Origin: Gemmatimonadota bacterium
Lineage (GTDB): Bacteria; Gemmatimonadota; Gemmatimonadetes; Gemmatimonadales; Gemmatimonadaceae
DNA length: 64,000 nucleotides
NCBI GenBank assembly: GCA_040388625.1
Contig: JAZKBK010000003.1
Span: 496,001-560,000, forward strand
Direction of reading: 5' to 3'
Positions 1 through 64,000 of the stretch are shown piece after piece. The notes beneath the pieces were generated by a model. That model ran no database searches. It was not told where the DNA came from and worked only from the letters and a program-made list of their open reading frames with translations. Positions within the stretch are counted from its first letter, which is position 1. Every line of letters starts with the position of its first letter. A program made the position numbers and the translations under genes.

Positions 1-572
1 ATCGTCATGCTCGCGTCGGCGAGGTGTGCTCGAACGTACGCACCGTCCGCTACCGCATCCTTGCGCGTTGTTACGTGAAGGCTTCCACGCGCAAAGCTCG
101 GGGCGGTCATCGCAGACGCTCCACCGGCGGCCTTCCACGCGTCATATCCACCATCGAGGATGTGCGTACGATCGCCGAGTCCGATGTAGTCGAGAGTAAC
201 GTAGGCTCGTGCGACCGGGCTCAGCCATCGCGACGTGCTGTAAAGCACGATGGTGCTCCCGTCCGACACGCCAAGCGTCTCGAAGACCTTCCGAAGCGAA
301 TCCGCCGGCACCAATTGCATCGTCAGAGCACCGTTGCTGCCGTCGCCCGTGAAGATGGAATGAAAATCAAGCTTTCGCGCGCCTGGTATGTGACCGGATT
401 CGTACGGATCCGGCGAATCCATGCCAGACATCGTGAGATCGAGGACGACGAGATTCGGATCGTTGACGTGGGTACGGAGCCACGCCGCCGTGACGAGTAT
501 GTCCGGCTTGGGTGTTGGACGGCTGGTCGGGGCGATAGCTGACAGCGATGCGAGAAGCAGGAATTGAATCAT
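1..572 (-). CDS. Rhodanese-type sulfurtransferase, C-terminus cut by window edge
   Basis: Reading the minus strand from an ATG at 572 gives an open frame that runs off the left edge (about 190 codons seen). It begins with a short hydrophobic leader (MIQFLLLASLSAIAP), so export or membrane anchoring is likely. The body has the layout of the N-terminal half of thiosulfate/3-mercaptopyruvate sulfurtransferases: a VTAAWLRTH start, VVLDLT, then YESGHIPGARKLDF, IVLYSTSRW and ILDGGYDAWKAAGG. In this family the N-terminal domain is usually inactive and the catalytic Cys sits in the second domain, which lies outside the window. Family call is firm; substrate is unknown. Confidence 0.85.
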   Translation of the reverse strand, partial: MIQFLLLASLSAIAPTSRPTPKPDILVTAAWLRTHVNDPNLVVLDLTMSGMDSPDPYESGHIPGARKLDFHSIFTGDGSNGALTMQLVPADSLRKVFETLGVSDGSTIVLYSTSRWLSPVARAYVTLDYIGLGDRTHILDGGYDAWKAAGGASAMTAPSFARGSLHVTTRKDAVADGAYVRAHLADASMT

Positions 573-799
573 GATCTGGCTGTGTGGGGTGGTCGATGCA
601 TCGGAGTCAATGATTCAACCCGTGTCGGGCTCTCACAATTGCAAATGCGATGAATAACGCAGGGATGTGGATGAACGACGCTCCTCCACGACGAGTCGGT
701 GCGACAGTCCCCGGGGCAACCATCGCACCCTCTCGAAGGGTCTGACTCGGTGCAAGCTTCACTCTTGCGAGGAATGCGTCTCCCACATATTGGTATTGC

Positions 800-1564
800 A
801 TGCGTCTCATAGTCGTAGAAGACGAGCCGATCGCGCGTGATGGTCTCCGCGCTCTGCTCGCAGCCGAGCAGTCAGTCGAAGTCGTGGGCTCATTTGCGAG
901 CGCCGAAGCGGCGCGCCGCGGCGTACGCAGCGCTCTGCCCGACGGGATGTTCGTCGACGTCGAGATGCCAGGTGAAGGAGGTATCGACTTCGTGCGCTCC
1001 ATCCCCGCCGCTTCGCGTCCACACGTCGTCTTCGTAACCGCGCACGAGAACTACGCCGCGAAAGCGTTCGACGTCAAGGCGATCGACTACGTGCTCAAGC
1101 CGATAGATGAACGACGGCTCGCCGAGGCCGTCGAGCGCGTTCGAACGGCGATCGACACAGGTGCGAACGCACGCATGCATGCACGACTGAAGGAAGTGCT
1201 CGCTGACGGCCTTTCAGATGATTGTGATTATCTCACACGTATCTCCGCCCGTGTCGGAGACAGGCTCGTCGTCGTGAAGCTGTCCGACGTATCATGGATC
1301 GAGGCGGACGGCGACTACATGCGCGTGCATTCCAAAGGTCGTGCGCTGCTCGTGCGCATGACCATGCGAGAGCTGGAGCGCCGTCTCGACCCTTCCCTGT
1401 TCATGAGAGCGCATCGATCGGCGCTCGTCAACATCGACTTCGTGACCGGTGTGGACCTGCTCCCGCACGGCGAGCACGTCGGCATGTTGCGTGACGGTGC
1501 TCGCGTTCGTATCGGCAGAACTTACAGATCGGCGTTGTTCGAGGCGCTGGGAGAACGGACGTGA
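800..1564 (+). CDS. LytTR-family response regulator
   Basis: 254-residue two-component response regulator. The receiver domain (residues 1-120) has the acidic pair VEDE (about 7-9), phospho-acceptor Asp53 in FVDVEMPG, the Thr in VFVTAH and Lys100 in VLKPID. A LytTR DNA-binding domain fills the C-terminal half (about 145-250; SWIEADGDYMRVHSKG, FMRAHRSALVNI). There is no clear Shine-Dalgarno before the ATG, but the receiver begins right at the start (MRLIVVEDEP), which fixes it. The stop overlaps the kinase start (GTGA), so the two are translated together. Target genes are unknown. Confidence 0.93.
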   Translation: MRLIVVEDEPIARDGLRALLAAEQSVEVVGSFASAEAARRGVRSALPDGMFVDVEMPGEGGIDFVRSIPAASRPHVVFVTAHENYAAKAFDVKAIDYVLKPIDERRLAEAVERVRTAIDTGANARMHARLKEVLADGLSDDCDYLTRISARVGDRLVVVKLSDVSWIEADGDYMRVHSKGRALLVRMTMRELERRLDPSLFMRAHRSALVNIDFVTGVDLLPHGEHVGMLRDGARVRIGRTYRSALFEALGERT

Positions 1565-2667
1565 AGATACATCGTACTGCGATCACCGCTGCGCTTGTCT
1601 CATTCTCCATCGCCACAGTACTCGGCCTTATCGGTAGCGCGCATCATCATTCAATGATGATTGCGGAAGGAAGTCCGATGCCGTGGCGGCACGCCGCGGT
1701 GATGGAGATGCCATTCTGGTACGCCGCAGCGATACTGACTCCCGCACTCGTGTGGATACTGCATCGCCTTCCCGACCGCGCGCATGGCATGGTGAGAGTG
1801 GCCGAACATGTAGCGATCGCACTGGCGTGGGTGACCTTGCAAGCCGCGCTCGAGATGGGAGCGCGTACGGTGCTTGGGACTGGTCTCAGCGGACCGACCC
1901 CCGCGCTCTGGCAACTGATCGTCGACTCGCTCGCGAATGGATTCACAGGCCGGCTGCTCATATACGGCGAAGTGGTGGGAGCCATCTATGCCTTCACGTA
2001 TTACGACCGGTATCGCGAGCGCGAGCTGGCAGCTGCACAACTGGAGACGCAGCTTGCGGAGGCGCGGCTGCGCATGTTGCGCATGCAGCTCAATCCGCAC
2101 TTTCTATTCAATTCGATGAATACCATCGCGATGCTCGTCAGAGCTGGACGATCGTCGGAATCGGTGACGATGTTGCTTGCGTTGAGCGCGTTGATGCGAG
2201 ACGCGCTTCGCGATGACGCACCTGACAGCGGTCCCCTGGAAGATGAGCTGAACCTGCTGAACCGGTATGTCGGCGTCGAGCAGGTGCGCTTTGGTGGAAG
2301 GCTCGCCTTCGATGTCGACGTTCCCGAATCACTCAGGACTGTATCCGTACCGAGCTTTCTGTTGCAGCCGCTCGTGGAGAACGCGATTCGGCACGGCCGA
2401 GCGGCGTCGGATGGGGCGGCAGCCATAGGTGTGCACGCGGAGCGTGTCGAGGACAGACTCGTGCTGTCGGTCTGGGATGACGGAGCCACAGCTGCAACTC
2501 CGGTCAGCGATCCTGACGAGTCTCACGGTGTGGGCCTTCGGAATGTGCGCGACCGCTTGCTGCAGTTGTTTGGTACGGCACAGTCGTTCGACGTCGGCCG
2601 GAAGGACGAGAAGACGGTTGCGCGGATCTCGATTCCGGTCCAATTCGCGACTGCGTCTACCGAGTGA
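1561..2667 (+). CDS. LytS/AlgZ-type sensor histidine kinase
   Basis: 368-residue membrane histidine kinase and partner of the preceding LytTR regulator. It starts with GTG inside a 4-nt overlap with that gene. Four hydrophobic segments lie at about residues 7-25, 50-69, 80-100 and 130-147. A short coiled coil (AAQLETQLAEARLRML) leads to the His_kinase motif LNPHFLFNSMNTI with His180. The C-terminal HATPase has an N box (LVENAIRHG) and a G box (GVGLRNVRDRL). A His-rich loop after the first helix (SAHHHSMM) might contact metal, but this is speculative. The signal sensed is unknown. Confidence 0.92.
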   Translation: MKIHRTAITAALVSFSIATVLGLIGSAHHHSMMIAEGSPMPWRHAAVMEMPFWYAAAILTPALVWILHRLPDRAHGMVRVAEHVAIALAWVTLQAALEMGARTVLGTGLSGPTPALWQLIVDSLANGFTGRLLIYGEVVGAIYAFTYYDRYRERELAAAQLETQLAEARLRMLRMQLNPHFLFNSMNTIAMLVRAGRSSESVTMLLALSALMRDALRDDAPDSGPLEDELNLLNRYVGVEQVRFGGRLAFDVDVPESLRTVSVPSFLLQPLVENAIRHGRAASDGAAAIGVHAERVEDRLVLSVWDDGATAATPVSDPDESHGVGLRNVRDRLLQLFGTAQSFDVGRKDEKTVARISIPVQFATASTE

Positions 2668-2745
2668 CGGTTCGCAGCAACCGGCGGGAATTGAACCGAC
2701 GCGCGCGATCCTTCCCGAACTGACCAGGCAGCATCACGTCGTTCG

Positions 2746-3900
2746 TCAGTACGTCTTCCAGTTGTCCATCCACGTCCCTCGCCTCGGCACGAGCGCATGA
2801 GTACCCGCCAGCGCCTTCTTGACTTCGCAGGAGTTGTACACGATCGTCTTGGTTCCATTTCCGATCGAACCGGCTGCAACCGCCGGTGATCCAGTGACCA
2901 GATTGAGACCGCTGATCACACTACCTTCGATGTTGTCGTTTCCGTTCGCGGTCACCGTCCCTCCGACGAGAACCATGCCGTTCCATGTAGTCAGGCCGTT
3001 CATCGTCATGTTACCGCTGACAACCAGCAGGCCGCGGCCGCTTGGAAGCATGGGCACATCACCGCTCACGTACACGATGGGATAGTACGTCGGGTCGCTG
3101 AAGCTTGGAAATGCACCACCGTGATCAGACGTTCGCCACACGTTCGGCAGGTTTAGACCCTGGGACCAGTCGGCCCAATCGATCCCAAGGCCGGCCACGT
3201 ACGCGGCAGCCGTCTGAGGTGTACCGCCGAGGGTCGTGTTGTCGAGTGGCGGATTTCCTGAGAGCGGGGTTGTCGAGCCAGTATATCCCGGTGACGCAGG
3301 AACCATGACGCCTGCCAGGTTACCGCCGGGCAGACATGGAGTTGGAGAGTCGTCGATACCTGAAAGCGTTCCAGAAGCACCGTTCTTGTTGAGTCCGCTG
3401 AGACTCATCCATCCAGCCTTGACCGGCAGCGTCGCGCCGGTCCACGTAACGATCTCTGCGACCGCGCGCTGCGCAATCGGCGTTCCACGAATCATCCCGC
3501 CACCATGTCGCCCGAGCGAGCTTATCACGTACATCGTGTCGCTCGTTGCCACGGTCGAGGTATGGAAGAGGCGCGGAATGATGATCGCCGTATCGCCAGC
3601 CGCGACGTTGACCGGCACCCACGCCGTATCTTTATCGAGCGGCGGCATGTGTATGGGGCGGGAGGGCCGAAACGCAGGATTCTCAGGATGGCGAAGATAT
3701 GCGTCCAGTCCTTGTTGCGCGATGCCGAGGGCACGAGCCTGGAGCTGCTGATCGTCCACCGAGCGGCGCTCCGTGCCCACAAGCGACAGGCTGGCCATGA
3801 CAGCGACAGTGATGATTCCGACGGCCAGCAACGCAGTCAGCAACGCAGAGCCGCGACGGCCCCGCGTGACGGGATTGGGCAATCCGCGATGGTTGGTCAC
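2746..3900 (-). CDS. PilX-like pilus assembly protein
   Basis: 384-residue protein with an N-terminal pilin-like segment: a basic start, GSALLTALLAVGIITVAVMASLSL, then the acidic/polar QLQARALGIAQQGLDAYLRH typical of PilX N-terminal domains. The rest is Gly/Thr/Asn-rich and carries a late polymer-like stretch (VVSGNMTMNGLTTWNGMVLVGG) often seen in secreted or pilus tip proteins. It is last in a four-gene minus-strand cluster and overlaps its upstream neighbour by 4 nt. The cluster order (GspH/FimT, PilV, PilW, PilX-like) matches minor-pilin operons that prime type IV pilus assembly. Confidence 0.8.
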   Translation of the reverse strand: MTNHRGLPNPVTRGRRGSALLTALLAVGIITVAVMASLSLVGTERRSVDDQQLQARALGIAQQGLDAYLRHPENPAFRPSRPIHMPPLDKDTAWVPVNVAAGDTAIIIPRLFHTSTVATSDTMYVISSLGRHGGGMIRGTPIAQRAVAEIVTWTGATLPVKAGWMSLSGLNKNGASGTLSGIDDSPTPCLPGGNLAGVMVPASPGYTGSTTPLSGNPPLDNTTLGGTPQTAAAYVAGLGIDWADWSQGLNLPNVWRTSDHGGAFPSFSDPTYYPIVYVSGDVPMLPSGRGLLVVSGNMTMNGLTTWNGMVLVGGTVTANGNDNIEGSVISGLNLVTGSPAVAAGSIGNGTKTIVYNSCEVKKALAGTHALVPRRGTWMDNWKTY

Positions 3901-4790
3901 TTGACGGGCCTGTTCTTGAAGAAGATTGCTGTCGTCATTGGGGCGGCTTCCGGACGCGAAGCTCCCTGCACCGTGTGATCGCTCTTTCCGTTCAGCTGCA
4001 GTTCAATCCCACGAATGGCGTTCAGCGAAGCTCCCGCTACCGAAGCACTCTTGGCGCCTGTGTTGAGGTAGAACATGAATCGCGCGCTGGTGTCGAACGG
4101 CGCGGCAATTTCCTCGGAGCCGTGAGTTCCGTTGAGGACGGTTCGGAACAGTCCGCGAGACCCTGTCACGGAACTGGATGGGCGAAACGCGTACGTGATG
4201 CGCCGAACCAGCATGGCCGCCTGGTACTGGGCCTGCACCGGCGCGACAGGTTGAACCGCGACGGCACTCGACTGGAAGATGCGCACTACATCGTTCGACG
4301 TTTTGCATGGCGCCGACGAAGCGACGGTGGCGGAATCGAGCGTGGTGGGTGGCGGGCCGCCGAACTTGTACTGGTATACCTGGCGGAATGCAGTGCCTGT
4401 GGTCGTGGTATCGATGTACGCGTATCCCGAATAGCCTCCTTCGGCGTACGCAACGCTATCGTAGGGCAGCAGTGCAATTACTGATGCGGTTCCGCTAGCG
4501 CTCGTGCCACACACGATCCCCGTAGCATAGGGGGCCACAACGGTGAACGAATCCGGAGTCGCCATAACGATGCCGCTGTCCGCGTCCACCATCCGAACAT
4601 CGGAGAGCAGCAGATTCAAGCTGGCGCGTGATATGTACCGTGCCTGATTGGCACTGCCCTGTGCGTCGGCGAAATGTATCTGGCTTCGAATGATCTGCAT
4701 CAGTGATGTCGAAACGAGCCCAAGGAGTATGAGTGCGATCATGAGCTCGATGAGCGTGACGCCACGCCGGGACTGAAGCGGTGATTTCAT
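3897..4790 (-). CDS. PilW-like minor pilin
   Basis: About 297 residues. The open frame extends to 5012, but that extension lies inside the upstream gene, and the ATG at 4790 puts a type III prepilin signal at the N-terminus: MKSPLQSRR-GVTLIELMIALILLG, with cleavage after Gly and Glu at +5. The next stretch (QIHFADAQGSANQARYISRASLNLLLSDVRMVD) is the usual helical pilin stalk. The C-terminal globular region is large, as in PilW/PilJ-type minor pilins. It overlaps the PilX-like gene by 4 nt and sits 13 nt after the PilV-like gene, so it is co-transcribed. Confidence 0.85.
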   Translation of the reverse strand: MKSPLQSRRGVTLIELMIALILLGLVSTSLMQIIRSQIHFADAQGSANQARYISRASLNLLLSDVRMVDADSGIVMATPDSFTVVAPYATGIVCGTSASGTASVIALLPYDSVAYAEGGYSGYAYIDTTTTGTAFRQVYQYKFGGPPPTTLDSATVASSAPCKTSNDVVRIFQSSAVAVQPVAPVQAQYQAAMLVRRITYAFRPSSSVTGSRGLFRTVLNGTHGSEEIAAPFDTSARFMFYLNTGAKSASVAGASLNAIRGIELQLNGKSDHTVQGASRPEAAPMTTAIFFKNRPVK

Positions 4791-4803
4791 TGTATGGCTA
4801 CCG

Positions 4804-5208
4804 TCAGCGCGTACGAAGTACTGTCTGGGAGATGCTGTCGGGGCGCTGCAACGGACTGAGTGGGAGGATGGCGACGCCAACCGTGAGTGAATCTGCGCGA
4901 CCACTGATCGTGACTCGACGAGCGTAAGTCCACGGGGCGGCCACGACAGGCGTGTCCAACCGTGTCTGTCCGATTTTGACGGCGAGACTCTCGATTGGAG
5001 CTGCGACCGCACGATCTATCTCCTGGGTCAGCAATCCGATCTCGAACGAGCGGCCCGATATGCGGCGGCCCTGACGCGCAGCCGCGAGCGAAACGGTGCT
5101 CAGCGACATCACAGCGACGGTCAGTACTACGAGCGCGATCATTATTTCCAGAATTGAGAAGCCAGCACGATCGATGCTCATCAGGCGTTGATTGCCACGT
5201 TGGTTCAC
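4804..5208 (-). CDS. PilV-like minor pilin
   Basis: 134 residues from the ORF start; an internal ATG at 5181 gives the more normal leader MSIDRA before the cleavage site G-FSILEIMIALVVL. Glu at +5 of the mature protein is present. The N-terminal helix is followed by RQGRRISGRSFEIGLLTQEIDRAV and a short globular end, as expected for PilV-type minor pilins. The 5' end overlaps the upstream FimT/GspH-like gene by 4 nt. The translation start (5208 or 5181) is not settled. Confidence 0.8.
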   Translation of the reverse strand: MNQRGNQRLMSIDRAGFSILEIMIALVVLTVAVMSLSTVSLAAARQGRRISGRSFEIGLLTQEIDRAVAAPIESLAVKIGQTRLDTPVVAAPWTYARRVTISGRADSLTVGVAILPLSPLQRPDSISQTVLRTR

Positions 5209-5732
5209 GGGAGCACCCTCACTGCGCCGGCGCGAGAAATGGCGATGCGCCGAACATACGCCGCGGCATCACCGATGCGGATGGTGTCGGGGGAAGTCGC
5301 AATGCCGCTGGGGAATACCTGGAGCGACGCGTTGGATCCGTCCAGACTGCCGACGCCAAGATCTCCGGTGCTCAGGTCGCGCTGGATGATGGTATCGCCG
5401 GTTACGCGATTGGTGATCGCGTAGCGTCGGCTCGTGAAAACGAAGTCGACACGAACCGGGACTCTACCACGGGCGGCCGATGTAAATGCTGCGCGAATAT
5501 CAGAAGCGACGACCTGACTCGCACGATCGACCTTCTGGTGTCGCAGCATCACGTTCACGCGCGGCGCAGCCATCGCGGTCGTGATTGCGATAATCGTCAG
5601 CGCGAGAACCAGCTCGAACATCGTAAAGCCGCGCCGAGAGCGCGCCGGGCGCATGCGGGCGGCAATTGCTCGCAGTTCGGATCGGGACGGATGCCTCAGG
5701 CATCTGTCAGTTGACGTAAGGAGCTTTGGCAT
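5205..5732 (-). CDS. FimT/GspH-like minor pilin
   Basis: 175 residues from the first start; an internal ATG at 5654 would give a shorter leader (MRPARSRR) before the prepilin site G-FTMFELVLALTIIAITTAMAAP. The sequence then has RHQKVDRASQVVASDIRAAFTSAARG, the typical stalk of FimT/GspH proteins, and a compact C-terminal beta domain. First gene of the minor-pilin cluster, with the upstream gap holding its promoter. Assignment to the family is firm; which start is used is not. Confidence 0.82.
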   Translation of the reverse strand: MPKLLTSTDRCLRHPSRSELRAIAARMRPARSRRGFTMFELVLALTIIAITTAMAAPRVNVMLRHQKVDRASQVVASDIRAAFTSAARGRVPVRVDFVFTSRRYAITNRVTGDTIIQRDLSTGDLGVGSLDGSNASLQVFPSGIATSPDTIRIGDAAAYVRRIAISRAGAVRVLP

Positions 5733-6133
5733 TTCGTAGTTACTAGTATTGCCACATGTGGCCTATCTCTGTAGTAACGAACGAAAGCCTCGTTGGTCAC
5801 CCGTCAGATGTTTATACGGGCATATTTGACCATGGTGCCAAATTGGGCCTGCCATGTCCCTGGGGGTGGAGTTGAGGGACAGGCACAATCACTTGCTCAG
5901 AGGCACCGGTCGGAATCGAACCGACGAATAGGAGATTTGCAGGTTTCGACCGGGGTTTGCGATCCGTTGCTAATCTCTCCGATAATACCACGCGACGCCC
6001 GGGCCAATCGTGGGGGCTTCTTGCGATCCATGAGGATGCGATGCGTCCATATGCGGCGATATGTACCCTGGGTGTACCCAACTTCGAGCGAATTCTAGAA
6101 ACTTCGGACACTGCGAATTGAGCCAGAGCATTC
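5733..6133. other. Gene-free boundary region between pilin cluster and accessory zone
   Basis: About 400 nt without a supported gene. It contains the tRNA-Cys 3' fragment (5901-5942), and separates core-looking genes from mobile ones. Open frames crossing it on the minus strand read through the tRNA remnant and look artefactual. Confidence 0.6.
5901..5942 (-). other. tRNA-Cys 3' fragment, probable attachment site
   Basis: On the minus strand this stretch matches a tRNA from the anticodon loop to the discriminator. Loop C-TGCAAA carries anticodon GCA, followed by a 3' stem half TCTCC, a 5-nt variable loop, a perfect T arm (GTCGG-TTCGATT-CCGAC), the acceptor strand CGGTGCC, and U73, the discriminator expected for tRNA-Cys. 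No 5' stem half (GGAGA) or D arm precedes it, so it is not a functional gene. Break at the anticodon loop is what tyrosine recombinases that target tRNA genes leave behind. CCA is not encoded. Confidence 0.8.
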
Positions 6134-6673
6134 CTACGAGGACGCCGGCTTCGCCGCTGCGATTGCCGCCATGACAAGGAACATTGGCTGTGGTCCGTCG
6201 AGCGGTGTGTCGGGAGCACGCGGAATCTCCTCAAAGCCGAGACTGCGGTAGAATGCAGTACTCCGGTCGTCGAGCGAGTCCAGAAGTACACCGACCGCTC
6301 CGATGTCCTGTGTGGCTTCGAGACACCGCCGCAACGCGTCCGCTAATAGCTGCCGTCCGAGTCCTCGCCTCTGGTACTGCTCGGCGATGGCAAAATACCC
6401 GATGTAAAAGACAGGCAGGGGATACTTGGGAAGTGAGCGGGGCAACGGCTTTTGCAAGCGCTCACGCGCCACTTCCTTCGCTGAGAGCGTGTAGTAACCA
6501 ATGACAGCCCCGCGGTCTCCCGCTAATCCGGCGTCATCCTGCATCACAAATACGCGCGCGACGCCCGCCTGGTTATTGTCCCATGCGTGCTTCGAGAAGA
6601 ACACGTCGAGAGCGGGCCTGCCGCAGCAGAACCCGCCCTTGGAATCCGACTTCTCAATCGGTCGTATGATCAT
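6134..6673 (-). CDS. GNAT acetyltransferase toxin (TacT-like)
   Basis: 179-residue GNAT-fold acetyltransferase. The N-terminus has the toxin-type pattern FCCGRPALDVFFSKHAWDNNQAG followed by VFVM and VIGYYTLSA. Acetyl-CoA binding is suggested by YFAIAEQYQRRGLGRQLL (the Q/RxxGxG/A motif) and the C-terminal AFYRSLGFEEIP. TacT/AtaT-type toxins acetylate aminoacyl-tRNAs and are paired with an upstream antitoxin; here a DUF1778-like antitoxin lies 68 nt upstream in the same direction. It sits immediately inside the tRNA-Cys boundary, a common place for stability modules. Confidence 0.85.
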   Translation of the reverse strand: MIIRPIEKSDSKGGFCCGRPALDVFFSKHAWDNNQAGVARVFVMQDDAGLAGDRGAVIGYYTLSAKEVARERLQKPLPRSLPKYPLPVFYIGYFAIAEQYQRRGLGRQLLADALRRCLEATQDIGAVGVLLDSLDDRSTAFYRSLGFEEIPRAPDTPLDGPQPMFLVMAAIAAAKPASS

Positions 6674-6741
6674 GTCGTACGTCTCAGTACTGCCAGTGAT
6701 GTCGTCGGCATGCCACGCCGGCTGTCGACGACGGCCTGCAC

Positions 6742-7122
6742 CTACTCCGCGTAAGAAGGCGCGAGGTAGGCCTCGGCCATCAACGTCCGCAAAGCCTCAG
6801 TCGGCTGCGCGGGTGGTTGCTCGAGTATCTCCACAATCCGATCAAACGCGGCCGCATGAAGCACGAGCGGGCCATGCTCATGACGCGCCGACTCAAGGAG
6901 CGGCATGAGGAGCTCACGCGCGCCTTCCACGTGATCGCTCTCTGTAGCCATGATGTGCCGCCCAGCGCGAACCTCACGTACACACCAGTCGAACATCTCC
7001 AGTGCGTTGCGGAATAGGTCCGCGTTCCCAGTTGCAAGCAGCGACGCCAGACGCTGCGCCTTCTGCACCGTCGCTGCGTCCGTCACGCTGATGTCGAGGC
7101 GTTGTGTTGCTGATCGGGCCAT
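6742..7122 (-). CDS. DUF1778-like antitoxin for the GNAT toxin
   Basis: 126 residues. The N-terminal RLDISVTDAATVQKAQRLASLL resembles a ribbon-helix-helix DNA-binding strand and helix. The C-terminal tail FDRIVEILEQPPAQPTEALRTLM has the PPxP...EALR pattern that DUF1778 antitoxins use to wrap around GNAT toxins. The middle (about residues 45-90) is an insertion compared with the usual shorter antitoxins of about 90 residues. Gene order antitoxin-toxin and the inverted repeat upstream (7199-7217) support autoregulated expression. Confidence 0.8.
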   Translation of the reverse strand: MARSATQRLDISVTDAATVQKAQRLASLLATGNADLFRNALEMFDWCVREVRAGRHIMATESDHVEGARELLMPLLESARHEHGPLVLHAAAFDRIVEILEQPPAQPTEALRTLMAEAYLAPSYAE

Positions 7123-7198
7123 GCGCCCTCCAAGTCAGAAAAAGAAATCCTCTTAATAATATCGACCACGGGATATATACGCAATAGACTCGGAAGAA

Positions 7199-7217
7199 AT
7201 ACGGAAATACTCCGTAT
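7199..7217. promoter_or_regulatory. Inverted repeat upstream of the toxin-antitoxin operon
   Basis: Arms ATACGGA and TCCGTAT with a 5-nt centre, about 80 nt upstream of the antitoxin start. Position and size fit a ribbon-helix-helix operator; binding is inferred. Confidence 0.5.
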
Positions 7218-7342
7218 ATTACCCGTGATATACTATAGATCTATAGGCAGGATCCCACTTCAAGCCGAGCAAACGCTTCATGAGCGGCGACCTCGGCTTT
7301 GCCCGGGTCTTGTAGCCGCACCATAAATCGCAGTCGCGACCG

Positions 7343-7356
7343 CCCCCCCCCCCCCC
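7343..7356 (+). repeat. Homopolymeric C tract (14 C)
   Basis: Fourteen consecutive C residues in an intergenic region. Tracts of this length slip during replication and are also hard to sequence, so the exact length may vary. It is about 300 nt from the nearest supported start codon, so a role in phase variation is not shown. Confidence 0.8.
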
Positions 7357-7652
7357 GCCTCGGAGCTTACAAGCGTTGCCGCAAGGATGCAGGCTTCGAC
7401 GTCCGAGGGGCCGCTTGGTTCATCGGGCGGCAGGGCAGAGCAAGGAGAAAGTCCCCGTCCAAGCAAGAGGAACGGCCACTCCGAAGCGTATCGGCAGAGC
7501 GTGTCCGTGTAGTGTATCAGTTAAACAGTGAAACGCCGTCAAGCCGAACTGCGCTTGGCTGATCTCTTCACCGCCGAAGGCGTAACGCCATCGGCGGCGG
7601 CGGCCCATAGTGACCCGTTCCGCCCCGCGACTGCTCGTGGTATTGTCAGAGA

Positions 7653-8849
7653 GTGCCTCTATCTGCTCCGCCGTCTCTCGACCATCTGGTGCAGCTCACT
7701 CGCGAGGAACTTTATGAGCGCGTGTGGGGTCAGCCGATCCGGTCCGTCGCCGCAACGCTTGGACTCTCCGATGTCGCACTCGCGAAGCGCTGCCGAAAGT
7801 TCAAAATTCCTGTCCCAGGTCGCGGCTACTGGCGAAAAATTGAGACCGGCAAGCATGTGCGACGGATTCCGTTGCCGGCGGTTGCTCCGACGTCGCAACT
7901 CTCGCAATACCCTGTGGTGTTCGACACCAGTCCTGTGCCACCGCCACCACCGACATCTACGGTAGTCGACGAGCAGATTGCTTTTGAGCGCGCGCCCGAA
8001 AACCGGGTCGTGGTCTCGGACCAATTGCGCTCACCGCACCCGCTGGTCCGGAAAACGAACGAAATCCTGAGTCGTGCGAAGCCATGGCCCGGCGAGTACG
8101 TCATTATGTGGCGCGAGCAGTATCTCGACGTGCGAGTCACCAAACCGAGCGTGCCTAGAGCGCTTCGTGTCATGGACGCATTCGTGAAGGCGTGCGAGAA
8201 ACGCGGTTGGATTGTGTCGCTCGGCACCGGTGATGACCAGAAGAGCTACGTCACGATCCTAGACCAACGCGTGCCGTTTGGGATTCGTGAAAAACTCCGG
8301 CAGCGCTCTGAGGAGGAGAAGCGCATAGAACGCGAGCGCCACTATCCCGCCGGAACCGTCTTGTCGCACTCCACGCACTACGGCTCCCCGTCAGGTCGAC
8401 TCTCACTCGTGATCCGCAACTCGTGGGGCCACAGTGTCCACCGGAGCTGGAACGAGACCGAGAGCGACCCTATCGAGAGGCAGTTGAATGCATTTCTTGT
8501 CGGCTTGGTGACCGTAGCGGCGGAAAATCGGGAGCGAAACCTTCGATTCCAGGAAGAAGAACGGCTACGACGTGAAGCCGCACAACGTCGTGCACTCGAG
8601 CTACAGCGAGAGGCAGCGGAGGCTGCGCGGAAAATGGAATTTGAACGCCAGGCGGCGGACTGGAACAAAGCACAGCAAATGCGCGAGTTTATCGCGGCAG
8701 TGCGCAACGCGGCGCAGCCACCAGACGCGAAAATTCTAGCGGGAATGTCTCGCAATGAATGGATCGCATGGGCTGAGCAATGTGCGCAATCGTTGGATCC
8801 GCTGCATGCTGACCATTCTCATGAAGATTCGACTGAAGATTCGACATAA
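7653..8849 (+). CDS. Conserved island-associated protein of unknown function with coiled coil
   Basis: 398 residues from a GTG start. The N-terminus (LTREELYERVWGQPIRSVAATLGLSDVALAKRCRKFKIPVPGRGYWRKIETGK) reads like a helix-turn-helix of a family often seen on genomic islands; I recognise the pattern but know no tested function. A Pro-rich linker (PVPPPPPTST) follows, then a central domain (about 150-290), a long charged coiled coil (about 290-345, EEERLRREAAQRRALELQREAAEAARK) and a short C-terminus. The neighbouring serine recombinase operon is convergent. Role in DNA binding is inferred only. Confidence 0.65.
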   Translation: MPLSAPPSLDHLVQLTREELYERVWGQPIRSVAATLGLSDVALAKRCRKFKIPVPGRGYWRKIETGKHVRRIPLPAVAPTSQLSQYPVVFDTSPVPPPPPTSTVVDEQIAFERAPENRVVVSDQLRSPHPLVRKTNEILSRAKPWPGEYVIMWREQYLDVRVTKPSVPRALRVMDAFVKACEKRGWIVSLGTGDDQKSYVTILDQRVPFGIREKLRQRSEEEKRIERERHYPAGTVLSHSTHYGSPSGRLSLVIRNSWGHSVHRSWNETESDPIERQLNAFLVGLVTVAAENRERNLRFQEEERLRREAAQRRALELQREAAEAARKMEFERQAADWNKAQQMREFIAAVRNAAQPPDAKILAGMSRNEWIAWAEQCAQSLDPLHADHSHEDSTEDST

Positions 8850-9030
8850 CTTTTCGTGCTTGTACCGATCAGACTCGGTGTTTTTCACCGGCGTTGACGT
8901 GGCCTTCATTACAACACAGATAGCCTTCTCATCCATGCTGCGCGTAGCTGAAGCAATCCATCATCAATACGATGACAAACCACGGCGTGATCGCTCGTTC
9001 TGTCCCAACGCATGCGGACGCCTCACATGA

Positions 9031-10911
9031 TTACCTGCGCGCTGGTGTCGATGGAGAACACTTGCCGCGAAGCCACCCTCGCACATTCTCATCGGTTGGA
9101 TCGTCTGTCACCGACCTGGGGCACCACACCAGATAGCTGAGTCGTCGCCCTCCGCGCCCAATGATCGACCCGATGCGGCATGGGATGGATAGTAGAGTGC
9201 CTGATATTCTCGCATCGCGTACCGCTGAGTATCCGGCGCGGCAGCCCTTGCGACGGAGGATTCCAATAAGGTCAGCCTTCGGGTAGAAATTGCCTGTCTC
9301 CGCTTCAGGATAGCCCGCAGCTAGTACGGCCGCGGCAATATCAGCGGAGGCATATGTGCTCCGGCCCATGTCTCGGGCGATATCAGGACGTTCGGAGTCA
9401 AGGGGAAAACCGAAGCCTGACAGGCGATAGTAGGAGCGACCAGTAAGATCAACCGTGCGCAGTGAGGGGTCTGCCCGCTGGCGATACTCTGTGGCTCCAG
9501 CTGGAATGCCGAAATATTTTTCGAGAACCGGACGCGACACAGCATCACCTGACTGCCAGCCAGCCCGCTCCTCCGATCTCCTCCGAGCGTACTCGGGGAA
9601 TCCTGACTCAAGCTCTCGTTCTGTCGGCGATATGAGAAGGGCACCGTCGGGCTGAACACATGCGGGTCCCAGGACACCGCTAAACACAGAGCGGCGAACT
9701 GTATCAAGGTCGCTTCGCACGCGTTCTGCGATCGCACCGAGAGTTTCTCCCGACGTGGTTCGTGGTTGGATTGACTCAAAGTACTGACCCAGTAGAGCGA
9801 GCGTGAACGCTGATTTCTCCGATATTATCTTCGATTCACTGCCTCGATTCTGGCCGGCCGTCAGCTCCCGAGCGAGAGTCTCTGGCGCTCTACCATTCTT
9901 AATGCCGGCCAGAGCGGCGGCGCGTTCTGGCTGCGATGAAACCAACCGCCGTGTCAGGACGAGTTGGCGAGTCGAGCTGCCGTTTGGGAACGTCGCTTCG
10001 ACCAGGAGTATGTGCTGGGCGACATGGAGAACTGATACGTCTCGTACCAATACACCGAGGAGTTCACGGAGGCGTGCTTTGTTCCCCGTCGCATGCTGCA
10101 ACAGTTCGGGCAGACGTGTCGCGATTGAGTTGACGATGGCGAGCCGCTGTTCCAGTTGTCGCGGAGTTTGCGCGTCCATGAGGATAAGCTGAGCCTCGTC
10201 GATGGCTTGGCGAGCGATCGCCCGCTGCTGGCGGTACCGTACGACTTGTTCTTTCCAATGGTTCGCTTCCGCGGCATCATCGGCGTGTTCCGCGGCGAGA
10301 ACTTTATCGCTGGCGGCATTGCAACGGTCTGTTGCTGATGCCAACTCGCGTTGGAGCGTTTCCACCTTTAGCTGCATAGAGGCAGTGCGTGTGCGCACAC
10401 TCCGGATAGCGGATTCCATCGTAGCCGCTTGATACGCGTCCGTTGCCATACGGATGACAACATCCTCTATTATTCCTGTCGTCTGAGAGCGATGGCGCGG
10501 CTCACGCTCAGTGCATCTGGTGCTCAGATAGAAGATCTTGCCTTTAACTTGAATTGGCGTGAGCCTAAGGCCGCAGCGACCACCCTTGCCATTGGAATGA
10601 CCGCACCGCACCTCGGCGAGCACCGCGTCGGGTGTACTACCATTACGAGCCCATGGCTCTCGTTCCGGCGTCCCCATAATCTGCCGAGCGAGACGGTAAT
10701 CGTCGGACCGAGCAAAACTCGGGAATGCCTCTGCCTCCCAGACGAGACGATCCCCATCTATTAGATCAGCTCTGCCGGGCCCTGCCTGCTCGATAACCGT
10801 GCGAGTGATAGGGGTAGCGGGACCAACCCGAACGGAACCGAGTTCATCCGATATCCCTCTAGCAAACGTACTTCCAGTGTTTACATCGCCTGGTTTATCA
10901 GTGTCAGACAT
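9031..10911 (-). CDS. Split large serine recombinase, zinc-ribbon/coiled-coil half
   Basis: About 626 residues. ATG at 10911 follows GGAGAGCCCG; an ATG four codons earlier (10923) has no ribosome site. An N-terminal zone (WEAEAFPSFARSDDYRLARQIM) is like the DNA-contacting segment before a recombinase zinc ribbon. A ribbon-like CGHSNGKGGRCGLRL...TRC follows (about 105-135), then a long coiled coil (about 160-260). Both are C-terminal modules of large serine recombinases. The last 300 residues (with ASADIAAAVLAAGYPEA) are not recognised. There is no resolvase domain; that is on the next gene upstream. The pair is one recombinase in two chains. Confidence 0.7.
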   Translation of the reverse strand: MSDTDKPGDVNTGSTFARGISDELGSVRVGPATPITRTVIEQAGPGRADLIDGDRLVWEAEAFPSFARSDDYRLARQIMGTPEREPWARNGSTPDAVLAEVRCGHSNGKGGRCGLRLTPIQVKGKIFYLSTRCTEREPRHRSQTTGIIEDVVIRMATDAYQAATMESAIRSVRTRTASMQLKVETLQRELASATDRCNAASDKVLAAEHADDAAEANHWKEQVVRYRQQRAIARQAIDEAQLILMDAQTPRQLEQRLAIVNSIATRLPELLQHATGNKARLRELLGVLVRDVSVLHVAQHILLVEATFPNGSSTRQLVLTRRLVSSQPERAAALAGIKNGRAPETLARELTAGQNRGSESKIISEKSAFTLALLGQYFESIQPRTTSGETLGAIAERVRSDLDTVRRSVFSGVLGPACVQPDGALLISPTERELESGFPEYARRRSEERAGWQSGDAVSRPVLEKYFGIPAGATEYRQRADPSLRTVDLTGRSYYRLSGFGFPLDSERPDIARDMGRSTYASADIAAAVLAAGYPEAETGNFYPKADLIGILRRKGCRAGYSAVRDARISGTLLSIPCRIGSIIGRGGRRLSYLVWCPRSVTDDPTDENVRGWLRGKCSPSTPARR

Positions 10912-10993
10912 CGGGCTCTCCATATAAGAAAGGAACTGACGGACATGGTTGTGGACTGCCGATCGGGCTGCTTTCGCGCTGCTATTCGCTTTG

Positions 10994-12109
10994 CTATTTG
11001 GTGGGTTCGTGGGACACGGATGAGTTGATTAACTCTATGGCCGACGGAAGCGGTGGTCGTGCGATCGCGATCGCACGACCGTAGGCCACGCCTTTTTTGT
11101 TCCGGCGTTGGCGACGAGCAACAGTCTCAGTCGAGGCAAGTTGATGCGAATAGACGCTGTAAATGCCATAGTACGCGAGCGATTTAAGGCTGGCCTTGAG
11201 ATTGTACCGGTCCAGCTTATTCCAGATCACTGGTGTATCGGGGTCGTAAAACGCGGTTTGCTTGATGTATGGGATCTGTCCGACGTGAGCCGTCGGCCAT
11301 CCGGGATAACCACTGTCAATTCGCTCGTACACGCCAATTAACGAGCGCAGCTCGAATAGCCACTTGAATCGCATTTCTAACGATGCTATAACATCGGCGT
11401 CAGGCCACGGCAAAATGTAGAGCGTAGTAGCATCTCGGGTCGATCGGACACGATGATCCGGCGTTCGATCCAGCCAGTGACGTAACCCAGCATTTTTCAT
11501 CGCCTCGACATAGCGCGAGTCTCGCGGGGACGCCCACACTAATCCTGTTGGAAGGCGAGTGCGAAAGGCGAGCGAGCGCGCTAGAACGAGTTTGGCACCG
11601 GCAAAACGTTCAATGCGTGTGTTGTTATCAAACTCTGCGCTGACGGCGTCAGATGCCAGAGACCGCCGGTCGCGTGCCTTCCGGGGATCAAGAAGGTCGC
11701 CATTGATTAGGAACAATACGCCGTGCTTTGAAGCAGCTTCCAGCAGTCGACCCTCGTCAGCGAGGTTTCGGCCCGTCCTGTCATAGTACTGAACAACAAT
11801 GAGGCCGACTTGGTTGTTAACAACCAGTGCAAGGATCTGTTCGAAGAACGGCCGCGGCTTGCGAGTCGTACCGGTTTCACCCCATGCCGCAACGAGTTTA
11901 ATCCAGCTTCTGGGAATACCAGCAGCATCTGTCTCTTCTAGCGAGAATTGAACCTGAGCTGCTTGGCTTCCTAGGTTGAGTTTCGCTTGGCGTGGATCTG
12001 ATTGGCGTCCGATAATGATGACTCCTCGAGCTGCCGCGGCGACTTTTCGCTCTTCCGTGGTTCTAGGGATTGGGTAGGCGAAAGTGGAATCAAGATTGAT
12101 GGTCGTCAT
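10994..12109 (-). CDS. Split large serine recombinase, catalytic half
   Basis: 371 residues from the ATG at 12109, which has GAGGCG upstream; a TTG at 12136 is less likely. The resolvase fold starts at residue 29: GVIIIGRQSDPRQAKLNLGSQ, with Ser37 as the predicted nucleophile and Arg35 beside it. QYYDRTGRN matches the conserved active-site helix region. A recombinase-like domain follows (RLPTGLVWASPRD; LKSLAYYGIYSVY resembles the NPxYxG element). It then stops, without zinc ribbon or coiled coil; these are encoded by the next gene 82 nt downstream. Active-site residues are intact, so a two-chain enzyme is more likely than a dead one. Confidence 0.75.
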   Translation of the reverse strand: MTTINLDSTFAYPIPRTTEERKVAAAARGVIIIGRQSDPRQAKLNLGSQAAQVQFSLEETDAAGIPRSWIKLVAAWGETGTTRKPRPFFEQILALVVNNQVGLIVVQYYDRTGRNLADEGRLLEAASKHGVLFLINGDLLDPRKARDRRSLASDAVSAEFDNNTRIERFAGAKLVLARSLAFRTRLPTGLVWASPRDSRYVEAMKNAGLRHWLDRTPDHRVRSTRDATTLYILPWPDADVIASLEMRFKWLFELRSLIGVYERIDSGYPGWPTAHVGQIPYIKQTAFYDPDTPVIWNKLDRYNLKASLKSLAYYGIYSVYSHQLASTETVARRQRRNKKGVAYGRAIAIARPPLPSAIELINSSVSHEPTK

Positions 12110-12211
12110 AACGCTGCGCCTCAATACGTTGGTCAAAGTGTTGGAATGGATAATGATTTTGGATATTCGAGTCTGTTGATCGCCGACATCGTCGTTTCGG
12201 GCGAAGTTGAC

Positions 12212-12400
12212 CTACGATTCTTCCGATGCTCGCAACAACGTGTCGGCGTGGCGTCGGAGGTCAAGCGCAGCGTCCAGGAAGGCACGCCGATCCGTATCTG
12301 CGATACTGCCTACATCCGCTGCAGCTTCGAGCAGTACGGCGCTAATGTGTCGCTCTGCAACCGGAATCAAGCTGATTGGCGGGGCAGCGGCGATAGTCAC
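12212..12400 (-). CDS. Small protein coupled to the recombinase operon
   Basis: 62 residues, starting at a GTG that overlaps the preceding stop as GTGA, with GAGG 7 nt upstream. Predicted mostly helical (ISAVLLEAAADVGSIADTDRRAFLDAALDLRRHADTLL). No family recognised. The 4-nt overlap with the gene before it and 102-nt gap to the catalytic recombinase half point to one operon; a recombination accessory factor is possible but unproven. Confidence 0.5.
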   Translation of the reverse strand: MTIAAAPPISLIPVAERHISAVLLEAAADVGSIADTDRRAFLDAALDLRRHADTLLRASEES

Positions 12401-12762
12401 GAAGGCGCCTCTGGAAAATCCTCGGTGCTCTTGTCCGATACCGCTCGGTCGTCGCATGTATCATCGACTCGCTGTTGCTTGTCCTCGTCGCCGCCATCTG
12501 ATAGATCGTCGTGGATATCAGACGCATTCGCGGGACGTGCATGCGGTAATGACTGGGTTAGGGTCTTTCGCTCCTCATGCATCCATCGTTTCTCGATCGC
12601 CTTCACTTGTGTACCGAGGCGCAGGAGCGCATCGAGGCTCCAAGCGTCACTCCAATCGGAGGCTAGTGTAGGCGCAGAAGCGACATCGATGACCTTGCTT
12701 GCGCCAACGGGGAACATCTGGCATGCGCGTCGATCCGGTGGGTGTCTGTATCTCTTTGGCAT
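12397..12762 (-). CDS. Small acidic-tailed protein at the head of the recombinase operon
   Basis: 121 residues from the ATG at 12762; an upstream GTG at 12801 is also possible. The basic N-terminus (MPKRYRHPPDRRACQ), a helical middle (DALLRLGTQVKAIEKRWMHEERK) and a strongly acidic tail (DDLSDGGDEDKQQRVDDTCDD) are visible. No family recognised. Another frame (12865 to 12647) reads plausibly upstream of it, so a frameshifted longer gene cannot be excluded. Translational coupling to the next small gene supports that it is expressed. Confidence 0.45.
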   Translation of the reverse strand: MPKRYRHPPDRRACQMFPVGASKVIDVASAPTLASDWSDAWSLDALLRLGTQVKAIEKRWMHEERKTLTQSLPHARPANASDIHDDLSDGGDEDKQQRVDDTCDDRAVSDKSTEDFPEAPS

Positions 12763-12882
12763 CGGCTCCCGTGACCTGTTCAGGTTCCACGGTGAGTGCA
12801 CCTGCGCGAGTGGTTACCGCGGCGCTGGGAGCAAAACGGATCTCGCAGGGCGTAGCCGTCGTCATCTGGTTGGGAATAACAC

Positions 12883-12910
12883 TAGATAGGCCGTACTTAC
12901 GGCCTATCTA
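12883..12910. repeat. Perfect 12-bp inverted repeat, 4-nt loop
   Basis: Arms TAGATAGGCCGT and ACGGCCTATCTA around ACTT. It lies just upstream of the small-gene/recombinase operon. There is no following T run, so a simple intrinsic terminator is not indicated; an operator or a recombinase site are options. Confidence 0.75.
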
Positions 12911-13257
12911 AAGTTGCTTCCAACGGTAAGAAACATTTCGGGTCCGCTAAACGACGGAATGGCGGAAGGCAAAAGATGTGGATGCCGTTGTCGTTAAATG
13001 ACTTACGGCTGGCGTTAGACTGATTTTCGGGGCCTTGAAAACAATCGATCGCGGCAGTGGGGGGTGCGCGTGGCTCGCGCGTCTGCTGCAATGGAGGGCG
13101 GAAACGCGAGTTTGGAGTGGGGATGGGAGCTCTCACGGATGGCCGTGATTCTTCGGACGCGGAGATTCTTACCGCGTCCGAAGAATCAGTCACCAAGTTC
13201 CAATCTCGGGAGAACCCCTATAGGATCTCAACCACCGGCGCAACTTGAGCTGTACTT
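12911..13257. other. Gene-free stretch between recombinase operon and integrase
   Basis: Roughly 350 nt with no convincing gene. It is bounded by two strong inverted repeats (12883-12910 and 13146-13188), and lies directly downstream of the tyrosine integrase, where attP-type sites are often found. Confidence 0.5.
13146..13188. repeat. Perfect 17-bp inverted repeat, 9-nt loop
   Basis: Arms TGATTCTTCGGACGCGG and CCGCGTCCGAAGAATCA. The loop AGATTCTTA repeats the GATTCTT motif of the left arm. It lies 70 nt past the integrase stop codon. It could terminate integrase transcription, although no T run follows on the minus strand, or be part of a recombination site. Confidence 0.8.
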
Positions 13258-14541
13258 CTACTTCAGTGGCTCGGGTGACGATATCAGTGCGCGAATACTT
13301 TCTTGCTGCAGTGGGCGCATGTGCGCCGGGATAAGTTTGTAGTAACCCATCGTAGTGCGGATGTCGGCGTGACCCATCGCCTGCATAACGATCTGGGCGG
13401 AGTGGCCGGCCCCAAGCCAGGTGGTAACGCGGCGGTGGCGCAGGTCGTGTTGCCGAAATCCGTGACGGATCTTGGCGATGCGTGCGGCGCGCATGAATGG
13501 CTTGCGAAAACACTGGATCCGATCGCCAGCCGAGATACCACGGTCGGTAGTGGTATGGTGAAATACCCAAGGCGATGTCAGTTCCTCGGAGCCGTAACGC
13601 TGATCCATGAAACGTCGGTGCTCAATAATCGCGTTTCGCAAGTGCGCTGTGATTGGAACGACTCTCGACTCCTCAGTCTTGGTATCGTGGTTGCCTGGTC
13701 GCGACATTGTGTGCGCGATCCCATTGACATCGCGGCCGGTAGCGATGTGGATCATGCCATCATTGAGGTCGAAGTCTTCCCAGCGGAGAAATAGCGCCTC
13801 CGAATCGCATCGGACTCCTGACTCGCTGAGGAGTAGCGTGTAGAACCATAGCATTGGATTGTGCTCGGCCGCGACTAGCAACGTCGATAACTCCTGATCT
13901 GAAAGGATCACTGGGTGAAATTTGGGAATCTTTGGGAGTTGCGGCATCGCCTTTGATACTGGGTTGTCGCGCCTTAATTCCTCCATCTCTGCGCGCCTAA
14001 ATACAAGGCGCAATATTCGTAGGTCCTTGCGCACGGTGCGCTCTGCGATCGGGGTCGCGCGTTTGGGGCGGTTGGTTAGTTCCTTTTCGCGGTCTTTGGT
14101 ACGCGGTTTCGCAGGTGGTCTTCCGGGCGTGCCGTTGGGATGGTAATTCCGTCGCCAAGTTGCGTATTCGATGACGAGCGCTGGTGTGACTTGCCTTAAA
14201 TCCGGGTTGTCGTGGGATGCGAAAAACGCACGGAGCGGTGTAAGAGAGGTTCTGTAGCAACGTTGAGTTTGCGGTTTCCGCGTCGCCAAATCATAGTCGT
14301 CGTAACGTTGTATCAACGACAGCATGTCAGTCGCGATCTGCGGTGATAATGTGCGGTGCTTCTCCGCACGCTCGGCATTATTGGTCAGTTCGGCGTACCG
14401 CGACCTCGCAGCTGCCTCAGCTATAGCGCGATTGGTTGTCTTGACGGTAAATCGGCAACGTTTACCCGCAACGCATAGCGAGACCCGATATGCGTTGCCC
14501 CGTCGCTCTATGCAGCCCGGCGTCTTTCGACGCCGGCTCAT
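13258..14541 (-). CDS. Tyrosine-type site-specific integrase
   Basis: 427 residues, full-length phage/ICE-type integrase. An arm-binding N-terminus (IERRGNAYRVSLCVAGKRCRFTVKT) is followed by a core-binding domain (YDDYDLATRKPQTQRCYRTSLTPLRAFF), here with a basic insertion (about 145-165), and the catalytic domain. Catalytic residues are visible: Arg in LSESGVRCDSEALFLRWED, HDLRH, the late His in GHADIRTTMGYY and the Tyr nucleophile at its end. It overlaps an excisionase-like gene upstream by 4 nt (ATGA). It is the natural candidate for integration at the tRNA-Cys site at 5.9 kb. Confidence 0.92.
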   Translation of the reverse strand: MSRRRKTPGCIERRGNAYRVSLCVAGKRCRFTVKTTNRAIAEAAARSRYAELTNNAERAEKHRTLSPQIATDMLSLIQRYDDYDLATRKPQTQRCYRTSLTPLRAFFASHDNPDLRQVTPALVIEYATWRRNYHPNGTPGRPPAKPRTKDREKELTNRPKRATPIAERTVRKDLRILRLVFRRAEMEELRRDNPVSKAMPQLPKIPKFHPVILSDQELSTLLVAAEHNPMLWFYTLLLSESGVRCDSEALFLRWEDFDLNDGMIHIATGRDVNGIAHTMSRPGNHDTKTEESRVVPITAHLRNAIIEHRRFMDQRYGSEELTSPWVFHHTTTDRGISAGDRIQCFRKPFMRAARIAKIRHGFRQHDLRHRRVTTWLGAGHSAQIVMQAMGHADIRTTMGYYKLIPAHMRPLQQESIRALISSPEPLK

Positions 14542-15167
14542 CGGTTTGTCTCCCGCATGCCACTGTCTGCGGTTTGTTGTTGAGCAAAGGGGAGAACATC
14601 TTCAAGCGGGGTCGTAATGCGCTCGTAGGCAGTAAGCCACTGACGGACCTCACCGACGATGAATACAAGTGCGCCACCGGTGTCTTTGCGAGATGGGAGT
14701 TGAATGAGCCCTGTCCGGGGGCTTGTGTGTCGGTAAACCCAATTGCGTGACTTCCCCAGCGCTGCGGCAAGTTCGGTTGCCGACAGACGCACCGACTCTG
14801 GCATAGTCCAAAACCGATCTCGGAGAGGCGTTTCTAATCGTGGTTTGGAGTCAGTATTGGAGACGGCATTGGTTCTGGATGGTGAGCATTCATCGGCCAG
14901 CCGCTGACCGATAGCGTCGAGATCATGTATCACAGCATCACACAGTGAGCCTCCGTCGACCATGCACCTGAATGATTGGAAGTCGGCACGCCGCCGTTCC
15001 CAACGAGTTACGCAAGCGTGTACCAGCTCAGCCGCGTGACGGTTTGCGTCGTCTGCTGACGGACGTTGATCGGGGACGTATGCGGCGGAGGCGGGCGTTT
15101 GGCCCTTCTTGGGTGCGGTGGTGGACTTCGGCTTAAGCGCATCTACTATCGGCTGGTGTTTTTTCAT
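14538..15167 (-). CDS. Helix-turn-helix protein coupled to the integrase (excisionase-like)
   Basis: 209 residues. The C-terminal 80 hold a MerR/excisionase-type helix-turn-helix: VRLSATELAAALGKSRNWVYRH, then a wing with LIQLPSRKDTGGALVFIVGEVRQWL. The N-terminal part is Lys/Pro/Ala-rich (KPKSTTAPKKGQTP) followed by a helical segment of unknown role. Being first in a two-gene unit with ATGA overlap to the integrase suggests it directs excision or controls integrase. It is longer than normal excisionases (60-100 residues). Confidence 0.65.
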   Translation of the reverse strand: MKKHQPIVDALKPKSTTAPKKGQTPASAAYVPDQRPSADDANRHAAELVHACVTRWERRRADFQSFRCMVDGGSLCDAVIHDLDAIGQRLADECSPSRTNAVSNTDSKPRLETPLRDRFWTMPESVRLSATELAAALGKSRNWVYRHTSPRTGLIQLPSRKDTGGALVFIVGEVRQWLTAYERITTPLEDVLPFAQQQTADSGMRETNR

Positions 15168-15273
15168 CCTTGCCCCTGCGCCTGCGCGGCTGGAGGCTCT
15201 GGGACGAATTAGAGCCGGGGAAGGCGGGCTCGCGCGACTAAACGACGCGCCGTATCGCCGCAGTCGCGTTTGA

Positions 15274-17139
15274 ATGACCGAGGAGCAGAGGAGCAGAGGA
15301 TACCGATCAACGGTTGTGGAACGGAGGGCCCTACGACATGGGGTTGTGTGTCGTGGCCGGGTAAGGAATTTCGGCTCGGCAACAATTGCCGTAGATGCGC
15401 AGATCCTTGCCGCTCAACGTGTTATGAGAGCTAGTCTCGCCTTGTATGGTGGTTTGAGGTATGTTTTGGGCTCATCCTGTTCGAGGTTTTGGGCTCTGAT
15501 GGATAGCGCCGTATTTGGTAAGCAGATCAAGGTGTTTTTCGGCGCCAAGACAGAAGTCAATGCGGTTTATGCCCTTGTTGAGGCGGCCGAATTGATCCCG
15601 TCCCACGATTGGGGCAGCTTACAACGGGATTCCAGGTATCCGCGGGCGCTTCAGGGACGTGCGTACTCCGGTCAGTTCGGCCTAGCGGCAGCGGCTGTTG
15701 TTGCCACCGAGTTGCTTCAGTGGGTGTATGTTCTTGATCCCACCAAGTTTCCCTGGGGTGGACCGCCGATCTGCCTTGGCAAGGGAGACGTCCTTGCTGG
15801 AAACCAACGCGCCATCCTTCTGCAGCGCGCCGCGCTTCGGGGAGATGCTAGGCATGTAGCGGCATACGAGAAGTACCGGGCAGAGTTGTTTGCCACCTTG
15901 GATTATTGGGGAGTGGGCGCTGACGCCGCTCAATCATTGAGCTTCCCTGTGCTTGTCCGGATACTGGATGAGGAGCAATGGAAAATGATCGGGGACAAGG
16001 AACGCGAAAGACGTCTCCGGCGTCTCAACATGCTCTCGGATCGAGCGCCAACGAAGGCCTACGACGTGCTCTCGGATGGTATCGCTATGGCTTATTCGGT
16101 GCTCCATGTCGAAGGCCGCAGTTCACGGGATACGATCGCAACTCTCGCTCGGCTCGTTGATGGCTCATCGCTCGATGATGTGTTGAGCGGATCGCGCGGC
16201 TATGAAATCGTGTCAACCCTAACGAACTTCGGCGCACTGACCTCGTCGGAGCATCCATCGCTCATCGAACCAGCGACGAAGAGACTTTCTTCAGCCGGCC
16301 GGTCACGCGTCACGTGGATGATCCGCGCACTTGTCGTTAATGATCGAACTGTGCTCGGTTCGACATCGGATCAGGTGCTCCAGAAGCTGGATCGAAGTTG
16401 GGCGAATCTGTTAACGTTTGCACATGGGGAGGCAGGTGACTTGGTTCGCACGCGGTTGTTCCAGGCGTTTGAAAGGTTGGGGACAACCAAAGCTGAGGGT
16501 GGGCGTGCTGCGGCGCATGGGGAGCCCCATCCAAGGTTGCGTACACAAGCTGAGCCGAACAGTAGATTGCTAGCCGAGTGTCTTGAGAGCTTGGGGAAAG
16601 AAGATGTGGCCGGGTTCATGGCCAAGTGGTTACCGACACTGATGCATGCCGATGCCGAGACCGAAGAACCAGTATTCACTGGATTTGAAATCGCCCGTGA
16701 AAAAGGCGAAATCGCCGAGCGTGCCGTCCTAGAGGACGCTCTCCTGGTGATCCAGCGGCGGGGATTGACGCGTACCGGCCGACAATTGCCCTATCCGGAG
16801 GACTATCTGTCTCCGACGGAGTGGGCTGCTCTTGAGCCCCTCATGCCCCGCCCCACGACGCGCCAATCGCCGGCAAAGAGAGGGGGACGACCCACACACA
16901 GCAATCAGGCGCTTGCTGCAGCATTCGTATATGCGTTTGAAATCGGTGCAACTCCAGCCACTCTTTTTTCAGTTTGGGGGGAAATGCCAACGGTGTGGAC
17001 TAAGCGCGGGCTCGTTTGTCGAAGAACAACGCTCCAGAGACGACTGGCACTGTTTGACACAATGCCTGAGCGCCGCGCCGAGTTCTTTGCATTGGTGGCA
17101 GAAATTGCTGCAGGCCGTGGAAGCAATCGGTTGAGGTGA
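15274..17139 (+). CDS. DdrB/ParB-like domain protein, otherwise unknown
   Basis: 621 residues from the first ATG; an ATG at 15499 (residue 76) may be the real start since the first 75 residues are basic and unlike the rest. Residues about 95-235 have the order seen in DdrB-like ParB-superfamily domains of mobile elements: ELIPSHDW, YPRALQGR, a helical stretch, GGPPICLGKGDVLAGNQRAILLQRA, AAYEKYRAEL and FPVLVRILDE. AGNQR stands where GNGR is usual. The remaining 380 residues are not recognised. It is transcribed divergently from the integrase operon. The ParB link is from pattern alone. Confidence 0.5.
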   Translation: MTEEQRSRGYRSTVVERRALRHGVVCRGRVRNFGSATIAVDAQILAAQRVMRASLALYGGLRYVLGSSCSRFWALMDSAVFGKQIKVFFGAKTEVNAVYALVEAAELIPSHDWGSLQRDSRYPRALQGRAYSGQFGLAAAAVVATELLQWVYVLDPTKFPWGGPPICLGKGDVLAGNQRAILLQRAALRGDARHVAAYEKYRAELFATLDYWGVGADAAQSLSFPVLVRILDEEQWKMIGDKERERRLRRLNMLSDRAPTKAYDVLSDGIAMAYSVLHVEGRSSRDTIATLARLVDGSSLDDVLSGSRGYEIVSTLTNFGALTSSEHPSLIEPATKRLSSAGRSRVTWMIRALVVNDRTVLGSTSDQVLQKLDRSWANLLTFAHGEAGDLVRTRLFQAFERLGTTKAEGGRAAAHGEPHPRLRTQAEPNSRLLAECLESLGKEDVAGFMAKWLPTLMHADAETEEPVFTGFEIAREKGEIAERAVLEDALLVIQRRGLTRTGRQLPYPEDYLSPTEWAALEPLMPRPTTRQSPAKRGGRPTHSNQALAAAFVYAFEIGATPATLFSVWGEMPTVWTKRGLVCRRTTLQRRLALFDTMPERRAEFFALVAEIAAGRGSNRLR

Positions 17140-17274
17140 CGGACATCGCTGCGATTGCATATCAGCGGTGCGCGGCAGCATGGCCGGTTAGTCACTACGT
17201 GATGCGTCGAGCAAGTTTTTGTCGGCAGTGGAAGACAGGCGACGAATTAGTCGACGGTACGCTGAAGCCTTGGA

Positions 17275-18156
17275 CTACCAGTTGGGTAGAAAAGTCGCCG
17301 ACTGAATCTCTCGGAGGAAGCCGAATCTGTCACGGTAGCGGATTCGGGCTGTTACATCGAGCCATCTTCCGATCGACGAATCCGTGGTAATCTGTTTGCC
17401 ATCTTTCATCATGGAGAGCGTTCGCAAGTCGAGCTCGATTTCTCGCGATGCTTCCGGCTCGAGCGCGATCCCAGTAAAAATCGTGGCTCTGTAAAAGATC
17501 GATGCGTCGGCCTTCGATACGACATCAAAGACTAGATGGATCTCGTTTACGATGGTATCGGCGACATTTACGATCCGGAGAACTAGTCCAGTTGGACCCG
17601 CCCAATGCCCGCCATCCACGAAGCCACATTGAAGGGGATCCTGTGCTACCATGCTGCCTGTTCTTGTTCCCTTTGCGCGGATCAGATATTCGAGCTCCTG
17701 AAGGCTGAGCCGACCCACCGTCGCTCCACGACGTGTGTAAACGACCGATGATAGTGTGGACCCAATATCGCGTAATGCGTAGTAAGGGTGCGTTTCGGTC
17801 CATAGCACGCCGATGATGCCGACGGTCTTTTCGTCCAACGTCACATGGGCTACACGCATTTCTATTGATGGTGACGTGTAGGAGACGATGATCTGTGTGA
17901 GTCTATCTGCGTCGAGTGAGTCAGCAATCCCAAGTATCCGGCCTCCGTGTCGCCGATCTTCCACCCCAAGGAGGAGGTAACTGTTCCTTTCGCGCTCAGT
18001 GACGTTTGCGAGAGCGAGGATATCCTTCACGAATTCGCCCTTTTGCTCGGACACTGCCAAATCGTAGTCCGACTGCTTGAACTCGACATTACGTGATTCG
18101 TCTTCTGCTATCAAGCCGCGCAGTGTTTCTTCGGTGAGTGGCCACGGAGGAGTCAT
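17275..18156 (-). CDS. Schlafen AlbA_2-domain protein
   Basis: 293 residues. Residues about 10-150 match the AlbA_2 (Schlafen-related) domain: ESRNVEFKQSDYD, the long helix VKDILALANVTERERNSYLLLGVEDRRHGGRILGI, and YYALRDIGSTLSSVVYTRRGATVGRLS. The C-terminal 130 residues are beta-rich (GLVLRIVNVADTIVNEIHLVFDVV) and not recognised. Family members bind nucleic acid or ATP and some act in defence. It is flanked by a DdrB-like and an XRE gene on the island; no partner gene is coupled to it. Confidence 0.75.
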   Translation of the reverse strand: MTPPWPLTEETLRGLIAEDESRNVEFKQSDYDLAVSEQKGEFVKDILALANVTERERNSYLLLGVEDRRHGGRILGIADSLDADRLTQIIVSYTSPSIEMRVAHVTLDEKTVGIIGVLWTETHPYYALRDIGSTLSSVVYTRRGATVGRLSLQELEYLIRAKGTRTGSMVAQDPLQCGFVDGGHWAGPTGLVLRIVNVADTIVNEIHLVFDVVSKADASIFYRATIFTGIALEPEASREIELDLRTLSMMKDGKQITTDSSIGRWLDVTARIRYRDRFGFLREIQSATFLPNW

Positions 18157-18342
18157 GACGTGTATGTAGTAGTTGCAGAGATCAGTTGCAGAGATCGCCG
18201 GATGTTAGCAAATGAGGGGACGCGATCGAATCGCAGTAGAGTCACAGCGAACATCACACCGTCGTAATCAAACCTGCCATCCAAATCGGTGCATAGTGCA
18301 TATAGAGCGCTCCAGGGCCGTGGCCTTGGGCAGCCCCTCCAG

Positions 18343-18672
18343 CTACCATCGCCCTTTCCTCGGTACGGATGCGTCGATCGCCGTTCCGAACTCCTCCCAC
18401 GAAACCCCCAGAGCGTCAAGCCACCGAGCCAATCCTTCGAACGACACATTGCGCTCACCTCGCTCGGCCGAGCCAATGTAGTTACGGTGGAGGTCTGCAG
18501 CGAATCCCAGTCGCTCCTGAGAAATTGCTAGGCGCTCTCTGAATGCTCGCAGAACGTTTCCCAACTCTCTTCGGGTCGGGGAACCACGTGCGCCTCCGCG
18601 CTTGGTGCTGGATCCCCTGGGGGTGGGATGGCGTGCGCTTCGGGAGGTAGTGGATTTAGTGTTTCGGGCCAT
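18343..18672 (-). CDS. XRE-family transcriptional regulator
   Basis: 109 residues. A basic Ser/Thr-rich N-terminal tail (about 35 residues) precedes a Cro/C1 helix-turn-helix: LGNVLRAFRERLAISQERLGFAADLHRNYIGSAERGERNVSFEGLARWLDALGV. It faces the sigma-factor gene, with their starts about 160 nt apart, so it may control that operon. The effector is unknown. Confidence 0.85.
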   Translation of the reverse strand: MARNTKSTTSRSARHPTPRGSSTKRGGARGSPTRRELGNVLRAFRERLAISQERLGFAADLHRNYIGSAERGERNVSFEGLARWLDALGVSWEEFGTAIDASVPRKGRW

Positions 18673-18834
18673 CCATCAAGCATCCAACACGTGCATACTA
18701 TCGGTCTACACACTATGAGTGGTATTACTACAAAGATCACCCCGTCCCACCCATGCGTCTGTTTGTTCTGTATAAAGCGATTGAAGGTAAAAGGCAGCAG
18801 GTTCACAGCCGATCGCACGCGAGGAGGAGTACCG

Positions 18835-19626
18835 GTGCCGCTAATGCCATCGATCGATGTAGCGTACGGGATTTCAGAAGCAGCGGAATGCCGGGCGCCG
18901 ATCGCATCGGGACACCGACATCGTACACGGGTCGCAACTCAGGTTGAGTCAAACTATCCGGTTGGCGATGCTGCTGGGATTCTGTCACTCGTGCATCACG
19001 CACAAGCGAATGCGTTGGAGATGGACGCTCTGCTTGTCAAACTAGAGGAACCACTCGTTGCGTTTGTACGACGCCGGATCACAAACACCGTGCGCGCGCT
19101 TGAGGATACTCCCAGCATTGTGCACGATGCTCTAATTCGGATTGCGTCGCGGATCAAGAAATGTCGAGCCACATCGGATAGGCAATTCATGGCATGGGCG
19201 CTCGCTATCACGCGTAATGTCATTGCGGATTATTGGCGCTCCGAGCGTCTCAAGTTCGAAACGCTGGATATGCAAGTAATGGTCGGCTGTGCAGAAGCAT
19301 TTACGCATTGGGCGACCGATATCGACTCGTCTGCCTTGCCCGAGGAGCAAAGTGCACATGCGGAGCTACAGGCCATTGTATGTAAAGTGTACGATACGCT
19401 GCCTGCGGATATGGCTCAGCTCTGTTGGGAGCATATCGTTTACGGGGCGACATGGGCCGAGTCTGGAAGCACCCTAGGGGTCAGCGCGGACGCTGCGAAG
19501 CATCGCTACCTGCGCGCAATCAAAGCGATTCGTGGCGCTACTCTCAGACGGATACGCGCGCTATCTGAACCGATGCGAAGTCGAGTCGTGGAACGCCTGG
19601 CAGAGTGTGGGTGGGCAGTGGATTGA
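18835..19626 (+). CDS. ECF-like RNA polymerase sigma factor
   Basis: 263 residues from a GTG that follows GAGGAGGAG by 5 nt; the open frame extends upstream to 18628 but that part overlaps the divergent promoter region. Sigma-2 region: VHDALIRIASRIKKC with FMAWALAITRNVIADYWRSERLKFETLD. Sigma-4 helix-turn-helix: LPADMAQLCWEHIVYGATWAESGSTLGVSADAAKHRYLRAIKAIR. The N-terminal 70 residues are extra. No anti-sigma gene follows; instead small genes do. An XRE gene is divergent. Target promoters are unknown. Confidence 0.82.
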   Translation: MPLMPSIDVAYGISEAAECRAPIASGHRHRTRVATQVESNYPVGDAAGILSLVHHAQANALEMDALLVKLEEPLVAFVRRRITNTVRALEDTPSIVHDALIRIASRIKKCRATSDRQFMAWALAITRNVIADYWRSERLKFETLDMQVMVGCAEAFTHWATDIDSSALPEEQSAHAELQAIVCKVYDTLPADMAQLCWEHIVYGATWAESGSTLGVSADAAKHRYLRAIKAIRGATLRRIRALSEPMRSRVVERLAECGWAVD

Positions 19627-19740
19627 ATCCGAGGGGTCGTAACTGGCTACTGTCTTAGGTATCGAGTTGTAACCGGTACATCCGACCGCTGTCGGATTGA
19701 CGAACCAAGCTCGTTAGAAAGCGATCGAGAATCCAAGCGC

Positions 19741-19950
19741 ATGAAATCAAACCTGATGGATTCACAACTCGACGTAGTGCATACCCTCGTAAGCGGCTCT
19801 GAACGTAGGGTGGCAGCCTGTATTGTTCGCATGCTACTTCCAGTTTCCCAAGGTGAAGTGAAATACGCACTCGCGCTTATGAGACGACCGGACGACAATC
19901 ACGACTCGTCTGGTATTGCCGGCAATAGCTCAAGCCCAACACCCCCATGA
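19741..19950 (+). CDS. Small protein upstream of the antitoxin-like gene
   Basis: 69 residues, no family recognised. A helical segment (SERRVAACIVRMLLPVSQGEVKYALALM) is followed by a polar tail. Its stop overlaps the next start as ATGA, which is the main support for it being real; the ribosome site is weak. Confidence 0.4.
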   Translation: MKSNLMDSQLDVVHTLVSGSERRVAACIVRMLLPVSQGEVKYALALMRRPDDNHDSSGIAGNSSSPTPP

Positions 19951-20345
19951 GTCATCACTATCCCGTCCCTGAGAACTGTGATCCAATGGCGCCGCGCTTA
20001 TCGGAGGCACTTCGCGATCCGCGCGTCGCTTTCGTTGTCGCAGCAGAGTGGAGGCTATCGGATGCGGAATGCGCCAAAATGCTTGGCTTCACACCGCAGG
20101 TTGTTTGGTACTGGGAGCGCAGTACCGCCGTGCTATTCGATCCAGCGACCTTCGCACGCGCAGCGTACCTAGTCGGGATCCACCGCTATGCCCACTCCAC
20201 CAAGTCGGTGGACATGCGCGAATTCGTCCGCCGCCGGATGAACATGCGACGGTTCCCAGGAAAGAGCATCATTGAGATCCTGATGTCGGGTTCCGTCAGT
20301 GATATGGAATCGGTCTGCCGGTACTTGGAGGAACCTTATTGGTAG
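19947..20345 (+). CDS. Helix-turn-helix protein, weakly Xre/ParS antitoxin-like
   Basis: 132 residues. A helix-turn-helix-like stretch (WRLSDAECAKMLGFTPQVVWYWERS) is followed by a C-terminal region with FARAAYLVGIHRYAHSTKS and a tail KSIIEILMSGSVSDMESVCRYLEEPYW. Shape recalls MbcA/ParS-Xre antitoxins, but no RES-type toxin is nearby, so the role is open. Coupled to the small gene before it. Confidence 0.5.
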   Translation: MSHHYPVPENCDPMAPRLSEALRDPRVAFVVAAEWRLSDAECAKMLGFTPQVVWYWERSTAVLFDPATFARAAYLVGIHRYAHSTKSVDMREFVRRRMNMRRFPGKSIIEILMSGSVSDMESVCRYLEEPYW

Positions 20346-20489
20346 CGAACTAGCGCAGCCCACCGTTGTTCTCTCATGTTCTCTTACCTCCGACGAAAGC
20401 CCACCGATTTCAGTACGTCTAGCGCAGCATCCGTTTGCAGGTCGTACAAATCCTGCGATCGCCATATTTCACTACTAAGGAGGACACGC

Positions 20490-20705
20490 ATGTTGACCGA
20501 CGAGTTTGCGACATGGGAGGCCAGCATCCGGCGCATGCACTCTGTGATGCTCTCGATAGTGTCAGACCCCAAAACGGCGCAGTTGCTCGCTGTTATGTAT
20601 CGGGAACTCTACAACGCACTCCTCACGACGGGCTTTTCGCCAGCGGAGGCAATCATGATAACATCGGCTCGGCCGGCGCCGCAGGTTGGCGCAACAGGAG
20701 TGTAG
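20490..20705 (+). CDS. Small helical protein
   Basis: 71 residues starting at an ATG preceded by a strong ribosome site (AAGGAGG, 6-nt gap). The sequence is helical (EASIRRMHSVMLSIVSDPKTAQLLAVMYRELYNALL) and unrecognised. It lies 145 nt after the antitoxin-like gene and may share its transcript. Confidence 0.55.
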   Translation: MLTDEFATWEASIRRMHSVMLSIVSDPKTAQLLAVMYRELYNALLTTGFSPAEAIMITSARPAPQVGATGV

Positions 20706-20985
20706 TGTCATCGTAGTATCGCGATGATTAACCCGAAACAATTTGTTCTCCCAGTCGGAGTTGGGAGTCTGGTAGTTGATGCCATCTTTTGCTGACCGGC
20801 GCCAGTAGCTTGTGCCGCTTGCTAACCATCACCCGGACATCATTGGACCCGAGACGGGAGCATGACGTTGCGTGTGACATAGCTTGCAAGCAAGACAGCC
20901 TCCTCCAGACGTGCATCGAAATGCGCTGCACCCGGCCCCGCCGCAGAGTGCTGATCATCCGCTATAGATTGTTGAGAGGCAGCAA

Positions 20986-21939
20986 ATGCGAGGGACTCTC
21001 TCAATGAGGCACACGAGTGTGGTGCAAGACAACCTGAGACCATCGTTGGCCGGGCACGTCAATCCGCGGGAAGAGAACCATGGTGACCAACAGACTGGCG
21101 CGCTAGGCGTCGAGGTCTATAAGGACATTGCTCGTCCGAGCGCTCAAGCTGTCGGCGACACTTTGGGATCGGTGGCACAGCTCGTTCTCCGTCCGCTACA
21201 ATTCCTTGTAGATAAGGGGCACGCCGGTCTAGACCGTCTTTTCGAGTCAGTTGATCGGCGCCTCGTGGACGTCCCAATAGACCAACGGGTAGAGCCAGCC
21301 GCCTATGTTGCTGGCCCATTACTTCTATCCGCAGCGCTCGTCGCTGACCAGACCGAGCTACGCGAGATGTACGCGAAGTTGTTGGCAAGTGCGATCAACG
21401 TGCGCACCGCGACAGATATTCATCCGAGCTTCGTTGGGATCATCAGCCAACTCACTGCCGACGAAGCGAAGCTCGTGGCAGCTTTTACCTCACGAAGTAT
21501 CTTCCCGGGCGTACGCCTGTCGATATCACCAAACGGGTTCGGCGAAGCAAGTAATGCAGCTAATACGGTGCGAGTGATCGACCCGTGGTTCTCGACAATT
21601 ACCTCGCCCACCAACTTCACATATCCAGAACGGCTCGGCAGCTATGTCAACAATGTTGTGCGCTTAGGGCTCGTTCATGAGGGAACGTGGACCAGCGATA
21701 GGCTGGTTAATGGATCATTAACGGAATGCGCTGAGAGCGCCGCTCAACTCATGAACGACCCACGATTCGGTGGGCTGGGCACCAACGACGAGCGCGCGCG
21801 GATTGAGGGTGAGGTGCGCATCGTCCTTGGCGACTTCGAGTTACGACCCATGGAATGGTTGAACACGAAATTCTGGTGGGTCGAGCTTACCGACTTCGGG
21901 AAACGCTTTGTTACGGCATGCGTTGACGCGCCTATCTAG
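20986..21939 (+). CDS. Abi-alpha (DUF4393)-like protein
   Basis: 317 residues; the ATG at 20986 follows GAGAGG. Residues about 40-250 follow the Abi-alpha layout: VYKDIARPSAQAVGDTLGSVAQLVLRPLQFLVDKG near the start, then VEPAAYVAGPLLLSAALVADQTELREMYAKLLASAI and HPSFVGIISQLTADEAKLVAAF. The family name comes from abortive-infection genes but most members are untested. It ends the island section before the copper genes. Membrane association is possible through the first helices; I am fairly sure of the family and not of the function. Confidence 0.7.
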   Translation: MRGTLSMRHTSVVQDNLRPSLAGHVNPREENHGDQQTGALGVEVYKDIARPSAQAVGDTLGSVAQLVLRPLQFLVDKGHAGLDRLFESVDRRLVDVPIDQRVEPAAYVAGPLLLSAALVADQTELREMYAKLLASAINVRTATDIHPSFVGIISQLTADEAKLVAAFTSRSIFPGVRLSISPNGFGEASNAANTVRVIDPWFSTITSPTNFTYPERLGSYVNNVVRLGLVHEGTWTSDRLVNGSLTECAESAAQLMNDPRFGGLGTNDERARIEGEVRIVLGDFELRPMEWLNTKFWWVELTDFGKRFVTACVDAPI

Positions 21940-22274
21940 TCCAGCAACAAAAAAATCGGGGACTCGCCAATGAGAGAATGCTAGGCCACCAAATTGCCCA
22001 TCCGTATTCAATTTCGCCTCCGCTGCCGATTACTCGCCATCGACGTTCCCGAATCACTCGTTGGTTTGGCCATCTGCACGACGAGCTACGGTAACAAAAA
22101 TCGCCCGAACTCCAGCTTGACGATGTCATCCGCGATTGCTAACCCAGCGCCGGCCAACCGTCGCCCATTACGCGCCTGGATGAGGCGCGGTCCGTAGTGT
22201 TACGTTGTTTTATCGATGCGTAAAACATCGTGGTTGGAGATCACGCCGCACTGAGCCGCACTGAGAGGTCGCCG
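21940..22274. other. Gene-free stretch before copB
   Basis: About 335 nt. It holds a short run of A, an imperfect palindrome near 22209-22232 (CGATG...CATCG) and a duplicated GCCGCACTGA just before copB. No supported gene; presumably the copB promoter lies here. Confidence 0.45.
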
Positions 22275-24446
22275 ATGAGTGATCAGCATGTCCACCGACA
22301 TTCGCCAGATGGCGACACCAAGCCTCTGACAGGCGACGGCGACCATGCCGGAGCTCGCGATAGCCGCGAACTGGGCGAGTCCGCACATCCGACGCACGAC
22401 GCCAGTGCATCCGCGATGCACGCCGACCATCGTGAGATGCACGGTGACCACGCGGCGCACGTCGGCCACGATAAACACGCCGGTCACAGCGTGGCCATGT
22501 TCCGCGACAAGTTCTGGCTGTCGCTCCTGCTCACGCTTCCAACGCTGATCTGGGGCCACATGCTTCAAAACGCGCTCGGCTACACGGCGCCGCACGTTCC
22601 TGGTGCGAGATGGATCCCGGCGGTGTTCGGCACCGCGGTGTTCGCCTACGGCGGGACGCCGTTCCTCGAGGGTGCTGTCCGCGAGATTCGGGACCGCTTG
22701 CCCGGTATGATGACGCTGATTGCGCTCGCGATCAGCGTCGCGTTCGCATTCAGCGTGGCGGTCGTACTCGGTTTCCCTGGCATGCCACTCTGGGAAGAGC
22801 TGGCAACGCTTGTCACGATCATGCTGCTCGGTCACTGGCTCGAGATGCGCTCGATCTCGCAGGCTCAGGGCGCGCTCGGCGAGCTGGCGAAGCTGCTCCC
22901 AAGCACTGCCGCACGCGTTCGCGGGGAGGGCGCAGCCGAGCGCGTCGAGGACGTACCGATAGCCGAGCTGCACGAGGGCGACATGGTACTCGTGCGTCCC
23001 GGTGCCGGCGTCCCGGCCGATGGCATCGTGCGCTCGGGGCGGAGTGCTGTGGACGAGGCGTTAGTGACCGGCGAGTCGGCGCCAGTGGAGAAGAAGGAGG
23101 GCGCCACGGTCATCGCCGGCACGGTGAACGGCTCGGGCTCGCTCCGGGTCGAGGTCACCGGCACCGGCGACCGCACTGCACTCGCCGGGATCATGCGCTT
23201 GGTGGAGCAGGCGCAGGGTTCCCGCTCACGCGCGCAGGCGCTCGCCGACCGCGCTGCTTTCTGGCTCACCTGGATCGCGCTCGGCTCCGGTGTGGTGACG
23301 CTCGTCGCTTGGCTGCTGATCGGCGCGACGGCCTCGACGGCCATCGAGCGGTTCGTCACAGTGCTCGTCATCGCTTGCCCTCACGCGCTCGGCCTCGCAG
23401 TCCCGCTCGTGCTTGCGATATCGACCACACTCGGAGCACGCGCAGGCCTTCTTGTGCGCGACCGCCGCGGGCTCGAGGAGGCGCGAAATCTCACGACCGT
23501 CGTGTTCGACAAGACGGGCACCCTCACCCTGGGCGAGCATCGTGTGGTCGCGGCGCGTACGGTCGGCGATCTCTCAGAGGACCAGGCCTTGCGGCTCTCG
23601 GCCGCCGTGGAGCGCGACGCCGAGCACCCGGTTGCGCGGGCCATTGTGACGAGCGCGGCGGAGCGAGGGCTGGAGGTGCCGGCGTCGAGCGCGTTCGAGG
23701 CGATCCCGGGTCGCGGTGTGCGTTCCACCGTGGATGGGCGCCAGCTTGCGGCTGGTGGTCCGAACCTGCTCACGAGTCTCGGCGTAACCCCCGCGCCCGA
23801 GCTCCAGCGATTCGCGGAAGAGGCGGCCGGCCGCGGTCAGGGCGTGGTGTACCTGGTCGAGGGGAGCCGCGCACTCGCGGCGTTCGCGGTGGCGGACGCA
23901 GTACGGCCTGAGTCGGCCGAGGCGGTACGGCGGCTGCATGACGCTGGCGTCGAGGTGGTGATGATGACCGGCGACACGCGCGCCGTGGCGGAAGCCGTCG
24001 CCCGCGAGCTCGGAATCGACACCGTGCTTGCGCAAGTGCTACCAGAGGACAAGGCGACGAACATCGAAGCGCTGCAGCGACAGGGCAAGCGTGTGGCGAT
24101 GGTGGGCGACGGCGTGAACGACGCGCCAGCGCTCGTCACCGCCGACGTGGGCGTGGCGATCGGGGCCGGGACGAAGGTTGCGGTCGAAGCGGGTGACATC
24201 GTCCTCGTGCGGAGCGATCCACGCGACGTACCCCGCATCATCAATCTCTCACGCGTCAGCTATCACAAGATGGTGCAGAACCTCTGGTGGGCCGCGGGCT
24301 ACAACATCATCGCAATCCCGCTCGCGGCCGGCGTGCTTGCCCACTGGGGCGTGATACTCTCGCCGGCCGTTGGTGCGGTGCTCATGTCGATGAGCACGAT
24401 CATAGTCGCCATCAACGCACAGTTGCTGCGCCGTGCGCAACTGTAA
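22275..24446 (+). CDS. copB: CopB-type copper-transporting P1B ATPase
   Basis: 723 residues from the ATG at 22275; GAGAGG precedes it. The N-terminus is rich in His/Asp (MSDQHVHRHSPDGD, HADHREMHGDHAAHVGHDKHAGH) instead of a CxxC domain, as in CopB. The metal motif is CPH (VIACPHALGLAVPLVLA), typical of the P1B-3 group. Also present: TGES, DKTGTL (phosphorylated Asp), ERDAEHPVARAI and GDGVNDAPAL. Eight membrane spans are expected. It likely exports copper from the cytosol to the periplasm, next to the divergent CopC/CopD fusion. No HMA domain is found. Confidence 0.93.
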   Translation: MSDQHVHRHSPDGDTKPLTGDGDHAGARDSRELGESAHPTHDASASAMHADHREMHGDHAAHVGHDKHAGHSVAMFRDKFWLSLLLTLPTLIWGHMLQNALGYTAPHVPGARWIPAVFGTAVFAYGGTPFLEGAVREIRDRLPGMMTLIALAISVAFAFSVAVVLGFPGMPLWEELATLVTIMLLGHWLEMRSISQAQGALGELAKLLPSTAARVRGEGAAERVEDVPIAELHEGDMVLVRPGAGVPADGIVRSGRSAVDEALVTGESAPVEKKEGATVIAGTVNGSGSLRVEVTGTGDRTALAGIMRLVEQAQGSRSRAQALADRAAFWLTWIALGSGVVTLVAWLLIGATASTAIERFVTVLVIACPHALGLAVPLVLAISTTLGARAGLLVRDRRGLEEARNLTTVVFDKTGTLTLGEHRVVAARTVGDLSEDQALRLSAAVERDAEHPVARAIVTSAAERGLEVPASSAFEAIPGRGVRSTVDGRQLAAGGPNLLTSLGVTPAPELQRFAEEAAGRGQGVVYLVEGSRALAAFAVADAVRPESAEAVRRLHDAGVEVVMMTGDTRAVAEAVARELGIDTVLAQVLPEDKATNIEALQRQGKRVAMVGDGVNDAPALVTADVGVAIGAGTKVAVEAGDIVLVRSDPRDVPRIINLSRVSYHKMVQNLWWAAGYNIIAIPLAAGVLAHWGVILSPAVGAVLMSMSTIIVAINAQLLRRAQL

Positions 24447-24597
24447 GCGGGCGCGCATGCCAGGCGCGGAATCAATCATCGTCCGCCCATATGTGCGAAC
24501 AGCATTAGCGAAGCGGGAGTCGTTGGTCAGCCCTCTTCGTATGCTTGACGTCCATCATGGTGTCTGCCTCACGGACTGATGCGGGGTATGGTGATTG

Positions 24598-26103
24598 TCA
24601 GTGAACCGGAGTTGGCATGGCTACGAGTACGGCAGTCGCCGCGATGACCAGCACGCCGAACACCAGCTCGAACGTTCCGGACCGCTGAAAGCGCACGCTG
24701 GCACTGGAAGAAGCGTGTGGCGATTCGCTACCACCTGACGCCGCGTGGCTAAGAGCGGATCGAGCGAGTGCGGATCGCATGCGGAGCCAGTTGAATGCGC
24801 CGGCAGCAAATACGCCTCCGACCAGCGCGAGCTTTATGAGCAAGACAACGCCGTACGAGGTGCGCCACAGTGCAGAGACGGATCCGAGCCTCAGCCACGC
24901 GGAGATGAGACCCGTCAGTACGACGATCGCCGCAAACGTGAGCGCAATGGGACTGAATGCGTTGACCATATCGGCCATGAGACCAGTGGAGTGGCCGGTA
25001 GATGTGTTACGCGATTGAGTACGAATGGCCGCCGGAAGACCCACGAACACAAGCACGCACAGACTTCCGAGCCATGCACCGGCCGAAATTACGTGTATCG
25101 CGTCGGTTGTTACGGCGAATGTCCTCCAATGAGGCATTCCAGCGGCGTGCCCGGAAAGTGCAGGTGTAACGGCCAGAACAAGAGCGGCAATCGCGGCGAT
25201 GCTCCAGCCGACGCCCACGCCGGCGCCAAGGCGGCGGCGTGCAAGCGCGAATCCTGCGCATGCGACGATCGCCGCTCCGACCTGAAGAAGCCACACGCTT
25301 CCCCAAGTGGTCTGGCCGACGATGGCTGTCACACTCATAGTCATCGAGGCTGCCATCACCGATTGCTCCGCAAGGAGGCGACCCATCGCCGCTATCACGA
25401 CAGCCAGACCCGCGACGATGCCGAGTGTCGCAAGCCGGGGGACAATTGCCGTGGCAAGCACTTCGTGTGTTCCGGCCCGGGCCAGAGCCAGGGCCGGTGA
25501 AGCGCCAACCCGCGGCAGCACGAGCAGGCGAAACGCGACAACTCCGACAAGAAGAACGAGGCCTGTGAAGCTCAGCCATCGGACGATCACATAAATCGGC
25601 GACTCGACATCCATTCCGGACACAGCCATAGGTTCGGCATTCGGCTCGGTTGGAATTACCGTCACCGATCCACTCGGCGGCGCGGTCGCGGTCGTTGCGG
25701 TACCAGTCGCACTAATAATCCCAGTCACAGTGAACGAAAAGCCACCGTTCGACGGATGGCCGTCGTCAGCCGCCACTGTGCGCCATTTCACTGTGTAATC
25801 ACCCGGAGCCAACACACCATTGATAATCGCCAAGACCGACACCGATGTGTCCGGGACCGCCGTCACTTTTCCCAGTTGAAAGACGCGGCCGTCTGCGGCC
25901 GAGAGAATGATGGTGGTCAACGAGGCTTCCGGTGCTTCGCTGAACCACAGTTGAATCGTATTCGGAGCTGCGGCAACCCTCGCGCCAGCGGATGGCACGC
26001 TCTTTACGAGATGAGCGTGCGCGAATGCGGCGCGCGGCGCGACGATCACGAAGATCGAAATGAGCAGTCCCAACGCGCGACGGATGGTCAGTTGACGACT
26101 CAT
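24598..26103 (-). CDS. CopC-CopD fusion copper resistance protein
   Basis: 501 residues. A signal peptide (MSRQLTIRRALGLLISIFVIVAPRAAFA) leads to a CopC domain starting AHLVKSVPSAGARV, where the mature N-terminal His binds copper in this family, with GDYTVKWRTVAADDGHPSNGGFSFTV near its end. A Thr/Pro linker leads to a CopD domain with about eight spans (IYVIVRWLSFTGLVLLVGVVAFRLL; HAAGMPHW; HVISAGAWLGSLC). CopC-CopD are thought to handle or take up periplasmic copper. The start overlaps the outer-membrane gene upstream by ATGA, so they are one operon. Confidence 0.9.
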   Translation of the reverse strand: MSRQLTIRRALGLLISIFVIVAPRAAFAHAHLVKSVPSAGARVAAAPNTIQLWFSEAPEASLTTIILSAADGRVFQLGKVTAVPDTSVSVLAIINGVLAPGDYTVKWRTVAADDGHPSNGGFSFTVTGIISATGTATTATAPPSGSVTVIPTEPNAEPMAVSGMDVESPIYVIVRWLSFTGLVLLVGVVAFRLLVLPRVGASPALALARAGTHEVLATAIVPRLATLGIVAGLAVVIAAMGRLLAEQSVMAASMTMSVTAIVGQTTWGSVWLLQVGAAIVACAGFALARRRLGAGVGVGWSIAAIAALVLAVTPALSGHAAGMPHWRTFAVTTDAIHVISAGAWLGSLCVLVFVGLPAAIRTQSRNTSTGHSTGLMADMVNAFSPIALTFAAIVVLTGLISAWLRLGSVSALWRTSYGVVLLIKLALVGGVFAAGAFNWLRMRSALARSALSHAASGGSESPHASSSASVRFQRSGTFELVFGVLVIAATAVLVAMPTPVH

Positions 26104-27719
26104 TGCATGTTATCCATGTCATGCAGGGGCTCCTGCATGTGCGACGGAGCCTCAGGGCTAGCCATATGCATACCCATGTGCATTGCACCCGGTCGCAGAC
26201 GCAGAAAGACAGTAGCTCCAAGAGGCGTGCGTGTGCCGTAGGTATCCTTCAGCGTGGATGGGACCATGTTGACCGTACCCGCCACCCCGAGTCCGAGGCT
26301 TCCGCCGTACACAGAGGTGAGCTCGCGCACGTAACCCAACGTCACTTCGCCGACGTTGTACCGAATCGGCGACGACTGGTCCATGAGTGCTATAGTTCCA
26401 GCGCCTGACCCTTGTGTGAGTGGAGGTGGAGGCGTTGCGCCCGAGGTGGGAAGATCTTCCGGACCTTTTTGCACGAATTCCGCGCGTCCGAAGATCGTGT
26501 TGCGCTGATCGAGGGTGAGATTACTTTCGGCCAGCAGACTATTGGACAGGCTGGTCTGCCCCGCGTGCTTGTTCGCTCCGTATATGAATGTGCTTGCCCA
26601 GTTACCGGACACGCCGAAGGGTCGCCCATACAGTGCCGACGCGCTGATGCGATGCAGCGATTCCTCGGGGTGCAATTGCTCCGGGCTTTTGAGATACGCA
26701 TACGATCCGGAAAGACTCCAGTTCTCGTTTGGATTTACCGTGAGACGTCCTGCATAGGAGTCCAGGCTGCGTCCCTTGTAGTCGAAGTTGGTGCGGACCT
26801 CGTCCGGTTCGCGTCCGTTGAAGATCGATCCCTCGAGTCGCACCGTACGCGTGTAAATCCCGCCAGTGAGTACCCCAAACGAGATGTGCGTCGCATCCTG
26901 CCAGTGGTGGCCGATCGGAGCAAGTGGATCGTTCTGGGCACTCGGGCGATGCGGAAAGGCGACGGGTCCGATTGCGGGCTCGCCGACTGGAGCGGCGTAG
27001 AGCGACACAGCCAGATTGTCACCGATCGCGTGATCATACATCGCCGCGATCTCCATGAAGAGATCGTGGGGATGCTGACGATCGTAAAGCGATTGGCCGC
27101 GGTACGACTCACCCGATTGAAGTAACAACGGATAGCCGCGCGAGCCAACGGTGAACGCTTCGGCGCTCATCATGCCGCGCAGATTGAGACGACCCCCCGC
27201 GAGATCATGACCGGCCATGATCATTCCCCAGTTCACGCTGCCGAACTGTTTGTCGCCCCGCTTTGTGCCCTGGTCGTCGTACTGCAGAAACGCAAGGCCG
27301 TGCAGCATCAGATCCCAGCCACCCAACGTCGTGTGCGACGCGTGCATAGTTGTCGCATCTGGCACCCACGAGGTGCCGGAGCCCATGCGCTGCATGGGGA
27401 GGCCGAGTGGCGCTGAGTCCATGGACATCCCGGGCATCGAAGAACTTCCTGTATCGGTCGGTGCCGACATCCCCTTCATGCCGTTCATCCTGTGCATGTC
27501 CTGCATCGGGGATGATTTGGCCGAGCTGTCCTGTGCGGGTTTGTGGCGAACGGAATCAGCCTGTGCAGAGTGACCAGGTTGTGCCGACGCCGAAGAAGCA
27601 GTCACGGTTGTAATGATACTGAACGCGATTGTTATAACTACGAGTGCGCGCACACGCCTGCGCAATTGGTTGAATGGCGGTGTGATGAGTGTGGAAACCG
27701 CCGCTGATATAAGCGACAT
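26100..27719 (-). CDS. Met/His-rich outer-membrane beta-barrel protein of a copper operon
   Basis: 539 residues. An N-terminal leader (LVVITIAFSIITTVTASSASAQ) is followed by a Met/His-rich stretch (about 70-110: MQDMHRMNGMKGM, MPGMSMDSAPL) suited to Cu(I) binding, and the C-terminus again has MHMGMHMASPEAPSHMQEPLH. The middle alternates Gly/aromatic strands (GGWDLMLHGLAFLQYDDQG, WSLSGSYAYLKSPEQLHPEE), like an outer-membrane barrel. I know no tested function. It precedes the CopC-CopD fusion by a 4-nt overlap and is the first gene of that pair. Confidence 0.75.
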   Translation of the reverse strand: MSLISAAVSTLITPPFNQLRRRVRALVVITIAFSIITTVTASSASAQPGHSAQADSVRHKPAQDSSAKSSPMQDMHRMNGMKGMSAPTDTGSSSMPGMSMDSAPLGLPMQRMGSGTSWVPDATTMHASHTTLGGWDLMLHGLAFLQYDDQGTKRGDKQFGSVNWGMIMAGHDLAGGRLNLRGMMSAEAFTVGSRGYPLLLQSGESYRGQSLYDRQHPHDLFMEIAAMYDHAIGDNLAVSLYAAPVGEPAIGPVAFPHRPSAQNDPLAPIGHHWQDATHISFGVLTGGIYTRTVRLEGSIFNGREPDEVRTNFDYKGRSLDSYAGRLTVNPNENWSLSGSYAYLKSPEQLHPEESLHRISASALYGRPFGVSGNWASTFIYGANKHAGQTSLSNSLLAESNLTLDQRNTIFGRAEFVQKGPEDLPTSGATPPPPLTQGSGAGTIALMDQSSPIRYNVGEVTLGYVRELTSVYGGSLGLGVAGTVNMVPSTLKDTYGTRTPLGATVFLRLRPGAMHMGMHMASPEAPSHMQEPLHDMDNMQ

Positions 27720-27812
27720 CTATAAGATCCGGAAGCAATCGCCGCAGCATTATTGCCGTGACAATCATGTAATCGAAGAAAGTGAAGTAATGCCCGATTT
27801 GCCCGGCCCGGA

Positions 27813-27832
27813 CGCATGCATACGTGCATGCG
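27813..27832. promoter_or_regulatory. Perfect inverted repeat upstream of the copper operon
   Basis: Arms CGCATGCA and TGCATGCG around TACG, about 95 nt upstream of the outer-membrane gene start. Likely an operator for a regulator not identified here. Confidence 0.45.
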
Positions 27833-27967
27833 CAGACGCGAGCGGTTATAAGGCAGTCGAACTGAACAGTTTTTTTTGGTTGTGGTGCCGGAAGGCACCT
27901 TGGAGTCGGCGCCAACATTGGACGACTCGGATTGCCGCGTGATCGCAGCGGCTACTGGACCTGCTGC

Positions 27968-28348
27968 TTAAGCCTTCGGAGGGGGTGGTTCCGGTGCTAC
28001 GGCCAATTCGATTGGCAAATCGGCGTACGCCACATGCGCGGACGCCACGATCGGCGTCGCCGGTCGCAGCGAAGTTACGATTGCTGGGAGCGCGACTGCG
28101 GCGCATCCTGCGACAGCCGGACAGCAATTCGTGCCCGTGGGGTTGGGATGCTGCCGTTGCGAATGCTGCTGCTTCTGTGTGGTGCCCGAAGGATCCTGCG
28201 CGGCAGCTGTGTCACAATGCGCCTCTGCACGAGCCGCGTACGAATCGGCCGATCCGGCCTGTCCCATCGGCGCACAGGATGCGCTGATGCCCGTCAAGGC
28301 GGGAATCAGCATGGCGCTGAGCACCATCCGAAGGATGCGGCGGGTCAT
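27968..28348 (-). CDS. Small secreted Cys/His protein of a metal-module family
   Basis: 126 residues from the ATG at 28348 (open frame extends 7 codons more). A hydrophobic leader (MTRRILRMVLSAMLIPALTGISASC) ends in a lipobox-like SASC. A His/Gln-rich middle (TTQKQQHSQRQHPNP) is followed by NCCPAVAGC and a Pro-rich end finishing PEPPPPKA. Related small proteins occur at 37308-37733 and 46958-47401, each near a metal efflux operon. Function unknown; periplasmic metal binding is a guess from residue content. Confidence 0.55.
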   Translation of the reverse strand: MTRRILRMVLSAMLIPALTGISASCAPMGQAGSADSYAARAEAHCDTAAAQDPSGTTQKQQHSQRQHPNPTGTNCCPAVAGCAAVALPAIVTSLRPATPIVASAHVAYADLPIELAVAPEPPPPKA

Positions 28349-28479
28349 ATCAGGTAATCTAACCGGCAATTAGCGGACCATCGGCCAGTTGGGCGAGTGG
28401 TCGCCACAGGTTCTATTGACCAATGACGGCCGCGCCCATCTTCGCTTTGAAATCCTCATGTGCCGTTCCCATTGACGGC

Positions 28480-29274
28480 CTATCTCGGAGCGTAGCGCGA
28501 AACTCTCAATGATGCGTCGTCATCATCTCTAGCACGTCGATGAACGTGCAGCGCGGTTCGGACACCGTACATGCCCTGCCAAATAAGTAGCCCGCCGATC
28601 AGGAGTGCAGAAACAGAGTCCAGCGGCGCCCACGAAGCAAACCAGAGCAGCGCCAACGCCAGTAGTACACCACCAGCAACACAAGCTGAGTAGAACGCGC
28701 CGTTGGCATCGGCGTGCAAGGCCTCGCTCTGAAGGGTGGCAGCTACGCCGCGCTTGAGGCGCGCGAGAACGTACCACACGAGTGTAGAGCTGCCCGCGAT
28801 TGTTATCGCTTCCGCATACTGAGTGTGCGAGACGCTCCAGGCAGCGGGATGAAAGTGCAGAAGCGTTCGCACAGACACGGACAGAGTAGCAACCAGCGAG
28901 GTGACGCCAACTATTGCAAACGCCAGTGACTCATGCCGATAGTCGCCGAAAGCTGCTCCGTCGCCGTTCAACAGTGCAGTAATTTGTGCTCGTCCGATCA
29001 GGCACGTCAAAATATCAACAGTCGTCACATGCGCCAGAGCAACCAACATTGTGCTGTCCGCCCTCGATCCGACTACGAAGGCAAGAATCGTCTCGATTAC
29101 CGCCCACACAATCGCGAGATGAGCCCCCGTCAGTCCGCGGCGGAGCGATTCTTCACGTCGCACGGAGTCGTTTTTCTCATTGTTATCCGTTGCCGAATCG
29201 TACGATGACGACACTGTCGTGCTTGCCTCCTTGCGCGACGGGTGAGATGGTCCCGTGTTAGCCGAAGCTCGCAT
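28480..29274 (-). CDS. CDF-like cation transporter, divergent
   Basis: 264 residues with about six membrane spans after a polar 45-residue N-terminus. The last paired helices carry SEALHADANGAF, which keeps the His-x-x-x-Asp-like feature of cation diffusion facilitators, and TM2 has LAHVTTVD. The usual C-terminal cytosolic ferredoxin-like domain is missing; it ends soon after the last helix with HVHRRARDDDD. The start overlaps the stop of the CDF gene upstream (TGATG), so it is made with it, perhaps as a second subunit. Confidence 0.7.
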   Translation of the reverse strand: MRASANTGPSHPSRKEASTTVSSSYDSATDNNEKNDSVRREESLRRGLTGAHLAIVWAVIETILAFVVGSRADSTMLVALAHVTTVDILTCLIGRAQITALLNGDGAAFGDYRHESLAFAIVGVTSLVATLSVSVRTLLHFHPAAWSVSHTQYAEAITIAGSSTLVWYVLARLKRGVAATLQSEALHADANGAFYSACVAGGVLLALALLWFASWAPLDSVSALLIGGLLIWQGMYGVRTALHVHRRARDDDDASLRVSRYAPR

Positions 29275-30212
29275 CAGATCACTTCGGCAGGCGCCTGCTT
29301 ACATTCGGCCGATCCGTATCCTCGCTCGATCTGAATGGTGGCGTGCTCGATCCCAAATCGATCGTGCAGGTCCTTGCACGCCCCCAGCAACATCGCATCA
29401 TCATCGCCATGCGTTGGCTTTACCAGATGGGCAGTGAGCGCCACATCCGTCGTACTCATCCCCCAGATATGCAGGTCGTGCACTTCCGCGACTCCTGGCA
29501 GCGCGCGCAAGTACGCTTCGACCTCGTGCAGATCGACACTTTCCGGAACTGCATCAAGCGCGAGATTAATTGACTCTGTGAGGAGCCCCCAGGTGCCTAT
29601 CGTAATGACGACCACGATTAGGAGGCTCATGGCTGGGTCGAGCCACAGCCAGCCAGTGACGCCGATGATGATTCCCGCTACAACGACACCGGCCGAGACT
29701 CCAGCGTCCGCGGCCATGTGGAGGAATGCACCGCGGATGTTGAGGTCGCCCTTCCGTCCTGCCATGAAAAGGAGCGCGGTGCCCATGTTGATCACGATCC
29801 CGACAGCCGCCACCCAGACTACAATGTTACTCTGAACTGGATCAGGGTTCCTGAAACGACCAATCGCCTCCCAGGCAATCGCACCCACCGTTACAAGCAG
29901 GAATATCGCGTTGCCGAGCGCGGCAAGAATCGAACTTCGTCGCATACCGTACGTGTGACGGCGCGTCGGGAGTCTGCGCGTCAGGAGTGCTGCTACCCAT
30001 GCGAGGACCAATCCCAATACGTCGCCAAAATTGTGTCCGGCATCGGCGACGAGTGCCAGGGATTGTGATCTGAGTCCGTAGATCGCTTCTATGACAACGA
30101 ACACGAGGTTTAGTGAGATCCCAATCGCGAACGCCGCATTGTAGTTGGCGGACCCATGGCTGTGTGCGTGGCCCTGGGAGTTGCCGGTTGTTGGGTCGGG
30201 TGTTCGGGGCAT
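29274..30212 (-). CDS. Cation diffusion facilitator (CzcD-like)
   Basis: 312 residues from the ATG at 30212 (the open frame extends to 30284). A His-rich start (GHAHSHGSANYN) precedes six membrane helices. TM2 has LVADAGHNFGDVLGL and TM5 has LHMAADAGVSAGVV, the His/Asp quartet of Zn/Co/Cd-proton antiporters. A cytosolic C-terminal domain (VDLHEVEAYLRALPGVAEVHDLHIWGMSTTDVALTAHLV) is the usual CDF dimer domain. It follows the PII-like gene and precedes a second CDF-like gene. It should move Zn or a related divalent metal out of the cytosol. Confidence 0.92.
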   Translation of the reverse strand: MPRTPDPTTGNSQGHAHSHGSANYNAAFAIGISLNLVFVVIEAIYGLRSQSLALVADAGHNFGDVLGLVLAWVAALLTRRLPTRRHTYGMRRSSILAALGNAIFLLVTVGAIAWEAIGRFRNPDPVQSNIVVWVAAVGIVINMGTALLFMAGRKGDLNIRGAFLHMAADAGVSAGVVVAGIIIGVTGWLWLDPAMSLLIVVVITIGTWGLLTESINLALDAVPESVDLHEVEAYLRALPGVAEVHDLHIWGMSTTDVALTAHLVKPTHGDDDAMLLGACKDLHDRFGIEHATIQIERGYGSAECKQAPAEVI

Positions 30213-30326
30213 GATCAGCCTAACTTCGCCGATCGGGCCGTAAAACGCAAAGCCGCGGGTGCTCGTGTCCGTGATAACCCCCACGTGGAAAGGGGTGGAA
30301 GCAACGAATAGGCATTCTCTGCGGGG

Positions 30327-30854
30327 TCACGATAGGGCTGCCATGTCCAACTCCAGAGTGCGTATGCGGACGACGTGTGTGATCGGCCACATGAATATCT
30401 TGCCGTCGCCAGCGCGACCTGTTCGTGCAGCGCGCGAAATAGTCTGGACTATCGTTTCGGCGCGCTCACGCTCAGCAACTACGATCTCGAGTTTCACCTT
30501 CTCGGTGAAATCGGTAAGATCACTTCCAGCGGCGCGCTCTCCTTCACGACGGTGCAGCTCAGTCCCAGACGCACCCAGACCCGCAATGTGGCTCGAAGTC
30601 TCCTCAAGACTCAGCTTCCAATGCCCGAAGCCCCGGCACTCGCTTACCGTCATTCCGTTGAAGCCGGGAATGCTTTCCAACGCCAACATCACGACGTCGA
30701 GTTTGAATGGCTGAATGATCGCGGTAATCATTATCATCTCTGGCGGTGTCTCGGTCATTGTTTCATCCCATGTTCTTGCTGGTGAGGTGTTCGCATCGTT
30801 CGCCTGCGCCGCGGCAGGTGTCATCCGGACGTTTGACGCTTGATTATTTGGCAT
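30327..30854 (-). CDS. PII-like protein linked to a metal efflux operon
   Basis: 175 residues by the TAATG overlap with the pump gene; an ATG at 30758 would drop a low-complexity 32-residue leader. PII fold signs: MIMITAIIQPFKLDVVMLALESIPGFNGMTVSECRGFG, then KVKLEIVVAERERAETIVQTISRAARTGRAGDGKIFMWPITHVVRIRTLE. The T-loop (between GFG and VKLE) has no uridylylation Tyr and looks like the variant PII group known next to czc-type pumps. It may tune the pump by ATP/ADP; unproven. Confidence 0.8.
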   Translation of the reverse strand: MPNNQASNVRMTPAAAQANDANTSPARTWDETMTETPPEMIMITAIIQPFKLDVVMLALESIPGFNGMTVSECRGFGHWKLSLEETSSHIAGLGASGTELHRREGERAAGSDLTDFTEKVKLEIVVAERERAETIVQTISRAARTGRAGDGKIFMWPITHVVRIRTLELDMAALS

Positions 30855-33800
30855 TACTCAGAACCTTCGAACCACCCGTACAACGTCGGCAGGAGGAGAA
30901 GCGTGAGTGCTGTCGATGTGATCAATCCACCAACAACGACGGCCGCGAGCGGACGCTGTACTTCAGATCCGGCACCGCTCGAGAAGAGAAGTGGCAACAG
31001 ACCGAGAATGGCAACGGTCGCCGTCATCAACACGGGACGAAGCCGCAAAACAGTGCCCTGATAGACGGCCTCAGTTACCGTCAGGCCGTCCTGTCTTAGT
31101 GAATTGATGTAACTCACCAGGACAACTCCGTTCAGCACCGCGACACCGAACAGCGCGATGAAACCCACTGACGCTGGTACTGAGAGATACTGACGCGAGA
31201 TCGCGAGCCCCAGGATGCCGCCAATGAGGGCAAAGGGCACGTTCAGAATTATTAACGCTGCCTGCTTGAGCGACCCAAAGCTTGAAAACAGGAGCAGGAA
31301 TATGAGTCCAATGGTGATCGGTACGATGACTGCGAGTCGCTTCATTGCCCGCTGCTGGTTTTCGAACTGGCCACCCCACGTGATGAAGTAGCCGGTGGGA
31401 AGCTTGACCTGTGCGGCGATCTTCTGCTGTGCCTCGGCAACAAAACCACCCAGGTCACGTCCGCGCACATTGAGCTGCACAACAATCCGCCGCTGGCCGT
31501 CCTGGTGGCTGATCTGTTTGGGTCCGACAACCGTGCGAATGTCGGCAAGTTGTGAAAGCGGCACGCGCGCCGTACCATCGGGCGCCGGGATGAGGAGATT
31601 ACCGATCGCGTCAAGGTCGCGGCGATACGGGTCCATGAGCCGGACAGTGATGTCAAATCGCCGGATCCCCTCGAATACCTGCCCCGCATCAGCACCGCCG
31701 ATCGCAGTCTGAATGGCGGACTGGACATCTTCGACGTTGATCCCATATCGCGCGATCGCAGCGCGGTCGATCTTGATCTGCACCTGCGGCTGGCCGGTCA
31801 CCTGTTCAGTCTGCACGTCTGCAGCTCCTGAAATACCGGATACGACGCGCTGAATCTGGTCAGCCTTGGCGACAAGTTCGTCCAGGTCGTCACCGAAGAG
31901 CTGAATCGCGAGCTGCGCCTTTACGCCGCTCAGGAGTTCGTCCACGCGATTAGCGATCGGCTGCGAGAAATTGAGCGCAACCCCCGGGAACACCGAAAAT
32001 TTCTTCTCCATGGCTTCGACGAGATGCGGTTTGTCGCGTCCCGTCTTCCATTCCTTCTCTGGCTTCAATGTGACGATTGCTTCGATGTTGTTCACCGGCT
32101 CCGGATCGCCACCTGCCTCAGCGCGACCAATCTTGGACACCACGTCGGCGACTTCCGGAAACGACTTCGCCATACGCTCCAGCTCGGTCGCTGTGCGAAT
32201 GCCCTCTTCCAGTCCGGCCGATGGCGCGAGTGAAGCCCGGTACAGGATGGATCCTTCTTCAAGCGCCGGTACGAACTCGGAGCCAAGGAACGGCACGATC
32301 GCGAGACTAGCCGCGAGTGCGGCGAGCGCGCCAAACAGCATCGTCTTTCTGTTCCGGATCGACCACCGAAGCACTGGCAGATATGGAGTCTTCACATTGC
32401 GCATGATCCACGTGTCTTCTTCGCTCCCACCTTTCAGGAAGAAGGAGCAGAGCACTGGTATCACTGTAAGCGAGAAGAGGAGCGAGCCCACCATCGCGAA
32501 CGAGATCGCGAATGCCATGGGCCGGAACATCTTTCCCTCGACGCCTTGCAGCGTGAACAGCGGAAGAAAGACCAGAATGATGACAGAGATCGCGAATACG
32601 ATCGGCCGACCGACTTCGCGAGCGGAGCGTAAAATCAGGTGTCCTTTCGACTCGCGATAGGTGGATTCGATTCGCTCAGCAGTAACGCTACTTCCAGTAA
32701 CGCTACTTCCAGTAACGCTACTTCCGGTAACACTGGTTTCACCGACTCTTTCTCGCTGCTCGATATCTGGAGTGGATGCGGTTTCTACGGGATACTCTCC
32801 GGTGAACTTGCTGCGCGCGAGAGCACCATCTTGGCCGTCTCCTCGTCCATCGTGCGGCGTAGGGCGGTGTTCCGCTTCCGACAGGTGTCGATACACGTTC
32901 TCGACCATCACGACACCGCCATCGGCCATCATGCCGATTGCAATCGCGAGCCCTCCGAGACTCATGAGATTGGCACTTAATCCCGTGTACTGCATGAGCA
33001 TGAAGGCGAGCAGAAGCGAGAGCGGTAGCATCGCCGTCACGATGAGCGAACTACGTACATTCCCCAGGAACAGGAAGAGAATTACCACAATCAGGACGGC
33101 TCCCTCCAGCAGAGCGTCCTTGACCGTTCCCACTGCACGCTCCACGAGCTCTGACTGGTCGTAATACGGAACAACTTTCACCCCCGCGGGCAGCGTCTTG
33201 TTGATGTCCGCCACCTTTGACTTGACGGAATCGATCACCTTTGATGTGTTCTCATAGATGCGCTTCAACACGATGCCGGTAACTGCCTCACCCTTTCCAT
33301 TCATCGTGACCGCACCGCGCCGCACTTCCGGGCCAACACCCACCTCGGCGACGTTCCGCACGAATACGGGGGTACCGTTCCCATTGGCGACGATCACATT
33401 ACCTAGATCGTTGATGCTTTCCGCCAGCCCGATGCCGCGGATGAGATATTCCTCCGGCCCGCGAGTGATGTAGCCGCCACCAACATTGCGGTTGTTGGCA
33501 CCGATCGCTTCGCGTACCTGTGGAAGTGTGACGCCGTATTGCAGTAGTGCACGTGGATCGACGCGGATCTGGTACTGCTTGACGTCACCACCGAAGCTCA
33601 GGACCTCCGTCACACCGGGCACGGTCCTCAAGTTGTACTTGACGATCCAGTCCTGAAGTGTTCGGAGATCTGTTAGAGCGCCCAGTGTGCCGGCTGCGCT
33701 ATCGGGACCAACGGCGCCCTTACCATCGCGTTCGACAACGTACTGGTAGACCTGACCCAGGCCGGTGGTGATGGGGCCGAGTTTCGGGTCGCCTAGGCCG

Positions 33801-34168
33801 GGCGGGATCTGATCTTTCGCCTCCTGCAGCTTCTCAAGTGTGAGCTGGCGCGCAAAGTAGATATCGACGTCGTCCTTGAAGTAGACGGATACCTGACTGA
33901 TGCCGAAAGCGGAGATCGACTTGACCTGCTCGACACCCGGCATGCCATTCATCGCGACTTCCACCGGATACGTGATAAGCTTCTCGACTTCTTCCGGTGC
34001 GAGGCCCGGCGCTTCCGTCATTACTTGCACGAGCGTTGGCGAAACGTCCGGAAATGCGTCGATGGGCAGACGGGTGAGCGCAAAGGCTCCACCACTCAGG
34101 ACTCCTACGGCCAACAGGATGACTAGAAGCCGGTTCCTGAGCGAAAATTCGATTATGCGATCAATCAC
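30854..34168 (-). CDS. HME-RND heavy-metal efflux pump (CzcA/CusA family)
   Basis: 1104 residues, full-length RND pump. N-terminus IDRIIEFSLRNRLLVILLAVGVLSGGAFALTRLPIDAFPDVS, large porter loops (GLAPEEVEKLITYPVEVAMNGMPGVEQV) and the TM4 motif LGGLAIAIGMMADGGVVMVENVYRHL. That motif lacks the DFGxxxD of classic Zn/Co/Cd CzcA pumps, so metal choice is uncertain. A cytoplasmic-side insert after TM4 (about 435-510) is low in complexity and contains tandem GSSVT repeats. It forms a CBA complex with the fusion and channel proteins encoded just upstream. Confidence 0.9.
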   Translation of the reverse strand: MIDRIIEFSLRNRLLVILLAVGVLSGGAFALTRLPIDAFPDVSPTLVQVMTEAPGLAPEEVEKLITYPVEVAMNGMPGVEQVKSISAFGISQVSVYFKDDVDIYFARQLTLEKLQEAKDQIPPGLGDPKLGPITTGLGQVYQYVVERDGKGAVGPDSAAGTLGALTDLRTLQDWIVKYNLRTVPGVTEVLSFGGDVKQYQIRVDPRALLQYGVTLPQVREAIGANNRNVGGGYITRGPEEYLIRGIGLAESINDLGNVIVANGNGTPVFVRNVAEVGVGPEVRRGAVTMNGKGEAVTGIVLKRIYENTSKVIDSVKSKVADINKTLPAGVKVVPYYDQSELVERAVGTVKDALLEGAVLIVVILFLFLGNVRSSLIVTAMLPLSLLLAFMLMQYTGLSANLMSLGGLAIAIGMMADGGVVMVENVYRHLSEAEHRPTPHDGRGDGQDGALARSKFTGEYPVETASTPDIEQRERVGETSVTGSSVTGSSVTGSSVTAERIESTYRESKGHLILRSAREVGRPIVFAISVIILVFLPLFTLQGVEGKMFRPMAFAISFAMVGSLLFSLTVIPVLCSFFLKGGSEEDTWIMRNVKTPYLPVLRWSIRNRKTMLFGALAALAASLAIVPFLGSEFVPALEEGSILYRASLAPSAGLEEGIRTATELERMAKSFPEVADVVSKIGRAEAGGDPEPVNNIEAIVTLKPEKEWKTGRDKPHLVEAMEKKFSVFPGVALNFSQPIANRVDELLSGVKAQLAIQLFGDDLDELVAKADQIQRVVSGISGAADVQTEQVTGQPQVQIKIDRAAIARYGINVEDVQSAIQTAIGGADAGQVFEGIRRFDITVRLMDPYRRDLDAIGNLLIPAPDGTARVPLSQLADIRTVVGPKQISHQDGQRRIVVQLNVRGRDLGGFVAEAQQKIAAQVKLPTGYFITWGGQFENQQRAMKRLAVIVPITIGLIFLLLFSSFGSLKQAALIILNVPFALIGGILGLAISRQYLSVPASVGFIALFGVAVLNGVVLVSYINSLRQDGLTVTEAVYQGTVLRLRPVLMTATVAILGLLPLLFSSGAGSEVQRPLAAVVVGGLITSTALTLLLLPTLYGWFEGSE
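32681..32740 (-). repeat. 15-bp tandem repeats inside the RND pump gene
   Basis: Three identical units (agtaacgctacttcc) and one degenerate unit, in frame, encoding GSSVT repeats. Unit length keeps the frame on slippage, so copy number may vary between strains. Confidence 0.85.
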
Positions 34169-34174
34169 GGCCGC

Positions 34175-35533
34175 TTACTCCCCCTCGCCGAAGCTCGCCT
34201 TCGTGAGCTCTGACTTGAGTTGGAATGCGCCCTCGACCGCGATCCGGTCTCCTGCGGAGAGGCCACTCAAAATCACAACCGTGCCATTTCCCGCACGCGG
34301 CCCAAGAACCACTGAACGCGCAATGAATTCACCCTCGTTACGACCCGCAACGAACACCACCTGCTTGCCGTTGACTTCCTGAACCGCCGCTTCAGGCACC
34401 ACGATCGTCGGTGCGACGCTACGAGCGGACGTAGCCGACGACGTACTGGCCGATGCTGCATCTGAAGTACTCACCTGAGCTGACGGTGCTCGCACGACCG
34501 GTGTTTCGATGCTGACCTGGGCGAACATGCCGGGCCGGAGCGCACGATTCGCGTTATCTACCGCGACACGTACCTTGAACGTATGACTTGCGGAGTCGAC
34601 TATTCCGCCAGCGTACGTCACGTTTCCGGAAAACGTTCTATTCGGTAACGCATTTGCGACGACAACGGCTTTGGCACCCTGCCGGATACGTGACAGATCT
34701 CCCTCGTACACATCTACAGTGATCCAGACGTGGCTCAGGTCCGCGACTGTGAAGAGATTGGTCGTCGGACCCACTACCTGTCCTGGGCTGGCGTTGCGCT
34801 CGACCACGATCCCTGCCACCGGGGTGACGAGGCTGTAGGTCGCGCCTGCTCCGCCGGTAGCGCCTAAAGCTCGCAACTTGGAAGAGGCGGCATTCCAGTC
34901 CGCTTGCGCTGCGTGGTACGTGCCCTCTGCGTCGAGCATCTCCTTTTCGGGCGAGATCGATTCTGCAAAGAGACGCTTCTCCCGCTCGTAATTGCGCCGT
35001 GCGACATCGACATTGCTGCGTGCACGCTCCAGATCACCACGAACCTGACCGACCTCCGGACTCTCCAGCGTCGCAAGTACACCGCCAGCCGACGCCTGCT
35101 GACCGAGGTCCGCGCGCACCGATATCACGCGTGCTTCTGCACGCGACGAAATTACGGAGACACGATTTGCGTCGTAACCGATCGTGCCATTGGCAGTGAG
35201 CGTGCCAGTCGTGCTGGGAGTAATGGTCAGAAGCTGCACCCCGGCGAGGCGCTGCGCCGTGGAGTCAAGCCGCAGTACGCTGTCGCCTTCTGCCACCGAC
35301 GCGGTATCTGTCGCTGCCGCGATAGGCGCTTGAGCTTTGGGGCCGGCCAGCATTGAGATGCCCCACGCGCCAAGTACGAGCACGACAACCGCGATGATGA
35401 CGCGCGTCCAGAACGTTCGTGAGGTTCGCGCGCCAAACGCCGACAGTGTTCGACGACGCCTCGTCGGACGTCCCATTGGAGACAGATCTGGCGACGAGTC
35501 CTTTGATGCAATTGGTTCGGTTGGATCAGTCAT
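34175..35533 (-). CDS. Periplasmic membrane-fusion protein of the RND pump (CzcB-like)
   Basis: 452 residues. One N-terminal membrane anchor (TRVIIAVVVLVLGAWGISMLAG), a barrel-sandwich start (GVQLLTITPSTTGTLTANGTIGYDANRVSVISSRAEARVISVRADLGQQ), a coiled hairpin (QVRGDLERARSNVDVARRNYEREKRLFAESISPEKEM) and a beta-barrel (GATYSLVTPVAGIVVERNASPGQVVGPTTNLFTVADLSHVWITVDVYE). A Ser/Ala/Thr-rich loop follows in the last third. It ends 6 nt before the pump gene and overlaps the channel gene by 4 nt. It docks the RND pump to the TolC-like channel. Confidence 0.9.
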   Translation of the reverse strand: MTDPTEPIASKDSSPDLSPMGRPTRRRRTLSAFGARTSRTFWTRVIIAVVVLVLGAWGISMLAGPKAQAPIAAATDTASVAEGDSVLRLDSTAQRLAGVQLLTITPSTTGTLTANGTIGYDANRVSVISSRAEARVISVRADLGQQASAGGVLATLESPEVGQVRGDLERARSNVDVARRNYEREKRLFAESISPEKEMLDAEGTYHAAQADWNAASSKLRALGATGGAGATYSLVTPVAGIVVERNASPGQVVGPTTNLFTVADLSHVWITVDVYEGDLSRIRQGAKAVVVANALPNRTFSGNVTYAGGIVDSASHTFKVRVAVDNANRALRPGMFAQVSIETPVVRAPSAQVSTSDAASASTSSATSARSVAPTIVVPEAAVQEVNGKQVVFVAGRNEGEFIARSVVLGPRAGNGTVVILSGLSAGDRIAVEGAFQLKSELTKASFGEGE

Positions 35534-36975
35534 TTCGTTGGAAGTTGGATTGGTCGTGATGTTGGATTCCGTAACGCGAGATCCTGCCCGGTCACTTCAG
35601 TCAATTGCGTCGATGCCTCGCGCTCCGCGAGCCAGGCGGTCCAGTATTCCAGCTCCGCGTCGCTCACCTGATTGCGAATGAGGATCAGTACGGGGAGGCC
35701 AACCTTTCCCTCGCGGTAAGCAATCTCGAGTAGCTGACGGTTCTGACGCGCTGGCGCGAGTACTGTTGATTCCAGCAGTTCGACTTCCTGCGCGGCGGAC
35801 CTGTAAGCGCTGACTGCCCTCGCCACTTCAGCGCGAATTCGCGTGGCGAGGACTGAGCGGATAAGCACTGCTTGAGCCGCCTGTGCGCGGCGTGCCTGAA
35901 TTTCGCCTTGGTTGCGGTTGAGGAATGGGAGTGTGAAACCGATCCCCGGACTTAAACGTCCCTTATCTTCGTCAACCGCACGTTGCCAGACTCCACGAAC
36001 CACAAGATTGGGAAACGCCTCTCGGCGTGAGAGCGACACTCGCGCCGACGCTTCGCTCACCGCTGCTGTTTGAGCGGCGAGGTCTGGTCTGCGAGTGAAT
36101 GCCAGTGCGGTGAGACTATCAATGTCGAGCGCCAGGGCGCGGTCACTCAGTCGCATGGTGTCAACCAGAACAGAAACACCAGCAATCGCGTGCTCCGAAG
36201 ACTCGAGCACGGGTGCAATCGGTGCGCCGCGTTGCACGCCGATGATTCGGGCCAGGTCGATCTCCTGCTCATTCTGCTCTCTATGTGCGTCAAGTGCACG
36301 CGACCGCGACCTGCCGAGCTCGACAGTGGCCAGGTTGAAGTCGAGTCGGCTGATCTCACCTTCTGTGAGTTGACGCTGTGTTACCGCTGACAGTCGCTGG
36401 TTCAAGGCGAGCACTTCGTCCGCCAATTGCGCACGACGTGTAGCCGATACCAGCCTGTAGAACGCACGGTCAACTTCGCCGATGGTGAGCCGAGTGGCGT
36501 TAGCCACTCCGGCCGCGGCTCGCACATATCCGTAGCGCGCCGCCCCAACCCGAATGCCGCGTTGGCCGAACAGCTCCAATTCCTGAGCCACAGAGGGCTG
36601 TGTCGTATTGCCAGCGCCCGGACCCAATATCTCGAACGAGGGATTGAATGGGAGGACACCCGCCTGACGAAGATCGCCGCGTGCAATCGCTGTATCGAGC
36701 CGTGATGCAAGCAGCTCCGGGTTGGCTCGAAGCGCTCGTGCACGAGCCTCGGCTAGTGTCAATCGCAGCGAGTCGGACGGCGTATCCAACTTCGTACTGG
36801 CGCGCCCATTATTCATGCGAGCGGATTGACCGCCAGCGGATTGAGCACCAAGCGAACGCGACGCCGCACTCGTTGCAAGTGCGACTGGAGCAGTGATTGT
36901 TAAAATAATTGCGGCACGTATGGCACGATGTCTTGCAACATCTGCTATGGTCGTTCGAAAGACTGAAGCAAACAC
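35530..36975 (-). CDS. Outer-membrane efflux channel of the RND pump (CzcC-like)
   Basis: About 481 residues from the GTG at 36975; the open frame runs to 37173, but the extra N-terminus is not export-like and contains intergenic-looking sequence. From this start a signal peptide is visible (RAIRAAIILTITAPVALATSAASRSLGAQ). The two OEP repeats are LTLAEARARALRANPELLASRLDTAIARGDLRQAGVLPFNP and LDIDSLTALAFTRRPDLAAQTAAVSEASARVSLSRREAFPNLVVRG. Start choice is uncertain; family is clear. First gene of the CBA operon. Confidence 0.85.
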   Translation of the reverse strand: MFASVFRTTIADVARHRAIRAAIILTITAPVALATSAASRSLGAQSAGGQSARMNNGRASTKLDTPSDSLRLTLAEARARALRANPELLASRLDTAIARGDLRQAGVLPFNPSFEILGPGAGNTTQPSVAQELELFGQRGIRVGAARYGYVRAAAGVANATRLTIGEVDRAFYRLVSATRRAQLADEVLALNQRLSAVTQRQLTEGEISRLDFNLATVELGRSRSRALDAHREQNEQEIDLARIIGVQRGAPIAPVLESSEHAIAGVSVLVDTMRLSDRALALDIDSLTALAFTRRPDLAAQTAAVSEASARVSLSRREAFPNLVVRGVWQRAVDEDKGRLSPGIGFTLPFLNRNQGEIQARRAQAAQAVLIRSVLATRIRAEVARAVSAYRSAAQEVELLESTVLAPARQNRQLLEIAYREGKVGLPVLILIRNQVSDAELEYWTAWLAEREASTQLTEVTGQDLALRNPTSRPIQLPTK

Positions 36976-37307
36976 GTACAGTTCTCGCGTGAGGTGTGTG
37001 CGACCAAGCGAGTTGCACACCTGGGGCACACATGCGTGAGCACGGGGCCACGAGATCCGATCACCCTGGGGACTGCTACTACATGCGACTACAAGCGCGG
37101 GTGACGAATTCGGACGAACGTCGGTGTCGAGGCCGGTTCCCGGGAGGATCAGCCTGCTGCCGACAAGCGCCAATCCGGCAAAGGGATGCCGGCTGGCCCA
37201 CGTACGATTGAATTACGATTGTGGTTGAGTACTCAGTCGCCGCGAGATGTCAGCGGCGAAGAGCGAGGGTGCGTCGAGGCGGGCGACCGACTCGACGTAT
37301 AGCGCGC

Positions 37308-37733
37308 TTAGGCTATGGGCGGGCGAATGGCTGGTGAAGCTCGAAAGCTCGCCGGCTGGCGCTCGGGCTGAGCATAGGCGGCGTACCTAACGGACCCTGT
37401 GGAGGGGCGAATCTCGGTGTACGCAACTTGTGCGACGTGGGAGTGCATGCAGTGATCGTATCCGGTCCCACCAGACTGTCCTTGCGCTGGGCAGCCGTCG
37501 GGACTCGCCGCGGGATTGCACGCGTGCTGCGACTCGATGTGCGCTACGGACGAAGCCGTCTCGTTGACCGCTTGACCGGGGATAGTCGTAATGGCAGTCA
37601 CCGCCTCAACGGCCACGTCATGCACGTCCGGGAGGGACGCCTCAACGGGGGCAACGAGCACGCCGAACAGGACGCCAATGGCGACCGTCCTACGAACAAG
37701 CTTACCCACGGTAGAGCGTACCCCTAAGAACAT
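37308..37733 (-). CDS. Small secreted His/Cys protein, second of the metal-module family
   Basis: 141 residues from the ATG at 37733, with signal peptide GKLVRRTVAIGVLFGVLVAPVEAS. The middle has SQHACNPAASPDGCPAQG and YDHCMHSHVAQVAYTE, and the end RASPAIRPPIA is Pro-rich. It lies upstream of the first CBA operon on the same strand and divergent from the ArsR regulator. Similar small proteins lie at 27968-28348 and 46958-47401. Function unknown. Confidence 0.55.
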   Translation of the reverse strand: MFLGVRSTVGKLVRRTVAIGVLFGVLVAPVEASLPDVHDVAVEAVTAITTIPGQAVNETASSVAHIESQHACNPAASPDGCPAQGQSGGTGYDHCMHSHVAQVAYTEIRPSTGSVRYAAYAQPERQPASFRASPAIRPPIA

Positions 37734-37829
37734 GCGGCAGAACTCCGGTAAGGCATGGCAGAGAGAGCCCGAAGAAAGCGCCATACGGCACTCTTGACTA
37801 TCCCTGCACAGCGCGACTAGTCTCAACGT

Positions 37830-38378
37830 ATGAAGAAGTCTTCAACAGTAATGCAGGGCAAACCCGCTCCGCAAGTGGGTGACCGGCAGATAGCCGGCCT
37901 ACAGGGGCCGAAGCTGCCAGGGAGGCCTTCGGCCGGTCCGACGGAGGCAATGGACAGCCTGCGAGACCACATCTCTTTCCCACCGGAGACACTGATCGGG
38001 CGCGCCGCCGCTCTGTTCGGATTGCTCGCCAACGAAACTCGGCTGAAACTCCTGCTAGCGTTGCATCCACGCATCGAACCCTTGGAGCTACGCGAACTGA
38101 CCTCGCGCTGTGTGCACGACGAGCCGGATGATCTGATATCCAAGCGCGAACTCTGCGTCTGCGATCTCGCAATGGTGGCCGGCGCTTCATCGTCGATGAC
38201 GAGCCATCAACTACACCTCCTGCGTCGAGCACGTCTGGTCGAGTTCAGGCGCGCCGGCAAGCATGCGTTGTACAGATTGTCGGATGGACCTCACGCGCAT
38301 CTCCTGCTTGATGCGCTTGAATACGTCCGCATGGCGAAGCTGACGATGTGCGACAGCGGCGTCGAGTCCAACGGTTAA
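37830..38378 (+). CDS. ArsR/SmtB-family metal-sensing repressor
   Basis: 182 residues. The N-terminal 45 residues are extra compared with usual ArsR proteins. The winged-helix part: RAAALFGLLANETRLKLLLALH, then RELCVCDLAMVAGASSSMTSHQLHLLRRARLVEFRRAGKHALYRL. The Cys pair in ELCVCDL is the alpha-3 metal site used by CadC/ArsR-type sensors for Cd, Pb or Zn. It sits 18 nt upstream of the Zn/Cd ATPase and surely represses it until metal binds; the small secreted gene divergent from it may be co-regulated. Confidence 0.9.
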   Translation: MKKSSTVMQGKPAPQVGDRQIAGLQGPKLPGRPSAGPTEAMDSLRDHISFPPETLIGRAAALFGLLANETRLKLLLALHPRIEPLELRELTSRCVHDEPDDLISKRELCVCDLAMVAGASSSMTSHQLHLLRRARLVEFRRAGKHALYRLSDGPHAHLLLDALEYVRMAKLTMCDSGVESNG

Positions 38379-38396
38379 CGTAAATGGAACGCTAGC

Positions 38397-40619
38397 ATGA
38401 TGGAGCGAGTCAGCGAGCACGCGACGTGCGACCTGCAGGTCGGTGGTATGGACTGCGCGAGCTGTGCAAGCGCCATCGAGCATTCGCTCTCGACTTTGGA
38501 AGGTGTCGACGATGTGCGCGTTGACGTCATAGGCGGGCGTGTTCGGGTAGGCTACAGGAACGAACTGCTCACAACCGACGAGTTGGCAGGTGCCATCCGG
38601 CGAGTTGGATTCACGGTCAAGGACGAATCGCGTGGCCACGTTGGCGATCGCGATGCCGGACCGGAATCAGGCATTCGTCCATCACTCGGCGTGCGGGGTC
38701 GTAGCGGACGCTTCGCGACGACCGCGGTGTCTGGGGTGCTCCTACTTACCGGCTTGGTACTGGGTTGGCTAGGCGCCGAATCGGGACTAACGATGACGGC
38801 ACTCATTCTCTCCGCTATTGCGGGAGGATGGTTCATTGTGCCGCAAGGTGTACGAGCTGCACGCCATCGCGCGCTCGACATGAATTTCCTCATGAGCGTC
38901 GCGGCGGTTGGTGCTGGCGCAATCGGCCAGTGGGGTGAGGCTGCATCGGCAATGTTCCTCTTCTCGGTTGCGCAACTCCTTGAGAGTTACTCCATGGATC
39001 GCGCCCGCAATGCGATCAAGGCGCTCATGGATCTGTCGCCCACGGAAGCAACTGTATATCGCGCGGGAGCGGATGTCGTTGTTCCGGCATCGGAGGTCGA
39101 CATTGGCGAGACGATTCTCGTGCGTCCGGGCCAGAAAATTCCGCTCGATGGCGTTGTAGTAGCCGGCCGATCTGCGGTGAACGAAGCGTCGATCACCGGC
39201 GAGTCGATGCCAGTGGACAAGGAGCCGGGCGGGGATGTATTCGCCGGCTCCATTAACGCTCAAGGGTCACTCGATATTCGTGTAACCAGGCACGTCGGAG
39301 ATACCACGCTCGCCCGCATCATCCACGCGGTTGAAGAAGCCCAGAGCGCCCAGGCACCCTCACAGACATTCGTCGACCGGTTTGCCCGGATCTACACGCC
39401 CGTCGTTGTTTTCGCAGCGATCCTCATTGCGATCGTGCCGCCTTCCATGGGGCTCGGCACATGGGAGACATGGATCTATCGCAGCCTTACGATGCTCGTG
39501 GTGGCGTGCCCGTGCGCTCTCGTGATCAGTACGCCGATCACGATTGTCTCCGGTCTGGCCGGCGCCGCCCGGGCAGGAATCCTCATCAAAGGGGGGATGT
39601 ATCTGGAGCGATTGGGTGCGATCACCGTTGTGGCGCTCGACAAGACTGGAACGCTTACTGAGGGAAGGCCGGTGGTAAGGGATATTGTCGCGCTCAGTGA
39701 ACACATCTCTGAGGAAGAAGTGTTGCGACTCGCTGCCGCTGTTGAGCGTCATTCCGAACATCCGCTAGCGCGCGCGATTGTCGAGTTGGCTGCTGTACGT
39801 GGCCTTGCTATTCCGGTGTCCGTAGACTTCGAGGCGCTCATTTCGCGCGGGACACGGGCGTCGGTTGATGGGCATGCGATTTATCTCGGGAATGTTCGGT
39901 TAATACAGGAGCATGGGCTTCTTACACCGATTCTCGAAACCGCTCTTTTGCAGATTGAAGCAAGCGGCAAGACCGCGGTGGTCGTGGCGACGGAACGAGA
40001 AGCAGTCGGCATAATCGCGATCGCGGACCAGGTGCGATCAGAGGCGAACAATGCAATCGCGGCTCTCCTCAAGCACGGTATTACACCTGTCATGTTGACC
40101 GGCGATGCGCAGGGTCCTGCGACGGCGGTGGCGACGCAACTAGGGATCAGCAACGTGCATGCGAAACTCCTTCCAGATGACAAGGTGCGTCTCGTGCAGG
40201 AGCTAGAGAGGAACGGAGCGCGCGTCGCCTTCGTCGGCGATGGAGTAAATGATGCACCGGCACTGGCCACAGCCACCGTCGGCGTAGCGATGGGAGTGGC
40301 GGGTACGGATGTAGCATTGGAAACTGCCGACGTCGCGCTCATGGCCGACGATCTCATGAAACTTCCTACCGCCGTAGCTCTGGCACAACGCGTCCTCGGC
40401 ATCATCAAACAGAACATTGTGTTCGCGCTCGTTATCAAGGCTGTGTTTCTGGTACTTGCCGCGACTGGTTATGCGACGCTCTGGATGGCTGTGGCCGCGG
40501 ACATGGGTGCATCATTGGCGGTTATCGCGAATGGTCTCCGTGCGCTGAAGGTGAGTGAGCGGGCAGCTCACAGGTTGCACTTGATGGTCACCGAACATTC
40601 CGCCATGCGGGCGGAATGA
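38397..40619 (+). CDS. cadA: Zn/Cd/Pb-exporting P1B ATPase
   Basis: 740 residues. One HMA domain at the N-terminus (LQVGGMDCASCASAIEHSL, Cys20 and Cys23), then eight spans. The metal motif CPC lies in VVACPCALVISTPITIVSGLAGAARAGILIKGG, the P1B-2 (ZntA/CadA) pattern. Also TGESMPVDKEPGGDV, ALDKTGTLTEG, ERHSEHPLARAI and FVGDGVNDAPALATA. Transcribed after the ArsR gene with an 18-nt gap. It exports Zn, Cd or Pb from the cytosol; metal preference is not fixed by sequence. Confidence 0.93.
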   Translation: MMERVSEHATCDLQVGGMDCASCASAIEHSLSTLEGVDDVRVDVIGGRVRVGYRNELLTTDELAGAIRRVGFTVKDESRGHVGDRDAGPESGIRPSLGVRGRSGRFATTAVSGVLLLTGLVLGWLGAESGLTMTALILSAIAGGWFIVPQGVRAARHRALDMNFLMSVAAVGAGAIGQWGEAASAMFLFSVAQLLESYSMDRARNAIKALMDLSPTEATVYRAGADVVVPASEVDIGETILVRPGQKIPLDGVVVAGRSAVNEASITGESMPVDKEPGGDVFAGSINAQGSLDIRVTRHVGDTTLARIIHAVEEAQSAQAPSQTFVDRFARIYTPVVVFAAILIAIVPPSMGLGTWETWIYRSLTMLVVACPCALVISTPITIVSGLAGAARAGILIKGGMYLERLGAITVVALDKTGTLTEGRPVVRDIVALSEHISEEEVLRLAAAVERHSEHPLARAIVELAAVRGLAIPVSVDFEALISRGTRASVDGHAIYLGNVRLIQEHGLLTPILETALLQIEASGKTAVVVATEREAVGIIAIADQVRSEANNAIAALLKHGITPVMLTGDAQGPATAVATQLGISNVHAKLLPDDKVRLVQELERNGARVAFVGDGVNDAPALATATVGVAMGVAGTDVALETADVALMADDLMKLPTAVALAQRVLGIIKQNIVFALVIKAVFLVLAATGYATLWMAVAADMGASLAVIANGLRALKVSERAAHRLHLMVTEHSAMRAE

Positions 40620-40665
40620 CTGGTGAATCCGAGGTCCTGCATCGCGGGTTGGTGCTGGTTTTGAC

Positions 40666-40689
40666 CTCATCGCGCACGAGCGCGATGAG
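40666..40689. terminator. Hairpin between convergent ATPase and Cus pump genes
   Basis: Perfect 10-bp arms CTCATCGCGC / GCGCGATGAG with loop ACGA. It is located between the stops of two convergent genes, so a bidirectional terminator is likely, though there is no long T run. Confidence 0.6.
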
Positions 40690-40760
40690 CACCGCACGCC
40701 TGCGGGAACGATGCAGTGTTCACATACTGCAACTCCGACAGGCGCGGATGCGGTTACGTC

Positions 40761-43700
40761 TCAGAGGGATCGTGCGTGCAGATCAACTCCGCGTCCCTTA
40801 TCATTGTGGCGGTTGACTGCCCATTCCTTCCATAACGAGTAGATCGCGGGGATCACCACCAGAGTGAGTATGGTGCTTGTGACCATTCCGCCCACCATTG
40901 GCGCCGCGATCCGCTTCATTACGTCAGCCCCTGTCCCCTGACTCCACAAAATGGGGACGAGTCCTGCTATGATCGCCGTCACGGTCATCATCTTGGGCCG
41001 CACGCGTTCGACTGCACCGCGCTCGACGGCGGCATCCACATCGCTCCGGTCCAGTAGCTCACCATGCTCGGCACGTTCGTGATACGCCTGATCCAGGTAG
41101 ATAAGCATGATCACTCCGGTCTCCGCGGCCACCCCAGCCAGGGCAATAAATCCAATTGCCACGGCGACGCTCATGTTGTAATGCAACAGCCACATGAGCC
41201 ACACGCCGCCCACGAGCGCGAACGGAAGTGATAGCATGACAATAGCGCTCTCCGTCACGCTCCTGAAATTGAAGTAGAGGAGCCCGAAGATGATCGCGAG
41301 CGTGATCGGTACGACGATTCGGAGCTTCTGCGATGCACGCTCCAAGGACTCATATTGGCCTGACCACTCAAGTCTGTAGCCTGGGGGAAGTGTGAGCTTC
41401 GCTGCGAGCAGCTTCTTTGCGTCACCAACGTAGCTCCCGATATCGCGGCCCTGGACATCGACATAGACGATGTTGTTGAGATACGCGTTCTCGGACTTGA
41501 TGAGCGTCGGACCCTTGACGACCTCGATGTGCGCGAGTTCACCCAACGCTACCTGCGCGCCGGACGGCGTGGCGACCAGGACATTTCCAACTTGCTCGGG
41601 GTTGTCGCGCAGCGCGCGCGGATAGCGCACGAGCACGCTGTACCGTTCGCGTCCTTCAATTACCTGTCCGGCGTCGACACCTCCCACCGCTGCGCTCAAC
41701 GCCATCTGCACGTCGTCTCCTGTTAGCCCGTAGCGCGCCGAGGCCGCACGATCGACCGTAACGTCGAGGTATTTTCCACCTACCGCACGTTCGGCGAAAA
41801 CGGTGTTGGTCCCCACGACCGCGGGCAGGATACCCTCGATCTCCTTGCCGATCTGATCCAACGTATCCAGACTCGGTCCGAAGATCTTGATGCCTACTGG
41901 AGTCTTGATACCGGTCGCGAGCATGTCGAGCCGGTTCTTGATCGGCATCGACCACATGTTGCCCACACCGGGCGTTTTCACAGTGGCATTCGCCTGAGCC
42001 ACGATAGAGTCGTATGTCACATCCGGTCGCCAATCCTTCTTGTCCTTCAAGACGGCGATCGTCTCGATCATCGACATCGGCGCCATGTCAGTCGCGGTCT
42101 CTGCACGACCGATCTTGCCCAGGACCATCTGCACTTCGGGAATCTTTGCAAGAGCCGCGTCACGCTGCGTGACGATCTCTTTGGCCTGTTCGCTCCCGAC
42201 ACCGGGGAAGAGCGATGGCATGTCCATGATGGCTCCTTCGTTCAGGGGCGGCATGAATTCACTGCCGATGTGCGACCATGGGTAGATGGTCACGAGCAGC
42301 ACAACGCCAGCCGCGATGATCGTTGGCCACCGACGCCTGAGCACAAACTCGATGACCGGTCGGTAGACTTTGATCAGGAACCGATTAACTGGGTTGGCCG
42401 ACTCAGGCTTCACCTTGCCACGGATGAAGAGGCCCATCATTACCGGCACAAGCGTGATCGAAAGCAAGGAGGCCGATGCCATTGAGAGTGTCTTGGTCCA
42501 CGCGAGCGGCTTGAAGAGCCTGCCTTCCTGATCCTGAAGCGCAAAGACCGGAATAAACGACACGGTGATGATCAGGAGCGAGATGAAGAGCGACGGACCA
42601 ACCTCCTTCGCCGAGTCGATCACCACCTCCCAGTGCGTTCGTGGGTTTCCGTCACGCTCATTGTGCTCGATGTGCTTGTGCATGTTCTCCACCATCACGA
42701 TCGCCGCATCTATCATTGCGCCGATTGCGATGGCGATCCCGCCCAAGCTCATGATGTTGGCACTCAGACCCAGGAGGTGCATCGCCAGCAGCGCCATCAG
42801 AATGCCGATCGGTAGAGTCAGGATCGCGACCAGGGCGCTCGACCCGTGCATGAGAAACAGCAGCGTCACAGCCGCTACTATCAACGACTCCTCGAACAAC
42901 TTGCTTCGTAGCGTCGCGATCGCGCTCTCGATCAACCCGGACCGGTCATAGCCGTCGACAAAGACTACGCCCTTCGGCAGCGCTTTCTGCAGCTCGGCCA
43001 TCTTCGCTTTCACACCGTTTATGACGGCGAGAGGATTGCCACCGTAGCGCATGACGACCCATCCGGTTACGATCTCGCCCCTTCCATCCAGGTCGGCGAT
43101 GCCGCGTCGAATTTCCGGGCCGAGCTGCACGTTGGCCACGTCACCAACCGTAACTGGCGTACCCCCGGGCCCGTTGCCAATCGCCACGTTGCGAATGTCG
43201 TCCAGACTGTTGAAGCGCCCGCGGCCACGAACCACGTACTCGGAACCACCCATCTCCAATACGCGACCACCGACATCCTGGTTCGATGCGCGGACGGCTT
43301 GGCTCACTTTCTGGATCGGGATATTGTAGGCCAGGAGTTTGGCCGGATCGACATCCACCTGATATTGCTTCTCGTACCCACCCAGAGATGCGATCTCAGC
43401 AACGCCGGGAACAGCAGTGAGTGCGGGACGGACAGTGAAGTCCTGCAAGCCGCGCAGCTGCGCCAGATTGAGCTTGCCGCTCGTGTCGGCCAGGATGTAC
43501 TGCATCACCCAGCCCACACCAGTTGCATCGGGGCCCATCACCGGCGACGCACCTTGCGGAAGCTTTGCTTGTGCGCTGCTCAGATATTCGAGCACTCGAC
43601 TGCGTGCCCAATAGAGATCGGTGCCATCCTCGAACACCACGTACACCGCCGAAAGACCGAACTGGCTCATGCCACGCACGAATTTGATGTGCGGCACCTT

Positions 43701-43922
43701 GAGCATCTCGGTCGAAAGCGGATACGTAACCTGATCCTCCACAGTCTGCGGCGCCTGGCCGGGCCACTCGGTCATGACGATTACCTGCACGTCCGACAGA
43801 TCCGGAATCGCGTCCACGGGCGTTCTGAACATCGCCCACGTACCTGCGAGCACGACCACGAGCGTACCCAGAAGCACCATGAGCTTATGGTTCACTGACC
43901 ACTCAATAATTCGCTTGAGCAT
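40761..43922 (-). CDS. cusA: CusA-type copper/silver RND efflux pump
   Basis: 1053 residues, full-length. N-terminus LKRIIEWSVNHKLMVLLGTLVVVLAGTWAMFRTPVDAIPDLSDVQVIV matches CusA. TM4 has SLGGIAIAIGAMIDAAIVMVENMHKHIEHN, the Cu/Ag (HME4) signature, unlike the first pump in this window. Porter regions contain SMPIKNRLDMLATGIKTPVGIKI, typical of CusA, with Met residues suitable for Cu(I)/Ag(I) relay. It ends the cusCBA operon, 4 nt after cusB. It pumps monovalent copper or silver out of the periplasm. Confidence 0.93.
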   Translation of the reverse strand: MLKRIIEWSVNHKLMVLLGTLVVVLAGTWAMFRTPVDAIPDLSDVQVIVMTEWPGQAPQTVEDQVTYPLSTEMLKVPHIKFVRGMSQFGLSAVYVVFEDGTDLYWARSRVLEYLSSAQAKLPQGASPVMGPDATGVGWVMQYILADTSGKLNLAQLRGLQDFTVRPALTAVPGVAEIASLGGYEKQYQVDVDPAKLLAYNIPIQKVSQAVRASNQDVGGRVLEMGGSEYVVRGRGRFNSLDDIRNVAIGNGPGGTPVTVGDVANVQLGPEIRRGIADLDGRGEIVTGWVVMRYGGNPLAVINGVKAKMAELQKALPKGVVFVDGYDRSGLIESAIATLRSKLFEESLIVAAVTLLFLMHGSSALVAILTLPIGILMALLAMHLLGLSANIMSLGGIAIAIGAMIDAAIVMVENMHKHIEHNERDGNPRTHWEVVIDSAKEVGPSLFISLLIITVSFIPVFALQDQEGRLFKPLAWTKTLSMASASLLSITLVPVMMGLFIRGKVKPESANPVNRFLIKVYRPVIEFVLRRRWPTIIAAGVVLLVTIYPWSHIGSEFMPPLNEGAIMDMPSLFPGVGSEQAKEIVTQRDAALAKIPEVQMVLGKIGRAETATDMAPMSMIETIAVLKDKKDWRPDVTYDSIVAQANATVKTPGVGNMWSMPIKNRLDMLATGIKTPVGIKIFGPSLDTLDQIGKEIEGILPAVVGTNTVFAERAVGGKYLDVTVDRAASARYGLTGDDVQMALSAAVGGVDAGQVIEGRERYSVLVRYPRALRDNPEQVGNVLVATPSGAQVALGELAHIEVVKGPTLIKSENAYLNNIVYVDVQGRDIGSYVGDAKKLLAAKLTLPPGYRLEWSGQYESLERASQKLRIVVPITLAIIFGLLYFNFRSVTESAIVMLSLPFALVGGVWLMWLLHYNMSVAVAIGFIALAGVAAETGVIMLIYLDQAYHERAEHGELLDRSDVDAAVERGAVERVRPKMMTVTAIIAGLVPILWSQGTGADVMKRIAAPMVGGMVTSTILTLVVIPAIYSLWKEWAVNRHNDKGRGVDLHARSL

Positions 43923-43926
43923 TGCT

Positions 43927-45339
43927 CTATCTCCGCGGTTTTGGTGGTGCCGGAGGCATCTGCATTTGCTTCTGCATTCCAGACATGCCGTTCACATTAG
44001 CGCCCTTGTCGTTCATCCCTGGCATGTTCTGCATCGCTTTGTCGCCCGATCCCATGCTGCCGATCATGCTCTTCATTACTTCACCTAGATTGGACTCGGA
44101 GTCGAGGAGGAACTGCGCCGATGTCACTACGCGTTGCCCAGCTTCGAGACCGGAGAGGATCTCAGTGTAGTCGCCCGCAACTCGCCCGAGCTCTACATCG
44201 TGCGGCATGAGAGTGCCATTACCCATGTCCACGAAGACGATGTTCCGATCACCCGTCTGGAGAACAGCCGAGTTGGGAACAGTGAGTGCTGAGCGACTCG
44301 GGGTCGAGAGTCGTACGGTTGCATACATGCCGGGCTTGAGCACACCGTCACTATTTGGGACCACGATGCGCGCTTTGATCGTGCGTGCCTCTGGCTGCAA
44401 CGTTGGGTACACATACGCAACGCGACCCTTGTATGTATGGCTGGGGAGTCCTGTGAAATCGATGTCGGCCACGGAGCCGACGCGTACGCCGGCTGCGTCC
44501 ACCGCACGCAATTGGGCGTCGACCCAGATGTCCGACAGGTTGGCGATGGTGTAAAGCTCTTCGCCCGATGTTACCGCCTGTCCCTGTAGCACCTTCTTGT
44601 CGACAACGATGCCCGATACTGGAGCATAGAGCGTGAGTGTGCGGCGCACGCGACCCGTGCGCAGGATCTGATCTATCTGTGCGTCCGAGATGTCCCACAG
44701 CTGCAAACGCTGGCGGGACGCATCCGCCAGATCAGTTTGCCCTGTTGATACTCCCGGAATGCTGCTCTTGCCAATGCTGCGATCTACCTGGCTGGCCAAC
44801 AGAAGCTCCTGTTCTGCAGCCACCAGTTCGGGGGAATAGATGTCGAGCACGGGCTGCCCGCGCCGCACTCGCTGTCCGGTTGAATTGACGTAGAGTCGGT
44901 CCACAAAGCCGCCGACCTTAGGCGCGATCTGCGCCATCTTCGTCTCGTCAAATGTGACCGTGCCGATGGTGCGTGTCTCACTGGTTAGTGGACGAACTTC
45001 CGCGGTATCGAAAGTCACACCGAACTGATGGATCTGCGACGCGGTCAGCGTGACGGCCCCGTTTGCGGTGCCATTCATTCCAGCCATCCCCGCCATACTT
45101 CCGCCTTTGGGGCCACTCCCGCCGCTATTTGTATTGCCATTTGTATTGCTATTTGTATTGCTACTCATGCCGGGCATCCCGGCCATGTCGCCGCCAGAGG
45201 AGCTAGCCGCTGCAGACGGTTTATGACGCGACACCAGAAGCCACACGGCTCCCGCAATGAGAACAGTCACGATACCTGCAACAGCGAAGCGCTTCACGCG
45301 GTTACGGCCGTAGTTGGATGGTTCGTTCATCGGTGTCAT
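43927..45339 (-). CDS. cusB: CusB-type membrane-fusion protein with Met-rich ends
   Basis: 470 residues. Anchor helix RFAVAGIVTVLIAGAVWLLVS, then a periplasmic low-complexity zone with MAGMPGMSS, NTNSNTNGNTN and MAGMAGMNG. CusB core: HQFGVTFDTAEVRPLTSETRTIGTVTFDETKMAQIAPKVGGFVDRLYV, RRGQPVLDIYSPELVAAEQELLLA. The C-terminus is Met-rich again (MKSMIGSMGSGDKAMQNMPGMNDKG; MSGMQKQMQMPPAPP), reminiscent of CusF-type relay Met residues fused at the end. Start overlaps the channel gene by ATGA. Carries metal to CusA and docks the channel. Confidence 0.9.
   Translation of the reverse strand: MTPMNEPSNYGRNRVKRFAVAGIVTVLIAGAVWLLVSRHKPSAAASSSGGDMAGMPGMSSNTNSNTNGNTNSGGSGPKGGSMAGMAGMNGTANGAVTLTASQIHQFGVTFDTAEVRPLTSETRTIGTVTFDETKMAQIAPKVGGFVDRLYVNSTGQRVRRGQPVLDIYSPELVAAEQELLLASQVDRSIGKSSIPGVSTGQTDLADASRQRLQLWDISDAQIDQILRTGRVRRTLTLYAPVSGIVVDKKVLQGQAVTSGEELYTIANLSDIWVDAQLRAVDAAGVRVGSVADIDFTGLPSHTYKGRVAYVYPTLQPEARTIKARIVVPNSDGVLKPGMYATVRLSTPSRSALTVPNSAVLQTGDRNIVFVDMGNGTLMPHDVELGRVAGDYTEILSGLEAGQRVVTSAQFLLDSESNLGEVMKSMIGSMGSGDKAMQNMPGMNDKGANVNGMSGMQKQMQMPPAPPKPRR
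45127..45162 (-). repeat. 12-bp tandem repeats inside cusB
   Basis: Three units of atttgtattgcY in frame, encoding the Asn-Thr-x repeats of the periplasmic linker. Likely slippage-prone; the frame is kept. Confidence 0.8.
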
Positions 45340-46817
45340 CGAAGCACCTCCGTACCTACTGTTCGTTGGAGTTCGGCGATTGCCTTCGCGAAATCGGTGA
45401 GCGACCGCCAGTACGCGGTCTCGTAGTTGAACACCGCCGCTTGCGCATCGACTAGCGAGGTGAAGTCGACACGTCCGACCTGATAGCTTGCAGTCGCCGA
45501 GGTAAACGTCGCCCGTGCCTGCGGTAGCACCGCCTTGAGCGACAGCGCGAGCATGGTGCGCTCGCGCTCGACGTCGCTCACGCGCGTCGCAACTTCTTGT
45601 CGGATCGAATTGACATCGGCCATGCGCTCTGCCTCCAACGCGCTTAGCTCCGCCGCGGCGCCTACCACTTCCTGGTCCTGTTTCCGTCGCTTCTGTAGCC
45701 GGAGCGGGACCGAGATGAAGAACGAGACGTAATCATTGAACTGCGGCCGCTGATCGTACTCGAGCGAGATATCGAAATCCGGCAGGTGTGCTTTGCGTGC
45801 GAGCGCAAGTCTCTGCTCCTGAGCGCCGATGCGTGCCTCGCGCGCCCGGAGCATGGGGCTGTGTGCCATCGCAAGAGCTACGAGCGAGTCGAGTGGGAGA
45901 AGAGGAGAATCGGACGCGGCGGCCCCAAGTGCATTCGACGAGAAGTGCACCTGCGACCCAGAGTCCACGACCGCGAGACGTGCGATCTCCTTGGGGATAA
46001 CTGCAACGCGGACAGGCGTGGTACTCGGACGGTCAAGCACCGCGTTGAGACGCGCCAACGTGGAGCGCTCCTGGGCGTCCAGCGATGCTGCTTCATCGCC
46101 CAAGCGTGCCACCTCAACGCGAGCCCGGAGTACGTCGGCCTGCGCACTGTTACCCACGGTGTACTGGGTCTCAGTGATCCGGGCCAGGCTCGCCAGGACT
46201 TCTGCATTGTGCTGCACGATGTCCCGCGCGCGCCTTACGAACGCCAGGTCGTAGTATGCATCACGAACGTCTCGCTCCACGTCCAGCCGCTGCTGTGCGA
46301 GCGTAGCGCGTGCCGCGGCCTCGTCTTCTTCAGCTGCGCGTGTCGCCAGCGACAATTTCCCGGGATATGGAAACGTCTGCGTCACGCGTAGCATGTTCAT
46401 GGTGAAGTTGTCGGAATAGCCCGGCTTCCCATACGGGAAGTCCAGCACGCCGGCCATGAGCATTGGATCGGGCCTTGCTCCGGCCGGACCTATCGTGGCG
46501 TGCGTGACGACAACTCGAGACGCTGCAGCACGTACTGCCGGATTAGTGGCTCGGGCGAGTGCGACGAGCGAGTCGAGCGCTGCCGCTCCTGAGTCTGGCT
46601 CGCTCGCGGGCCGCACAAGCTGCACAGTAGCCGACGAGTTGTAATTGGAAACGGGTAGGGATGTCGCCGCTTGCCCATTGGCAGAATGGGAGACCGTGAC
46701 AAGGGCTATGAGAACGCCGATGGTTGCGACACGACATGGAATGCCGAGCCTACGAGACCAGGCACGTTGCACGCATCGCTGCCGACGCAAAGTGCGCCCG
46801 CAAAATTTGGGATACAT
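45336..46817 (-). CDS. CusC-type outer-membrane efflux channel
   Basis: 493 residues, TolC-like. Leader RRLGIPCRVATIGVLIALVTVSHSANGQ. OEP repeats: LDSLVALARATNPAVRAAASRVVVTHATIGPAGARPDPMLMAGVLDFP and LDSLVALAMAHSPMLRAREARIGAQEQRLALARKAHLPDFDISLEYD. Long coiled coils follow (QLLE-like: LSALEAERMADVNSIRQEVATRVSDVERERTMLALS). First gene of the cusCBA operon, on the same strand as the small secreted gene at 46958-47401. Confidence 0.88.
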   Translation of the reverse strand: MYPKFCGRTLRRQRCVQRAWSRRLGIPCRVATIGVLIALVTVSHSANGQAATSLPVSNYNSSATVQLVRPASEPDSGAAALDSLVALARATNPAVRAAASRVVVTHATIGPAGARPDPMLMAGVLDFPYGKPGYSDNFTMNMLRVTQTFPYPGKLSLATRAAEEDEAAARATLAQQRLDVERDVRDAYYDLAFVRRARDIVQHNAEVLASLARITETQYTVGNSAQADVLRARVEVARLGDEAASLDAQERSTLARLNAVLDRPSTTPVRVAVIPKEIARLAVVDSGSQVHFSSNALGAAASDSPLLPLDSLVALAMAHSPMLRAREARIGAQEQRLALARKAHLPDFDISLEYDQRPQFNDYVSFFISVPLRLQKRRKQDQEVVGAAAELSALEAERMADVNSIRQEVATRVSDVERERTMLALSLKAVLPQARATFTSATASYQVGRVDFTSLVDAQAAVFNYETAYWRSLTDFAKAIAELQRTVGTEVLR

Positions 46818-46957
46818 GAATCCTTCGATTGAAGTCCGGGATCACCATCCGGGCCGTCATTTGTGACGACGCGGCATGGTCGATCCTGTCCGGTGCATCC
46901 GAGGACGCTGCCGGGCGGCGTACGGGCGGCTACGTTAGTAGCCGATTGTAGGCTGGA

Positions 46958-47401
46958 CTAAGCCCGCGGAGGGGGGAGCTCTGGCGCCGAGGTTTGCGAG
47001 AGAGGAACAATCACCGGTGCGGACACGACTACGGCGGGTACTCTTGGCATCGTGAGCGTGACAGCACGACCGGCCGGAATGACGCTCGGCGCGCAAGCCG
47101 CCATGGTCACGCACTGCGCAGGCTGACCATGGCCATCACACGGCTGATCGACCGGAGTCCGAGCGTTGCCCTGACTAGCGCGGTGCTGGCCGTGCAAGGC
47201 TACTTGTGATGCACTCGGCATTGCTTGCATCGACGATATGCCATCGCTACTCGGCATAAGGCACAGCATTCCACCCCCCGCCAGCGCCAGCTGGAAGGTC
47301 AACACGCCGGATAGCAGCGTGGCGACGAAAGAGGAGAGCCTCGTGGAGAGCCTCGTGGAATGGCGCCTGGAAACCGCGATCATGAGGAAGGATAGTACCA
47401 T
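46958..47401 (-). CDS. Small secreted protein, third of the metal-module family
   Basis: 147 residues. Leader with LSSFVATLLSGVLTFQLALAGGG, then a His/Gln/Ser-rich part (ALHGQHRASQGN), QPCDGHGQPAQCVTMAACAP and a Pro-rich end, SAPELPPPRA. It precedes the cus operon on the same strand, 140 nt upstream. The C-x-x-M-A-x-C and P-P-P-[KR]-A features recall the gene at 27968-28348. Function unknown; periplasmic metal handling is inferred from content and place. Confidence 0.55.
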   Translation of the reverse strand: MVLSFLMIAVSRRHSTRLSTRLSSFVATLLSGVLTFQLALAGGGMLCLMPSSDGISSMQAMPSASQVALHGQHRASQGNARTPVDQPCDGHGQPAQCVTMAACAPSVIPAGRAVTLTMPRVPAVVVSAPVIVPLSQTSAPELPPPRA

Positions 47402-47511
47402 CGCGGGAAAGGAAGTTCCAGAGGAGCAAGCGATTGTGCCGTTGCTGATGCCGCAGATTCATATGAATTGTGGCTGTAGGTGGGGTATGATTACAGGAAT
47501 ATCCTTATCTG

Positions 47512-47781
47512 ATGACTGCCTTCCAGGCTACATCGGTATTGACCTGTCCCGAGTGTGCTTACGCGGAGACACTCGAGATGCCGACTGATGCGTGTGTCTT
47601 CTTCCACGAATGTGCAGGCTGCGGCACAGTGCTCCATCCTAAGGCTGGCGATTGCTGCGTCTATTGCTCATACGGCTCGGTACCGTGCCCGTCCATTCAG
47701 ACGGGAATGACTGACTGCTGTAACGCCGATCGGGCCGAGTCCGTGGCCTTGGTCGCTCCTCTCAGCCGCAGTCGTCAATAA
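47512..47781 (+). CDS. GDCCVxC-domain protein
   Basis: 89 residues, Cys-rich. TCPECAYAETLEMPTDACVFFHECAGCGTVLHPKAGDCCVYCSYGSVPCPSIQ contains the GDCCVxC motif of a family that is sometimes a selenoprotein and is often next to mercury transporters; here the motif Cys are encoded by normal codons. Its stop overlaps the next start (TAATG). The role is unknown; metal or thiol binding is likely. Confidence 0.8.
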   Translation: MTAFQATSVLTCPECAYAETLEMPTDACVFFHECAGCGTVLHPKAGDCCVYCSYGSVPCPSIQTGMTDCCNADRAESVALVAPLSRSRQ

Positions 47782-47998
47782 TGAGCCGTATGCTTCGCGT
47801 CGCTGACAGCGCTGGGTAATCGGCGCAATACTCGCCGCTCTCTGCTGCGCTGGCGCGCCCCTCATCGTGAGCGTGCTCGCAGCGCTCGGACTCGGATTCC
47901 TGAGGAGCGACGCCATTCTCCTCCCCTTCATGAGCGTGGCGCTCGTGATTGCGTTATGGGGATGGCTGGTCACCCCGATTCGTGGCCGTCCGCGATAA
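47781..47998 (+). pseudogene. MerC/MerT-like membrane protein with a frameshift
   Basis: Starts with ATG coupled to the GDCCVxC gene (TAATG). The first 12 codons (MSRMLRVADSAG) end in an in-frame TAA; one base lost in the run GGG-TAA restores a frame reading VIGAILAALCCAGAPLIVSVLAALGLGFLRSD, with a Cys-Cys pair in the first helix as in Hg transporters, and a second helix to the stop at 47998. Whole length would be only about 73 residues, near the minimum of this group. Could be a real mutation, a programmed slip, or a read error. Confidence 0.6.
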
Positions 47999-48025
47999 AT
48001 AGGCGTCGACTGGCTTGATTGGACC

Positions 48026-48057
48026 TTGCGCCTCTACCCGACTATAGGAACTAGACT
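48026..48057 (+). promoter_or_regulatory. MerR-type promoter of the YPC ATPase
   Basis: TTGCGC and TAGACT with a 20-bp spacer holding the imperfect dyad CCTCTA...TATAGG. The long spacer and centred dyad are typical of MerR-family activated promoters. Related to the sites at 51909, 52029 and 53305 but with weaker symmetry. Confidence 0.55.
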
Positions 48058-48113
48058 CCCAATCAAGAGTTCACGCTTGTTGGTTCGGGAATTGGTTCTC
48101 ACAGAGGAAAGTC

Positions 48114-50552
48114 ATGGCGAAAGATGCTGGTAGGCTAATCCAAGTAAAGGCGAGCGGGCTCATGTGCTCGTTCTGCACTATGTCAGTTGAGAAGGCCCTC
48201 GGCCGCCTCCCGGGCGTACGTAGCGTTCAGGTGAACCTGGTTCATGGCATCATTCTCGTGGACGCCGATCCCAGCCAGATTACCGAACAGCAGGTCGCGC
48301 AAAAGGTCGAGAAGTTAGGCTACACGGTGGTCGGGACCGAGGCCCAACAGTACGCGACAGACGAGGCCATTTTCACCACGGTTCGTCGTCGTGGGTTTCT
48401 AGCAGTCGCGCTTGCCATCGCCGATACGCTTTTTGACCCGCTCAATCTGTTCGGTATTCCGGATCGCGTACGCACCATCGTCAGCGCCGTCGTCGCGCTC
48501 GTAGTACTTGTCTGGATCGGTTATCCGATCCTCCGGAAGACATTGATGGCGGTGGGGCAGCGAGTTATCAACGCTAACGTCCTTCTTTCGAGCGGAGCAT
48601 GGGGCGCGGTCGCAGTGGGTGCCGCACACTTTGTGGACCCGGCGCGATGGCCCAATTTCTTTCCTGTCGCCGCATGGCTGATGGGACTGCACCTCCTCTT
48701 CGGTTACCTCAAGCTCGGGACACGAAAGCGAGCTGCGGAGTCTGTCCGCCGCTTGCTGTCCCTCCAAGCGCAGGAAGCACGTGTGATCCGAGGTGGCACC
48801 GAAGTCGAGGTGTCTGTCGCGGATGTACATCCCGGTGAGGTGATCGCGATTCGTCCCGGCGAACGTGTGCCGCTGGACGGCGTCATTCGGAATGGCGCGT
48901 CGAGCTTCGACGTATCCGCTGTCACGGGAGAGAGCGCACCCGCATACCGCGACGTTGGTGGCGAGGTCGTCGGTGGCACGATGAACATCGACGGCTTCGT
49001 GCATGTCGAGGTGACGCGCGCCGCATCGCAAGGCTTTGTGAGCCAGGTCGTTCGCCTCATGCGGCAGATCGAGGAACGGAAGCCACCGATCGAGCTCTTG
49101 ATGGACCGGCTCATGAATTATTACGGGCCAGTCGTCTACGTCGTCGCGGCCCTCGCGTTCATCGGATGGCTCTTCGTCTCGGGCGACGCGATCCGCGCCA
49201 CCCTCGTCGCTGTTTCGGTCATCATTCTAGGCTATCCCTGCGCGCTCGGACTCACGACACCCTTGATCCTGGCGATTGGCGGCGGTCTTGGAATCGCTCG
49301 TGGGCTGCTCGTCAGGGCCGGTGAGTTCTTTCAGGCGCTGGCCGAGACCAACATGGTCGTCTTCGACAAGACGGGCACACTCACGTATGGGCGTCCGACC
49401 GTCCGCGAAGTGATCGTATTTGATAACAGTTCGAACAACAGCGAGCAGGATGTGCGCGACACCCTCTCTTGCATAGCCGCGGTAGAAGCTGGTAGTGAGC
49501 ATCCGCTCGCAGGAGCCATTGTCCGTTATGCGGAATTTCAAGAGGTACAGCCGAGTGATGCAACCGACTTCCGCGCCGTGCCGGGCCAGGGCGCCATCGC
49601 AACGGTGAACGGAGAGCACGTGCTAGTCGGGCGCCGGTCGTTCCTCGAACACGAAGGTGTATCGTTTGCGCCCGACGCACTCACGCGTACAGCACGGCTC
49701 GAAGCGAGCCACACCGTGGTGTACGCGGCGGCAGGAGATCGTCTCATTGGCGCCGTCGCACTCCAAGACATGCCGCGTCCTGGGACTGCGCGTGTGATGC
49801 GGCGGCTTCGTGCCCTTGGCATTCGTACCGCGATACTCACGGGCGACAGCCGCGCCGTTGCGGACGCTATCGCGCATGATGTTGGCGTGGACGAGGTGTA
49901 CGCCGATCTGCTGCCGCAGGACAAGGTCACGATCATCGAGCGTCTGCAAAAGGAGGGACGCACGGTTGCAATGGTAGGAGACGGAATCAACGATGCCCCC
50001 GCGCTCGTCCAATCGGACGTGGGAATCGCGCTCGGCGCCGGGACGGACATCGCGATGGAATCCGCGGGCGTCGTATTGGTGAGTGACAAGTTGGAAAAGG
50101 TAGTGTCGTCCATCCTCCTCGGTCGTGCCTCACACGCAAAGATGCGTCAAAACATCGCCATCGCGGTCGCGTTCAACGTCCTCGGAATCACGCTTGCGGT
50201 GCTCGGGCGCATCACCACACCGCTCGCGATTGCGATCATCATCGCATCAGTGTTCGCGGTGCTGCTCTCGACCCTCTCCCTCCTCCGACTGAACCTTGGC
50301 GCGAATGAGTTGGACGGCAAGCTAGCCAGCGAGCTCGACTCCAACGCATCGCTCGTCGAAGCGGTGATCCCGGCGCGCCGGATGCATTGCGAGTCGTGCG
50401 CACGGAAGATCACCGAGCGTCTCTCCAAACTGGACGGCGTCCGTACTGTGGCGCCGGATGCCAGTCGAAAGGAGGTGTTCGTGGCCTTCAACCCGGAACG
50501 TATGAGCGAAGATCGGCTTTGTGACGAATTGACTGAGTTGGGCTTCCGGTAG
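48114..50552 (+). CDS. P1B-type ATPase with YPC metal motif and HMA domains at both ends
   Basis: 812 residues. N-terminal HMA domain with Cys18 and Cys21 (GLMCSFCTMSVEKALGRL), a C-terminal HMA domain (RRMHCESCARKITERLSKLDGV) and the usual catalytic parts TGESAPAYR, DKTGTLTYG, VEAGSEHPLAGAI and VGDGINDAPALVQ. The membrane motif reads IILGYPCALGLTTPL, with Tyr374 in place of the first Cys of CPC, so metal choice may differ. MerR-type promoter precedes it; a CcdA-like gene follows. Clearly an ATPase of the heavy-metal class; substrate unknown. Confidence 0.85.
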   Translation: MAKDAGRLIQVKASGLMCSFCTMSVEKALGRLPGVRSVQVNLVHGIILVDADPSQITEQQVAQKVEKLGYTVVGTEAQQYATDEAIFTTVRRRGFLAVALAIADTLFDPLNLFGIPDRVRTIVSAVVALVVLVWIGYPILRKTLMAVGQRVINANVLLSSGAWGAVAVGAAHFVDPARWPNFFPVAAWLMGLHLLFGYLKLGTRKRAAESVRRLLSLQAQEARVIRGGTEVEVSVADVHPGEVIAIRPGERVPLDGVIRNGASSFDVSAVTGESAPAYRDVGGEVVGGTMNIDGFVHVEVTRAASQGFVSQVVRLMRQIEERKPPIELLMDRLMNYYGPVVYVVAALAFIGWLFVSGDAIRATLVAVSVIILGYPCALGLTTPLILAIGGGLGIARGLLVRAGEFFQALAETNMVVFDKTGTLTYGRPTVREVIVFDNSSNNSEQDVRDTLSCIAAVEAGSEHPLAGAIVRYAEFQEVQPSDATDFRAVPGQGAIATVNGEHVLVGRRSFLEHEGVSFAPDALTRTARLEASHTVVYAAAGDRLIGAVALQDMPRPGTARVMRRLRALGIRTAILTGDSRAVADAIAHDVGVDEVYADLLPQDKVTIIERLQKEGRTVAMVGDGINDAPALVQSDVGIALGAGTDIAMESAGVVLVSDKLEKVVSSILLGRASHAKMRQNIAIAVAFNVLGITLAVLGRITTPLAIAIIIASVFAVLLSTLSLLRLNLGANELDGKLASELDSNASLVEAVIPARRMHCESCARKITERLSKLDGVRTVAPDASRKEVFVAFNPERMSEDRLCDELTELGFR

Positions 50553-50566
50553 TGGTCAGCCGGTTA

Positions 50567-50594
50567 GGTGAAACTTCGGTGGTGAAACTTCGGT
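50567..50594. repeat. 14-bp direct repeat after the ATPase gene
   Basis: Two adjacent copies of GGTGAAACTTCGGT. They have no dyad symmetry, so they are neither a terminator nor a clear operator. Confidence 0.75.
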
Positions 50595-50657
50595 GATACG
50601 ACCGGCACTGCGGTTGTTCTCGTCGCACAACCCTGGAATGCGGAATGAGACGGTCGA

Positions 50658-51386
50658 ATGAATCCAGCAGATTTCATTGACCACCTCTCGAATGCTGTCG
50701 CGCACTACCCGCTAGTAGCACTATCGGTCGCGATTGCTGGCGGGATATTCTCGACCAGTTCGTGCCCCTGTACGCTCCCTGCGGTCGTAGGGATCGTTGG
50801 CTACGTCGGATCACCCGGGGATGCGCGGACCGTGGTTGCGGCGGATGCGCGCGCGCGACGAAGGTATGGAGTCGCGCTCTCGGTCTCGTTCTTCGTCGGC
50901 CTGACGCTCACACTCACGGTGCTTGGCACGATCGCGGCCGTGATCGGGCGCCTGCTCACGCGCTGGAACGCGGCGTTTGCCTTGGGCGCGGCGGCTCTGA
51001 CCTTCGCGGCGGGGCTCGCCACGCTCGCTGGTCCGGCGCTCCGCAAGCGTGTTCCGGACCCCGCTGTACGTCAGCGCAGTGGTGTGCTCGGAGCCTTCGC
51101 TTACGGCGTTTTTTATAGCGTCGCCACGATTACGACATCTGCAGGACCACTGCTGCTCCTCCTCACCGCGGCAGCGGCTGTCGGGCGACCGACCTACGGC
51201 GCGGCGTTGTCGCTTGCCTATGGCATGGGGCGCGGCCTCCCGTTCCTCGCGGTCGGACTCTTCGCGGGTCGGATCGGAGTCTGGCTCGAGCGCGTCGACC
51301 GAGCTCGCCGCGCTGTCGAGGTAGTGAGTGGGGTCACTCTCCTCGGACTCTCGATTTACTTCGTTCAACTGGCGACGATCCAGTAG
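50658..51386 (+). CDS. CcdA/DsbD-like transmembrane thiol protein
   Basis: 242 residues with about six spans. The first helix has GGIFSTSSCPCTLPAVVGIVGYVG, giving a Cys-Pro-Cys in place of the usual single Cys-Pro of CcdA; there is no clear matching Cys in the fourth helix (YGVFYSVATITTSAGPLLLL). CcdA moves electrons across the membrane; with altered Cys here the protein may instead be a metal transporter. It follows the YPC ATPase by 105 nt on the same strand. Confidence 0.7.
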   Translation: MNPADFIDHLSNAVAHYPLVALSVAIAGGIFSTSSCPCTLPAVVGIVGYVGSPGDARTVVAADARARRRYGVALSVSFFVGLTLTLTVLGTIAAVIGRLLTRWNAAFALGAAALTFAAGLATLAGPALRKRVPDPAVRQRSGVLGAFAYGVFYSVATITTSAGPLLLLLTAAAAVGRPTYGAALSLAYGMGRGLPFLAVGLFAGRIGVWLERVDRARRAVEVVSGVTLLGLSIYFVQLATIQ

Positions 51387-51469
51387 CGACCGTTGGAAGA
51401 AGTTAGCGAAAGTTATAGCGTTTGTACGATGTCTTAACATCGCAATCACGGGACACGATACCGATCGCG

Positions 51470-51874
51470 CTACGCTCGCTGCACCGTTGCCCGATATCCG
51501 AGGTTCGTGATGACCTCAATGAGCTTGGCGGGGGAGGTCTTCGTGGGATCGTAGACGACGATAGCCTGAGAGCGCTGGACGCTCACGACTGCGCGTTCTA
51601 CACCGGGCGCGCGCTTGAGCATAGCAGTGATCGTGTGCTCGCAACTTACGCAGTACATGCCACTCACATGCAGAATGACCTGTCTGGTGTCGGCGGTCGT
51701 GCGGAGAACCGTGCTGGTATGCGCAGAATACTCAGTTGATGCCGCAACGCTGCTCTCGATCGAAGTCGGATAAGAGTCCGATCGGACGGCCACAACTGCG
51801 CCGAGCACAAGCACAGCACCCGCTGCCGCTAGCGTGGCTCGCTGCACACGGGTGAACGATGGAAAGTGCATCAC
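51470..51874 (-). CDS. Membrane-tethered HMA (MerP-like) protein
   Basis: 134 residues. A single N-terminal membrane helix (ATLAAAGAVLVLGAVVAVRS), a Ser/Thr linker, and a C-terminal HMA domain with VSGMYCVSCEHTITAMLKRAPGVERAVVSV, where the CxxC binds soft metals. It resembles MerP but is tethered in the membrane. It has its own MerR-type promoter (51909-51939) and is divergent from the MFS exporter. Confidence 0.85.
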   Translation of the reverse strand: MMHFPSFTRVQRATLAAAGAVLVLGAVVAVRSDSYPTSIESSVAASTEYSAHTSTVLRTTADTRQVILHVSGMYCVSCEHTITAMLKRAPGVERAVVSVQRSQAIVVYDPTKTSPAKLIEVITNLGYRATVQRA

Positions 51875-51908
51875 TCCTCACCTTGTGGTAGTAACCGTCT
51901 AACGTCAT

Positions 51909-51939
51909 AAGCTACATCGTCTACTCGGTAGAGAGTCAA
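51909..51939 (-). promoter_or_regulatory. MerR-type promoter of the tethered HMA gene
   Basis: On the minus strand TTGACT and TAGCTT with a 19-bp spacer; the spacer begins with CTCTACCGAGTAG, matching the CTCTAC/GTAG arms of the palindrome at 53308-53329. Confidence 0.65.
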
Positions 51940-52028
51940 GCGAGCAGGATGCACTCGAGAGTTGGGCTCCGGCCGGTCAGGCTGCGCACATCTCGTATGC
52001 GTCTCGACGGCCGACTCGGCTGGAGCGC

Positions 52029-52059
52029 TTGACCTCTAGCCGAGTAGAGTGCTCAAGTT
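52029..52059 (+). promoter_or_regulatory. MerR-type promoter of the MFS gene
   Basis: TTGACC, a 19-bp spacer with CTCTAGCCGAGTAGAG dyad, and a weak CAAGTT -10 box. The gene starts at 52066, about where transcription would begin, so the mRNA may be leaderless. Confidence 0.6.
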
Positions 52060-52065
52060 TCGGCA

Positions 52066-53274
52066 ATGACGCAAACCGCTGACCGCTCGCCGTCGGACGC
52101 CTCTTCCCGAGACCGCGAGCGCCTCGTTCGATCGCTTGCAGCAGCCACCTTCCTGGTGTTCTTCCAAGCGTACATGGTCGCACCGCTCATCCCGCGGCTC
52201 GCCGAGGTTTTGGGCGCACCTGTCGCGACAGCGGGTCTCATTGTGCCTGCGTACCTGATCCCCTACGGAATTGCTACGCTCGCGTACGGCCCATTAGCGG
52301 ACCGCTTCGGCCGGAGCCGTCTGATGCTTGGCTCTCTTGCTGCATTCGTCGTCCTCGTTCCGCTCACTGCGACGGCGCAATCCATATGGGGGCTCCTCGC
52401 TTGGCGCGTTGCGACTGCGCTGGGCACGAGTGGGCTGGTGCCGTTGGGCCTCGCCCTCATAGGCGCGCTCTACCCTTACGAGGCGCGTGGACGGCCGCTG
52501 GGATGGTTGTTCGGAGCGATGGCTGGTGGGATGGCTACCGGTTCAACCTTGGGCGCGGTGTTGGAGCCGGCGCTCGGGTGGCGCGGTGTTTTCCTCTCTG
52601 TTGGCGCACTTACGCTTCCTGTGGCGGCGTTGGTAATCCACGATCGACACCTGCTCGATTCTGGGAACCGAGCACGCGGCCCCATTCGCGATCTTGTGAC
52701 GGCCTACCGCACACTGCTTGCACCTGGGCGCGGTCTCCGGACCTACGCGTACGTGTTCACCAACGCCGTCTTCCACTCAGGCGTCTTCACATGGCTTGGG
52801 CTCTATTTTGTGCGCCGCTACGGCTTGGGCGAGGTCGGAATCGGGCTCGCGCTCTTGGGCTATGGTATACCCGGTTTCGCACTGGGCCCCATTATTGGGC
52901 GCGCAGCTGATCGGTGGGGGCGACGCTGGCTTGTTCCTTCCGGGCTCGCAATTGCAGCCACCGCAGCAATGCTGCTCGTGCCAAGACTTCCGCTGACCGC
53001 GGCGGCGATAGTCGTCACCGTGCTCTCGCTCGGTTATGACATGACGCAGCCGCTCCTGGCCGGCATTGTCACGAGTTTGGGCGGCCCCCGTGGCGGCCAA
53101 GCGATGGGTCTCAATGTGTTTCTCCTCTTCACCGGGTTTGGGCTCGGCAGCCTCATCTTCGGTGCAGCACTGGGCCTTGGCTTCGCCTCTGCACTAATCC
53201 TCTTTGGGACATTCCAGCTCCTGACAGCAACCCTCGCCGTGCCACTTTTCCGCAATGAGCACCAGCAGCAGTAG
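52066..53274 (+). CDS. MFS exporter in the MerR-controlled cluster
   Basis: 402 residues with about twelve helices. N-terminal LAAATFLVFFQAYMVAPLIPRLAEVLGAPVATAGLIVPAYLIPYGIATLAYGPLADRFGRSRLMLG contains the loop 2-3 motif (GPLADRFGRSR) of the major facilitator family. The second half begins near TYAYVFTNAVFHSGVF and has IGRAADRWGRRWL. Family is clear; the substrate is not. The MerR-type promoter overlapping its start suggests a metal or metal-stress exporter. Confidence 0.85.
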   Translation: MTQTADRSPSDASSRDRERLVRSLAAATFLVFFQAYMVAPLIPRLAEVLGAPVATAGLIVPAYLIPYGIATLAYGPLADRFGRSRLMLGSLAAFVVLVPLTATAQSIWGLLAWRVATALGTSGLVPLGLALIGALYPYEARGRPLGWLFGAMAGGMATGSTLGAVLEPALGWRGVFLSVGALTLPVAALVIHDRHLLDSGNRARGPIRDLVTAYRTLLAPGRGLRTYAYVFTNAVFHSGVFTWLGLYFVRRYGLGEVGIGLALLGYGIPGFALGPIIGRAADRWGRRWLVPSGLAIAATAAMLLVPRLPLTAAAIVVTVLSLGYDMTQPLLAGIVTSLGGPRGGQAMGLNVFLLFTGFGLGSLIFGAALGLGFASALILFGTFQLLTATLAVPLFRNEHQQQ

Positions 53275-53304
53275 ACGTGACTGACCGTCCTGAACTAATA
53301 ACCC

Positions 53305-53336
53305 TTGACTCTCTACTTAAGTAGAGAGTGTATCAT
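53305..53336 (+). promoter_or_regulatory. MerR-type promoter with perfect 22-bp palindrome
   Basis: TTGACT (53305-53310), TATCAT (53331-53336), spacer 20 bp. The palindrome ACTCTCTACTT / AAGTAGAGAGT lies at 53308-53329. It is upstream of the MerR gene at 53489 with a leader of about 145 nt. Arrangement matches promoters of PbrR/CadR/ZntR-like regulators. Confidence 0.8.
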
Positions 53337-53488
53337 GCTTGTGAGGCCTGAGATGGCGAAACGTGGCCCGAGCTCATCGGCTCGATTGCAGTGACACTCG
53401 CATCTTCTGGAGTACGGCAGGTGAGAGCGTTGTGGAGTAGGTACCAACATGATCGAGAGGGACGACCGTGACTGGATCTGGGACGGAC

Positions 53489-53965
53489 ATGTCGGCCGGG
53501 CAGAATGCACGAAGATTGCTCGCCGGAGACGTAGCGAAACGGCTCAGCATTGGCGTGCAGACGCTGCACTACTACGAGCGCGAAGGACTGATTCCAGCGC
53601 CGGAGCGTACGGAAGCGGGATATCGTCTCTACACTTCCGAGTTGATCGAACGCATCGCGTTTATCCGTAAAGCGCAGGCGCTCGGCCTTCCACTGGACGA
53701 GATCAAGGAAATCCTCGACCTCGCAGCGCAAGGCGCGTGTCCATGTGGACATGTTCAGCGCGCGTTGGCCGCCAAGCTCGTCGAAGTCGACCAGAAACTG
53801 CGTCAGCTACGCAGCTTCCAACTGGAATTGGCGGCCTTGATTGAGCGGAGCGGTGAACTGAGCGCACGGTGCGATGAGGCGCAGATTTGTTCCATTGTTG
53901 AAGACGCGTCTCCACTCCACGGAGCAAGTCAGGTGACAATTCCGCTCACGCCGAAACGCGCATAG
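53489..53965 (+). CDS. MerR-family metal regulator
   Basis: 158 residues from the ATG at 53489; a GTG at 53468 is also in frame. Winged helix: LLAGDVAKRLSIGVQTLHYYEREGLIPAPERTEAGYRLYT, then a helix pair EIKEILDLAAQGACPCGHVQRALAAKLVEVDQKLRQLRSFQLELAALIERS, the coiled coil and a Cys-containing tail (RCDEAQICSIVE). The CPCGHV Cys and the later ones could form a metal site. Not the mercury regulator type (no C-x(8)-C end). It probably governs the four promoters with CTCTAC-GTAGAG arms in this cluster. Confidence 0.85.
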   Translation: MSAGQNARRLLAGDVAKRLSIGVQTLHYYEREGLIPAPERTEAGYRLYTSELIERIAFIRKAQALGLPLDEIKEILDLAAQGACPCGHVQRALAAKLVEVDQKLRQLRSFQLELAALIERSGELSARCDEAQICSIVEDASPLHGASQVTIPLTPKRA

Positions 53966-54110
53966 CCGCAGCGGCAGGCTTAAAGGTGCTTGCCGTACGT
54001 CTCCAGACAGATCATGTCGTGTTGGCCTGAGATTGAAGGAAGATCCCTTTCCCTCCGCTTGAGCTCCAAGGATAGGCTTGTCCCACAGAACTCTCAGATG
54101 GCGATCTACG

Positions 54111-54161
54111 ATTGACCGGATTGACGGGATTATGACGGGATTATGACGGGATTGACGGGTT
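54111..54161. repeat. Short tandem repeats ATTGACGGG/ATTATGACGGG
   Basis: About five units in a row (two variant lengths). The repeats also encode the last residues of the gene at 54141-55154 on the minus strand, whose stop lies inside them. Confidence 0.75.
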
Positions 54162-55154
54162 TAGCATGAATGTACGCATCAGGACATAATGCGTCGCTCG
54201 ACCCGCACCCTGTGCGAGCAACACGCCTTTATTGGTCAGGAAACGAAGGTCGCGAAGAGCAGTAGCCTCAGACACACCAGCGACCCTCATATAGACCGCA
54301 GTCGTAATCACCGGTTCCTCACGCAATGCGAGAACGGTTGCGATTTGCCGATCGTTCAGACCTAGCTCAGTAAGCCTCTCAGGCGTCCATAAGCTCTTCC
54401 GGAAGATGACAGCAAATCCGCCCGGTTCAGCAATGAATTCTGGATCTGGTAGCCGCGCCTCGCGGCAAAGCTCAAGCATGCGCGTCGTGCCGGTCCCGTA
54501 GCGCTCGACCCAATAGTCAATGAAACAAATTTCGGCAACGAGTGGATTCCGCCGCTCTGAGCGATGCGGATCTTGGCGGAGCATTTCAGGCGTGATGCCC
54601 GTTAGGAGCGCTCCGGGGCTCATAAGCACCAATCGATCGGAATACATCCGAAGTTGAACCTCAGTACCTACACGTGTGTAGTCGCGATGGACCACAGCAT
54701 TTGTGATCGCTTCTTTGATCGCAAGATCAGGATAGCCCGACGTCTCCTGTCGCCGAGTACGCTCGATCACATCGCCCCCACGGTCTTCGCCCGCATCGAT
54801 ACGATGCGCGTCATTATCCTGATCCTGGAACGTGATCCGTGACGGGTTCGACAGCGCGACAATGCGAAGCGCCGAATCAATCTGTTCGAAAACGGTTCCC
54901 GTACAGTTGGGATAGGCGTCAAAATCGTTGATGGTTCGGAAGAACGCCGCAGAGATGACGGCGGATCGACATCGCCGTTGCGGCTCACGGCCGAATAGGA
55001 GGAGTGCCGCGTTCGTTGGCCTATTATCGACGAGCAATCCCAGATTTCCCAGGATAATTGGCACGGGATCGGACACGTGAACACGCGCTGGGAGACGCGG
55101 CCAGGGCTCCCGGCGTATGTGAAGCACTACGTGCGGCACGGTCAAGAGCGCCAC
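54141..55154 (-). CDS. RecG-like ATPase-domain regulator, 5' truncated
   Basis: 337 residues. Matches the C-terminal part of AlbA_2-HATPase_c_4 regulators: NLGLLVDNRPTNAALLLFGREPQR, a long middle, YPDLAIKEAITNAVVHRDYTRVGTEVQLRMYSDRLVLMSPGALLTGITPEML, and a winged-helix end (LNDRQIATVLALREEPVITTAVYMRVAGVSEATALRDLRFLTNKGVL). The N-terminal AlbA_2 domain of about 120 residues is missing, and lgt lies immediately upstream, so it is a truncated copy cut by insertion of the mercury segment. Confidence 0.7.
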   Translation of the reverse strand: MALLTVPHVVLHIRREPWPRLPARVHVSDPVPIILGNLGLLVDNRPTNAALLLFGREPQRRCRSAVISAAFFRTINDFDAYPNCTGTVFEQIDSALRIVALSNPSRITFQDQDNDAHRIDAGEDRGGDVIERTRRQETSGYPDLAIKEAITNAVVHRDYTRVGTEVQLRMYSDRLVLMSPGALLTGITPEMLRQDPHRSERRNPLVAEICFIDYWVERYGTGTTRMLELCREARLPDPEFIAEPGGFAVIFRKSLWTPERLTELGLNDRQIATVLALREEPVITTAVYMRVAGVSEATALRDLRFLTNKGVLLAQGAGRATHYVLMRTFMLNPSIPS

Positions 55155-55205
55155 TCAGTAGCATGAATGAGATCCAGTGGCGTACACGCCCGACGGCGAC
55201 CCCTT

Positions 55206-56012
55206 CTAGTCCACAGGCGGGCTACGCGTGACAAAAACCAGGAGCAAGACGCCAAGGACCGGCATGCCGACCGACAATATCTGGCCCATGCTGAACGGAC
55301 CAACAATGAGCCCGAGCTGCGCGTCAGGTTGCCGCGTGAACTCGATAAGAAAACGGAACACGCCATACCCGATCAGGAACGCACTAGCCAATAACCCGGA
55401 GCGGTACCAGCCGCGTGCGAGACTCAAGCGCGCGAGGGTCCAGATGATGAGTCCGAGCAACACACCCTCCGCAAGAGCCTCGTACAGCTGCGACGGATGC
55501 CGCGGAATACGGAGAGGGTCGGTAGGAAACACCATCGCCCACGCCACGTTGCTCGGGCGACCGTACAGCTCGCCATTGATGAAGTTTCCCATTCGACCGA
55601 AGAACAGTCCCGGTGTTCCGGCCAGCGCGAGCAGATCAGCAACTGCGAGAAAGCGGACTCTGTGTACGCGCGCGAATAGCACGCAAGCAATTGTAATCCC
55701 AAGAACAGCGCCGTGAAAGGAGAGGCCTCCGTGCCAGACACGCAGTAGTTCCATCGGATCTCGCACGAACTGCGGTCGGTCATATACGGCCGCGTAGATC
55801 AGACGAGCCCCAACGAGCATCCCGATGACGAGATACCCAATCCAGCTGTCGAGGTCAGCCTTGCTGATTGGCAGAACAGCGCGTGCCGTCTGCGTGCGGA
55901 CGAGACGATAGCCGAGCACGTAGCCCACGGCGTACATGACGCCGTACCATCGGATCGCAAGCGGTCCGATGGAGACAATGACAGGCGGGATGTGTGGGTA
56001 CGGGATCGTCAT
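55206..56012 (-). CDS. lgt: Prolipoprotein diacylglyceryl transferase
   Basis: 268 residues with about seven spans. Conserved stretches: IRWYGVMYAVGYVLGYRLVR, HGGLSFHGAVLGI, FFGRMGNFINGELYGRPSNVAWAMVFP, RHPSQLYEALAEGVLLGL. Lgt adds diacylglycerol to the Cys of lipoproteins in the inner membrane. A second copy on a mobile resistance region, next to a mercury gene, is a known pattern in some mer-type islands; it sits 80 nt after the reductase gene on the same strand. Confidence 0.88.
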   Translation of the reverse strand: MTIPYPHIPPVIVSIGPLAIRWYGVMYAVGYVLGYRLVRTQTARAVLPISKADLDSWIGYLVIGMLVGARLIYAAVYDRPQFVRDPMELLRVWHGGLSFHGAVLGITIACVLFARVHRVRFLAVADLLALAGTPGLFFGRMGNFINGELYGRPSNVAWAMVFPTDPLRIPRHPSQLYEALAEGVLLGLIIWTLARLSLARGWYRSGLLASAFLIGYGVFRFLIEFTRQPDAQLGLIVGPFSMGQILSVGMPVLGVLLLVFVTRSPPVD

Positions 56013-56091
56013 ATCCTGCGCCCATGCGATTCGACCGACAGATCGGAGACCACTCGGCAGATGGCCACGCCCTTGAATTGCATCGGCATCG

Positions 56092-57458
56092 TTAAAGCAT
56101 GTAGCTGACGTCGCTCGAGCTGGTGGGATACGCGTAGATCATGTGCCTCAGGTCTGACGCAGTCAGTTCGTGCCTCGCGGCGAGCGCAAAAATGTTGATG
56201 ACATCGGCGGCGTCGGGCCCCAGGAGGTGAGCACCGAGGACGCGATCCGTGTCGTTGTCGACGATGGTCTTGAACATGGCACAAGCTCGTGCACCCGCCG
56301 GTTTGAGAACCAGCCTGCCGTGTCCCCGCACTTCACACGAATATCGAGCCCCTGCTGGCGAGCTTCCGCCTCCGTCAGACCCACGGTTGCGAGCGGAGGC
56401 TCTGTAAATACCACGCTCGGTATGCCCCGATAGTCCGGTCGTTTCGTGTTGCCGTGCAGTAGGTTGGATGCGACGATGATCCCCTCGTGCCCCGCGACTG
56501 GTGTGAGCGGGAGCGAGCCCCGTGAGAGTGCGCAATCGCCCGCCGCATAGACGCGCGGGTTTGTCGTGCTCTGCATGAACTCGTTCACCACGATTGCCCC
56601 CCGCTTGTCCACATCCACACGCCCCAACTCCAGGTCGAGCCGTTTCGTCCTGGGGATACGGCCGGCTCCGTGCACCACGAGATCCGCCTCGATCACCCCT
56701 GTCCCGGACTCTGTCGCAACGTGCACGCGATACCAGCTGCCGTGTTTCTCGACCGCAGTTACATCGACGCCTATCCTAAGATCGATGCCCACACTTCTCG
56801 TGTGGGCTACAAGCCGTTGTACCAGATCCTGATCGAAGTGCGCGAGCGGTGCGCCGCGGCCAAGCATTACCGCATGACTTCCTGCGCGCTGCACGATGTG
56901 GGCGAATTCGAACGAGATGTAGCCCGCTCCGATGAAGGCGATGCGTACCGGCAACTCGTCGAGCTCCAGGAAATCAGTGCTCGTGCGAACGTGCTCCTCA
57001 CCCGGGATATGGAGTGGAACCGGTGTGGCGCCGCTGGCGATGACGAACTGCTTCGCATGAATCTCACGCGTGTTACCATCGCGGTCAGTGACAACCATGC
57101 GATCGTCCGCCGTGAAGTGGGCACGACCGTGAAACGCAACGATCCCGGCCTTCTCGAACGCCGCCTCGGTGCGCGCGGGAACCGGCCCGGTGAACGTCCG
57201 CTTGAAGCGCATCAGCGCGGGCCAGTCGATCCGTGTGTCGCCTTCGATGCCGGAGCCGGTCATCCGGCGCTGCCAGTCAATCACTGCGGCGCCGCCGACA
57301 AGAACCTTCTTTGGATCACAGCCGCGAACCGCACAGGTACCACCGTACGGCTGGTCATCGACAATGGCCACGCGCCATCCTGCGGCGCTGCACTTTGACG
57401 CAGGCCCTGAGCCACCAGCTCCAGTTCCAATAACGACCAGATCGAATGAATCGCTCAT
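56092..57458 (-). pseudogene. Flavin disulfide reductase under a mer operator, frameshifted
   Basis: The ATG at 57458 starts an FAD/NAD-dependent disulfide reductase: DLVVIGTGAGGSGPASKC, the redox pair in YGGTCAVRGCDPKKVLVGGA, IGAGYISFEFAHIVQ and VYAAGDCA. The frame breaks near 56295: FSNRR is followed by VHELV in one frame, while the neighbouring frame continues as GARACAMFKTIVDNDTDRVLGAHLLGPDAADVINIFALAARHELT to the stop at 56092. One lost base explains it. The redox-pair wording (CxxxxC with RGCDPKK) differs from MerA. Homology to glutathione-reductase-like proteins; a read error is possible. Confidence 0.7.
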
Positions 57459-57494
57459 GATATCCCATTCGCGTTGAAACGTCCCCACCATCTA

Positions 57495-57525
57495 CGATAA
57501 GCTCCGTACTGTAGTACGGAGTCAA
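57495..57525 (-). promoter_or_regulatory. mer-type promoter/operator for the disulfide reductase
   Basis: On the minus strand TTGACT, 19-bp spacer, TTATCG. The palindrome CTCCGTACTACAGTACGGAG lies at 57502-57521, with the same CCGTAC/GTACGG arms as the merC operator. Confidence 0.8.
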
Positions 57526-57609
57526 GGCCGCCCGCGAGGTCAGTCGGCATGTGCGCTACGTGTGCCCAAGTCGCTACTAAGCCGCTCTCGTACAGAAGGA
57601 GCGTCATCT

Positions 57610-58011
57610 TCATCGCAACGCATCGATAAGCGGACAGCGCACGGGGTCGTAATGCGCGCGACATTCACTCACTAGTTTTGACAGCGCAATCTCCATCCGC
57701 GCAAGATCGGCCAGACGAGCGCGCACATCTGCAAGCCGTACGGCACCGAGCCTTGCGGCCTCGCTGCAATGGGTGCCGTCCTCGAGCTTCAGCAGTTCGC
57801 CAATCTCATCCAGGGTGAAGCCCAGCCGCTGGGCTGCCTTTACAAACTTTACTCGCGCCACGTCCGCACCATTGTAGCGGCGAATGCTGCCAAAGACCCG
57901 GTGCGGCTCGCGTATCAGGCCCTTACGCTGGTAGAAGCGGATCGTTTCAACATTGACCCCGGCCTCAGTAGCAAATACTCCGATGGTCAGGCCATCCGAA
58001 ATACTGTCCAT
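57610..58011 (-). CDS. merR: Mercury-responsive regulator MerR
   Basis: 133 residues from the ATG at 58011; the open frame extends upstream across the operator and is not used. Winged helix [29 protein letters not shown]. Hg-binding Cys at 82 ([11 protein letters not shown]), 117 and 126 ([18 protein letters not shown]), the same spacing as classical MerR. It lies divergent from merC with the shared operator between. It represses without Hg and activates with Hg. Confidence 0.95.
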
Positions 58012-58030
58012 TTGGTTTGACTCCGCTTCC

Positions 58031-58061
58031 TTGACACCGTACTTGAGTACGGAAATATATT
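58031..58061 (+). promoter_or_regulatory. Classical mer promoter/operator
   Basis: TTGACA, a 19-bp spacer and TATATT. The dyad CCGTAC-TTGA-GTACGG occupies 58037-58052. This is the standard underwound mer promoter driving merC and merA; the merR gene starts 20 nt away on the other strand. Confidence 0.92.
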
Positions 58062-58162
58062 CTGCCCCTATATACCAGACTTGGACGGAAACAGGCACAT
58101 GTCCGGACAGAATAGTGCAAGGCCAACCCGTCCCTAAAACCGAATCTCGGAAGGCCAGCCAC

Positions 58163-58606
58163 ATGTCTAAGGAAAATTTGACCAGAGATGATTCCCTCAC
58201 GCGCGGTGCCGACAAGGTCGGCGTCATCGGCGCAATCATTGCAGCGATGGGCTGCGCGGCATGCTTTCCCGCCCTCGCGAGCCTTGGTGCCGCTATCGGG
58301 TTGGGCTTTCTCAGTCAGTTTGAGGGGGTATTCATCCGCTACCTGCTGCCGCTCTTTGCACTCATCGCGCTGCTGGCCAACCTCGTCAGCGGCATGCGTC
58401 ACAAGCAATGGCTTCGCACGGCGCTCGGCCTCATTGGCCCGCTACTCGTGATGGCCGCCGCGTTGTTCATGGTGCTGTATGGCTGGCCCACCGCGTGGCT
58501 GCTCTATCCCGGTCTTGTACTGATGGTTGCGGTATCAATCTGGGACCTGGTAGCTCCACCGTATAAAGTCTGCGATGCACCGAACACAAGCTCGGCCTCG
58601 ACCTGA
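58163..58606 (+). CDS. merC: Mercuric transport protein MerC
   Basis: 147 residues, four spans. [59 protein letters not shown] matches MerC closely; the CAAC pair (Cys31, Cys34) lies in the first helix and KVCDAP at the end gives further Cys. It takes Hg(II) into the cytosol for reduction by MerA. It stands alone, with no MerT or MerP in this operon. Confidence 0.92.
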
Positions 58607-58631
58607 GTGCGTGGCCAGGATGACGTCGTAG

Positions 58632-60161
<1,530 letters not shown>

Positions 60162-60238
60162 ATGGTGAGGCTTCACGGCGAGGACGTTGTGGCCACACCG
60201 CAGCAACATCGTCTGTGGCCCGTACAAGCCGGGCCTTA

Positions 60239-60338
60239 TACCGGCGTGGTGGGCTTGCAGGAGCCCGCTGTCGACCAGCTTGACGACATGTCGCCGGGAA
60301 ACGCCGAGTAGCCGAGCTGCTTGTTGTTGTAAGACCCT
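60239..60338 (-). pseudogene. Excisionase-family helix-turn-helix remnant
   Basis: Minus-strand reading gives VLQQQAARLLGVSRRHVVKLVDSGLLQAHHAGI, the helix-turn-helix of excisionase/antitoxin-type proteins (TQQAADLLGVSRP...). The frame upstream is tRNA sequence, so no start belongs to it. A truncated relic at an island edge. Confidence 0.5.
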
Positions 60339-60348
60339 CCCCGCCCAC

Positions 60349-60392
60349 GCTTCGGGAGCAAAACGTCGCCGGTTCAAATCCGGCCACCCCGA
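60349..60392 (+). other. tRNA-Pro 3' fragment, probable attachment site
   Basis: On the plus strand the stretch reads as a tRNA from the anticodon loop TTCGGGA (anticodon CGG), a degenerate stem, T arm GCCGG-TTCAAAT-CCGGC, acceptor CACCCCG and discriminator A, ending before CTT. The acceptor would need 5' CGGGGTG, with the C1-G72 pair typical of tRNA-Pro, but no such 5' half or D arm precedes it. The anticodon stem does not close. It marks the edge of an island inserted in a tRNA-Pro gene, whose intact copy would lie to the left, outside or lost. Confidence 0.75.
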
Positions 60393-60406
60393 CTTATGTA
60401 AGTGAC

Positions 60407-61750
60407 TTAATTGCAACAGTTTACGGGAGCGCGCGCGTCGGTTTGAGTGCGCGCTTTCGTCGTCTGGGGCTGCAAGGCCAAATTTCGGGGCTCGGGACCC
60501 ACGTTGCATTTCGCGGCCCCGCGAACGACGGATGCGCATGTCGAGCAGGACATGCCGTTACCTGGGGCGAGCATGCTTGCCACTCTTTCAGTCTCGGCGC
60601 GCCACCATCCGTCGATACTTTCCTTCGCCGTGAGCCCTACGAACTCCGGTAAGCGCGCAAGCACCGAGTCGCTTGAGCCGACTACCTTTGCGAATCTAAG
60701 TAATCCGGGTATTCCGGAACGGTGGAAGATAGCTTGAACGATCAACGCATCAGTCGTGTACATAGCATCGCTTGCCGCAGATCCGCCAGGAGCACCACCG
60801 TGCAGTAGCGGAGCTATCGTGACAGTGGGGTGATCCGATTGGTACTTCCGCAACAACGGATACATCTGCAATGCTGGGTGCCCATCGTGACCACCAAGCC
60901 ATACTGCGACCCCTTCGTTGAATAAGGCATTCCCGGGGTGTAAAGTTGGCGATAGCACCACATGCACGAATTCGTGCAGATAGTCTTCGCCCACTCTTGG
61001 ATCTCCAATCAGGACGATCCCCGCGGGCGGGATTGAACGCCCGCCAAATCCTGTATCTGGGCCTGAGCCATCAGGAAAGAAGTCGAGGCCAACAGCGCGC
61101 CATGCCTCATCGGTCGAAGCTGTGACATAGGCATCGATATGCGCTGGCGGCGTCACGGCGAAGAGCTTGGCGACCGAGTCGACGAATCGAGCAGTCTCGG
61201 TCGCCTTGCTGGGAGATTCTTTCTGACCGGGAGCGTACCAGAATGTGATTCGTCCAACATCCCGCCTCCGCCAATCACGCGTGACTCGAGGGAGCGCATT
61301 CGCCAGTTGCCATCCAAAGGGCGATCCTGGCGTCCGTACGGCGAACAGCCGTTGAAGTGCCAGGGCAGACACAGGCTTGCCGCTCGTCGAGCTCGTCGCG
61401 TGTAAGATCTTCACAGCATAGACGCTGTCTCCAGGGAATGCCGGAGTAACGGCGACGATCGTAGCATTGAAACCCTGGTAGGCGGTCAATGCAATGTCGC
61501 CGAATCCCGCATCAAGCTTCGTTCCCATACTCCACAACCCACGAGCGCGAGCGGATGAATCTGGCTTTGCCAGATAAGCACTGGTGAGCGCGACGATGCT
61601 ATGGACATCGGCTATCGTAGTGTCCACACCGAACCCTATGCCGATAGCTTTCGCGGGAACTTGCGCTTCGACGCGCGAAGGAGTCACGAATGACGTTGCC
61701 GCGAGAACTACAGCAATACAAAATTGCTGCCAGGCTAAATGGCGAACCAT
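60407..61750 (-). CDS. Secreted gluzincin-like metallopeptidase
   Basis: 447 residues from the ATG at 61750; the open frame extends upstream through a hairpin. Leader FCIAVVLAATSFVTPSRVEAQ. The zinc motif is EDYLHEFVHVVLSPTLHP (HEFVH) followed by NEGVAVWLGGH, with the downstream Glu/Asn pattern of gluzincins (MA clan). A long N-terminal part (MGTKLDAGFGDIALTAYQGFNATIVAV) looks like a beta-rich propeptide. The C-terminus ends near the tRNA-Pro fragment and may be altered there. Substrate unknown. Confidence 0.7.
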   Translation of the reverse strand: MVRHLAWQQFCIAVVLAATSFVTPSRVEAQVPAKAIGIGFGVDTTIADVHSIVALTSAYLAKPDSSARARGLWSMGTKLDAGFGDIALTAYQGFNATIVAVTPAFPGDSVYAVKILHATSSTSGKPVSALALQRLFAVRTPGSPFGWQLANALPRVTRDWRRRDVGRITFWYAPGQKESPSKATETARFVDSVAKLFAVTPPAHIDAYVTASTDEAWRAVGLDFFPDGSGPDTGFGGRSIPPAGIVLIGDPRVGEDYLHEFVHVVLSPTLHPGNALFNEGVAVWLGGHDGHPALQMYPLLRKYQSDHPTVTIAPLLHGGAPGGSAASDAMYTTDALIVQAIFHRSGIPGLLRFAKVVGSSDSVLARLPEFVGLTAKESIDGWWRAETERVASMLAPGNGMSCSTCASVVRGAAKCNVGPEPRNLALQPQTTKARTQTDARAPVNCCN

Positions 61751-61785
61751 GCTCGCCCCTCCATGAAACATCGAGTTCATGCCCG

Positions 61786-61819
61786 CAAGGCGCAATTCAC
61801 GAAAGTGAATTGCGCCTTG
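61786..61819. terminator. Perfect 15-bp hairpin with GAAA tetraloop
   Basis: Arms CAAGGCGCAATTCAC / GTGAATTGCGCCTTG around GAAA, followed on the plus side by CTCTTTC. It lies between the JAMM gene and the metallopeptidase gene, both on the minus strand; it may end JAMM transcription, though no T run follows in that direction. Confidence 0.6.
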
Positions 61820-62003
61820 CTCTTTCACTCTTGGCAAGTAGTGTAAGGACGATACACGCCACCATTACGTTTGTCGATGATTCGCAATCAACTCGGCTGT
61901 CGGCCTAGAATTGGACTCATCAGTGGGGGAACGTCGCGGATCCTTTAGGCATTACCTGTCCATCAAACGGGGTATACACTCCAAAAAAAAGAGCCGCGGA
62001 ATT

Positions 62004-62528
62004 TTACCGAGATATTCTTTCCTCTACCTTCTTCCCCGCATGCGTAGCCGCCGCTAGGACGGCCGGTGTTTTGCCTCTCGGAAATACAGTCGCGGACGTT
62101 GACCATCTTCCATGTGGGTCGCCGCCAATGATGAAGAGTACGGGTTCGGGACAGTTGTAGAGGTAGGATCCTGCAATGCGTCGCATCGAGTTATGATCTT
62201 TGGGGCTGGGTGTCGGAGCCGCACTCGGATGGAAGTGCCACTCGCCGAGATAGAAGCCCTCTCCCTGTCGCCAGTAGTGGTCCAGCATGCGTTGGAGTCC
62301 ATTAACGCCTCTGTAGAACCACGTCGAGCCGAACTTCGAGTCAATGGAGGGAGAAGTAACTCGATCTACGATCGCGCAATCGTGCCCATCGCTGTAATGA
62401 CCGATGAGAATTCCTCCAGTCTCCCCTGAGCGAGCTCGCACGCACTCTTCGAGCATCAATTTCACACTAGCATCGCCAACGCATAGGCCGAAACGCAAGT
62501 CTTCAGACCAGTGTTCCAGATCAGACAC
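62004..62528 (-). CDS. JAMM/MPN peptidase next to an E1-like gene
   Basis: 174 residues from a GTG at 62528 that overlaps the E1 stop by 8 nt (GTGTCTGA); ATGs farther upstream overlap more. JAMM residues: Glu36 (SGETGGILIGHY), His98 and His100 (GEWHFHP), Ser108 and Asp111 (SPKDHN), which fit HxHPx6SxxD. Such enzymes cleave ubiquitin-like proteins from targets, and in bacteria work with E1/E2 enzymes in defence, e.g. Cap3 of CBASS. The gene order E1 then JAMM supports a conjugation-deconjugation pair. Confidence 0.85.
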   Translation of the reverse strand: MSDLEHWSEDLRFGLCVGDASVKLMLEECVRARSGETGGILIGHYSDGHDCAIVDRVTSPSIDSKFGSTWFYRGVNGLQRMLDHYWRQGEGFYLGEWHFHPSAAPTPSPKDHNSMRRIAGSYLYNCPEPVLFIIGGDPHGRWSTSATVFPRGKTPAVLAAATHAGKKVEERISR

Positions 62529-64000
62529 TGAGCACACGCCGGAGTCCCAAGAATAGACCATTTTCTTCCACGCGCTCAAATACCACAAGCTCAGATGCAT
62601 CCGACTCTGACTGCACAAGCTCTACCAGATGCTGCAGTGCGGATGATGCCAACATCCACACTTCATCACCGCGCGCTGGGAATACCGGATGCCAGCAACC
62701 GACACCTTCGCGAGGCCACTCTGCGTCGCGAAACCGCTCTGCTTGTCGATCGAGCCATGGGCGTAACGCAGTCAACATATCCTCCATTAGAAACGATTCA
62801 CCGATAGAAAAAAACGAAAATCCCGCCCACGCGAATAGTCCGAGCGAAATCGAGACAAATATCTTCGGGCTGTTCCACCGGTACGTAGACAGCGCGTGAG
62901 CTACCGCATTCTCGCCTGTGGCATCAATAATGATGTCCGTCGTGCGCAACAACGCATGGGATACCTCGTCATCTGGGGGGAATGCCTGAGTGATTGCACG
63001 GACTTCAGTACGGGCTGACATTGCGTTGAGCCGGTCCGCGAGTGCTGCGGCCTTAAAGCTGCCTACGTCCGCCAGCGTGAGCGTATGGCGGACGAGATTT
63101 CCCGCCATTACGAGGTCGTGATCGTATACGGTCAGGCGACGCAACCCACCGCGCACCAGCATCTCTCCTATAGCCGACCCAAGCGCACCAGCACCGATCA
63201 AGACCACCTCTGCGTCGGTCAGTACTTCAGGAAGCTGCCCGCGCGCGGCCACTGTATCCGCATGCCAATTTTCGGAATGGAGCCATGTTAGCGAACATTC
63301 GTCACGGAAGGCCGCCAATCGGGTCACGTCGGTGGGGCGTGCTCGTCCGGGTCTGAACCCAGGCGATGACATACCTGTTTCGATAGGAATCTCAGGTAGT
63401 TGTAGCGCCTGCCAGAACATGTTCCTCGCCGCGCCATCCACCACTGCCGGAATCGGGAAGCCAACCAAGAGGCGCGACGCACCGCCAAAGCGTGTGCGCT
63501 CCAGAAGCCGCTGCAGCGCCTCGTCTAGATTGATATCTTGCTCGGCTGCTGCTCGGCGAAGTTCACCCCAAGTCATCGGAGCCTTCCACGGCTCGATGTG
63601 CGGGGTTCCATTGAACCGAAGCCACAATCCATCTTCGGACGGACGCTCAGGATCGTTGATATAAGTACCCCAACGTGGCGCGTACACCTCGCGGCCTCCC
63701 GGATCGTGGAAGCTTTTCGCGACCAGCACCGGTGGCCGCTGCCGAAGCCGCACTAGTCTGACCACACCATAGCGGGCCTTCTCACCATCCCATGTCTCCA
63801 GCGAATCGACGTTCTCGCCGAACGCGACGAGCGGCTTCGGTAACGAGCCGAAGTCCGGGAGCTCGAATGGGTCACCGGGCCGAACGAGCCCGCCACACGC
63901 CGCCACTTCAAGCCATCGGCGTGTTCGCTCCAGCCGCCAACGTAGGCGCCCGGCGACTGAAAATGGTTCCCGGTCGACGCCTTGGCGGCCCAAGGCACGC
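62521..64000 (-). CDS. E1-like (ThiF-type) enzyme, 5' end cut by window edge
   Basis: About 490 codons are visible, and the frame continues past 64000. The ThiF/E1 domain starts near LPEVLTDAEVVLIGAGALGSAIGEMLVRGGLRRLTVYDHDLVMAGNLVRHTLTLADVGSFKAAALADRLNAM, with GxGALG for ATP and the Asp after DATGE. Upstream is a region (RWRLERTRRWLEVAACGGLVRPGDPFELPDFG) that could be the end of an E2-like domain, as in E2-E1 fusions. No catalytic Cys can be assigned with certainty; the frame has several Cys (VGCWHPVFP). It overlaps the JAMM gene. Confidence 0.75.
   Translation of the reverse strand, partial: RALGRQGVDREPFSVAGRLRWRLERTRRWLEVAACGGLVRPGDPFELPDFGSLPKPLVAFGENVDSLETWDGEKARYGVVRLVRLRQRPPVLVAKSFHDPGGREVYAPRWGTYINDPERPSEDGLWLRFNGTPHIEPWKAPMTWGELRRAAAEQDINLDEALQRLLERTRFGGASRLLVGFPIPAVVDGAARNMFWQALQLPEIPIETGMSSPGFRPGRARPTDVTRLAAFRDECSLTWLHSENWHADTVAARGQLPEVLTDAEVVLIGAGALGSAIGEMLVRGGLRRLTVYDHDLVMAGNLVRHTLTLADVGSFKAAALADRLNAMSARTEVRAITQAFPPDDEVSHALLRTTDIIIDATGENAVAHALSTYRWNSPKIFVSISLGLFAWAGFSFFSIGESFLMEDMLTALRPWLDRQAERFRDAEWPREGVGCWHPVFPARGDEVWMLASSALQHLVELVQSESDASELVVFERVEENGLFLGLRRVLSV

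Follow-up and report, generated by a model that had tools for sequence, protein, structure and literature searches.

Can a large serine recombinase (LSR) work in two pieces? This question is raised by four ORFs that lie together on the minus strand of a 64,000-nucleotide stretch of DNA (the window, that is, the whole stretch that was analysed) from a MAG of a soil bacterium, a member of the Gemmatimonadota. They are small ORF 1 (121 aa; 12397..12762), small ORF 2 (62 aa; 12212..12400), the catalytic chain (371 aa; 10994..12109) and the second, zinc/coiled-coil chain (626 aa; 9031..10911). The initial annotation had described a recombinase split into two adjacent genes, and our analysis confirmed this, the catalytic part and the zinc-ribbon/coiled-coil part being on separate ORFs. 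We also found, a point absent from that annotation, that a mobile element whose ends can be defined is made up of these four genes. We propose, with a probability of about 70%, that this is a minimal integrative element whose sole identifiable product is an LSR working as two chains.

The catalytic gene is listed as an ORF from 12136 to 10994, and its best start is the ATG at 12109, with an SD-like TGAGG. Its product comprises the serine recombinase catalytic domain, helix E and the core of the recombinase domain, matches Pfam Resolvase (7e-8) and carries Ser37 within the motif GRQSD. Across 20 aligned relatives, R35, S37, Q41, R86, R111 and R114 are invariant, so that, judged from the alignment, the catalytic Ser and Arg residues expected of an LSR are present and no relative in it has lost the serine. 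The predicted structure (mean pLDDT 73) could be superimposed with VIA-align, residues 16-324 on residues 1-291 of the SPbeta integrase (Z 15-16; rmsd 5 over ~245 residues), and it also matched the crystal structure of the catalytic-plus-recombinase part of phiC31 integrase (Z 11.5). In the model, the chain thus has the LSR succession of catalytic domain, helix E and recombinase domain.

The second gene is listed from the ATG at 10923. We prefer the ATG at 10911, because the first ATG falls within the SD sequence (ATGGAGAG...ATG). Its product received no family name from Pfam, PHROGs or NCBIfam, and neither plasmids, phages nor viral contigs yielded relatives of it. A profile-profile comparison (hhalign) nevertheless placed it collinear with residues 292-665 of single-chain LSRs (E 5.7e-10), starting just before helix alphaI, the last helix of the recombinase domain. 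The profile used includes fused relatives, on which the zinc-ribbon assignment partly rests; a profile of split forms only matched only a 38-column stretch. From alphaI onwards the chain comprises a zinc ribbon, an antiparallel coiled coil (~162-244) and a long C-terminal extension. Cys103, Cys113 and Cys133 of the ribbon are invariant, with a candidate His as fourth ligand, and the coiled coil was modelled at pLDDT 80-91. Outside the coiled coil the model was poor (mean pLDDT 48 for the whole chain), which is why a fold search with it returned nothing usable. Going by the profile match and the modelled coiled coil, the second gene supplies the zinc ribbon with embedded coiled coil of an LSR.

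The limits of the element came from a comparison with a second copy. By blastn, positions 8869-12909 match two other MAGs of the same genus (Gemmatimonadetes, isolates palsa_1236 and fen_1247) at 92.9% DNA identity over 4052 bp with sharp ends, and outside this stretch they have no similarity to the window, which places their copy at an unrelated insertion site. We count the two MAGs as one copy because they are near-identical to each other here. After refinement of the ends the element spans 8874..12897 (~4.02 kb), and with crossover at a CT dinucleotide (8874-8875 and 12896-12897) the window copy measures 4022 bp and the other copy 3991 bp. A repeat search showed that attR (12869..12924) consists of 27-nt inverted-repeat arms around the CT, with 16/20 positions symmetric, and the arms are close in length to the 25 bp of an LSR half-site (PMC3783163). 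At attL (8844..8905) a CT can be placed as well, at the edge of identity between the two insertion sites. The halves of attL lack symmetry, and we therefore place the left crossover only tentatively, as a best guess from that edge. When the flanks were joined, the two target sites had 17/30 bases in common around the CT (P 2e-4). A search for an empty insertion site in other genomes of the genus found none: neither the window copy nor the copy in genome G055 has flanks with a counterpart there, and the same was true, within its own genus, of the flanks of the element in G040, a genome of another genus. Apart from the four ORFs we recognised no cargo in the element.

Two neighbouring loci were noted in passing. 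Directly beside the element, 13258-15167 holds the gene of a tyrosine integrase (427 aa, Phage_integrase), overlapped by an upstream gene with an excisionase-type helix-turn-helix; this is a second integration module, unrelated to the serine recombinase element. At 6134-7122, judged by eye, an acetyltransferase-like gene follows a small DUF1778-like gene, which is how a GNAT toxin-antitoxin pair is laid out.

We searched the host family (148 and 179 genomes) and the phylum (395 genomes) for relatives and found split forms in the genus of the window (3 genomes) and in two other genera (G040 and G015). The closest relatives are split too, at 96% and 93% amino-acid identity, and no fused homologue above 95% identity with a frameshift between the halves was found. 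Pairs of halves recur in the same order at 31-35% identity in the two other genera. In G040 the catalytic gene ends and the second gene begins within a shared TAATG, and the start of the catalytic gene lies in an ATGA overlap with a small ORF; in G015 the halves are in different frames and 200 bases apart, a weaker case from a single assembly. By comparison, G095 encodes both parts in one chain of 947 aa, and G012 has an apparently frameshifted single chain. In a tree of the catalytic part these six, split and single-chain, form a clade (support 100/100), within which the split forms make up one group (84/78, or 98/95 without G015, its most doubtful member). A single origin of the split is likely, though not certain because the branches are long, and on these sequence comparisons the split is old. 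The recurrence of the two-gene layout in such distant relatives suggests that the enzyme is indeed functional as two separate proteins.

Members of the split clade came from Gemmatimonadota only, the search outside the phylum covering plasmids, phages and viral contigs as well as a narrow scan of genomes. No relative of the catalytic chain from viral contigs passed confirmation, and the three annotated plasmid relatives that we examined were ordinary single-chain recombinases of ~700 aa. Ordinary single-chain recombinases also occurred in two equal-scoring copies per genome in G185 (L037/L051) and G375 (L044/L052), which suggests recent movement of those recombinases. Just downstream of the second-chain gene of G040 (L017:5297-5373), lies a 77-bp sequence that has further copies, 83-95% identical, at other places in G040, G103 and G012.

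Comparison of the two element copies showed that the catalytic gene (dN/dS 0.11, p 1.6e-13) and the second gene (dN/dS 0.26, p 4e-12) evolve under purifying selection, with values of 1.4-3.8 in the shifted frames. The length of their open frames and a dN/dS well under 1 put both genes beyond what chance would give. It is against these data that a decayed or mis-assembled single gene, interrupted by a frameshift or a stop, has to be judged. Single-chain relatives do exist, and G012 looks frameshifted, as such an explanation would have it. We reject it, and consider it extremely improbable, because the identical break is found in independent assemblies and again in the distant split lineages, and because selection is strong on either side of it; the second gene moreover has its own start and ribosome site. 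The earlier view that this is not simply a broken gene, and that catalytic residues and ribosome sites are kept, was therefore borne out, SD-like stretches being present at both large genes. Programmed frameshifting is common in insertion sequences, where it yields fusion proteins, and it, or read-through of a stop, could also join the two halves into one. The gap in the window is ~80 nt with a frame offset of 1, whereas the TAATG overlap in G040 gives an offset of 2, and since one conserved slip site cannot serve both lineages we reject this route as well and rate it very improbable.

The two small ORFs are less clear. As the initial annotation had noted, they are coupled: the GTG start of small ORF 2 overlaps the stop of small ORF 1 as GTGA, and the overlap is kept in both copies. 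Both frames are open in both copies, and the sole indel, of 3 bases in small ORF 1, is in frame. An SD-like stretch precedes all four starts of the element. Between the two copies, dN/dS was 0.65 for small ORF 1 and 1.0 for small ORF 2, neither different from neutral. Neither ORF matched any family in Pfam, PHROGs or NCBIfam, XisH and XisI included. Although some of them look alike by eye, the ORFs upstream of the recombinases in G040, G015, G012 and G095 scored no better against them in pairwise alignment than shuffled sequences. Chance could account for the small ORFs, because an ORF as long as small ORF 1 arises in ~11% (~1/9) of random sequences of the same composition. A helper role is unproven, since we found neither purifying selection nor recognisable homologues; the ORFs may code for an accessory factor or one that sets directionality, or for no protein at all. 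In G095 (L020, around 7259), an upstream small ORF overlaps the start of the 947-aa recombinase by ATGA, so a coupled small ORF may predate the split, although no sequence similarity could be demonstrated.

The element can be compared with several known systems. With the single-chain LSRs (the phiC31, Bxb1, SPbeta and A118 integrases and TnpX) it has in common the catalytic residues, the domain order catalytic-recombinase-zinc-coiled coil and an att site, here attR, that is an inverted repeat around a dinucleotide. It differs from them in that two genes share the encoding of the chain, with the break between strand beta9 and helix alphaI, that the second chain has a long C-terminal extension, and that the zinc ribbon has three Cys and a candidate His instead of four Cys. 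We place the natural break between beta9 and alphaI of the recombinase domain because the catalytic domain and recombinase core are on the catalytic chain and the second chain starts just before alphaI; both genes carry extra tails at the break, common to the window and G040. Described LSRs are one polypeptide, and here two genes in different frames are found in three lineages. The domains are those of an LSR but the single-polypeptide architecture is absent, so we file the enzyme as a two-chain LSR variant. In the staphylococcal cassettes, too, one element carries neighbouring genes for two serine recombinases, CcrA and CcrB, but each of these is a complete LSR, whereas here there are two halves. 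The XisF/XisH/XisI system of the fdxN element of Anabaena resembles the locus in having an LSR and two small accessory genes; XisF, however, is one chain, and although no NCBIfam family matches the catalytic chain better, the score (19 bits) is far below the cut-off of 375. IS607-family elements are also small and moved by a serine recombinase, but theirs is a small one with inverted domain order (PMC4058570), in contrast to the full LSR in two chains here, and the score of 12.9 bits does not reach the IS607 cut-off of 110. In the open-access literature that we searched, which does not cover most subscription papers, we came across no description of an LSR that is split in nature. The nearest parallel is engineered: phiC31 integrase was cut artificially in the same beta9-alphaI loop, by alignment within roughly 10-20 residues of the natural break, and the halves by themselves were inactive in recombination unless spliced by an intein (Olorunniji 2019, PMC6868429). 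By analogy this failure counts against a two-chain working of the enzyme here, which has no intein.

It also bears on how many of the proteins might be needed. Since the phiC31 halves alone do not complement, the two chains here might require one or both small proteins to join them or to set direction, in a logic like that of XisF with XisH and XisI. In keeping with this, small ORFs precede the recombinase in relatives, and the conserved GTGA, the in-frame indel and the ATGA overlaps in G040 and G095 point the same way. A directionality factor would fit the action of phiC31 gp3, which targets the zinc/coiled-coil part of the integrase (PMC5814800). The near-neutral dN/dS, the unremarkable ORF length and the lack of significant similarity to the small ORFs of relatives or to XisH/XisI argue against such a requirement, and we regard it as rather doubtful. 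The initial annotation, which had envisaged a two-chain integrase that may need all four proteins, thus stands as to the two chains, and its four-protein part is neither supported nor refuted. Conversely, the catalytic chain might recombine alone, like a small serine recombinase, with the second protein a separate DNA-binding regulator of the element, given that the catalytic and the DNA-binding recombinase domain are both on it. We think this unlikely: the second gene is the rest of an LSR, is adjacent and in constant order in every genome with a split catalytic chain, and is joined to the catalytic part in one protein in the single-chain relative; the 27-nt arms of attR are also longer than the recombinase domain alone would be expected to read.

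We therefore return to an LSR working as two chains, most likely an obligate one. Our data show the element with its edges, the gene split, its conservation, the selection and the domain assignment; we infer the assembly of the enzyme, its recombination activity and any part played by the small ORFs. In single-chain LSRs, the reading of the outer half-site and the control of synapsis and directionality fall to the zinc ribbon and coiled coil. Here the catalytic chain would bind the inner part of each half-site, its dimers would come together as a tetramer, and it would cut at the CT dinucleotide through Ser37, while the second chain would come to it on the DNA and contribute the helix alphaI, the linker, the zinc ribbon and the coiled coil. 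The chains would associate without a covalent bond, through docking of the second chain's alphaI on the core of the recombinase domain with the help of the extra tails flanking the break; since alphaI belongs to the recombinase-domain fold, this would be the simplest way to hold them together. In the structure of the A118 integrase, an 8-residue linker connects the recombinase domain to the zinc domain, the two of them jointly reading a half-site of 25 bp, and the zinc domain with the coiled coil is thought to decide which sites pair (PMC3783163).

More tentatively, we speculate that nature could have a class of serine integrases built from two subunits, the zinc-ribbon/coiled-coil part being separate and exchangeable, its supply setting integration versus excision, and the small ORFs serving as adaptor or directionality factor. 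One view of LSRs is that the short linker between their recombinase and zinc domains contributes to the choice of which att sites pair, and hence to direction (PMC3783163). If our reading is true, a natural enzyme without a covalent link between these domains would make the linker model directly testable, and such enzymes would be ready-made split integrases for two-input genetic switches, for which the phiC31 version worked only with inteins (PMC6868429).
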